Shown here piece by piece: positions 1 to 35,673 of a DNA stretch of 35,673 bases. A model generated the notes under the pieces. That model was given only the letters and a program-made list of their open reading frames with translations, was not told the origin of the DNA and did no database searches. The position numbers were made by a program, and so were the translations under genes. The DNA is from an uncultured Roseburia sp. Lineage in GTDB: Bacteria; Bacillota; Clostridia; Lachnospirales; Lachnospiraceae. Within the stretch, counting starts at the first letter, position 1. Each line of letters opens with the position of its first letter. The stretch covers positions 1 through 35,673 of the forward strand of contig CAMUHN010000032.1 of assembly GCA_947088675.1 (NCBI GenBank), given 5' to 3'.

Positions 1-2278
1 GGCAAAGCGACTCCACTTCCTGCTCGACTGCATCCAAATGTTCTTTTTCGCAGGTAATGCTTACCATCATCCGATCCGCGGTAAAAATTCTGGATGCAAG
101 CTGCGTCAGCTTTTGTACCAGCGCGTCCTTATTCTGCGCAAACTCTTTCTCAATGGCAAAAGCCGTATGATAGAGCTGTATTCCGCTGACTGCATCCAGG
201 TAATAGAACATTCTGGAAAAGTAGGACATTGCGCGCATATATGCCGCAGAATGACCTGCCGAACTGAGGGAAACCTTAAGGCGTGAGACAAGCTGCGCCA
301 AAATCTCCTGCAGTCGTTTCTCATCCGCATATTTTGTGCTGAGAAGAATCTCCCGTACCAGCCGCATCGCCTCCGGCAGTTTCTCCGCAAGGACTTTCGT
401 GCGCACTTCATATTTCACTTCCATATCCTGATTTTTTGGATAAACGCCAAGCGAGACAGAAATTCCGCCGGTATGAATATTGATCTCGTTCGCAAGATCT
501 GCATACGAATACGATTTCGTATCCATAAATCCGAGCAGCGATTTTAGAATTCCAAGGTACGGATAGTCCGAGGGCGCAATATCTCTGATATCAAACAGCA
601 GTGTCAGATAATCAATCCCGCTTGTAAAGATATCATGATACAGAATTTTCACTCCGTTTCTTTCCCGCTCTTCATTGATCAGAGGAGCGGCCTCCTTTTT
701 CATATCTTCCCGGCGCAGCATCGGAATTTTTTCCAGATCTTCTCTTTTCGAGGGTTCCTCCTGATATTCCTTTAAATGTTTTGTATCCGCGCAAAGCCGT
801 TCAATCTGTTCTTTTGTAAGACTTTCTTTGTATTTTTTTAACCGTTCGGACAGCTCTTTCTCCCGTTTTACATTAAGGCCGCGCTCCGGTTCAATCACCA
901 CAACGGAAGCATGCGTATTGTCAAGCAGATACGTTTGAATCAAATCCTCAAAATAGCCGGTTTCCACCTGCTCTTTTAAGAAACGGTACGTCTCAATCGC
1001 CTCCAGATGCAAAAACGGCTCTTTCTCGTCATAAAGCCAGCTGTCAAGGCACTGTATTCCATAGAGCAGGCCTTTTGGAAACTGACCGTAATCGGCTTCC
1101 CGATAACGGAACTCTGCGCTGTTGATGCCGGCCAGAAGCGCCTTTTTATTCAGACCGCTCTTTACCTGCTGTTCTAATGTTTCCCTCACAACTTTAAGAA
1201 ATTTATCTTTCTGCGAGATATCCGCATTTTTGGCTATTACCGAAAATACCGGCTGCAGAGTGTCGCAGCTGTATCCTCCAATGATATCTTTTCCGATCCC
1301 CGCATCAATCAGCGCTTTTTTCAGCGGTGCGCCCGGCGCATTTAACAGCGCATAATCCAATATGTCAAACGCCTGGTAAAGTTTTTTGTCAAGTGATGTC
1401 CCAACGGCAAAGTTATACGAAAGATATGTGCGCTCTCCGGTATCTTCCCCTGACGCAACGGGATAAGCTTTCCTGACTTCGACTGCATGGTCAAACGGTT
1501 TCTGCATTCGAATCTTCGAATCATTTTCGATTGCATCGTATGCGCTTAAACAGGCCTCGTCCATCCATTTTAATTTTTCTGCAGCATCCATATTTCCGTA
1601 CAGATAGATATACGAATTACCCGGATGATAATATCTGCGATGAAAATCCAGAAATTCCTCATAAGTCAGATCAGGTATGCAGTCCGGCGCTCCTCCGGAT
1701 TCATTTGCATATGAAGTATCAGGAAACAGCGAATTTAAAATTTCCCTCTGCAAAACATCGTCCGGAGAGGAAAAAGCGCCTTTCATCTCATTGTAAACAA
1801 CGCCGTTGATTGTTATGGGCCCGTCCTCCTGCTCTAATTCATAATGCCATCCTTCCTGCTCAAAGATTTCCCTGTGCCGATATATATTGGGATGGAACAC
1901 GGCGTCAATATATACATCCATCAGGTTTTGAAAATCTTTTTCATTGCAGCTTGCAACCGGATAAACAGTCTTATCCGGATATGTCATCGCATTTAAAAAC
2001 GTATTCAGGGAACCTTTGACCAGTTCAACAAACGGATCTTTTACCGGGTATTTGTCGGAACCGCAGAGTACCGAATGCTCGATGATATGCGGTACGCCTG
2101 TGGAATCATTCGGAGGCGTCCGAAAACCGATATAAAACACTTTATTCTCATCATCATTGGAAATCACGGCTACGCGGGCGCCGCTTTTTTTGTGGCGCAG
2201 CAAAATACCATTTGAATTTAAATCTTTTAACTTCCTCTCCTCCAAAATCTCATAAGCTTTCAGCTCTTCTAATTTCAT
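1..2278 (-). CDS. M16C metallopeptidase, presequence-protease (PreP/Cym1) type, C-terminus cut off by the window edge
   Basis: The frame is open from the ATG at 2278 to the left edge (759 codons), read by direct translation. It shows the inverted zinc motif HxxEH as HIIEH (residues 64-68) in the context GVPHIIEHSVLCGS, and a distal acidic ligand in NGVVYNEMKG (Glu about 164). Both fit the M16C (PreP, Cym1, insulinase-like) family of zinc oligopeptidases that degrade peptides inside a closed chamber. Family members run to about 970 residues, so roughly 200 C-terminal residues lie outside the window. There is no signal peptide, so the enzyme is probably cytoplasmic. A GAGGTG-type ribosome site lies just before the ATG. 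Only about 30 bases separate it from the csp terminator and no promoter is visible there, so it may depend on read-through from csp. The substrate is unknown. Confidence 0.93.
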   Translation of the reverse strand, partial: MKLEELKAYEILEERKLKDLNSNGILLRHKKSGARVAVISNDDENKVFYIGFRTPPNDSTGVPHIIEHSVLCGSDKYPVKDPFVELVKGSLNTFLNAMTYPDKTVYPVASCNEKDFQNLMDVYIDAVFHPNIYRHREIFEQEGWHYELEQEDGPITINGVVYNEMKGAFSSPDDVLQREILNSLFPDTSYANESGGAPDCIPDLTYEEFLDFHRRYYHPGNSYIYLYGNMDAAEKLKWMDEACLSAYDAIENDSKIRMQKPFDHAVEVRKAYPVASGEDTGERTYLSYNFAVGTSLDKKLYQAFDILDYALLNAPGAPLKKALIDAGIGKDIIGGYSCDTLQPVFSVIAKNADISQKDKFLKVVRETLEQQVKSGLNKKALLAGINSAEFRYREADYGQFPKGLLYGIQCLDSWLYDEKEPFLHLEAIETYRFLKEQVETGYFEDLIQTYLLDNTHASVVVIEPERGLNVKREKELSERLKKYKESLTKEQIERLCADTKHLKEYQEEPSKREDLEKIPMLRREDMKKEAAPLINEERERNGVKILYHDIFTSGIDYLTLLFDIRDIAPSDYPYLGILKSLLGFMDTKSYSYADLANEINIHTGGISVSLGVYPKNQDMEVKYEVRTKVLAEKLPEAMRLVREILLSTKYADEKRLQEILAQLVSRLKVSLSSAGHSAAYMRAMSYFSRMFYYLDAVSGIQLYHTAFAIEKEFAQNKDALVQKLTQLASRIFTADRMMVSITCEKEHLDAVEQEVESLC

Positions 2279-2310
2279 ACACCTCTGCCCCTTTCCTGTA
2301 TGGGAGTTTT

Positions 2311-2342
2311 GAAAAAAAGAAGATGCTGATACAGCATCTTCT
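2311..2342 (-). terminator. rho-independent terminator of the cold-shock gene
   Basis: A perfect 11-bp stem (2318-2328 with 2332-2342) with a 3-base loop is followed on the minus strand by a run of seven T (2318-2312). It lies about 30 bases after the csp stop codon and just before the M16 peptidase gene. Confidence 0.9.
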
Positions 2343-2373
2343 CTATGGTTAGTATTGAACAGAAACTATTTTT

Positions 2374-2580
2374 TTATGAACTGATCCGGCTTACGTTTGC
2401 TGCCTGCGGTCCCTTTGCTCCGTCAGTCACTTCAAACTCCACCTGCTCGCCATCCTTTAATTCCTTGAATCCATCCATGTTTAATGCGGAAAAATGTACA
2501 AATACGTCGTTTCCCTCCGCGTCAGAGATAAATCCATAACCCTTTTTTGCATTAAACCATTTTACAGTTCCCTGCTGCAT
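2374..2580 (-). CDS. cold-shock protein, CspA family
   Basis: This is a 68-residue single cold-shock domain (OB fold) that binds single-stranded RNA or DNA and melts RNA secondary structure. Both RNA-binding motifs are visible: RNP1 as KGYGFI near residues 13-18 and RNP2 as VFVHF near 27-31. The start [10 protein letters not shown] is chosen because GAGGAGGG precedes it at good spacing and because family members begin with this sequence; the frame continues 22 codons upstream without a better site. It has its own promoter (TTGACA, 17 bases, TAATTT) and terminator. The inferred 5' leader is only about 65 bases, much shorter than that of E. coli cspA. Confidence 0.97.
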
Positions 2581-2650
2581 AACAAAACCCTCCTCAATTA
2601 CGTTCACTACACATTTGCATACAAAGCTGTCCTCCTGGGCCAGCAATCAC

Positions 2651-2679
2651 AAATTACCATATTTCCCATATTTTGTCAA
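2651..2679 (-). promoter_or_regulatory. sigma-A type promoter of the cold-shock gene
   Basis: On the minus strand a perfect -35 TTGACA (2679-2674) is separated by 17 bases from a -10 TAATTT (2656-2651). Transcription would start near 2644. A MITE-like element ends about 30 bases upstream of the -35 box. Confidence 0.7.
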
Positions 2680-2701
2680 CATGATTTTTGCAGTACAATG
2701 A

Positions 2702-2827
2702 GAAATACAGTTACAGTTCAGCCTGCAGTGCCGAATAGCCAGGAATCCGCTCCTTTGCCGCAGGCAAACTATAAATGGAGCGGATTGTATAACAGTGAAG
2801 CTGAAAGCTGAACTGTTACGAAATACA
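2702..2827. mobile_element. MITE-like palindromic element with 13-bp terminal inverted repeats and 8-bp target duplication
   Basis: The element proper is 110 bp (2710-2819). Its ends are inverted repeats GTTACAGTTCAGC (2710-2722) and GCTGAACTGTTAC (2807-2819), matching at 12 of 13 positions. The 8-bp sequence GAAATACA flanks it directly on both sides (2702-2709 and 2820-2827), as a transposition target duplication would. Inside is a second perfect 10-bp inverted repeat (2744-2753 with 2777-2786), and inside that a 6-bp hairpin TTTGCC-GCA-GGCAAA. It encodes no protein. These traits are those of a non-autonomous miniature transposable element. The parent transposase family cannot be named from this copy alone. 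It fills most of the non-coding stretch between csp and the tRNA. Confidence 0.75.
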
Positions 2828-2913
2828 TACAGATCAGCCTTACGATATTCCGCTGGTTTTATGGGTTGAGACAGATCATATTCGGGAAGAAACCGTTGGC
2901 AATTTACAGATTT

Positions 2914-2962
2914 TATAAAACACAAATTGCCGTATATGCGCTTCCTTACGCATATACGGCAA
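2914..2962 (-). terminator. terminator downstream of tRNA-Thr
   Basis: A perfect 14-bp stem (2927-2940 with 2949-2962) and 8-base loop begin a few bases after the tRNA 3' end on the minus strand. A T-rich tail (TTTGTGTTTT) follows. Confidence 0.75.
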
Positions 2963-2968
2963 TAAATA

Positions 2969-3041
<73 letters not shown>

Positions 3042-3079
3042 ATCTGTGACTTAACAATCAGATTGATGTCACAAATGAT

Positions 3080-3107
3080 ATTATACCTGATTTCAAAAAA
3101 ATTGCAA
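3080..3107 (-). promoter_or_regulatory. promoter of tRNA-Thr
   Basis: On the minus strand TTGCAA (3107-3102) is followed after 16 bases by a perfect TATAAT (3085-3080), about 39 bases before the tRNA 5' end. Confidence 0.6.
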
Positions 3108-3155
3108 CCATTATTTTAATTTTTTACCAATTAATTTTTAGTACTTTTTTCCCAC

Positions 3156-3184
3156 TTGTATTTTTTTTCATTTCATGGTAAATT
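3156..3184 (+). promoter_or_regulatory. possible promoter of the DUF5688 gene
   Basis: TTGTAT (3156-3161), a 17-base spacer and TAAATT (3179-3184) form a weak sigma-A-like match on the plus strand. If used, it gives a leader of about 185 bases. The rest of 3042-3374 holds no gene. Confidence 0.35.
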
Positions 3185-3321
3185 AAACAAACATTCAGAA
3201 TTACATCTGTCTTTTCAAGGACGTTCTGTTTTGTCAGCGCATCAACTCGATGCCAACTCCCCGATCAGAAGTATTCCCATGTTGCAAAGTATTACAATCC
3301 TGTAATGCGCTTTGTGTCTTC

Positions 3322-3359
3322 GCGCTGCCCGGCACAAGGCTTTTGTGAACAGGCAGCGC
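3322..3359 (+). promoter_or_regulatory. leader hairpin directly before the DUF5688 ribosome site
   Basis: A perfect 8-bp GC-rich stem, GCGCTGCC (3322-3329) with GGCAGCGC (3352-3359), encloses an inner stem CACAA/TTGTG. It ends a few bases before the AGAGG ribosome site of the plus-strand gene. Another small hairpin, ATTACA-ATCC-TGTAAT, lies just upstream. Such a leader could tune translation or mRNA stability, but it matches no riboswitch class known to me. Confidence 0.4.
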
Positions 3360-3374
3360 AGAAAAGAGGTTACT

Positions 3375-4277
3375 ATGGTCTATCAGGAATTTAAACAGCA
3401 CATCATCCATACTCTTCAAAAAGAACTGGGAAACAACACAAAAATTGATATCTCAGACATTATCAAAAATAACGGTATCCATCTGGATGGCCTCACCATT
3501 TTGTCCGAAGCGTCAAATTGCTCCCCTACCATCTACTTAAACCACTATTTCGAACAGTTTGCTCATGGTCGTCCTCTCCCAAAAATCTGCCAGGAGATTT
3601 TGAAAGTCTGCCGGGAAACCCTGCCCTGTTCCAATATCGACGTATCTTTTTTCACTGACTATGACCGGATGAAATCAAATCTGATCTGTAAATTGATCCA
3701 TTATGAAAAAAATAAAGAACTTCTCTCCGATATCCCACATTTTCGTTTTCTGGATCTTGCCATTGTCTTCTGCTGTCTGATGCAGTCAGACTTTCCTGGT
3801 AACGGCACAATACTCATTAAAAAAAGCCATCTTGACTTTTGGAATATCACGCCAGACGATCTCTATGCCCATGCCTTAAAAAACACACCTCTGTTACTGC
3901 CGCAGCATCTGTTTGGCATTTCGGATATCCTCTCAGAATTGTGCACGATACAAAACATGGATCTGTCCGACATTGAAAAAGAAGCTTCCAATAACTGTCC
4001 GATGTTTATCCTTACAAACACATCGCGCGTCAACGGCGCAGTCTGCATGCTCTACCCCAACCTTCTTGCAAAAATCGCAAAACATTTCGGCAGCGACCTT
4101 TTTATCCTGCCGAGCAGCATACATGAAGTAATACTGATCCCGGCCGATAAAAAAACAACCTGCGAAGATCTTTCCCGCATGGTGCGGGAAGTGAACGGTT
4201 CTCAACTCGCACCGGAAGAAATTCTCTCTGACCACGCCTACTATTTTTGCATGGAAAGCGGTAAGATCACAATGTAA
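3375..4277 (+). CDS. DUF5688 family protein, 300 residues, function unknown
   Basis: This is a 300-residue soluble protein with no signal peptide or clear membrane segment. The start MVYQEFKQHI, the early block NNGIHLDGLTI and the overall length match what I remember of the DUF5688 family, which is frequent and often multi-copy in Lachnospiraceae and has no known biochemical role. The ATG at 3375 is chosen because AGAGG precedes it; the frame continues upstream to 3312 without a comparable site and through a strong hairpin. The gene is monocistronic and converges on glgA with only 15 bases between the stop codons. No catalytic motif is evident. The family call is from memory of sequence style. 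Confidence 0.8.
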   Translation: MVYQEFKQHIIHTLQKELGNNTKIDISDIIKNNGIHLDGLTILSEASNCSPTIYLNHYFEQFAHGRPLPKICQEILKVCRETLPCSNIDVSFFTDYDRMKSNLICKLIHYEKNKELLSDIPHFRFLDLAIVFCCLMQSDFPGNGTILIKKSHLDFWNITPDDLYAHALKNTPLLLPQHLFGISDILSELCTIQNMDLSDIEKEASNNCPMFILTNTSRVNGAVCMLYPNLLAKIAKHFGSDLFILPSSIHEVILIPADKKTTCEDLSRMVREVNGSQLAPEEILSDHAYYFCMESGKITM

Positions 4278-4292
4278 CAGTGCAAAAAAACT

Positions 4293-5744
4293 TTATCTGA
4301 TATCGGTCAGACTATCATACAATGCCTCGTATTCCCCCGCGGATACTTTCCATGAATAATTCTGCTCCATTCCACGGTTCACAAGCCCATTCCATGCTTT
4401 TTTGTCATCATAAAAAACTTTCATCGCATACCAGATCGTACTTAACAGCTCATGCGCCTGATAGTTGGTAAATGAAAAGCCTGTTCCGCTCTGTTCATAC
4501 TCGTTATACGGCTCTACCGTATCGCGCAGCCCGCCAGTCTCACGAACAATGGGTACCGTACCATAGCGCATACTGATTAACTGAGACAGCCCGCACGGTT
4601 CAAACAGTGACGGCATTAAAAACGCATCACATGACGCATAAACTTTATGCGCCATTTCCTCAGAATACGTAAACTGTGTTTTCACCTTATCCGGATATTT
4701 CCTGGCAAAATAGCGCAGCATTTCCTCATAACGCTCCTCCCCGGAGCAGACAAATACCATCTGCAGGCGCCCATCCGAGAGCAGCTCGTTTAAAATCTCC
4801 CGAATCAGATCAAACCCTTTCTGATCTGTCATCCTTGATACCATGCCAACCAGAAAAGTATCACCGTCCTCCGGCAGTCCAAGCTCTTTTTGCAAAGCCG
4901 CTTTATTTTTGGCTTTCCCGTCAACTGCATCCTCTGCGGTATAATTTTTACAGATCAACTCATCTGTCGACGGATTATAAAACCGATCGTCAATTCCGTT
5001 TAATATACCATACAGGCTGTTGCTGCGCGCACGCATCAGCCCGTCTAAGCCCTCGCCGCCTTCTTTTGTCGTAATTTCAAAAGCATATGTTCTGCTGACA
5101 GTCGTAATCGCATTGGCATAAACGCATCCGCCCTTTAGATAGTTTGCCTCCCCATACGCCTCAAGTTTATCCGAAGTAAAAATCTGCCGCGGCAGTCCTG
5201 TGATATCCATGACGGCATTTAAAATCCATCTGCCCTGGAATTTTAGATTATGGATTGAAAATACCGTCTTGATTCCGGTATAATAATGCTCATCTCCAAA
5301 TAACGTCTTTAGAAATACAGGGATCAGTCCGGTCTGCCAGTCATGGCAGTGAATAATATTCGGACAGTAATCCATATACGGAAGCGCCTCTAAGACCGCT
5401 TTTGAAAAATAGGCAAATTTTTCAATATCCTCATAGATATTGTTATACGGTTTATCACCCGCAAAATAATACTCATTGTCTACAAAATAATAAGTAATTC
5501 CGTTCCACTCTGTTGTCAGAATACCGACATACTGCTTTCGCCATCCCAGATTTACATAGAAATGGCACAAAAAATGAAGCTGTCCTTTCCATTTTTCATC
5601 CATACAGGCATATTTTGGCAAAATAACACGCACATCGTACTTTTCTCTGTCAAAATACAATGGCAGTGAACCTGTCACGTCCGCAAGACCGCCGGTCTTA
5701 ATGAATGGTACAGCTTCCGAAGCAGCAAAAAGTATTTTTTTCAT
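4293..5744 (-). CDS. glgA: glycogen synthase (ADP-glucose type, GT5)
   Basis: The 483-residue product has the normal length for bacterial glycogen synthase, which transfers glucose from ADP-glucose to the non-reducing end of an alpha-1,4-glucan. The N-terminal nucleotide-binding signature KTGGLADVTG (residues 16-25) and the C-terminal block PSLFEPCGLSQ, containing the conserved GT5 glutamate, are both present. HCHDWQTGLIPVFL is the usual first-domain motif. The ATG at 5744 follows GGAGG at 9-base spacing; an in-frame extension to 5768 lacks a ribosome site. No other glg gene is in the window. It lies directly downstream of spo0A with its own putative promoter, so glycogen synthesis and sporulation control are neighbours here. 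Confidence 0.97.
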   Translation of the reverse strand: MKKILFAASEAVPFIKTGGLADVTGSLPLYFDREKYDVRVILPKYACMDEKWKGQLHFLCHFYVNLGWRKQYVGILTTEWNGITYYFVDNEYYFAGDKPYNNIYEDIEKFAYFSKAVLEALPYMDYCPNIIHCHDWQTGLIPVFLKTLFGDEHYYTGIKTVFSIHNLKFQGRWILNAVMDITGLPRQIFTSDKLEAYGEANYLKGGCVYANAITTVSRTYAFEITTKEGGEGLDGLMRARSNSLYGILNGIDDRFYNPSTDELICKNYTAEDAVDGKAKNKAALQKELGLPEDGDTFLVGMVSRMTDQKGFDLIREILNELLSDGRLQMVFVCSGEERYEEMLRYFARKYPDKVKTQFTYSEEMAHKVYASCDAFLMPSLFEPCGLSQLISMRYGTVPIVRETGGLRDTVEPYNEYEQSGTGFSFTNYQAHELLSTIWYAMKVFYDDKKAWNGLVNRGMEQNYSWKVSAGEYEALYDSLTDIR

Positions 5745-5827
5745 CTTATAATACCTCCAAATCCCCATACATTGACTTTCAAAATCCTGTGCACGGCTGT
5801 TTGCCGCAGATTTTTGTTCTCAAAGGT

Positions 5828-5856
5828 ATTATAACTCTTTTTGTCCAAACTGAAAA
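5828..5856 (-). promoter_or_regulatory. possible glgA promoter
   Basis: On the minus strand TTTTCA (5856-5851) is followed after 17 bases by a perfect TATAAT (5833-5828), in the spo0A-glgA gap. No spo0A terminator hairpin is clear here, so some read-through from spo0A is possible. Confidence 0.45.
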
Positions 5857-5859
5857 GGC

Positions 5860-6651
5860 TTAATACATTTTATATTCCAAACGGATACGGTCAGTTATGA
5901 GTGCAATAAATTCCGAGTTTGTGGGCTTCCCTTTTCCGTTATGTATCGTATATCCAAACATTTCGTCAATTGTGTCCATTTTTCCTCTGCTCCACGCAAC
6001 TTCAATCGCATGACGTATGGCTCGCTCGACGCGGCTTGAGGTTGTCTGATATTTCTTTGCGATGGTCGGGTACAAAATCTTTGTAATGGAGTTAAGCATT
6101 TCCATATCATTCACTGACATCACAATCGCATCACGCAGATACTGGTATCCTTTGATATGCGCCGGAACGCCAATTTCATGAATAATCTCTGTTACATCCG
6201 ATTCAAGGTTTCGCTCTTCCGCAGGCATTTCCCGATTATTCTGTCGTACCGGTTCGCCCTGCTTCGATGCGGTTTTACTCACTGCGCTTTTAATCCGGTC
6301 AATCACGGCGTCATTTTCAAACGGTTTCATAATATAATAATATGCGCCTCTTTGAAATGCCTGTTCTGTAATATCTTCCTTTCCTACAGCGCTGATCATA
6401 ATAAAAGAGATCGGCTTCTTAATGTTTTTATCGTTATTTACTTTATCTAAAACATGCATCCCGTCTCCGTGCGGCATAATCACATCCAGTAAAACTACGT
6501 CGGGTTCTGTCGACTTTATCATATTATACGCTTCTTCTCCGTCTCTCGCAGTTCCGACTACATTTAACTCATCGTCACTTTCCACTATCTGCGTCAGTAT
6601 TCGTAGCATTTTCTCATTATCATCAGCAATTGCTACTTTTAGTTTTTCCAT
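5860..6651 (-). CDS. spo0A: sporulation master response regulator Spo0A
   Basis: The 263-residue protein has an N-terminal receiver domain with acidic pocket Asp10-Asp11, phospho-acceptor Asp56 (in [11 protein letters not shown]), Ser87 and Lys109. A variable linker (about 125-150) is followed by the Spo0A-specific C-terminal DNA-binding domain. The recognition-helix region [20 protein letters not shown] and the end [14 protein letters not shown] are hallmarks of Spo0A. When phosphorylated it binds TGTCGAA boxes and starts the sporulation programme. It is last in the conserved block after spoIVB. Its start follows AAGGGGAAT. The upstream region has a TATAAT box and one 0A box, suggesting autoregulation. 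Confidence 0.99.
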
Positions 6652-6707
6652 TATATTCCCCTTTCTTCAATTTTTCTAAGTTCTCTGTAAAGCAAAGACC
6701 TTGTTTT

Positions 6708-6746
6708 ATTATATTACTAATTATTTGATATCGTAATTTGTCGAAT
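6708..6746 (-). promoter_or_regulatory. spo0A promoter region with a consensus 0A box
   Basis: A perfect -10 TATAAT (minus strand, 6713-6708) lies about 57 bases before the spo0A start codon, without a good -35 box. A perfect 0A box TGTCGAA (6740-6746, plus-strand reading) sits just upstream of where the -35 would be, the position where Spo0A~P usually activates. Control by Spo0A of its own gene is inferred. Confidence 0.5.
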
Positions 6747-6870
6747 ACCGTCGTTAAGGATAAAAGTTACATATGACAATATACTACAAACCGCGAACTG
6801 AAAGAAGAATATTTTCTGCCCTATTTACAATTTTTCAGCGTTTTAAATATCTGATTCCTGCAACTCCTCT

Positions 6871-6999
6871 TTGAGCTAGGCACTTCATAAATGCTTCGCA
6901 TTCATGAAGTGTCTGGCTTTCGCCACATAATAAAAGCAGTAGATACGCTTTTGACTGCCAGCAGTCAACGCGCTCTTCTACTTTCATTACCTGGCTCAA
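6871..6999. repeat. 129-bp nested-hairpin intergenic element overlapping the spoIVB stop codon
   Basis: The two ends are inverted repeats TTGAGCTAGG (6871-6880) and CCTGGCTCAA (6990-6999), matching at 9 of 10 positions. Inside are two hairpins. The first pairs 6874-6894 with 6898-6918 around a TTC loop: 21 positions with one A-C mismatch and two G-U pairs when read as plus-strand RNA. The second pairs 6938-6958 with 6961-6982, with perfect inner and outer segments and an imperfect middle. The right end supplies the TGA stop of spoIVB. No clear target duplication is seen. It could be a MITE- or REP-like element or a structured 3' region. Confidence 0.5.
6931..6982 (-). terminator. possible spoIVB terminator
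   Basis: On the minus strand, 16 bases after the spoIVB stop, a hairpin with inner stem TTGACTGC/GCAGTCAA and outer stem AGTAGA/TCTACT is followed by TGCTTTTATT. The T run is interrupted, so it would be a moderate terminator. It is part of the larger element at 6871-6999. Confidence 0.4.
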
Positions 7000-8219
7000 T
7001 GCTCGAGCATGTTTTCAATAAATATTCCATACCCTTTTGTGCTGTCTGATACAAATACATGTGTGACAGCTCCGATCATTCTGCCGTCCTGAATAATCGG
7101 AGAACCGCTCATTCCCTGCACAATGCCTCCCGTCAGATCAAGAAGTTCTCTGTCCGTCACGCGAAACAGGATCCCTTTGTTCGCCTCTCTGCCGCTGTAA
7201 TCAATGTTCTCAATCTCGATTTCATAGCTTTTATTTTCTCCGGACAATGACGATAAAATATAGGCGGCTCCCACACGTATATCCTGTTTATAAGCCACCT
7301 CATAGCCTGTCCCTGCTGTAAGGTTTGTCAGATTTCCATCCAGATTCCCATAAATACCAATCTTAGAGTTTTCGTGTATCGTTCCAAGGCAGCAGTCTCT
7401 GCTGTAATTAATAATGCCGGAGAGTTCGCCCGGATTCCCGTCCTCTCCCTTTCGAATGCCGATAATATTGGTCAGATAAATCCAACCCTCCGATATCTGC
7501 ATCTGTGTACCGGTATCGCCGTCGCTGACCGCATGGCCGAGTGCGCCGAAATCACCCGTGTCATCAAAATAGGTCATCGTACCGACGCCGGCAAGGTCGT
7601 CCCGCACCCAGATACCAAGCATATAACTGCCATCCTCGCTCTTTACAGGGTCCACTCCCACTTCAATATATTCATCGTCTCTTTGAATGCCCAAAACTTC
7701 TTTTTCGGCGCCATATGCATCTATTTTTTCGATCAGGCTCTCCTTTTCCGAAACAGCCTCCCCGTTTACGCTTACAATATAATCGCCTCCTTTGACACGG
7801 TTTGCCGCAGGCCTGACTTTTTCGCCGGAAACAGAAATAAATTCGCCGGAATCAATCACAAGGATTCCTTTTGTTTTCGTATAAATACCGATCGGCATTC
7901 CGCTCGCATAAACTTCTTTTCCCTCCAGCACATTCACTTCAATATCTTTCACAGGAAATATTCCAAACAGTTTGCATGTCACTGTATAGGAAATCTCGCT
8001 GCCTTCCCGGATCCCGCCGGACAACTGCGTGAGCACCTGCCTGCTGTCATCTTTTAAAACAACGCTGACCGGAAGGGAAAAGTCATATCTGACCTCCTCG
8101 CCTGCATTAATATACATCACTTCGGGGATTGCATCATAAAATGTCTGCCCCGCAAAAAACAACACAAAAAGAAACCCCAGCCATGTTACCTGACGTATAT
8201 AACGATAATATTTCTGCAT
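6996..8219 (-). CDS. spoIVB: SpoIVB peptidase (S55 family, PDZ-containing sporulation signalling protease)
   Basis: The 407-residue product has one N-terminal membrane segment (about 12-28), a PDZ-like region (about 100-190) and an S55 serine peptidase domain. Visible catalytic landmarks are His229 in GALGHAVSD, Asp361 near RELLDLTGG and the serine motif GMSGSP (369-374). SpoIVB is made in the forespore, crosses into the intermembrane space and cleaves SpoIVFA to trigger pro-sigma-K processing. The ATG at 8219 follows AAGGAG at 9-base spacing; a TTG two codons upstream is less likely. It ends ENMLEH, somewhat short compared with other SpoIVB tails, and its stop codon lies in the right end of a hairpin element. 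recN ends in a terminator just upstream, which fits separate forespore control. Confidence 0.97.
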   Translation of the reverse strand: MQKYYRYIRQVTWLGFLFVLFFAGQTFYDAIPEVMYINAGEEVRYDFSLPVSVVLKDDSRQVLTQLSGGIREGSEISYTVTCKLFGIFPVKDIEVNVLEGKEVYASGMPIGIYTKTKGILVIDSGEFISVSGEKVRPAANRVKGGDYIVSVNGEAVSEKESLIEKIDAYGAEKEVLGIQRDDEYIEVGVDPVKSEDGSYMLGIWVRDDLAGVGTMTYFDDTGDFGALGHAVSDGDTGTQMQISEGWIYLTNIIGIRKGEDGNPGELSGIINYSRDCCLGTIHENSKIGIYGNLDGNLTNLTAGTGYEVAYKQDIRVGAAYILSSLSGENKSYEIEIENIDYSGREANKGILFRVTDRELLDLTGGIVQGMSGSPIIQDGRMIGAVTHVFVSDSTKGYGIFIENMLEH

Positions 8220-8243
8220 ATGCAAAAACTCCTTCCATATTCC

Positions 8244-8274
8244 AAAAAAAGAAGATACAGAGCTCTGTATCCTC
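8244..8274 (-). terminator. rho-independent terminator after recN
   Basis: A near-perfect palindromic stem (8251-8262 with 8263-8274, one G-U) is followed on the minus strand by seven T (8250-8244). It separates the recN transcript from spoIVB. A TATAAT (8284-8279, minus strand) sits just upstream of the stem, so a spoIVB transcript might also begin here. Confidence 0.75.
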
Positions 8275-8337
8275 TCCTATTATATGGATTTTTTCTGTTT
8301 TCAATCATGACAGAAATACCATTTTCTGGAAAAAGAG

Positions 8338-10014
8338 CTATATTTTCTTTCTGGCCGCAAGCTCTTTCATCTCTCTGGCACTTTTGCGCACCGTATCTGT
8401 AATCTCAACTCCGCCCAGCATACGCGCCAGTTCTTCCACACTTTCTTCCTGACCAAGACGCCTGATAGTAGAGACTGTGGATTTATTTTCGACGGATTTT
8501 TTAATCAGAAAATGCTCGTCCGCCATTGCGGCAATCTGGGGCAGATGCGTAATACAGATAATCTGATGATTCCGCCCGAGCACATTCATTTTCTCCGAAA
8601 CCATCTGCGCGGTCCGCCCGCTGATCCCGCTGTCAATTTCATCGAAGATCAGGGTATCAACCGCATCCTGATCTGCAAGGATTGTCTTGATCGCCAGCAT
8701 AATACGGGAAAGCTCGCCGCCGGACGCCACTTTTGACAATTGCTTTAACGGTTCGCCCGGATTCGTGGAAATCAAAAACTCCGCGTCGTCGTAGCCGTTC
8801 GCTGTATAATTTTTTTGTCTCGAAAACTGCATGGTAAATCGCACATCGAGAAAATTAAGTTCCTTTAATGCCTCCGTGACCGCAAGAGAAAGCTTTTCCG
8901 CATATGTTTTGCGCAGATCAGAAACGGATTTACAGCATTTCTGCAACTTCTTTTCCGCATCGGCAGCCTGTTTTTTTAACTGCTCCAGATAAGCGTCATA
9001 ATGTTCAAGTTTCTGCAGACGCTCCTTTTTGGCACCGAGCACCGCAATTACGTCTTCCAGCGTTTTTCCGTACTTTGACTTGAGATGATTTAACAGGTCA
9101 AGACGTTTTTCCGTCTCATAAAACGTCTCGTCGTCAAACTCTTCCCCCTCCATGTAATCGGCAATCTCGCGGTTAAAATCATTTAACAGATTGTCAATCT
9201 CCAACAGCTGGTCTTCGCATTCTTTGATCTTCCCGTCAAAAGAGGAGACGTTTGCAAGCTCTTTTAACGCCCGTCCGATCAGTTCAGACGCCGACTCCAT
9301 CCCCTCTCCGGTGCTTGCATAAGCCGCTCCGACAGCTTCCATAATACGTTTTCCGTTGGCAAAGCGTTTATACTCCGCTTCCAGCTCCTCGTCTTCCCCT
9401 GCTCTTATCCCGGCATCTTCAATTTCCCTGATCTCATACTCTAAAAATGATACTTCACGCATCCGCTCGTTGGCATCCACATCGGCATGGCTTAATTCTT
9501 CCGAAAGCCTCTTATATTCGCGGTAAGCAGCCGCAAGTTTTTCTTTTTTGTCCTCGATCTTTTCTTTCGCATAATCGTCTAAAATTTCCAGATGCTTCTT
9601 CGCAGACAAAAGCGACTGGTGCTCGTGTTGCCCATGTATATCAATTAAAATCGAGGAGATCTCTCTTACTTTTGAAACCGGCACACTCTCGCCGTTCACT
9701 TTTGCAACGCCGCGTCCGTTTACAATTTTCCGGCTTAAAATTACGGTATCATCCTCCAAAAAAACTTCCTGCTCTTTTAACAGGCTCCGCTGTTTTTCAC
9801 CGGTTACATGAAAGACAAGCTCCACCAGCGCATACTCCGCGTTTTCGCGCAGCATCTCTTTTTGTACTTTCTCCCCCAGCGCAAGATTGATCGAACCGAT
9901 AATAATAGATTTACCGGCGCCTGTCTCACCGGAAAGGATATTGAGCCCCTCCCCAAATTCCACTTCTGTCTCGTCAATCAATGCCAGGTTTTTTACATGC
10001 AAGCTCTGTAACAT
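8338..10014 (-). CDS. recN: DNA repair protein RecN (SMC-like ATPase)
   Basis: At 558 residues it is full length. It is an SMC-family ATPase that acts early at double-strand breaks, tethering ends for recombination repair. The Walker A motif GETGAGKS is near residues 29-36. A central heptad-rich region (about 150-370) would form a short coiled coil. The ABC signature LSKVASGGELSRIMLA and the Walker B LIFDEIDSGISG are followed by the H-loop in ICITHLPQIAA. The start follows GGAGGAG. It lies 20 bases after argR and is the last gene of the housekeeping operon before a strong terminator. Confidence 0.98.
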   Translation of the reverse strand: MLQSLHVKNLALIDETEVEFGEGLNILSGETGAGKSIIIGSINLALGEKVQKEMLRENAEYALVELVFHVTGEKQRSLLKEQEVFLEDDTVILSRKIVNGRGVAKVNGESVPVSKVREISSILIDIHGQHEHQSLLSAKKHLEILDDYAKEKIEDKKEKLAAAYREYKRLSEELSHADVDANERMREVSFLEYEIREIEDAGIRAGEDEELEAEYKRFANGKRIMEAVGAAYASTGEGMESASELIGRALKELANVSSFDGKIKECEDQLLEIDNLLNDFNREIADYMEGEEFDDETFYETEKRLDLLNHLKSKYGKTLEDVIAVLGAKKERLQKLEHYDAYLEQLKKQAADAEKKLQKCCKSVSDLRKTYAEKLSLAVTEALKELNFLDVRFTMQFSRQKNYTANGYDDAEFLISTNPGEPLKQLSKVASGGELSRIMLAIKTILADQDAVDTLIFDEIDSGISGRTAQMVSEKMNVLGRNHQIICITHLPQIAAMADEHFLIKKSVENKSTVSTIRRLGQEESVEELARMLGGVEITDTVRKSAREMKELAARKKI

Positions 10015-10034
10015 AAATCTCCTCCAACTATTAC

Positions 10035-10505
10035 TTAAGTCTGGTTTGCGATCCTTTGAAGTTTACGCATCAGCTTTTTCGTCTCCTCGGTACTCCGGAT
10101 CGCACACATAATCGTATCATCGCCGGCTATGCAGCCCACAATCTCCTGCATTTTCAATGCGTCAAGCGCCGCTGCGACAGCCATTGCCATACCGGAATGC
10201 GTACGCACGACCAGAATATTCTGAGCCATATCTGCAGAAAGGAAACCGTCCCGAAAAATCCTTATATATTTTTCGGACATATCACAAATCCCGTCCAAAT
10301 CCGGCTGATCAGACAGGATCGCATATTTCTGATGCCCATTGTCCATCAGGACTTTTGACAGCTTCATCTCCCTGACATCGCGCGAGAGCGTCGCCTGCGT
10401 CACATGATAGCCCGCCTGCTCAAGATATTCGGATAACTCCCCCTGTGTCTCAATATCATATTTTTCGATCAATGCCAAAATTTCGGACTGCCGCTTTGAT
10501 TTCAT
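10035..10505 (-). CDS. argR: arginine repressor ArgR/AhrC
   Basis: This 156-residue protein is the arginine-responsive transcription factor, a hexamer that represses arginine synthesis and can activate catabolism. The N-terminal winged helix (about 1-70) contains the recognition segment TQATLSRDVREMKLSK. The C-terminal domain (about 85-150) carries the arginine-binding and hexamerisation motif CIAGDDTIM. The start codon directly abuts the nadK stop, with its GGAG site inside the nadK tail, so the two are translationally coupled. In B. subtilis the orthologue ahrC lies between tlyA and recN, the same setting apart from nadK. Confidence 0.98.
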   Translation of the reverse strand: MKSKRQSEILALIEKYDIETQGELSEYLEQAGYHVTQATLSRDVREMKLSKVLMDNGHQKYAILSDQPDLDGICDMSEKYIRIFRDGFLSADMAQNILVVRTHSGMAMAVAAALDALKMQEIVGCIAGDDTIMCAIRSTEETKKLMRKLQRIANQT

Positions 10506-11360
10506 CTATCTGTAGTTCTCCATTTTTCTGCGCAGAATCTCAAGGAACCCCCTGCTGCCAAGTTTTAAAATCTTTGTTGTATCGTTTGCCTTTCGAATCA
10601 TAAAACGATCTCCCACTTCTAATTTTACGGCATTGTCACCGTCAAAACTGACCTCCACCGTCTCGTCTTTCTGGGAACGACGTTTTCCGAGTTCCACCGT
10701 CACCTCATCCCCGTCGCCGATTACAATACTTCTGGAATTTAAATTATGCGCATTGATCGGCGTAATCAGAATCATACTTGCTTTTGGATCTACAATCGGC
10801 CCTCCTGCAGACATATTATAACCGGTTGACCCGGTCGGCGTCGAGAGGATCACCCCATCGGCATGAAACGTATGCAGGTATGCCCCGTTAACCGAAACAA
10901 TCAGATTTACAATGGATAACGCCCCGGTTCGATGAATGACAATATCATTGAACGCTATTTTAGACGGAAGCACCGTTTCGTCTTTCACGCCGCATCCGGT
11001 CAGCATCATACGCTCCTCCACCGTATAAGAATCCGCAAATAACAGGTCGATGGCGCAAAACACCTGATTCTCTTCCAATTCGCAGAGATATCCAAGCGTA
11101 CCGAGGTTCACGCCGACCAGCGGCAATCCCGTATGTACCATATGGTCTGCCGCCCGGATCAACGTGCCGTCGCCGCCTAATACAATGACCCCCTGTGTAG
11201 CAGGCGGAATTTCCTCTGCACACGGTGCGGCTTCGCCCTCGCCATTACATGTATAATAGGAACAGCTTCCTCCTTTTTTTCGGATATATCGGCAGATTTG
11301 TCCGGTTAGCTTTAAGTTGGAATCTTTAAATGAATTTGTAATTATCAGAAAATGTTTCAT
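10506..11360 (-). CDS. nadK: NAD kinase
   Basis: The 284-residue product phosphorylates NAD at the 2'-hydroxyl of the adenosine ribose to make NADP. It carries the diagnostic GGDGT motif (residues 62-66, in VLGGDGTLIRA), the NDIVIHR element and the nucleotide-binding block DGVILSTPTGSTGYNMSAGGP. It sits 3 bases after tlyA and abuts argR, so it is part of the operon. A nadK gene between tlyA and argR is not in the B. subtilis arrangement. Confidence 0.97.
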   Translation of the reverse strand: MKHFLIITNSFKDSNLKLTGQICRYIRKKGGSCSYYTCNGEGEAAPCAEEIPPATQGVIVLGGDGTLIRAADHMVHTGLPLVGVNLGTLGYLCELEENQVFCAIDLLFADSYTVEERMMLTGCGVKDETVLPSKIAFNDIVIHRTGALSIVNLIVSVNGAYLHTFHADGVILSTPTGSTGYNMSAGGPIVDPKASMILITPINAHNLNSRSIVIGDGDEVTVELGKRRSQKDETVEVSFDGDNAVKLEVGDRFMIRKANDTTKILKLGSRGFLEILRRKMENYR

Positions 11361-11363
11361 AAT

Positions 11364-12188
11364 TCAGCCTAATTCTCCATGCGCCTCCTCCACGATTGTG
11401 CAAATGAAGTCGTCTCCTGTCTGCCCTCCCGCTGCTTTTGCTTTCAGATATGCCAGATATTCTATATTTCCCTCCGGTCCTTTGATTGGGGAATAATCCA
11501 GATTTTGTATGGAAAACCCTGCCTCTGCCGCAAAATCAAGCACTTTTTTTATCACTTCTATATGTACGGCTTTGTCTCTCACAACGCCTTTTTTACCGAC
11601 CTTTTCCCTGCCTGCCTCAAACTGCGGTTTAATCAGGCATACGATCTCCCCCTGCTCTTTTAACAGCGCTTTTGCCGGACCCAATACTTTAGTGAGCGAT
11701 ATAAAAGATACGTCAACGGATGCAAAATCCAACCGGTCTTTCACGTCCTGTGGCTCCAGATAACGTATATTTGTTTTCTCCATGCAGACGACACGCGGAT
11801 CATTGCGAAGTTTCCAGGCAAACTGTCCATAACCGACATCGACGGAATAAACTTTCTTTGCTCCGTTTTGCAGCATGCAATCGGTAAACCCCCCGGTAGA
11901 AGCGCCTATATCCATACAGATTTTGTCATTGAGCGAGATGTGAAACCGCTGAAGCGCTTTTTCAAGCTTAAGACCGCCCCGGCTGACATACTTTAACGGA
12001 CTGCCCTTAATCGTAATCGCCGCATTTGTATCAAACGATGCGCCCGCTTTATCTTCCCGCTGATTTTCCACAAAAACATGCCCCTCCATGATCATTGCTT
12101 TTGCTTTCTCCCTGGATGGCGCAAGCCCCCTGTTTACCAGCAATACATCCAATCTCTCTTTCACTGGCTTTTTATTCCTCTCTTTCAT
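11364..12188 (-). CDS. tlyA: TlyA family rRNA methyltransferase / S4-domain protein (YqxC)
   Basis: The 274-residue protein has an N-terminal S4 RNA-binding domain (about 12-70, RLDVLLVNRGLAPSREKAKA) and an FtsJ-like SAM-dependent methyltransferase domain with motif I DIGASTGGFTDC near residue 92. In actinobacteria TlyA 2'-O-methylates 16S and 23S rRNA; the Firmicute YqxC proteins are homologous but less well studied, so the exact target is inferred. Its ATG overlaps the dxs stop codon (ATGA), indicating translational coupling. Confidence 0.93.
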   Translation of the reverse strand: MKERNKKPVKERLDVLLVNRGLAPSREKAKAMIMEGHVFVENQREDKAGASFDTNAAITIKGSPLKYVSRGGLKLEKALQRFHISLNDKICMDIGASTGGFTDCMLQNGAKKVYSVDVGYGQFAWKLRNDPRVVCMEKTNIRYLEPQDVKDRLDFASVDVSFISLTKVLGPAKALLKEQGEIVCLIKPQFEAGREKVGKKGVVRDKAVHIEVIKKVLDFAAEAGFSIQNLDYSPIKGPEGNIEYLAYLKAKAAGGQTGDDFICTIVEEAHGELG

Positions 12189-14089
12189 GACCGCCGTATC
12201 TGCTGCCCAATCTTCCGATAGGCCTCCATCGTCCGCTCCAGCACGGTTTTCTCGTCAATCCCGACTTCTTTGCGCAAAATCTCTACATTTCCATGCTCCA
12301 CATAATCATCCGGAATGGCAATTGTAACGATCTGCGGTTTTTCTTTTTTTGTATTATAATAGGTTAGAATATGCTCTCCGAAACCACCGTCAATTACATT
12401 TTCTTCCATTGTCACAACTAATCTGTGCTGCTTTGTCAGTTCGTCAAGCAATTCCGTATCAAGCGGCTTTGCAAAACGCGCGTTAATCAGACTGCAGGAA
12501 TATCCCTGTTTTTTTAACTCCGCGCAGACTTTCTCCGCCGTCTTTACCATTGATCCAAGAGCAACCAGCGCAATCTCAGACTCCCGGTAAATCCATTCGC
12601 TTTTTCCCAATACGATCGGCTGCCTGTACTCTTTTAAACCGTCATATGCCTCCCCGCGCGGATATCGTATCGCAATCGGCGTTTGAAAGTTGACGGCAAA
12701 TTTGATCATATCGGAAAGCTCCCATTTATTTTTTGGCGCCATCACCGTCATATTCGGTATGGAAGAGAGGTAAGACAAATCAAAAATTCCCTGATGTGTC
12801 TCGCCGTCGCTTCCGACAAGCCCGGCCCTGTCAATCGCAAAAACCACATGCAGATTTTGAATACATACGTCATGCAAAATCTGGTCATACGCCCGCTGTA
12901 AAAACGAAGAATAAACGGCAAAAATCGGTTTCAGGCCGGCTGCCGCAAGGCCGGCTGCAAACGTCACCGCATGGGCTTCCGCGATACCGACATCAAAAAA
13001 ACGCTCCGGAAACATATTGTGGAAACGTTTCAATCCTGTCCCATCCGTCATCGCAGCCGTAATGGCCACCACTTTTTCATCCCTGTCACCCAGTTTTCTC
13101 ATAACAGTAGAAAATATATCGGTATAGTTCGCTTTCGTGCGTGGATGAAGCGGAAGACCTGTTTCAATCTCAAACGGTTCGGTTCCGTGAAAACGTGCCG
13201 GATGACGCTCCGCCGGCGGATAACCGGCTCCTTTATGCGTCATCACATGCACCATAACCGGCCCGTCAATCTTTGATGCCTCGCGCAGCAGTTTATGAAT
13301 CCCTTTGATATCGGCTCCGTCAACCGGCCCAAGATATACAATCCCCATTTCTTCAAACAGCATTCCCGGTACAAACAGCTGTTTGATGCTGCTCTTTGTC
13401 CGGCGTATCCGATTGACCATCTTATCGCCGTATACCGGAATTTTATTTAAAGAATTCATCACGCCCAGTTTCAGACTCTGATAGGCATCGGCTGTGCGGA
13501 ATCCGGAGAGATAGGCTGACAACCCCCCTACATTCTCGGAAATTGACATATTATTGTCATTTAAGACAATAATAAAATTGGTCTTTAAACGCGCGGCATT
13601 GTTGAGCGCCTCAAATGCCATCCCCCCGGTCAGCGCTCCATCGCCAATAACCGAAACAACTTTAAATTCCTCGCCCGAAATCTCTCTGGAAAGCGCATAA
13701 CCAAGGCCAGCCGAAATAGAGGTCGAACTGTGTCCTGTGTCAAAACAGTCGCAGTCGCTCTCCTTTCGTTTTGGGAAACCGCTCATTCCGCCATATTTCC
13801 GCAGTCCCTCAAACCCGTCCCGTCTGCCTGTCAATATTTTGTGCGTATAGGACTGATGCCCGACATCCCAGATCAGCTTATCTTTTGGCAGATCCAAAAA
13901 CAGATGGAGCGCCATTGTCAGCTCCACAACACCCAGATTGGATGCCAGATGGCCTCCTGTAACAGATATCTTCTGAATGAGAAAATCGCGTATCTCATCT
14001 GCAAGCTGTTTTAATTCTTCTTCCTGCAGTGATTTGATGTCGTTTTCTTTTTTTATTTGTTCCAATATCACTCTGTTTTCGCTATCCAC
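12185..14089 (-). CDS. dxs: 1-deoxy-D-xylulose-5-phosphate synthase
   Basis: This full-length enzyme (about 634 residues) condenses pyruvate with glyceraldehyde 3-phosphate, using thiamine diphosphate, as the first step of the MEP isoprenoid pathway. The thiamine-diphosphate motif GDGALTGGMAFEALNNA ends in the region leading to LNDNNMSIS. The pyrimidine-domain block GLVGSDGETHQG and the early active-site segment SVTGGHLASNLGVVEL are present. The start is uncertain: I prefer the GTG at 14089, which has AGGGG eight bases upstream. A GTG at 14098 is possible but has no properly spaced ribosome site. It follows ispA by about 25 bases, placing two isoprenoid genes together. Confidence 0.97.
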   Translation of the reverse strand: MDSENRVILEQIKKENDIKSLQEEELKQLADEIRDFLIQKISVTGGHLASNLGVVELTMALHLFLDLPKDKLIWDVGHQSYTHKILTGRRDGFEGLRKYGGMSGFPKRKESDCDCFDTGHSSTSISAGLGYALSREISGEEFKVVSVIGDGALTGGMAFEALNNAARLKTNFIIVLNDNNMSISENVGGLSAYLSGFRTADAYQSLKLGVMNSLNKIPVYGDKMVNRIRRTKSSIKQLFVPGMLFEEMGIVYLGPVDGADIKGIHKLLREASKIDGPVMVHVMTHKGAGYPPAERHPARFHGTEPFEIETGLPLHPRTKANYTDIFSTVMRKLGDRDEKVVAITAAMTDGTGLKRFHNMFPERFFDVGIAEAHAVTFAAGLAAAGLKPIFAVYSSFLQRAYDQILHDVCIQNLHVVFAIDRAGLVGSDGETHQGIFDLSYLSSIPNMTVMAPKNKWELSDMIKFAVNFQTPIAIRYPRGEAYDGLKEYRQPIVLGKSEWIYRESEIALVALGSMVKTAEKVCAELKKQGYSCSLINARFAKPLDTELLDELTKQHRLVVTMEENVIDGGFGEHILTYYNTKKEKPQIVTIAIPDDYVEHGNVEILRKEVGIDEKTVLERTMEAYRKIGQQIRRS

Positions 14090-14114
14090 ATCGAACACCC
14101 CTGTTTTTTGACAC

Positions 14115-15005
14115 CTATTTTTCGCGGCTGATCAGATACTGCAACAACTCCGTTAAAAATTCATTTTTGACTACAAGCGAATCCATATCGGATACTGCCG
14201 TTTCTGTCAGCTGCCTGACATCACTTTTCGCTTTATCAAGACCCGCAAACGTTACATAAGTCGTCTTGTTGTTCCTCTCATCGCTTCCAACCGGTTTTCC
14301 AAGCACCTCCGTCGTACTTGTCACATCCAGAATATCATCCTGAATCTGAAATGCAAGTCCAACCGAAGAAGCGACTTTTTCCATCAGTTTCTGTTCATTT
14401 TTTGTGGCGCCTGCTAAAACGGCGCCGATCAGCATTGCGCCCTCAATCAGCGCGCCTGTCTTTAAGCGATAAATAAAATGAAGTTTCTCCTCCGTCATCT
14501 CTTTTTCGTTTTCAGAAAGAATATCGACAGTCTGCCCGCCGACCATACCGTAGATACCGGACTTTTTCGCCAGAATCTGCATGGCTTTTCCGACTTTTAT
14601 ATTTTCAGGTTCCAGATCGAATGCCACGGATGCCGTTTCAAAAGCATAGTTTAACAGCGCGTCCCCGGCCAGAATCCCCATTGCCTCCCCGTATACCGCA
14701 TGTGTCGTCTTTTTTCCCCTGCGGTATTCATCGTTATCCATTGCAGGCAGATCGTCATGTACAAGCGAATACGTATGTATCATTTCGATCGCCGCCATAA
14801 ACGGCTCAATCACTTTGGATTTTCCGCCAAAGAGACGATAAGTCTCGAACATCAGCATCGGACGCAGTCGTTTTCCTCCGGCGCGCACACTGTAATTCAT
14901 TGCTTCCATAATCTGCTTCTGCAGTCCCTCCTCTTCTGGAAGGAAACTGTCTATAATCTTTTCTGTCAGAACTACACGTTTTTTGATTTCTTCTCTGATA
15001 TCCAT
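14115..15005 (-). CDS. ispA: polyprenyl synthetase, farnesyl diphosphate synthase type
   Basis: The 296-residue protein is a trans-prenyltransferase that joins isopentenyl diphosphate to allylic diphosphates. The first aspartate-rich motif is DDLPAMD (residues 84-90), of the DDxx(xx)D kind usual in bacterial IspA, and the second is QDDILD in the C-terminal half. GGKRLRP binds diphosphate. The synteny (xseB, ispA, dxs) supports the farnesyl diphosphate synthase call, but product chain length cannot be proven from sequence; a geranylgeranyl product is possible. An AGGAAAAG site precedes the ATG. Confidence 0.94.
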   Translation of the reverse strand: MDIREEIKKRVVLTEKIIDSFLPEEEGLQKQIMEAMNYSVRAGGKRLRPMLMFETYRLFGGKSKVIEPFMAAIEMIHTYSLVHDDLPAMDNDEYRRGKKTTHAVYGEAMGILAGDALLNYAFETASVAFDLEPENIKVGKAMQILAKKSGIYGMVGGQTVDILSENEKEMTEEKLHFIYRLKTGALIEGAMLIGAVLAGATKNEQKLMEKVASSVGLAFQIQDDILDVTSTTEVLGKPVGSDERNNKTTYVTFAGLDKAKSDVRQLTETAVSDMDSLVVKNEFLTELLQYLISREK

Positions 15006-15053
15006 TTCTTTTCCTGTTCCGCCTAAGGCGCCATACGCAGCGCACAGGGCATT

Positions 15054-15296
15054 TTATGATGTGATAAAATCCTCCGTACTGCCGTCTTCGCACAGTGTCT
15101 GCATCTTTTTTTCCACCATATCAAGCATCTGACTGCATGATTTAATGTGCGCGATCCCCTGCTGATACAGGGAAAACGAATCCTCCAGGGAAACCTCCGG
15201 CATTTCCATTTTCTCAATAATCTGTTCTATCTCTTCAAACTTCTGTTCCAGCGTCTGCACATTCTCCTGTGACGCTTCCTGTTTCTCTTTGCTCAA
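15054..15296 (-). CDS. xseB: exodeoxyribonuclease VII small subunit
   Basis: This 80-residue helical protein is the small subunit of exonuclease VII, which degrades single-stranded DNA together with XseA. The core VSLEDSFSLYQQGIAHIKSC corresponds to the family motif in which a conserved block of leucine, glycine and acidic residues forms the two-helix hairpin. The start is a TTG at 15296, chosen because a very strong AAAGGAGG lies 6 bases before it. This start overlaps the 3' end of xseA by 62 bases in another frame. Confidence 0.93.
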   Translation of the reverse strand: MSKEKQEASQENVQTLEQKFEEIEQIIEKMEMPEVSLEDSFSLYQQGIAHIKSCSQMLDMVEKKMQTLCEDGSTEDFITS

Positions 15297-16491
15297 GCGA
15301 AACCTCCTTTACTTCAGCCGTCAACATCCCGTTTGCCAGATGGACATAGATCTGATCCGAAACTGCCACATTCTGTGCGTCTCTCACCGCCGCCCCGGCA
15401 GCGTCTGTCACAAACGCATACCCCTGGCTTAATTTCTTTGCCGGTGAAAGCCCTTCCAGCTGTCCCGAAAGAAGCGCAAGCCTGTGACATTTTTCTCTAT
15501 AAACAGCTTCCATTCTGTCTTTTAACCTTTCGAGCAGGACTGCCGTATTTTTTTTGCTATCCGCCAGCCTGGTTTTTGGGCTTAATAAAGACAGATGCCT
15601 TTTATCATTCAACAGCCTTATTTTTGCAGTAGTGAAACTCTGCTGAAAACTGTTTTCCAGTCTTTTCAGACTGCGGTACAGCATCATTTTCATTTCACGT
15701 ATATCAAACACTGCCAGTTCTGCGGCAGCAGACGGCGTTGGGGCCCGCAAATCCGCCACAAAATCTGCAATTGTAAAATCGGTCTGATGTCCGACTGCCG
15801 AAATGACCGGCGTTTCACATTCAAAAATTGCGCGTGCCACGATTTCCTCGTTAAACGCCCACAAATCTTCGATCGAACCGCCTCCTCTTCCGACTATGAT
15901 TACATCAACACCATATTCGTCCAGCGCACGTATTCCGTTTACAATGCTCTCTTTCGCCCCGTTTCCCTGCACCAGCGCAGGGTAGAGAATCAATTGCACA
16001 TATGGATTGCGTCTCTGCGAAATATTGCGGATATCCTGGATCGCAGCGCCTGTCGGAGCTGTCACAATACCGACCGTGGCCGCACAGGCAGGAATTGGCT
16101 TCTTATATTCTTCCGCAAACATTCCCATTTCTTCGAGTTCCTGCTTTAATGCAAGAAACTTCGAATAAAGATCTCCTCTGCCGGCCTGTTCAATTTCTTT
16201 CGCATAGAGCTGGTAACGCCCGTCTTTCTCATAGATGGAAATCGATCCGGCGACGACCACCTGATCGCCTTCCTGCATTTGAAACGAAAGCCCGCTTCTG
16301 TATTTTGAAAACATGACTGCGTTCAGCACGCCGCCCTGATCTTTCAGCGTAAAATAGATATGGCCCGATGTGTGATATTTACAATTGGACACCTCGCCTT
16401 TTACACTGATACGGTTCATCATAAAGTCCATATCAAACATATTTTTGATATAGGCATTGACCTGCGTGACGGTATATATACTCTTATTCAT
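15235..16491 (-). CDS. xseA: exodeoxyribonuclease VII large subunit
   Basis: The 418-residue catalytic subunit of exonuclease VII has an N-terminal OB-fold (about 1-100, including [22 protein letters not shown]) and a catalytic domain with the conserved [18 protein letters not shown] and the segment [17 protein letters not shown] coiled-coil stretch (about 260-350) and a C-terminal domain with the motif LSQGYAFV follow. Its ATG overlaps the nusB stop (ATGA). Its last 20 codons are read in a different frame from the start of xseB. Confidence 0.97.
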
Positions 16492-16883
16492 GCCAGTTTT
16501 CCTAAGACTCCGTTGACAAAAGACGGAGAGTCTTCTGTCCCGTATTTTTTTGCAAGCTCTACCGCCTCATTGATTGCAACCTTTACCGGAATATCCTCCT
16601 CGTAACGCATCTCATAGACAGCAAGCCGCAGCAACGTCAGCTCCACCTTTCCCATACGGTTTGTCTTCCATCCTCTGGAGGCGCTGTTAATCGCATCGTC
16701 AATCTGCGTCAGACACTCGGCAATATTTTTGCATTTTTCCGCAATATAGGCACCGTCCGCAAAATCCCACGCCTGCTCCGTCTCCCCGTATGTATGGATC
16801 TGGGACAGAAATTCCGACGCGTCGTGAAACTCTGCGCCAAACAATACTTTAAATACCTGTTCTCTCAATTCCCTTCTGGTCAT
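16488..16883 (-). CDS. nusB: transcription antitermination factor NusB
   Basis: This 131-residue all-helical protein binds boxA RNA with NusE (S10) in rRNA antitermination complexes. [15 protein letters not shown] at the start and [28 protein letters not shown] at the end are the classic NusB boundary motifs. The ATG at 16883 is preferred over an in-frame extension of 33 codons because AGAGGA precedes it and the extension reads through the upstream terminator region. It is the first gene of the nusB-to-recN operon. No good promoter is visible in the 53 bases after the asp23 terminator. Confidence 0.97.
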
Positions 16884-16935
16884 TTTTTCAAATTTCCTCT
16901 CATGCTGCTTTTTTGGAAACATGCTTTTGCAAGGT

Positions 16936-16965
16936 AAAAAAAAGGATGTCCGCCCGACACCCTTT
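16936..16965 (-). terminator. rho-independent terminator after the asp23-like gene
   Basis: A 10-bp stem with one G-U (16941-16950 with 16956-16965) and a 5-base loop is followed on the minus strand by eight T. It lies between the asp23-like gene and nusB, and partial read-through would be needed if the nusB operon has no promoter of its own. Confidence 0.85.
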
Positions 16966-16985
16966 ATGATTTTACCTGTCAATCA

Positions 16986-17363
16986 TCATTTACTGCTGCC
17001 CATGTCTACACTTGCGATACGGATGTTTACAATAGATACTTCCAGTCCGGTCATATTTTCAATTGCACTCTTAATCCGCTCCTGCACTTTCGCGGATACG
17101 GCAGGAATCGAATAACCGTATGCAATATTAAGTGCGACTTCTACATTGACAATACCGTCAAGTACTTCCACACGCACCCCTTTAGAGAGATTTTTCATTC
17201 CCAGCTTGCTTACCAGCTCGTTTGTAATGTTGCCCGCCATGGAACCCACACCTTCGACTTCCGTTGCCGCAAGTCCTGCGATAATGGCGACTACTTCATC
17301 TGCAATCTTCACTTCTCCTAAATTACCATCCTTTATTTTAAATGTTTTTCTGTCCTCACCCAT
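16986..17363 (-). CDS. Asp23/Gls24 family envelope-associated protein (YqhY type)
   Basis: The 125-residue soluble protein belongs to the Asp23/Gls24 (DUF322) family. GEVKIADEVVAIIAGLAATEVEGV is the family signature, and the middle block VEVLDGIVNVEVALNIAYGY and end VSIVNIRIASV complete the domain. In B. subtilis the homologue yqhY precedes nusB just as here and is linked to fatty-acid metabolism (it lies beside accBC), while S. aureus Asp23 is an envelope stress protein. The role here is not known. It has AGGAGG, its own promoter and its own terminator. Confidence 0.93.
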   Translation of the reverse strand: MGEDRKTFKIKDGNLGEVKIADEVVAIIAGLAATEVEGVGSMAGNITNELVSKLGMKNLSKGVRVEVLDGIVNVEVALNIAYGYSIPAVSAKVQERIKSAIENMTGLEVSIVNIRIASVDMGSSK

Positions 17364-17396
17364 TGCTAATTGCCTCCTAAGTGATATTATACGTCT

Positions 17397-17425
17397 ATTA
17401 TAACAGACTATTCCCGTTTTGAAAA
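17397..17425 (-). promoter_or_regulatory. promoter of the asp23-like gene
   Basis: On the minus strand TTTTCA (17425-17420) is followed after 17 bases by TATAAT (17402-17397). The putative glgA promoter has the same two hexamers and spacing. Confidence 0.55.
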
Positions 17426-17474
17426 CTAAAAAAAGTATTTTTTCACCGATTTCTTTTTTGGAATAGACGTTTTC

Positions 17475-17522
17475 TTCCTATTATAATAGGAAACGGGCCG
17501 GAAGAAATATTTCTTCCGGCCC
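17475..17522 (-). terminator. two adjacent palindromes, likely terminator of the FnIII gene
   Basis: A perfect 28-bp GC-rich palindrome (17495-17522, arms GGGCCGGAAGAAAT) lies about 20 bases after the stop codon of the fibronectin-type-III gene. A second perfect 18-bp AT-rich palindrome (17475-17492) follows immediately. There is no clean T run after the first, so it may act as a stabilising 3' hairpin or a weak terminator. Confidence 0.55.
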
Positions 17523-17541
17523 GGCTTTGCAAAGAAACGTT

Positions 17542-20500
17542 TTATTTTGCTTTTACTTTTTTGGATGGTGCAGACAATTCTGTTCTCATATCCGCTTTTA
17601 AAGCATTTGTTCCGCATGCAACTACTTTATAGTAGTATGTCTTATTTTTCTTTGCTTTCTTATCGGTATATTTTGTGGTCTTTGTCGTACCGATCAGTTC
17701 GTAATCTTTATCCTTTTTCGTAGAACGGTAAACCTCATATGATTTGGCTCCGGCAACTCTATTGATCGTTACCGTCACTTTGCCTTTCGCTGCCTTAACG
17801 CTCTTGATGCCCGGCGTCGCCTTAAACGTAGCCGCTGCAGGCTCCGTAAAACCGCGTGTCATATTGGAACCGTTTGCAGCGTATGCAATTACATAATAGT
17901 AATAGGTTACACCCTGCTGCAGATTGCCCCGGTCTATCGCTTTTGTATCCACAATCGTACCGTTTATATTTTTGTACTCACGATACGGAACCGTATGAAT
18001 ACGCTCGTCATCATTGCTCTCTTTTGAAATCAGCTCCCAGTCGCCAATGGAACCATAGTTATATTTGTATACATTGTTATACCCGTCAGACGGACTTGTG
18101 GAGCGGTATACCATATAATAAGCTGCCCCGGAAACTTTTTTCCAGCTGACCTGGATCGCGTCGTGGGAAGCTCCCTTTGCGTCTTTGACTGTTGTATTTT
18201 TTGCCGTAACAGAGCCTGCTGCCATCAGATATTTTCCGGAAGCGCCCACTTCCTCTGTAAACTCCGTCCATTTGCTGCTGCCGTATGCGCGTACTTTTAC
18301 AGTTACGCTGCCGCCGTCCGCAACATTTTTAATCGAGTAGCTTGCTTTCTTCGTCGAAGCCTTTACCCAGTCTGTCGTCTCCGCCTTACCCTGCGCATTA
18401 TATTTGATATAACGCACTTCGTATTTGGTTGCATATTTATCGGCGTCCCATGTCACGCTTACTGTCGATTTGCCGCCGACTGCCGTCAGGTTGCGCGGCA
18501 CCTGAAGTTTTAACGTCACACCGTCTGTCGAGAAAATCTGTTTTGTCTTTTTGCCTTCCTTGTAGTTGGCAACTACTTTATAGATATATGTCACGCCCGA
18601 TGCAAGCTTTTTATCTGTATAGGAGACGGTCTTTGCTTTCTTGATTGTTTTGACAAGTTCCCACTTCTGATTTCCATAGACAATCCCGTTTCCATAGCCG
18701 CTCACTTTCGATACATCCGTATCCTCAGAGAACGTTGAAGTTCTGTAAATCTCGTATGACTTAGCATTGGCAACTTTCGTCCAGTTTAATTTAACGGAAC
18801 TCTTACTTGCCTCTTTTACTTTTAAGTTGAGATAATTGTTTACGCTTGTCTCAGCCTGAAAATATACATAATCGCTGTAATATGTCTTTTTTGTCACCGT
18901 ATTGTAATTGTACGCGCGCACACGATAACTATAAACGGTAGACTGTGCCAGACCGCGGTCTGCAAACTGTGCGGAATTTGTCGTTGCAATCTTTTTATAT
19001 TTGCCTTTCTTGTCGGCGCGTGAGATCTCATATCCGGTAATCGCGCTGGTTTTGTCTTCAAACGTAAGCGTAATACTCGTCTTGTCCGACTTTGTAGAAG
19101 GCTGGTTGATCGCTCTTACCATGGTACGCTTTGCAGATATCTTTGCCGCTTCCTTTACATCGGTATAATTGAGGTAAGAAATCGGTTTCATACCGCCTGT
19201 TGCTGAATCAAATACATTTGCGGTATACGGAACAGAATGCTGTGTGTCTCTCTTTGTGCTGTCATATACAACAACTGAGAAATAGTAGGTCTCATTGACT
19301 TCCAGACCCAAATCACTGCTGCTTACTTCCGAAACTCCTGTATAATCATGATATGATACTTTATTGTTCAGAATGTTCAATGTTTCTCTCAGTGAATCCG
19401 CTTCTGTCAGGTAATATGTTGTCATACTGCCGTTTTCATTCACATCCGCATATGGATTCGCAAGTTCATAAGTATAAGCCGGCGTAGCAAACGCACTCTG
19501 ATCCTTTGTATAATACAGACGGATTCTGGTATCTTCATCTACCGGGTTCCATACCAGATAAAAACTGCCGTCATCGTTCTTTTCCACTTTTAATCCTGTG
19601 ATATCCGGAAGAATCTGCGTTTCCTCTGCAATTCCGGCCGTCAGCTCAACCGGAGCGGACCATGCGCCTGTCTGGCCGGTAAACTCTGTCGCAGAAGAAT
19701 TTACAACGGCACACACCCTGAAATATACGTTTGTAACAGGTTTCTTCACCTCGGCAAATTTGCCCGGCATTACTTTCACATAGACAATATCATCATCGTC
19801 ATCATAATACGACACATAGGAAGCCGACTCGTCATATTTGCTCCACCGGCTCGACCAATAGGAAACGGTGCCATCCTGCACGCCGTTTACAAATCTAAGA
19901 TATTCATCCTCCTCCTCATCATACCGGAACGTATAGAGAGAGGAAGCAGCGCTTACATATTTGCCTTTTTCGGTCTGATAAAAGCTGCCGTTTACATCAT
20001 CCTGTACATATTCCGTTTTCGTATAAAGATTCAGGTCGCCTCTGGAAAATTCATAATATGTTTTCGATGCAGACACATAATCCAGTTCACTCCAGTCAGA
20101 ATCTTTCACTGCTGTCCAGTCGGCAACCGGCGCTGTGCTCTTATAAAACTCAATTTCATATCCATAGGCATCTGCTACGGCGCCCCAGGTAAGTTCATAA
20201 TTTTTCGCACTATTCGCCTTTACAGACACGCCTGTCACCTGCGGAAGCGTTTTCGTCGCCTGCGTCCACGCATAGGCATACGGTTCAGACCATTCTCCTG
20301 TCTTTACGATATTATAGGATGTTTCTGTTTTATAATATCTTACTTTCGGCTGATTCGTAGCCGGGTCGATCACCGGTCTGCCATACTCGTCCATCTCATA
20401 GACCGGAACTGCATTTTCCGTCTCCGTATAGTAAACGCCTCTTACCTGATAAGTGGAGGATTCTCCTGCAGCATATGCTTTCAAGCTGACATAACTCTCA

Positions 20501-21474
20501 TCCCTGGTAAACTTTTCGATCGTTCCCTGTGCCGTATCGCCAATCATCTCCAGATCATTTACAACCTGGTCATCCACTTTTACCTGATAACCGATATAAA
20601 GGCGCTTGCCATTGCTGTCAATTTCCGTCATGTTGGAAAGAGGCTGCCAGGAAACCAGTTTTGTTTTCTTTTCAAAAGAAATTTCATTTGAGGCATACGC
20701 ATATACAATTCTTTGTTCTGTCTCAACACCGCCCTCAACCTTTGTCACAATCTGCGAATAAATGCTATTATAACGTTTCCCGCTCGGCATCTCATACCAG
20801 TCGTAATCCGAGCTGTAATTCACCGGATCCGTCGGAACAAGTTTTTTCCCATAGGTGGCATAAGCATCCGCCCCTGCCGGCAGAACTGCCACTTCAAGAG
20901 CATTATCCGGTCTGATATACCATACATAATAGTCATAGGCATAAGTCGTATCATTCTGTTTGGAACGCGACGACAGAAAGTATGAGTTTCCGTTCATCTG
21001 GTAAAAACCGTACCCATCTGTCTGGGGACGATAACTGGAGCTGATCTCCTGCCAGGTTGCCCCCTGCGGCGCAGACGCAATCACCTGTACCTTGCCGGAT
21101 AATTCGCACAGAGAAGCCGTTTTATTTTCCGCAGATTCATAAAAATCGGTTCCGTTCTTATAAAGGCCCGTCGCAGGATCCAAAAGGTTTTCTTTTTGAC
21201 CTTTTAATACAACACTGTCATCAATAAGATTGACATATGTATAATCTGCTTTTGTCCGACCGTCATCCGCCACGATCGTACGCGCACTCGGCCGGCCTTT
21301 CAGTCCGATGACTTTCGAAATCCCTTTTTCGGACGCCCTGACCTGCTCTTCCATTTCCACGACTGCACCCTCATGTGCGGTCTGTGCTGCCAATGCCGGA
21401 TTGATATCCGTCATAATCATGCCTGCGGCAAGTATGACTGCACTGACACGCGCTGTAATTCCAACTTTTTTCAT
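17542..21474 (-). CDS. large secreted fibronectin type III repeat protein
   Basis: The 1310-residue protein begins with a Sec signal peptide (MKK..., hydrophobic core about 9-20, likely cleavage after the PALA segment near residue 29). Residues about 30-400 have no family I recognise and are rich in Tyr, Asp and Ser. After this come at least seven fibronectin-type-III-like modules (starting roughly at 405, 625, 785, 880, 995, 1085 and 1225), each with the typical ELTW or KLNW strand, a YEIYRS-like strand and a YSYRVRAYN-like strand. There is no LPxTG motif, SLH, choline-binding or other anchor, and the C-terminus is Lys-rich (KKVKAK), so it may be released or held by charge. The function is probably adhesion or polysaccharide binding, but this is inference. 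The start follows AGGAGG. A near-consensus promoter with a G23 tract precedes it. Confidence 0.85.
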   Translation of the reverse strand: MKKVGITARVSAVILAAGMIMTDINPALAAQTAHEGAVVEMEEQVRASEKGISKVIGLKGRPSARTIVADDGRTKADYTYVNLIDDSVVLKGQKENLLDPATGLYKNGTDFYESAENKTASLCELSGKVQVIASAPQGATWQEISSSYRPQTDGYGFYQMNGNSYFLSSRSKQNDTTYAYDYYVWYIRPDNALEVAVLPAGADAYATYGKKLVPTDPVNYSSDYDWYEMPSGKRYNSIYSQIVTKVEGGVETEQRIVYAYASNEISFEKKTKLVSWQPLSNMTEIDSNGKRLYIGYQVKVDDQVVNDLEMIGDTAQGTIEKFTRDESYVSLKAYAAGESSTYQVRGVYYTETENAVPVYEMDEYGRPVIDPATNQPKVRYYKTETSYNIVKTGEWSEPYAYAWTQATKTLPQVTGVSVKANSAKNYELTWGAVADAYGYEIEFYKSTAPVADWTAVKDSDWSELDYVSASKTYYEFSRGDLNLYTKTEYVQDDVNGSFYQTEKGKYVSAASSLYTFRYDEEEDEYLRFVNGVQDGTVSYWSSRWSKYDESASYVSYYDDDDDIVYVKVMPGKFAEVKKPVTNVYFRVCAVVNSSATEFTGQTGAWSAPVELTAGIAEETQILPDITGLKVEKNDDGSFYLVWNPVDEDTRIRLYYTKDQSAFATPAYTYELANPYADVNENGSMTTYYLTEADSLRETLNILNNKVSYHDYTGVSEVSSSDLGLEVNETYYFSVVVYDSTKRDTQHSVPYTANVFDSATGGMKPISYLNYTDVKEAAKISAKRTMVRAINQPSTKSDKTSITLTFEDKTSAITGYEISRADKKGKYKKIATTNSAQFADRGLAQSTVYSYRVRAYNYNTVTKKTYYSDYVYFQAETSVNNYLNLKVKEASKSSVKLNWTKVANAKSYEIYRTSTFSEDTDVSKVSGYGNGIVYGNQKWELVKTIKKAKTVSYTDKKLASGVTYIYKVVANYKEGKKTKQIFSTDGVTLKLQVPRNLTAVGGKSTVSVTWDADKYATKYEVRYIKYNAQGKAETTDWVKASTKKASYSIKNVADGGSVTVKVRAYGSSKWTEFTEEVGASGKYLMAAGSVTAKNTTVKDAKGASHDAIQVSWKKVSGAAYYMVYRSTSPSDGYNNVYKYNYGSIGDWELISKESNDDERIHTVPYREYKNINGTIVDTKAIDRGNLQQGVTYYYYVIAYAANGSNMTRGFTEPAAATFKATPGIKSVKAAKGKVTVTINRVAGAKSYEVYRSTKKDKDYELIGTTKTTKYTDKKAKKNKTYYYKVVACGTNALKADMRTELSAPSKKVKAK

Positions 21475-21570
21475 TGTAAATTACGCCTCCTTTTTGTTCT
21501 GCAGATATCGGAACATTCCTTTCGGTCCGATATCGTTGTCTCTCTGTAACATCCATTTTCATAACTTCCT

Positions 21571-21596
21571 CACAGAATTGTCACAGAATTGTCACA
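21571..21596. repeat. tandem 11-bp direct repeats at the FnIII transcription start
   Basis: CACAGAATTGT occurs twice head to tail (21571-21581 and 21582-21592) and is followed by CACA. On the minus strand this reads as repeated TGTGACAATTC units beginning about 5 bases after the -10 box, where a repressor operator could lie. Confidence 0.5.
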
Positions 21597-21600
21597 AATC

Positions 21601-21628
21601 ATTATACACCTTTCTTAGAATTCGTCAA
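21601..21628 (-). promoter_or_regulatory. strong sigma-A type promoter of the FnIII gene
   Basis: On the minus strand TTGACG (21628-21623) is separated by 16 bases from a perfect TATAAT (21606-21601). Transcription would begin near 21594, giving a leader of about 120 bases that includes a 9-bp hairpin (21504-21512 with 21526-21534) about 15 bases before the ribosome site. Confidence 0.8.
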
Positions 21629-21634
21629 TTGAAA

Positions 21635-21657
21635 CCCCCCCCCCCCCCCCCCCCCCC
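21635..21657. repeat. homopolymer tract of 23 C (23 G on the coding strand)
   Basis: An uninterrupted run of 23 C on the plus strand ends 6 bases upstream of the -35 box of the FnIII promoter, and a 9-bp hairpin GAAAAATTG-CA-CAATTTTTC (21658-21677) abuts its other end. Runs this long are prone to slipped-strand length change. The remaining non-coding DNA to 22002 is AT-rich and shows no further feature that I can support. Confidence 0.95.
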
Positions 21658-22002
21658 GAAAAATTGCACAATTTTTCTGTATTTATTTATGCATTTTTAC
21701 TTGTTCCAATTCTTTTTCATGCATCTCCTTGTACTATATTACTGGTTTTTGTAATCTTTATCGTTTTATATTTGGCAAAAATATCCAAAAATCTAGCAAA
21801 ACGATGTCATGCTATTTTCTTATTAATGGGGAAATTATAAGACAGAAAAATAATCATTGAAAGAAATTCCTGATAAGCAGAACCCTTACTTCTTATCCAT
21901 TATTAACTCTATCTGGATTCAATCATACATCACAATACAATTCCTGTGCAGCCGTCAGAAAAAAGATCAACCTGCAGGAAAAAATTCGTCAAAAACACAA
22001 TT

Positions 22003-22197
22003 TCAGGTAAATTTTATGATATCATTGGGCGTACATTCCAACGCTTTGCATAATTTTTCTAATGTATCAACGGTAATCCCTTTCCCATGTTTTAAGTTAT
22101 TGATTGTCCTGGGATTAATATCATGATAATGAATTAACTTATACGTTGTAACGCCCCGTATTTTCATTATATTCCAAAGTGGGTCATAACTAACCAT
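22003..22197 (-). CDS. small XRE-family (Cro/CI type) HTH regulator
   Basis: This 64-residue protein is almost entirely one helix-turn-helix domain of the Cro/CI kind found in the YozG-like small regulators. TTYKLIHYHDINPRTINNLKHG covers the two DNA-contacting helices, and the tail TVDTLEKLCKALECTPNDIIKF is the usual closing helix pair. The ATG follows GAGGTAGGA. It is transcribed divergently from a small unknown gene whose promoter lies in the shared 114-base gap, so it may control that gene, itself, or both. It lacks any ligand-binding domain. Confidence 0.9.
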   Translation of the reverse strand: MVSYDPLWNIMKIRGVTTYKLIHYHDINPRTINNLKHGKGITVDTLEKLCKALECTPNDIIKFT

Positions 22198-22241
22198 AAT
22201 TCCTACCTCATCCGTCTAAATTATGACCTAATAAAAAACAC

Positions 22242-22270
22242 TTGCATATACTTCAAAATGTAACTATAAT
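22242..22270 (+). promoter_or_regulatory. promoter of the small plus-strand gene
   Basis: TTGCAT (22242-22247), a 17-base spacer and a perfect TATAAT (22265-22270) lie 41 bases before the start codon at 22312. Confidence 0.65.
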
Positions 22271-22311
22271 AGAATATAAAACTACAAACATTAAAATCAG
22301 GAGGGAATAAA

Positions 22312-22560
22312 ATGAAGATCAGAAAAATATTTCAACGTTACACAGCCGGAATTACAGGGGCAAACAAAATTTTCCGATACGACGACACACCTGCCGTAAC
22401 GGAGGAACAGGCCATGGCCGAGCTGAAAGCAATCAAAGAATTTGATGAATTTATCGAGCGCTTAAGCGACCCGAACGACCCTTTATATCAGGCAGCCGTG
22501 CGCTTTGACGAGGAGCGGAGAAAGGCGCAGGAAGAAAACCCGTGGAGTATCATTTTTTAA
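22312..22560 (+). CDS. small unknown protein, 82 residues
   Basis: I do not recognise a family. The gene has a good promoter, a strong AGGAGGG ribosome site and a terminator, so it is probably real. The N-terminus is basic and aromatic (MKIRKIFQRY), and residues about 29-72 are strongly acidic and helical, with two likely helices split at LSDPNDPLYQAA. The end is NPWSIIF. There is no signal peptide, membrane segment or cysteine. Its divergent neighbour is a small HTH regulator, which may control it. Confidence 0.75.
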   Translation: MKIRKIFQRYTAGITGANKIFRYDDTPAVTEEQAMAELKAIKEFDEFIERLSDPNDPLYQAAVRFDEERRKAQEENPWSIIF

Positions 22561-22572
22561 CCGAAAAAAAAT

Positions 22573-22610
22573 AAGGCTGCTGCATAAATTTCATTTCGTG
22601 CAACAGCCTT
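22573..22610. terminator. bidirectional terminator between the small gene and the deacetylase gene
   Basis: AAGGCTG and TGCA pair with TGCA and CAGCCTT (22573-22584 with 22599-22610, one mismatch). On the minus strand it is followed by TTA and then eight T, serving the deacetylase gene. On the plus strand it is followed by TTTA, serving the small gene more weakly. Confidence 0.75.
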
Positions 22611-22627
22611 TTATCTGCTCCTGTCTG

Positions 22628-23473
22628 TTATTCCCCTGCCGCAGCCAGATCGGACAACGGCCGGAACGTGTATCCCATCTCCTCCCACTTTGTCAGAAGT
22701 TCATCCAAAATCTCACCGTTTGTTTTAGAAGTATTATGCAAAAGCACAACCGCACCGGGATGTACGCGCGGGATCAGTTTATCAAACGCTTCTTCCTTTG
22801 TCGGCTGCGCGTCGGCATTCCAGTCCACATAGGCAAGACTCCAGAAAATCGTATGATAGCCCAGCTGCTGCGCCATCTTCATATTTTCCACGTTATACTT
22901 TCCCTGCGGCGGACGGTAATATGGAGATATTTCCTCCCCTGTCACCTCTTTGAACAGATTTGCCACATCGTCCATTTCTTTCTGAAAAGACGTAAGATCG
23001 GCAATCGACGACATATCCGGATGATGGTATGTATGATTGCCTACGGTATGACCTTCTGCAACCATCTTCTTTACAAGTTCCGGAGCGCTTTCCAGAAAAT
23101 GGCCCACAACAAAAAACGTGGCCGGGGCATTGTGTTTTTTTAATGCAGCAAGAATCGGCTCCGTATTACCGTTTTCATATCCGCAGTCAAACGTCAGATA
23201 CAAAACCTTTTCATTCGGCGCTCCAATATAAAAAGCGTCATACTGTTTTAATTCTTCCGCGGAAACATTCCCTGTCGGCTGCGAACCGGACTCTCCAAAT
23301 CCAAGCCCCCAGTTATCGGACTGACCCTCCATCGAAAATGTACTTACAGCTCCATCCTCTGGCCCGCCGGCATTGCTGCGGGAAATCTGCAGCCAGGCAG
23401 CGCCGCGTCCTGCCGCAAACATAAGCGCAAACACAAGCAGCAGCCCAATCCCTTTTCGATACTTTTTTTGCAT
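22628..23473 (-). CDS. polysaccharide deacetylase, PdaA-like (NodB homology domain)
   Basis: The 281-residue protein has an N-terminal membrane anchor or signal segment (about 10-24), a linker and a carbohydrate esterase family 4 domain (about 85-275). Visible motifs are TFDCGYENG (Asp96; B. subtilis PdaA has TFDNGYENG), GNHTYHHP with the zinc pair His147/His151, YRPPQGKY and HPGAVVLLH. The PdaA-like GYENG sequence suggests it de-N-acetylates muramic acid during muramic-lactam formation in spore cortex, but a vegetative peptidoglycan deacetylase is also possible. Cys replaces the second Asp or Asn of motif 1. Its start is 34 bases after the upstream gene's stop and has a weak ribosome site, so the two form a transcript. 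Confidence 0.9.
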   Translation of the reverse strand: MQKKYRKGIGLLLVFALMFAAGRGAAWLQISRSNAGGPEDGAVSTFSMEGQSDNWGLGFGESGSQPTGNVSAEELKQYDAFYIGAPNEKVLYLTFDCGYENGNTEPILAALKKHNAPATFFVVGHFLESAPELVKKMVAEGHTVGNHTYHHPDMSSIADLTSFQKEMDDVANLFKEVTGEEISPYYRPPQGKYNVENMKMAQQLGYHTIFWSLAYVDWNADAQPTKEEAFDKLIPRVHPGAVVLLHNTSKTNGEILDELLTKWEEMGYTFRPLSDLAAAGE

Positions 23474-23507
23474 ATTTTACTCACTGCTTTTTTTACTATC
23501 TTATGCG

Positions 23508-26216
23508 TCAGACGTTATTCTTATAACCACATTTCGGGCAGACCGCCCCGCCCCTGTAAGTTGTTCCGCAGCGAAAACAACAGATTGTCTCGTGCGTTTC
23601 CTGCGCAAGATAGGAAACCTCTCTCGACTGCGGCTTCTCCCTGAGATAATGAACAAACCCGTCCAGCACATCGGCAAACAAAGGCAGTTCTTTTGTATCC
23701 ACGGCATAGGGAATCTTTGTCTTTGTCCCGTTATTTTGATGCACATAAAGCCCTTTGTTTAACAATCCCGTGGATGCGGTTACTTTATCAATGGATGTGA
23801 TATTCATTCCGTATGCGTTAAGGAGGGTGCTGTAATACAGATGATCCGGTGTTAAAATCATCCCTTCTTTTCCGCTGCCACTGCGGGATGTATCGACAAC
23901 AAGCACCGGATATTCAAATTGTCCGCGATCCACCGCATAGGTATCCATAGCATAATCAATTACTTTCGTCTCGTCCTCATCCGCTTCTCCCAACAACACT
24001 TTCCTGGCAGGATAAAAATAATGCCTTGCATTTTCTGCAATCCCTGCCTCTTTGCATTCTGTCTGAAATTTCTTCACCAGAAGCTCGCTCTCATCCGCCT
24101 TTATTTTTTTCAGCCGTTTTTCAAGCATTTTTAATGCGTCAATTTTTAACTCCGGCAAAAATTCCCCCTGTGAAATATTGTCATATGCTTCTTTTCCTGC
24201 CGCAAACGACATGTCCGCCTGTCCCATAGCAGCACGTTCCAGAATCTGATCAATTGCCGCCTGGTCCATCTGACGCAACTTATCACGAATCTGTTCCAGA
24301 TAAGGCCGGACCAGATCCGGTTGATACCTGCCCTCTCTGAGGCGCCCGGCAAGAAGCGCATAATCCTCTCTGCTCTGTTTACGCGCGCTCTTTACAACAC
24401 GAGCGACCTCTCTGCGTTCGGCTTCCTCTTCTTCTGCCGCAAGCTCCTCTTCATAAGGCGACAAATCAACCTCCTCATATGCGCTCAAACGCTCACGAAA
24501 ACGGCGGTGTTCCTCTCTGTCCATATTCCCGGATCTTTGCTCCATCAACTGGCGTACTTCTTTTTCCCCCTGTCGCCGCAGCAGACGGGAAAGTTTATCC
24601 AGCAAATTTTCTTTTTCCTCCCCCGGCAGTTCTTCCTCCTGCACTTGCGTCTGTACTCTTTTTGTCACCGCATAGGGCTTATCCTCGCAGCTGTCCACTT
24701 TCTTTTTAAAATGAGCGACACGCTGCTTTTGCTTTTTCTCTTTCAAGCGTCCTGTAAAATCTTCTTTTTCCTCCGGCAAAAGCGACGAATCCGACTCAAT
24801 CTGTTTTTGCAATTCAACCATTTGCCGGTCGGAAAGCCTGTCCAGCACTTTCAGTCTGGCTTCATATTTTTCGGATTGCGGGGACGAAACGCTGCGCTTT
24901 ATTGCAGTCTCCCTCCTCCTGTTCTCAAAATACTCCTCCTGATTCATCTCCTGTTCCGAAACCGCTTGTACGGATGTCTCCTTTGACATGCGTTTTTTGG
25001 CGATTGCACTGCGTAACCCTTTTTTGCCTGCACCCTCCAAATCCGCTTCTCTTTTCTGAAGCTCCTCCGTCCGCATGTCCTGCTGCACAGCTTCTCTTTC
25101 TGTTTTATAGGAAGTCGTGCCTTTCTTTTGCTTCTTTTCCCGCTCCTTTTTCTTTTTTCTGACATGGTCACGCACTTTCTTCTCATACTTTTTTGTCACT
25201 TCCTCCGGATAAAACATCTCGTCCATGCGCGACTGCACATCTTCCAGCTCTTCTTCCGATAACAGTTCAATATTGCGGTAGAGCTCCTCAAGCGGTTCCT
25301 GCTCATCCTGGCGTTTTTTTCTTCTGTCCGCATATTCATTAAAATGACTGTTAAAGACACGCCGCGCATTGCGTCCAAGAAGTTCCAGATAGTCCTCATA
25401 TGCTTTCCGGTCTTCTCCAAACGGCATGAGATAGATATCGCCTTCCATCAACAGCCGTTTTGGCCGCGGCGTATAAAAACAATTGCATTGATCGCAGGCG
25501 CAGACGCGCGCCATCAGCACGCCGCCCTCTTCCGTTTCTATCCGGAACTCGCGATCCATTGGATAAACTGCCATATGCAGCTTTTTTTTACATTCCGGAC
25601 AGAGATAACCGACCATATAAAAATTATTGCCAATACGCGACTTTATACGCTCTGTCCATGTTGTCTCGACACGCGAAAATGTGACTGGCGTTTTTTTCCA
25701 GATCAGTTTATGCCACAGCCCTCTGCTCTCCGGTTCCTTTTCTTCGGTAATCACTTCCTTTGGTTCTTCCAGCGCCGCCTGTATCACATCTTCATAGGTG
25801 ATGCGGATTCCATCTTTATAGAATCGGAAATGATCTTTTGTGTATTCGATCTGGATGCCGATCTCCCCCATAATATTTCGAAACAGTCTGTTTAACTGCG
25901 CATAATCCTTGTCCACGCGCAGACCGTTTATCGTTCCCCATTTGCCGAACGCATACAGAATCATATTGATCGAATTGCGGACTCTTGTATTATTTATTAT
26001 TTCCCACACCTCGTCCTCTTTTACCGGAATATCAATAATATCGGTATGTACACGCCTGCTGTCAAAATGAAAAAACAACGATCGCACCTGCCCCGGAAGA
26101 ATCATAAAATCATCCGTAACCGCAAAAATTCCGGTCCACTTGACAGGCGCTTTCATTGTTTCAATCAGTTTTTCAAACGTCAGTTTCAATTCCTGATTTG
26201 CTTTTAATAAAATCAT
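23508..26216 (-). CDS. large zinc-ribbon and coiled-coil protein of unknown function, 902 residues
   Basis: I recognise no named family. In order: a soluble N-terminal domain (about 1-150) with KWTGIFAVTDDFMILPGQ; a four-cysteine-type zinc site (CPEC near 206-209 with CACDQCNC near 239-246); a long highly charged Glu/Lys/Arg region (about 280-740) predicted as coiled coil; a compact domain (about 755-870) containing EYPVLVVDTSRSGSGKEGMI and STGLLNKGLYV that resembles PH-like folds in style; and a C-terminal zinc ribbon (CFRCG...CPKCGYKNNV). There is no signal peptide or membrane segment. The ATG at 26216 is preferred over a TTG at 26231; GGGAG lies very close to it. It has its own promoter and is followed by the PdaA-like gene. 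Confidence 0.8.
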   Translation of the reverse strand: MILLKANQELKLTFEKLIETMKAPVKWTGIFAVTDDFMILPGQVRSLFFHFDSRRVHTDIIDIPVKEDEVWEIINNTRVRNSINMILYAFGKWGTINGLRVDKDYAQLNRLFRNIMGEIGIQIEYTKDHFRFYKDGIRITYEDVIQAALEEPKEVITEEKEPESRGLWHKLIWKKTPVTFSRVETTWTERIKSRIGNNFYMVGYLCPECKKKLHMAVYPMDREFRIETEEGGVLMARVCACDQCNCFYTPRPKRLLMEGDIYLMPFGEDRKAYEDYLELLGRNARRVFNSHFNEYADRRKKRQDEQEPLEELYRNIELLSEEELEDVQSRMDEMFYPEEVTKKYEKKVRDHVRKKKKEREKKQKKGTTSYKTEREAVQQDMRTEELQKREADLEGAGKKGLRSAIAKKRMSKETSVQAVSEQEMNQEEYFENRRRETAIKRSVSSPQSEKYEARLKVLDRLSDRQMVELQKQIESDSSLLPEEKEDFTGRLKEKKQKQRVAHFKKKVDSCEDKPYAVTKRVQTQVQEEELPGEEKENLLDKLSRLLRRQGEKEVRQLMEQRSGNMDREEHRRFRERLSAYEEVDLSPYEEELAAEEEEAERREVARVVKSARKQSREDYALLAGRLREGRYQPDLVRPYLEQIRDKLRQMDQAAIDQILERAAMGQADMSFAAGKEAYDNISQGEFLPELKIDALKMLEKRLKKIKADESELLVKKFQTECKEAGIAENARHYFYPARKVLLGEADEDETKVIDYAMDTYAVDRGQFEYPVLVVDTSRSGSGKEGMILTPDHLYYSTLLNAYGMNITSIDKVTASTGLLNKGLYVHQNNGTKTKIPYAVDTKELPLFADVLDGFVHYLREKPQSREVSYLAQETHETICCFRCGTTYRGGAVCPKCGYKNNV

Positions 26217-26254
26217 TTCTCCCACTTCCAAACTGTTTAAAATCTATCTTCTAT

Positions 26255-26283
26255 AATATAACACATATTTAAAAATCTGTGAA
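26255..26283 (-). promoter_or_regulatory. promoter of the zinc-ribbon protein gene
   Basis: On the minus strand TTCACA (26283-26278) is followed after 17 bases by TATATT (26260-26255), about 39 bases before the start codon. Confidence 0.6.
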
Positions 26284-26311
26284 ATTTTTTCACCTAATTC
26301 TCACAATTTTA

Positions 26312-26344
26312 TGTTACAATAAAAAACAGTCCGGGCAGTCCGGG
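26312..26344 (+). promoter_or_regulatory. possible extended -10 promoter and 9-bp tandem repeat before the lipoprotein gene
   Basis: TGTTACAAT (26312-26320) is an extended -10 element without a good -35. The expected start site, near 26327, coincides with a tandem repeat CAGTCCGGG-CAGTCCGGG (26327-26344) that is GC-rich in an AT-rich gap. Confidence 0.4.
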
Positions 26345-26394
26345 CAATTACAAAATACGACAAATGCACCATTGATGCAGAAATGAGGTTATGA

Positions 26395-27573
26395 ATGAAA
26401 AAAAAGATATGGGCAATTTTTGCTTTGACGCTTCTCCCCGTAGCCGCAGGATGCGGCAGCAAAGAAACACTCTCCGACAGTACCGAATCCATGGAATCCG
26501 TTTTCCCAACGGAATCCGCTGTCGCCACGGAGGCTTTGCTTATGGCAGAGACAGAGGAAACAGAATTTTCATTTGACGAACCGTATGGGGAGGTCAATCT
26601 GTGCGACTATAAAAATCTGGCTGCCGAGAGAAAACAGTACCAGATTACAGAAAGTGAGATTGATGAACAAGTTGAATTACTGCTCTACGATTATGTAGAA
26701 TATCAGGATGTCAACCGGCCGTCCCAGGCCGGCGATTATGTATCCGTCACAATGACCGGTACCGAAAACGAGAATGTCCTGTTCGATTATACGGAGGAAA
26801 CGTTTGACGTCTCTATCGGAGCGGAAGAATTTGGAGCTGAATTTGACGAACGGCTGACCGGCGTTTCCATCGGAGATAAGCTTAATTTTTCCATACACTA
26901 CAGCGCTGACTATGAAGACGCAGAACTTGCGGGACTCACGGTTTCGTATGATATCACAGTCTCTGATATATATGAAGAAATACTGCCGGAACTGACAGAT
27001 GAATTTATTACAGGTACGCTTGATTATGTCTCACAGGAAGACATGCGAACGCAGCTTGCAGAACAGCTGCAAAATACTTATGACGCAGAAAGCGAATATG
27101 AACTGCGTGAAAATTTAATTCAGCAGGTTGTAGATAATTCCGAATTTATCAGCGGATCTGACGCCCTCTATGATTACTGCGAGAGAAGCATCGACGAATC
27201 TTACCTCTCCTACGCAGACATGTTTGGCTGCCAGACCGTTCAGGAAGTCTACACACTTTTCGGAATTACTGCCTCCGAAGTGCGCGAGGAAGCGCTTAAT
27301 CTGGCGCGCCGCATGATCGCAGTGCAGGCAATCAAAGAAGCGGAACAGATCTCCCTCTCCGAGGAAGAGTATAATGACGGACTTGCCCGCTATGCGCAGG
27401 AAATGGAACTGGAATCAGTCGATGACCTTTTGGACCAGTATGACGAAAATGCTGTGCGCTCCTGGATCATTGAAGATAAAGTACTTGATTTTCTGGAAGA
27501 CCATGCCGCAATCCGAAATGTCACGGCCGTGCATGACGAAGAAACCGATCTGGAAGAAGAGACAGAAGACTAG
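26395..27573 (+). CDS. lipoprotein related to trigger factor (FKBP-type domain plus chaperone-like C-terminus)
   Basis: The 392-residue protein starts with a lipoprotein signal peptide with the lipobox VAAGC (Cys20) and is therefore exported and membrane-anchored. An acidic linker (about 23-60) leads to a segment resembling the linker and PPIase part of trigger factor: ESEIDEQVELLLYDY, then GDYVSVTMTGT and FDVSIGAEEFGAEFDERLTGVSIGD. After it come LPELTDEFI and a long helical region, as in the C-terminal chaperone arms of trigger factor. The ribosome-binding N-terminal domain is absent. A role as an extracytoplasmic folding factor is inferred. The ATG at 26395 follows GAGG; the ATG at 26391 is in another frame and has no signal peptide. 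It is monocistronic and divergent from the zinc-ribbon gene. Confidence 0.85.
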   Translation: MKKKIWAIFALTLLPVAAGCGSKETLSDSTESMESVFPTESAVATEALLMAETEETEFSFDEPYGEVNLCDYKNLAAERKQYQITESEIDEQVELLLYDYVEYQDVNRPSQAGDYVSVTMTGTENENVLFDYTEETFDVSIGAEEFGAEFDERLTGVSIGDKLNFSIHYSADYEDAELAGLTVSYDITVSDIYEEILPELTDEFITGTLDYVSQEDMRTQLAEQLQNTYDAESEYELRENLIQQVVDNSEFISGSDALYDYCERSIDESYLSYADMFGCQTVQEVYTLFGITASEVREEALNLARRMIAVQAIKEAEQISLSEEEYNDGLARYAQEMELESVDDLLDQYDENAVRSWIIEDKVLDFLEDHAAIRNVTAVHDEETDLEEETED

Positions 27574-27596
27574 ACAGAAAGCATGCTTTGGACGGC

Positions 27597-27629
27597 GCAG
27601 AGAATCTCCCATATCCGGGGATTCTCTGC
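27597..27629. terminator. hairpin between convergent genes
   Basis: A GCAGAGAATC stem with further pairing (27597-27610 with 27617-27629) lies between the stop codons of the plus-strand lipoprotein gene and the minus-strand ZIP gene. Neither side has a T run, so it may be a bidirectional 3' stabiliser or a weak terminator. Confidence 0.5.
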
Positions 27630-27637
27630 ACATGTGG

Positions 27638-28420
27638 CTATCCAAGCATTACATCCAAAAGCATCATCAGGGCGAATCCGCAAATAATGCCCGTAGTTGC
27701 AGAATAAGGCTGTGCTGCCTGATTTCTCTGACATTCCGGAATCAGCTCATGGACAGCCACAAGAATCATGGCGCCGGCTGCAAATGACAGCGCATATGGA
27801 AGAACCGCTTCCACATAGACGACAAGCCATGCGCCAATCACTCCGGCCACAGGCTCAACCATTCCGGATGCCTGCCCCAACAGAAAACTTCGCTTTCTCG
27901 AATATCCCTCTCTGCGCAGAGGAACGGATACGGCCGCACCCTCCGGAAAATTCTGTAAACCGATCCCGACTGCGATCGTGATCGCCCCCATCAGTCCCTC
28001 CGCCGTGTGATTTCCGCTCTGCAGCGAACCAAACGCAACGCCGACCGCAAGCCCTTCCGGAATGTTGTGCAGCGTAATTGAAAAAATCAGCATAAAAATA
28101 CGGTTAATTTTTTCATCCACGCGCTCTCTCTGAAATGTTACAATCTTATCCGACCCCCACATAAACAATGCTCCGCACAAAAAGCCTGTCGTTGCGACAA
28201 AATATGCCGGAATCTTTGATGTCCTGCTCGCCTGCTCAATCGCCGGAGCAAGCAGCGACCAGAAGCTTGCCGCAATCATAACGCCGGAGGCAAATCCAAG
28301 CATTAAATTCATGGCTTTAGGATTCGGGGATTTAAAAAAGACGACTGTCGCGGCGCCAAGAGCAGTGATTAACCATGTTCCAAGCGTCGCGGCAAGCGCC
28401 ATTAATACAAGTTGATTCAT
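27638..28420 (-). CDS. ZIP family divalent metal transporter (ZupT-like)
   Basis: The 260-residue integral membrane protein has about eight hydrophobic segments. The two intramembrane metal motifs are visible: HNIPEG in the fourth segment and QNFPEG in the fifth (the equivalent of HxxxE, with Gln in place of His). The later VHELIPE is typical of the GufA/ZupT branch. It imports Zn, Fe or Mn; the metal cannot be told from sequence. GGGAGGTG precedes the ATG. The 92-base gap to carB has a TATAAT with no well-spaced -35, and no carB terminator, so co-transcription with carB is possible. Confidence 0.93.
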   Translation of the reverse strand: MNQLVLMALAATLGTWLITALGAATVVFFKSPNPKAMNLMLGFASGVMIAASFWSLLAPAIEQASRTSKIPAYFVATTGFLCGALFMWGSDKIVTFQRERVDEKINRIFMLIFSITLHNIPEGLAVGVAFGSLQSGNHTAEGLMGAITIAVGIGLQNFPEGAAVSVPLRREGYSRKRSFLLGQASGMVEPVAGVIGAWLVVYVEAVLPYALSFAAGAMILVAVHELIPECQRNQAAQPYSATTGIICGFALMMLLDVMLG

Positions 28421-28512
28421 TTTTGCACCTCCCTTACCCCATTATATTGAGAAACGGGATGGTCGGTGCAATCTATTGTTTTTATTTTGTTACTATTCTG
28501 GCATTATGGCGA

Positions 28513-31500
28513 TCAGTTTTTGATCTGTGCATGCAGTTTCTGCAGAGGCTGCACCTCGCTGCTGCCATGTTTCTGCAGCGAAAGGATCCCGCTCACTGTC
28601 GCTTTCGCAGCCGCCATTGTCGTCATATATGGCACTTTCTTTTTGATCGCGGCTTTGCGCAGATAACTGTCATCCGCATGACGTTCCCTTCCAACCGGCG
28701 TATTGATAATCAAATCAATCTTTCCATTTGTAATCAGATCGCGCATATCCGGCCTGCCTTCCTGCAGCTTGTAAACCATTTCCGCCGAAATTCCGGCATC
28801 CTGAATCACTTTGCATGTATTCTTAGAAGCAATGATGTGAAATCCGGCTTTTGCAAACATTGCCGCAACTTCCGCAACTTCCGGCTTATCCCTGTCGCTT
28901 ACGGAGATTAAGACTGTTCCGCCAAGCGGCAGCTTCATCTGCGTCGCTTCCTGCGCTTTATAAAACGCCTCCCCGTAAGAAGCGGAAAGTCCAAGCACCT
29001 CGCCGGTAGACCGCATCTCCGGCCCCAGAACCGGGTCAACCTCCTGAAACATATTAAACGGAAATACGGCCTCTTTTACCCCATAGTAGGGGATATGCCG
29101 CTCCTTTAACGACGGAACGGGCGACGGACGGCCCGTCAGTTTGGCCGTAACAATCTCAATTGCAAGCGGAACCATGGAAATCCCGCAGACTTTTGATACA
29201 AGCGGAACCGTGCGCGACGCGCGCGGGTTTGCCTCTAAAACAAACACTTTCCCATTTTCAATCGCATACTGCATGTTCATAAGTCCTTCCACATGCATTT
29301 CCTCTGCGATCTTTCTGGTATATTCCTTGATCGTCGCCACATTTTCTTCCGAGATATGTTTTGAGGGGATAATGCAGGCAGAATCTCCGGAATGTACGCC
29401 GGCAAGTTCGATGTGCTCCATCACAGCCGGTACAAACGCATGGCTTCCGTCGCTGATGGCATCAGCTTCGCATTCGGTCGCATGGCCCAAAAAGCGGTCG
29501 ATTAAAATCGGACGATCCGGCGTTACACCGACAGCCGCATCCATATAACCGGCCATACTCTCTGCGTCATAGACAACTTCCATTCCTCTCCCGCCGAGCA
29601 CATAGGACGGACGCACCATAACCGGATAACCGATCTGGTCCGCAATCTCTAACGCTTCCTCTACATTGACGGCCATGCCGGATTCCGGCATCGGAATACC
29701 AAGTTTTTCCATCATCGCACGAAACAGGTCGCGATCCTCCGCAAGATCAATCACCGACGGGGATGTACCCAGGATCGTGACCCCGTTTTTCTCAAGATCC
29801 GCCGCAAGGTTGAGAGGCGTCTGCCCGCCAAACTGTGCAATCACACCAACCGGTTTTTCTTTCTTATAAATGCTTAAGACGTCTTCCAGTGTCAGCGGTT
29901 CAAAGTACAGCTTGTCGGACGTATCGTAATCCGTCGATACCGTCTCCGGATTGCAGTTGACAATAATTGTCTCAAATCCCAGTTTTTTCAGCGCAAGAGC
30001 GGCATGTACACAGCAATAGTCAAATTCGATTCCCTGACCGATACGGTTTGGCCCGCCGCCAAGAATCATAATCTTTGGCCTGCCGTCCGCTACCGGATTT
30101 TTATCTTTTGCATTGTAGGTGGAATAATAATAAGCGCTGTCTTTTGTCCCGCTTACATGTACGCCTTCCCATGCTTCTTCCACCCCAAGCAGAATACGCT
30201 TTTCCCGGATGCTGTCCTCTGTAATCTCTAAGATCTGGCTTAGGTATTTGTCTGAAAATCCGTTCTTTTTCGCGCGGATCAGCGCTTCATCCGACGGCAG
30301 ATGTCCCTTTTCCTGCAAAAGCGCTTCTTCTTCCTCCACAAGCTCTTTCATCTGCTCCAGAAAATAATGTTTTACTTTTGTAACATCATGGATTTCCTCC
30401 ACGGACGCCCCTTTTCGAAGCGCCTCATAGATAATGAAATAGCGTTCGCTTGACGGCGTAATCAGAAGCTTCATCAGCTCTTCTTTTGTTTTCCGGTCAA
30501 AATCCTTTGCATGTCCCAGTCCATAGCGCCCGGTCTCAAGGCTTCGTACCGCTTTCTGAAACGCCTCTTTAAAGGTCTTTCCAATGCTCATTACCTCGCC
30601 CACTGCACGCATCTGTGTGCCCAGCTTGTCTTCTACTCCTTTAAACTTTTCAAATGCCCAGCGCGCAAATTTAATTACGACGTAATCCCCGTCCGGCACA
30701 TAGCGGTCCAGCGTACCGTATTTCCCGCATGGAATCTCTGCGAGCGTAAGCCCGGACGCCAGCATTGCCGACACAAGCGCAATCGGAAAACCGGTCGCTT
30801 TCGACGCAAGCGCTGAAGAGCGGGATGTCCTTGGATTGATTTCTATGACAATGTCCCTGTCTGTCTTTGGATCATGCGCCCACTGTACATTCGTGCCGCC
30901 GATCACCTGAATGGATTCCACAATGCGGTAGGATTTTTCCTGCAGACGCTTTTGCACTTCCTCCGAGATCGTAAGCATCGGCGCGGAACAGAACGAATCA
31001 CCGGTATGCACGCCGAGCGGATCAATATTCTCGATAAAGCATACCGTAATCATATTGTTGTCCGCATCACGCACAACTTCCAATTCCAGCTCTTCCCAGC
31101 CTAAGATCGACTCTTCCACAAGAACCTGCCCGACAAGGCTTGCCGCCAGCCCTCTTGCACAGACTGTCTTTAACTCCTCCACATTATACACAAGCCCGCC
31201 GCCCGCGCCGCCCATAGTATAAGCAGGGCGCAGCACAACAGGATAGCCGAGCTTTTCTGCAATCCGCATCGCCTCCTCCACAGAATAGGCGACTTCGCTT
31301 CTTGCCATCTCTATCCCAAGGCTGTCCATCGTCCGCTTAAATTCAATACGGTCTTCTCCGCGCTCAATGGCATCCACCTGTACGCCAATCACCTGGACGT
31401 GATATTTTTCCAGTACGCCGCTCTTTGCAAGCTCCGAACAAAGGTTAAGGCCCGACTGCCCGCCAAGGTTCGGCAGCAGCGCATCCGGCCTCTCCTTTGC

Positions 31501-31734
31501 AATAATCTGCTCCATGCGCTCTGCATTTAACGGTTCGATATAGGTGACATCCGCAGTCTCCGGATCTGTCATAATGGTCGCCGGATTCGAATTGACCAGC
31601 ACAATCTCATAACCTAATTTCTTCAGCGCTTTACAGGCCTGCGTACCGGAATAATCAAATTCGCAGGCCTGTCCGATCACAATCGGCCCGGAACCAATAA
31701 TCAGTACTTTATGGATATCTTTTCTCTGGGACAT
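28513..31734 (-). CDS. carB: carbamoyl-phosphate synthase large subunit
   Basis: The full-length 1073-residue enzyme makes carbamoyl phosphate for pyrimidines and arginine from bicarbonate, ammonia (channelled from glutamine by CarA) and two ATP. It contains the duplicated ATP-grasp architecture: first half from VLIIGSGPIVIGQACEFDYSG, second half from IMILGGGPNRIGQGIEFDYCC, then a C-terminal MGS-like regulatory domain (about 940-1073) with the motif NTPVGRERHADDSYLRKAA. AGGAGG lies 5 bases before the ATG. carA and other pyr or arg genes are absent nearby. It has its own promoter. I see no PyrR-type attenuator or ArgR box in the short leader, though ArgR is encoded in the same window. Confidence 0.98.
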   Translation of the reverse strand: MSQRKDIHKVLIIGSGPIVIGQACEFDYSGTQACKALKKLGYEIVLVNSNPATIMTDPETADVTYIEPLNAERMEQIIAKERPDALLPNLGGQSGLNLCSELAKSGVLEKYHVQVIGVQVDAIERGEDRIEFKRTMDSLGIEMARSEVAYSVEEAMRIAEKLGYPVVLRPAYTMGGAGGGLVYNVEELKTVCARGLAASLVGQVLVEESILGWEELELEVVRDADNNMITVCFIENIDPLGVHTGDSFCSAPMLTISEEVQKRLQEKSYRIVESIQVIGGTNVQWAHDPKTDRDIVIEINPRTSRSSALASKATGFPIALVSAMLASGLTLAEIPCGKYGTLDRYVPDGDYVVIKFARWAFEKFKGVEDKLGTQMRAVGEVMSIGKTFKEAFQKAVRSLETGRYGLGHAKDFDRKTKEELMKLLITPSSERYFIIYEALRKGASVEEIHDVTKVKHYFLEQMKELVEEEEALLQEKGHLPSDEALIRAKKNGFSDKYLSQILEITEDSIREKRILLGVEEAWEGVHVSGTKDSAYYYSTYNAKDKNPVADGRPKIMILGGGPNRIGQGIEFDYCCVHAALALKKLGFETIIVNCNPETVSTDYDTSDKLYFEPLTLEDVLSIYKKEKPVGVIAQFGGQTPLNLAADLEKNGVTILGTSPSVIDLAEDRDLFRAMMEKLGIPMPESGMAVNVEEALEIADQIGYPVMVRPSYVLGGRGMEVVYDAESMAGYMDAAVGVTPDRPILIDRFLGHATECEADAISDGSHAFVPAVMEHIELAGVHSGDSACIIPSKHISEENVATIKEYTRKIAEEMHVEGLMNMQYAIENGKVFVLEANPRASRTVPLVSKVCGISMVPLAIEIVTAKLTGRPSPVPSLKERHIPYYGVKEAVFPFNMFQEVDPVLGPEMRSTGEVLGLSASYGEAFYKAQEATQMKLPLGGTVLISVSDRDKPEVAEVAAMFAKAGFHIIASKNTCKVIQDAGISAEMVYKLQEGRPDMRDLITNGKIDLIINTPVGRERHADDSYLRKAAIKKKVPYMTTMAAAKATVSGILSLQKHGSSEVQPLQKLHAQIKN

Positions 31735-31787
31735 TCTCTCTCCTCCTGTCAGTAATCATAGATATTAAAACCCTAATCTGATTCCTT

Positions 31788-31816
31788 ATTATACTGAAAA
31801 ATGTCCGCACTGGCAA
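31788..31816 (-). promoter_or_regulatory. carB promoter
   Basis: On the minus strand TTGCCA (31816-31811) is followed after 17 bases by a perfect TATAAT (31793-31788), about 54 bases before the carB start codon. Confidence 0.75.
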
Positions 31817-31825
31817 TCAAAAATA

Positions 31826-34800
31826 CTATAGAATCACTGATTTATGCAAAATATCCAAAAATCCGCCGTGACAGGGCTCCAGCATAAGCCCTTTTTGGGC
31901 ATATTCGGCCGCTCTCTCTTCCTGCTGCCTTCCAAGACATCCAAGCGCCGCCATATACAGGCAGTGCACTTTATTTTTCCGGTTTAGATCAGCCTCAAAA
32001 ATCAAAAAATCGGGCAGGGAAACGGCAAAATAGTCGATTTTCATATTATCTTCCATATGTTCTTCTGCATAATCGCAGAACGCATCAAACCGCCTCGCAG
32101 CTTCTTTGGCATTGCCAAGCATTTTTTCTGCAAGCGCAGCATAATACATCATCTGCGGCGGCTGATCGTTGTAATACATGGCATCGGTGAGCAAAAACTC
32201 TCCTCTTGCCGCAAGCGTAAACGCATTCTCTCTTTTCTCTTTCTCCTCATAGAGACAGCCGAGCATATAGTAAAGATCATTGTCAAACGCTCCGCAGAGC
32301 TTGCCTTCCCCAAGGTTATGCGGATAATGCAGCGCTTCCTCCAAAAGACGGATCGCCTTGTTTCGGTCGGTTTCTTTTTTTGCCAGATGCATCAGAGCGT
32401 TTCTGTACTGTGTCGGGATTTTTCCCTCGCCTCCCTCCCACGGATGGAACTGGTGAGCCATAATACAACGGTATGCCTTTTCATATTCTCCGTTCAGGTT
32501 TAACAGCGTGATATACTCCGTGTACAGATCGTCCCTCTGCTCCAGAAGCTCTTTATGCCGCTCCATATAAGACAGCCTTTCGTGAACCGGAACCTGCAGC
32601 GCTTTACAGAGCGAATCCCGTTCAAAGAAAATGCGCGCATCGCTCTGGTCCATGGAAAACGCCTGCTCCATATACGCCCGCGCCTTTTCTTTTTCCTGCA
32701 TTTTATTGTAGCAGGCAAGGGAGAGGTTTCGGTAGACAACCGGCAGATTCGTCTTCTCTTTACACTCCTCCCAAAGACGCACTGCCTCTTCAAAACGTCC
32801 TCTGTCATAAAACAGATTGCCAAGATAATATGCCGCAAAACTGCCGCCGTCTTTAACCGCCGTCTGAAGAACCTCCATATCGCTCAGCCGGTTCGGAAAA
32901 CAGTACCCCGGATCTGCCTGCTCCGCTCTCGCAAGCTGTTCCCTGTCTTTTGTGCAGTAATAGCGGTAGTAATGTACCATCGGCTCATCGTCTGCCGGCG
33001 CAAGTGAAAGGATTCCATCTGCCTCCCGGAAAAGACCTGCCTCCAGATAAGTCAGCGCAAGCTCTATATAATTGTGGTTTTCCCCCCGCATCCGCTCTCT
33101 TAATTCTTCCAATCCGCAGCCCGTCAGCCTGTATAACTCATACCGGCAGCCATGGTCAAGCGGATCCAGCTCTGCCGTCTGCTCTGCAAAATCAACTGCC
33201 TCATCTTTCCTGCCCAAAAGACGCAGAAGAGCCGATTTTAACGTTCTTGCCTTAATATTGCGAACACCCCGCTCCAGTGAACGCTCCACAAATGCAAGCG
33301 CCGTCTCGTAACCGCCAATATCTCTTATTTCTCCTCCTGCCGCAATGCAGGCAAGCTGATAATATGCCTTATCCTGCATATTTCCATCCCAGACCGCTTT
33401 ATAAAATGCGTCAGATGCAAGCCCTGTTTCCCCCACAGCCTTATGCGCAAGGCCAAGATTGTAGTATGGTTCGCAGTCATAGGGATTTGGATTTTTCCAT
33501 GTAGCAGTTTCGACTGCTCTCTGAAAACAACGGATACTCTCTGCAAACCGCCCCTTTTGATACAGATATTTGCCATAACCGTTATTTAACCGCAGATCGG
33601 ATGCATCACGCCTCAATCCCTCCTGATAGTAATCCTCCGGGGAATAAGTCGCATGACGGTACTGTTCGAGATGCACTGCCGCAAGAAAAAGTTTTTCCGT
33701 TGTAGGCAGCTCCTCCGGCGCAGGAATTTCTTCTGCCGGAGACGGCGTCGGCTCCGTATTTACTGACGGACGGCAGGAAAGGAGTTCTTTCCCGTCTTTC
33801 GTTACAAGAAGAAACAGATCCGTTTCATCCTCACACTCTTTTTCTGCCTCTCCCGTACAAAATTCTGTCGGGTGCAAACTTATTGTTTTCTCCGTCAATA
33901 CGCTGTCACGGTACGTCAGACAGACGTTCAGATCTGCAAGCTCCGCGGAAGAATACAGTGTCCATAAGATCTTTCCGTTCTGATACTCCAGATTAACCGC
34001 TAAATCCTTTGATGCGTTTTTGACAGCACCGGCTCCTTTATAGGGCATAAAATACTGGGTGAATCGTTTTTCCTCATATGGCTTTAGATATGTAAAATCA
34101 GGCTGGTTATCTGTAAACACGCCTGTCATCAGCTCAATATAAGGTCCGTTTTCATCTGTCAGATTGCGGTCCCATGCCTTTCCAAAATCTCCGTTCCCCC
34201 AGGTCCACTGCTTCTTCCCGGGAGAAATATGGTGATCGGCAACATGAAGAAGCCCTGCTCTCTTCCCATGATCATAATTGCCGATAAAATCATAGTCAGA
34301 GTGATAAGCCATATAGGAAGTCGGCACCGGAATATTTTTATATCTGGAAATATCCGTACCGGGCGCATAATTTACTTTATAGTACACTCCGTCTGCAATC
34401 GGAAACCTGGACACAGCCCTTTTTCCATGATCCATAACAGCGGTTACATCAGGCGGAAATACAGACTGCGTGTCGTCGTTCACAGCGACTGCCGGATTGG
34501 CCCACCAGAGAAACGTCTGGGGCTGACTGGTCGGGTTGTAAACCTGCCCCCTGATTTCCAGATAGGCCTTGTCCGGATACACTGTAAAACCGGCCATCCC
34601 TTTCGTATGAAACATTTTCTCCGTCTCGCCCACCCATACTGTAATGGATCCGTCTTTATTTTCTGTCACCGTATAGTCGACCGGATCAAATGTAGACGGC
34701 CTGTGATGCTGCGGCCAGTTAAATTCTATCCCTCCGGACACCCACGGCCCCGCAAGCCCGACTAACGCCGGCTTTATTACTTCGTTGTAATAGACCGCGT

Positions 34801-35071
34801 CATATCCGTTTGTCTTATCATAAAGACGCTGGATTTTGCCGCCGATCTCCGGAAGCACCATTACCAGAATATAATCGTTTTCCAAAAAAATTGCGTTGTA
34901 CTCTTTGTCTGTTTTCTGATCCGAGACTCTCTCGCAGACCGGGTGCGGATACACGCGCCCGCTGGATCCCTGATAAACTCGTTTCTCAAGAAACATTGGG
35001 TTTTTGTCATACTCCGCAATCTCATATGTCGGAATTACCACCTTTTCCTGCCGAATCGTTACTTTTCCCAT
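31826..35071 (-). CDS. DUF5107 and tetratricopeptide repeat protein
   Basis: The roughly 1081-residue protein starts with a DUF5107 domain (about 25-360). Its sequence suggests a beta-sandwich carbohydrate-active fold: KNPMFLEKRVYQGSSG, LPEIGGKIQRLYDK, GPWVSGGIEFNWPQHHRPSTF and WTWGNGDFGKAWDRNL. From about 480 to the end it consists of TPR-like helical pairs, such as YGKYLYQKGRFAESIRCFQRA and YYNLGLAHKAVGETGLASDAFYKA. There is no signal peptide, so it is probably cytoplasmic. Such proteins are usually found in sugar-utilisation loci; a glycan-processing role is inferred, and the substrate is unknown. The ATG at 35071 is preferred (AGGG 7 bases upstream; family-like start MGKVTIRQEKV); the frame is open up to 35215. 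An AraC-family gene is divergent. Confidence 0.88.
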   Translation of the reverse strand: MGKVTIRQEKVVIPTYEIAEYDKNPMFLEKRVYQGSSGRVYPHPVCERVSDQKTDKEYNAIFLENDYILVMVLPEIGGKIQRLYDKTNGYDAVYYNEVIKPALVGLAGPWVSGGIEFNWPQHHRPSTFDPVDYTVTENKDGSITVWVGETEKMFHTKGMAGFTVYPDKAYLEIRGQVYNPTSQPQTFLWWANPAVAVNDDTQSVFPPDVTAVMDHGKRAVSRFPIADGVYYKVNYAPGTDISRYKNIPVPTSYMAYHSDYDFIGNYDHGKRAGLLHVADHHISPGKKQWTWGNGDFGKAWDRNLTDENGPYIELMTGVFTDNQPDFTYLKPYEEKRFTQYFMPYKGAGAVKNASKDLAVNLEYQNGKILWTLYSSAELADLNVCLTYRDSVLTEKTISLHPTEFCTGEAEKECEDETDLFLLVTKDGKELLSCRPSVNTEPTPSPAEEIPAPEELPTTEKLFLAAVHLEQYRHATYSPEDYYQEGLRRDASDLRLNNGYGKYLYQKGRFAESIRCFQRAVETATWKNPNPYDCEPYYNLGLAHKAVGETGLASDAFYKAVWDGNMQDKAYYQLACIAAGGEIRDIGGYETALAFVERSLERGVRNIKARTLKSALLRLLGRKDEAVDFAEQTAELDPLDHGCRYELYRLTGCGLEELRERMRGENHNYIELALTYLEAGLFREADGILSLAPADDEPMVHYYRYYCTKDREQLARAEQADPGYCFPNRLSDMEVLQTAVKDGGSFAAYYLGNLFYDRGRFEEAVRLWEECKEKTNLPVVYRNLSLACYNKMQEKEKARAYMEQAFSMDQSDARIFFERDSLCKALQVPVHERLSYMERHKELLEQRDDLYTEYITLLNLNGEYEKAYRCIMAHQFHPWEGGEGKIPTQYRNALMHLAKKETDRNKAIRLLEEALHYPHNLGEGKLCGAFDNDLYYMLGCLYEEKEKRENAFTLAARGEFLLTDAMYYNDQPPQMMYYAALAEKMLGNAKEAARRFDAFCDYAEEHMEDNMKIDYFAVSLPDFLIFEADLNRKNKVHCLYMAALGCLGRQQEERAAEYAQKGLMLEPCHGGFLDILHKSVIL

Positions 35072-35182
35072 ATACATACCCTGCCCTTTCTCTTCCCCTG
35101 CCGCTTTTAGCCGCAGGCTCAAATCTGATTTCTCTGTATTTTCCGGTAACAGCCTGCCTGAAAAATTCATGCTCAGGCCGTT

Positions 35183-35189
35183 TTCGACA
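35183..35189 (-). promoter_or_regulatory. 0A-box-like heptamer near the DUF5107 gene start
   Basis: The minus strand reads TGTCGAA, a perfect 0A box, about 110 bases before the preferred start of the DUF5107 gene and just after a TATAGT. A heptamer occurs by chance several times in a window this size, so the functional value is doubtful. Confidence 0.2.
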
Positions 35190-35265
35190 GTTCTACTATA
35201 TATCTTCCGACGCAAAAAATCATTCCATAAAGTTGCGAAAAAATAGGAAATTATTGCTTATGACA

Positions 35266-35294
35266 TTGCAAACAGAAACTGCCTGTGTTATAGT
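35266..35294 (+). promoter_or_regulatory. promoter of the AraC-family gene
   Basis: TTGCAA (35266-35271), a 17-base spacer and TATAGT (35289-35294) lie 54 bases before the start codon at 35349. Confidence 0.65.
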
Positions 35295-35348
35295 GCTCCA
35301 AAAGACGATACTAAAATATTTAACAAACCAGGCAAGGAGCCAGCTGCA

Positions 35349-35673
35349 ATGCCAGATACACACAAATACAACGAACCGATTTCCGATCTATCCAGATGGA
35401 TTACGGCAACTCCGACAGATACTGCGCAATCTCTGCCGTTTTATCTCACAGAAGCCGGCCATTTTTACGCGAATCCGGATTACTGTATCAACCGTGCCAG
35501 TCACGACAGTTTTCTTTTTCTCTATACCAGATCGGGCTGTGGACAAATTAGAAGCAATGGGGCGCAGTTTTTACTTCCGGAGCGCCAGGCAGCCCTGATT
35601 GACTGCCACCGGCCGCACAGCTACGATTCCGGAAAAAATGAATGGGAATTTCTCTGGCTGCATATAGGCGGAG
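35349..35673 (+). CDS. AraC-family transcriptional regulator, N-terminal part only
   Basis: The gene runs off the right edge after 108 codons. The visible part is the effector-binding cupin domain of AraC-type regulators: YLTEAGHFYANPDYCINR, then FLFLYTRSGCGQI, FLLPERQAALIDCHRPHSY and WEFLWLHIGG match the usual beta-strand order. The C-terminal double helix-turn-helix lies outside. AAGGAG precedes the ATG. It is transcribed divergently from the DUF5107-TPR gene, so it may sense a sugar and control that gene. A longer open frame over the same DNA in another register is not the real gene. Confidence 0.9.
   Translation, partial: MPDTHKYNEPISDLSRWITATPTDTAQSLPFYLTEAGHFYANPDYCINRASHDSFLFLYTRSGCGQIRSNGAQFLLPERQAALIDCHRPHSYDSGKNEWEFLWLHIGG

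Follow-up and report, generated by a model that had tools for sequence, protein, structure and literature searches.

A poly-G tract of differing length beside a conserved Roseburia promoter, and poly-G promoter spacers in Lachnospiraceae: candidates for slippage-tuned expression of exported proteins

Introduction

In Helicobacter pylori, the sabA gene is described, in the sections cited here, as having a T-tract beside the -35 element that changes the position of UP-like elements with respect to the core promoter and acts as a rheostat (PMC4081817). The corresponding sections on Bordetella pertussis place a C-stretch at fim2, fim3, and fimX and a tract five bases upstream of the -35 element of bhuR (PMC1891110). 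The principle of a tract within the promoter spacer, with the fimbriae of Haemophilus influenzae as the example, is set out in the introduction of a report on Bifidobacterium breve; the parts of that report used here describe a G-tract pilus switch that works by intragenic frameshift, with measured slippage, and mention further promoter-spacer tracts (PMC9187656).

We analyzed a 35,673-nucleotide stretch of DNA (hereafter, the window; contig CAMUHN010000032.1 of GenBank assembly GCA_947088675.1) from an uncultured Roseburia sp., in which a long G tract adjoins the promoter of a gene for a 1310-aa protein. As far as the cited sections go, the locus resembles sabA in having a homopolymer directly upstream of the -35 element, an intact core promoter, and a predicted exported product, and the A-tract-rich DNA upstream is a candidate counterpart of the A-box or UP-like DNA there, but the locus differs in that the tract consists of G instead of T, belongs to another phylum, has a palindrome beside it, and is known here from sequence alone. 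In the Bordetella examples, as described, a homopolymer is likewise located within a promoter or immediately upstream of it, and the distance of the bhuR tract to the -35 element is almost equal to that in the window; however, the fim tracts are discussed together with an activator-binding region, and no activator is known for the window locus. The same slippage principle would apply as in spacer-tract systems of the H. influenzae type, but the window tract lies outside the spacer, and the distance between -35 and -10 stays constant. The B. breve switch also concerns a gut commensal, a G tract, and an exported structure; in contrast, it is an intragenic frameshift switch from another phylum whose slippage was measured, whereas the window tract is in the promoter region.

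Discussion of phase variation in gut commensals centers mostly on DNA inversion. The portions used of a 2025 review describe invertible promoters for C. difficile, and the string 'Lachnospir' is absent from them (PMC11868660). The cited part of a 2010 survey deals with tracts within coding genes (PMC2831843), and that of another report deals with phase-variable capsules in Bacteroides (PMC12413058). Among the matches listed in our own search, judged from titles and the starts of abstracts in mainly open-licence literature, none concerned phase variation by homopolymer tracts in Roseburia or in Lachnospiraceae at large, which is weak evidence of absence.

Results

The original prediction placed 23 consecutive G residues on the minus strand, 6 nt upstream of a TTGACG-16-TATAAT promoter, and both the coordinates and our promoter scan agree with this (Table 1). 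The G residues are on the coding strand of the 1310-aa protein gene, and the minus-strand order is GAAAAATTGTGCAATTTTTC-G23-TTTCAA-TTGACG-16 nt-TATAAT. Apart from this tract, G/C runs in the window reach 6 at most, and when the window was simulated 300 times with a first-order model, the longest run was 14 at most; the tract is thus not a product of chance, being far beyond chance length, and it occupies a regulatory position.

Table 1. Features at the G-tract locus of the window and related loci in other genomes
Feature	Position or loci	Strand	Remarks
1310-aa predicted exported protein	17542..21474	-	FnIII and GH85_C; beta-rich N-terminal region of unknown family
Ribosome-binding site AAGGAGG	21486..21492	-	read from sequence
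Three TGTGA direct repeats	21570..21596	-	11-bp period; just after -10, over expected transcription start
-10 element TATAAT	21601..21606	-	TAAAAT in sister; spacer 16 in both
-35 element TTGACG	21623..21628	-	TTGACA in sister
Linker TTTCAA, tract to -35	21629..21634	-	TA in sister
G23 homopolymer	21635..21657	-	G13 at same place in sister
Palindrome GAAAAATTG-TG-CAATTTTTC	21658..21677	-	abuts tract; AT-rich; UP-like or operator candidate
A-tract-rich stretch	21658..21787	-	periodicity peak at ~10.5 bp
Cro/C1-type HTH_26 gene, 64 aa	22003..22197	-	upstream of tract
Spacer-tract loci	L110-L149, L175-L188		G8-13, usually 8-11 (once 13); family and genus genomes
Sortase / LCP / SPKTG module loci	L150, L152, L153, L179, L177		genus genomes

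The scan gave 11/12 consensus matches for the promoter (21628..21601), the strongest of seven promoter-like sites between positions 21000 and 22500. Since shuffled sequences yield 4.0 such sites (sd 1.9), the main support for this promoter is its conservation in a sister species. The ATG of the 1310-aa reading frame lies 126 nt past the end of TATAAT, and no promoter was seen by eye on the other strand.

The sister is a Roseburia metagenome-assembled genome (G051; contig CAMUGE010000024.1) that carries the same gene, with a protein 87% identical to that of the window. At the same place, it has AAAAATTGTGCAATTTTTC-G13-TA-TTGACA-16-TAAAAT, and the 19 nt of AAAAATTGTGCAATTTTTC that flank the tract are identical in the two genomes. 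The tract ends 6 nt before the -35 element in the window and 2 nt before it in the sister. Comparison of related genomes, which the original prediction had proposed as a check, thus finds the tract retained and its length not fixed, at G23 vs G13, with one genome per species and both of them draft assemblies. Among five further homologues (G050, G042, G020, G005, and G024), none has such a tract in the 420 nt upstream; a sixth, G057, was left out, its upstream region being cut by a contig end. The tract is therefore lineage-specific and, as far as these genomes go, appears confined to the two-species lineage of the source genome and its sister.

Under one alternative, a promoter farther upstream would give a longer transcript, and the tract, as part of its 5' untranslated region, would act at the RNA level. 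In the same genome, a leucine-rich repeat (LRR) gene is preceded by a G tract that follows a TATAAT at a distance of about 30 nt, which would fit such a role, but our scan of the interval from the HTH gene to the tract found a single promoter site in the direction of the gene, with 9/12 matches, and the 11/12 promoter conserved in the sister is situated between the tract and the gene. We regard this alternative as extremely improbable.

The source genome (G000) is a draft of 122 contigs and 3.17 Mb, 87.58% complete, in which the window is contig C32. Counting both strands, it contains five G runs of at least 10 nt: G10, G12, G14, G23, and G46. The last of these (L025:1501-1546) stops exactly where contig C105 ends and is probably a sequencing run-on; because of this resemblance, the exact number of 23 in our tract is not safe. 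Run-on of Illumina reads at G tracts is described in the cited part of the B. breve report ('G's end'; PMC9187656). Poly-G at the ends of reads would not, however, be expected to connect the same pair of flanks in both genomes. Since the sister has the same gene, 19-nt flank, and promoter spacing, together with G13, the tract is, as judged from the two assemblies, real and different in length between the species, and the exact 23 is a draft-assembly value. Of the concern that the tract might be an assembly artefact, then, only the part that touches the count seems to survive.

These considerations bear on a second alternative, namely, that the tract is a neutral or mildly harmful expansion, inflated in length by sequencing or assembly, with no regulatory role. 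The draft state of the genome, the G46 at a contig end, the published run-on, and the presence of the tract in two species only are all consistent with it. It is opposed by the joining of the same flanks through a G tract in two separate genomes, by the position of the tract between conserved elements, and by the recurrence of genus G runs in promoter spacers (see below). We consider such an expansion unlikely.

Long G/C tracts are also present elsewhere in the two genomes and in the genus, where G runs of at least 11 nt occur in 20 of 62 genomes (41 runs listed), several at contig ends. Positions at gene junctions, within coding sequences, and in 5' regions are usual for slippage (contingency) loci. 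The frame states of the tract-bearing genes given here are uncertain, as they come from draft assemblies. In the source genome, a G14 (L107:681-694, on contig C63) lies inside a BspA-like LRR gene, the two parts of which are in different frames; a G12 (L106:5773-5784) is found where a DUF1919 gene meets an MptE-like gene, the MptE-like match being below the curated cut-off; and a C10 (L108) occurs early in an acyltransferase gene that is in frame. The same LRR gene also has a tract in its 5' region, G9 in the source genome vs G15 in the sister (L151), between short inverted repeats seen by eye; the G15 precedes the gene and follows a TATAAT at a distance of about 30 nt. The sister also has a G11 (L098:1521-1531) in a gene split between frames, the larger part of which has no Pfam match. 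In another genome, G042, two similar genes (L074 and L087) have G13 and G11, by eye about ten codons past their likely starts, and these could be slippage-controlled paralogues.

We then considered the DNA around the core promoter. A hairpin had been predicted on the far side of the tract, and there is indeed a palindrome at that place, with arms of 9 bp; together with its surroundings, 26 nt in all, it folds as DNA at -4.8 kcal/mol, and none of 200 shuffles folds as well. As an operator of a wider regulon, the palindrome was rejected: it has one copy each in 4 of 62 genus genomes, and the reversed pattern also gives 4 hits. In the sister, A-tracts upstream of the G tract are spaced at 10.5 bp with a periodicity that none of 1,000 dinucleotide shuffles reached. 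The window shows a weak peak at the same ~10.5 bp, which is not significant (reached by 96/1,000 shuffles), and in the tractless promoter of G050 the periodicity was reached by 132/1,000 shuffles. A search of plasmids with the region gave no match.

The triple TGTGA repeat, a possible response-regulator site, is exact in the window and at the sister orthologue. The G042 homologue has it in its upstream region with a single mismatch, and G050 gave no match. A search of six chosen genomes for a wider TGTGA regulon, allowing at most one mismatch, did not sustain that idea: five of the six contain it, but apart from the orthologues the sites are few and scattered, and the reversed control gave one hit.

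It is conceivable that the tract sets the spacing of an activator or repressor, in the manner of the Bordetella fim promoters: a protein attached to the palindrome, or to a site farther upstream, would have to be on the right face of the helix, and the tract would determine its distance. Separate regulated control would then come from the TGTGA repeats that follow the -10 element. Conservation in the sister of both the tract-adjoining palindrome and the triple repeat (the latter also upstream of the G042 homologue, as above) and the HTH gene upstream in the window are in keeping with this, but the palindrome is not above control in the genus, so no regulon is visible. We think this reading rather unlikely, if worth keeping in mind.

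An on/off switch of the spacer type was rejected for the window locus. The tract is not between the -35 and -10 elements, no -10 element follows it (sister, TATTGACA; window, TTTCAATTGACG), and the TTGACR-16-TAWAAT next to it is conserved. The source genome has no spacer-tract match at all.

The gene product had been described as a giant secreted FnIII protein and as a surface or secreted gut adhesin. Its length, its fn3 domains, and an N-terminus that by eye resembles a signal peptide agree with the first description; the second is qualified by the C-terminus, where no sortase motif was seen by eye. At the curated Pfam cut-offs, only fn3 and GH85_C domains pass. No GH85 catalytic domain was found in that search, and the assignment of the product as a GH85 endohexosaminidase was dropped. 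An NCBIfam search returned nothing at E 0.01, and a sequence search of the PDB returned two FnIII-type chains only. The AlphaFold model of residues 31-590, built from 6 sequences, is mostly beta, with a mean pLDDT of 61 and with residues 377-560 below 50. As far as this evidence goes, the product appears to be an exported, beta-rich, FnIII-containing protein, and a role as an adhesin would be a guess.

To place the locus in its family, we searched 397 Lachnospiraceae genomes, drawn evenly, for at least eight G residues between a TTGAC -35 element and a TAWAAT -10 element. Such spacer tracts were found in 31 genomes (41 match lines, 40 distinct tracts), and the reversed pattern was found in none. 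The reversed pattern controls for base composition, and real promoters are commoner than reversed ones; better yardsticks are the C-tract version of the search and the genomes outside the family. The C-tract version matched 2/397 genomes (reversed, 0), a comparison that is uncorrected for the frequency of G vs C runs upstream of genes. In a draw across the phylum, G spacer tracts were found in 6/398 genomes (7 lines; reversed control, 1 hit), and as 0/5 genomes of the family itself matched in that draw, the figure outside the family is 6/393. Within the genus, where TANAAT was allowed as the -10 element, 12/62 genomes matched (14 lines, 13 tracts; reversed control, 0). We conclude that, across the family, G tracts are strongly associated with promoter spacers.

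Among the 53 distinct sites from the family and genus, the spacer is 16-20 nt in 47, with a mode of 19, and the tract touches the -10 element in 42. Homologous promoters retain the tract at lengths that differ between species, with G11 and G9 in one pair (L133/L145) and G11 and G10 in another (L176/L179), and two paralogues in one genome have spacer tracts of G9 and G10 (L127/L142).

A conceivable alternative to slippage is that the window tract is a structural element, acting as a G-quadruplex or roadblock upstream of the promoter. The strong preference for G over C in spacers (31 vs 2 of 397 genomes) could be taken that way, and 23 G residues on one strand can form quadruplex DNA, but the 8-11 G of the spacer tracts are few for a quadruplex, and the window tract differs in length between the sisters. 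We hold a purely structural role to be very unlikely.

First genes behind the family tracts more often encode export-like products than other genes there. An export-like N-terminus was called for 24/31 first genes vs 25/84 other open reading frames (ORFs) at the same loci (Fisher p 5.7e-6); the call is our own hydrophobicity rule, which is crude and errs visibly both ways, the background consists of mechanical ORFs, and the count excludes 9 of the 40 family tracts, for which no ORF was called within 250 nt. With the genus loci added, the proportions were 31/42 vs 32/110 for ORFs of at least 80 aa, 29/39 vs 25/74 at 150 aa, and 29/38 vs 20/55 at 200 aa (p 2.7e-4). In three genus genomes (G003, G004, and G033), homologues of a sortase, an LCP-type protein, and a surface protein ending in SPKTG all occur behind a spacer tract; G021 has the LCP-type and SPKTG-ended homologues there, and G006 has the LCP-type homologue in the stretch examined. 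The sortase and LCP names are readings of the sequences, not results of a family search.

The layout seen in the window, with the tract upstream of the -35 element, was found in 2/397 family genomes, the source genome and G254 (reversed control, 0). The corresponding genus search, for at least eight G residues at most 10 nt upstream of TTGAC...TANAAT, matched 2/62 genomes, which are the two orthologues (reversed control, 0). The first gene in G254 looks by eye glutathione-peroxidase-like and not exported, so that the upstream layout does not in itself go with export of the product. In the family, G tracts are more often located within the spacer, and the upstream layout of the window is rare.

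Discussion

Where the original prediction proposed a phase-variation switch at this locus, the position of the tract proved to be kept, its length to differ between species, its core promoter to be conserved, and other long G tracts to be present in the genome and the genus. These comparisons, made at the level of sequence, support the proposed interpretation in part, and they favor a graded device. We lean toward a slippage-driven rheostat similar to that of H. pylori sabA. In this model, replication slippage would alter the number of G residues between the AT-rich, A-tract-bearing upstream DNA and an intact core promoter of the sigma-70 type. A change in length would alter both how far the upstream region lies from the -35 element and its rotational position with respect to that element, and this shift may alter its contact with the alpha subunits of RNA polymerase or with a bound activator. 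The giant exported FnIII protein would then be produced in amounts that vary from cell to cell with tract length. Because slippage here leaves the spacing between -35 and -10 unchanged, an on/off change of that spacing is not the mechanism, and by analogy a graded effect through the upstream DNA would be the natural reading. G tracts are mechanically unlike T tracts, and the analogy with sabA may not hold in detail; a biological benefit of tract variation is likewise presumed.

At the level of the family, we consider it probable that Lachnospiraceae possess widespread, hitherto unreported poly-G phase-variable promoters, in which the tract usually occupies the spacer and the gene mainly encodes an exported protein, with the window locus as the rarer, upstream rheostat form. 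If so, mixtures of tract lengths would be expected within single colonies and in long-read gut metagenomes, as would a promoter output that depends on tract length. Such a mutable code would be blurred by short-read and metagenome assemblies. Gut commensal clostridia would then run slippage-based surface variation like that of mucosal pathogens, and, if G-tract slippage tunes the exported proteins of Lachnospiraceae, a simple mutable code would diversify both their surface and their secretome.
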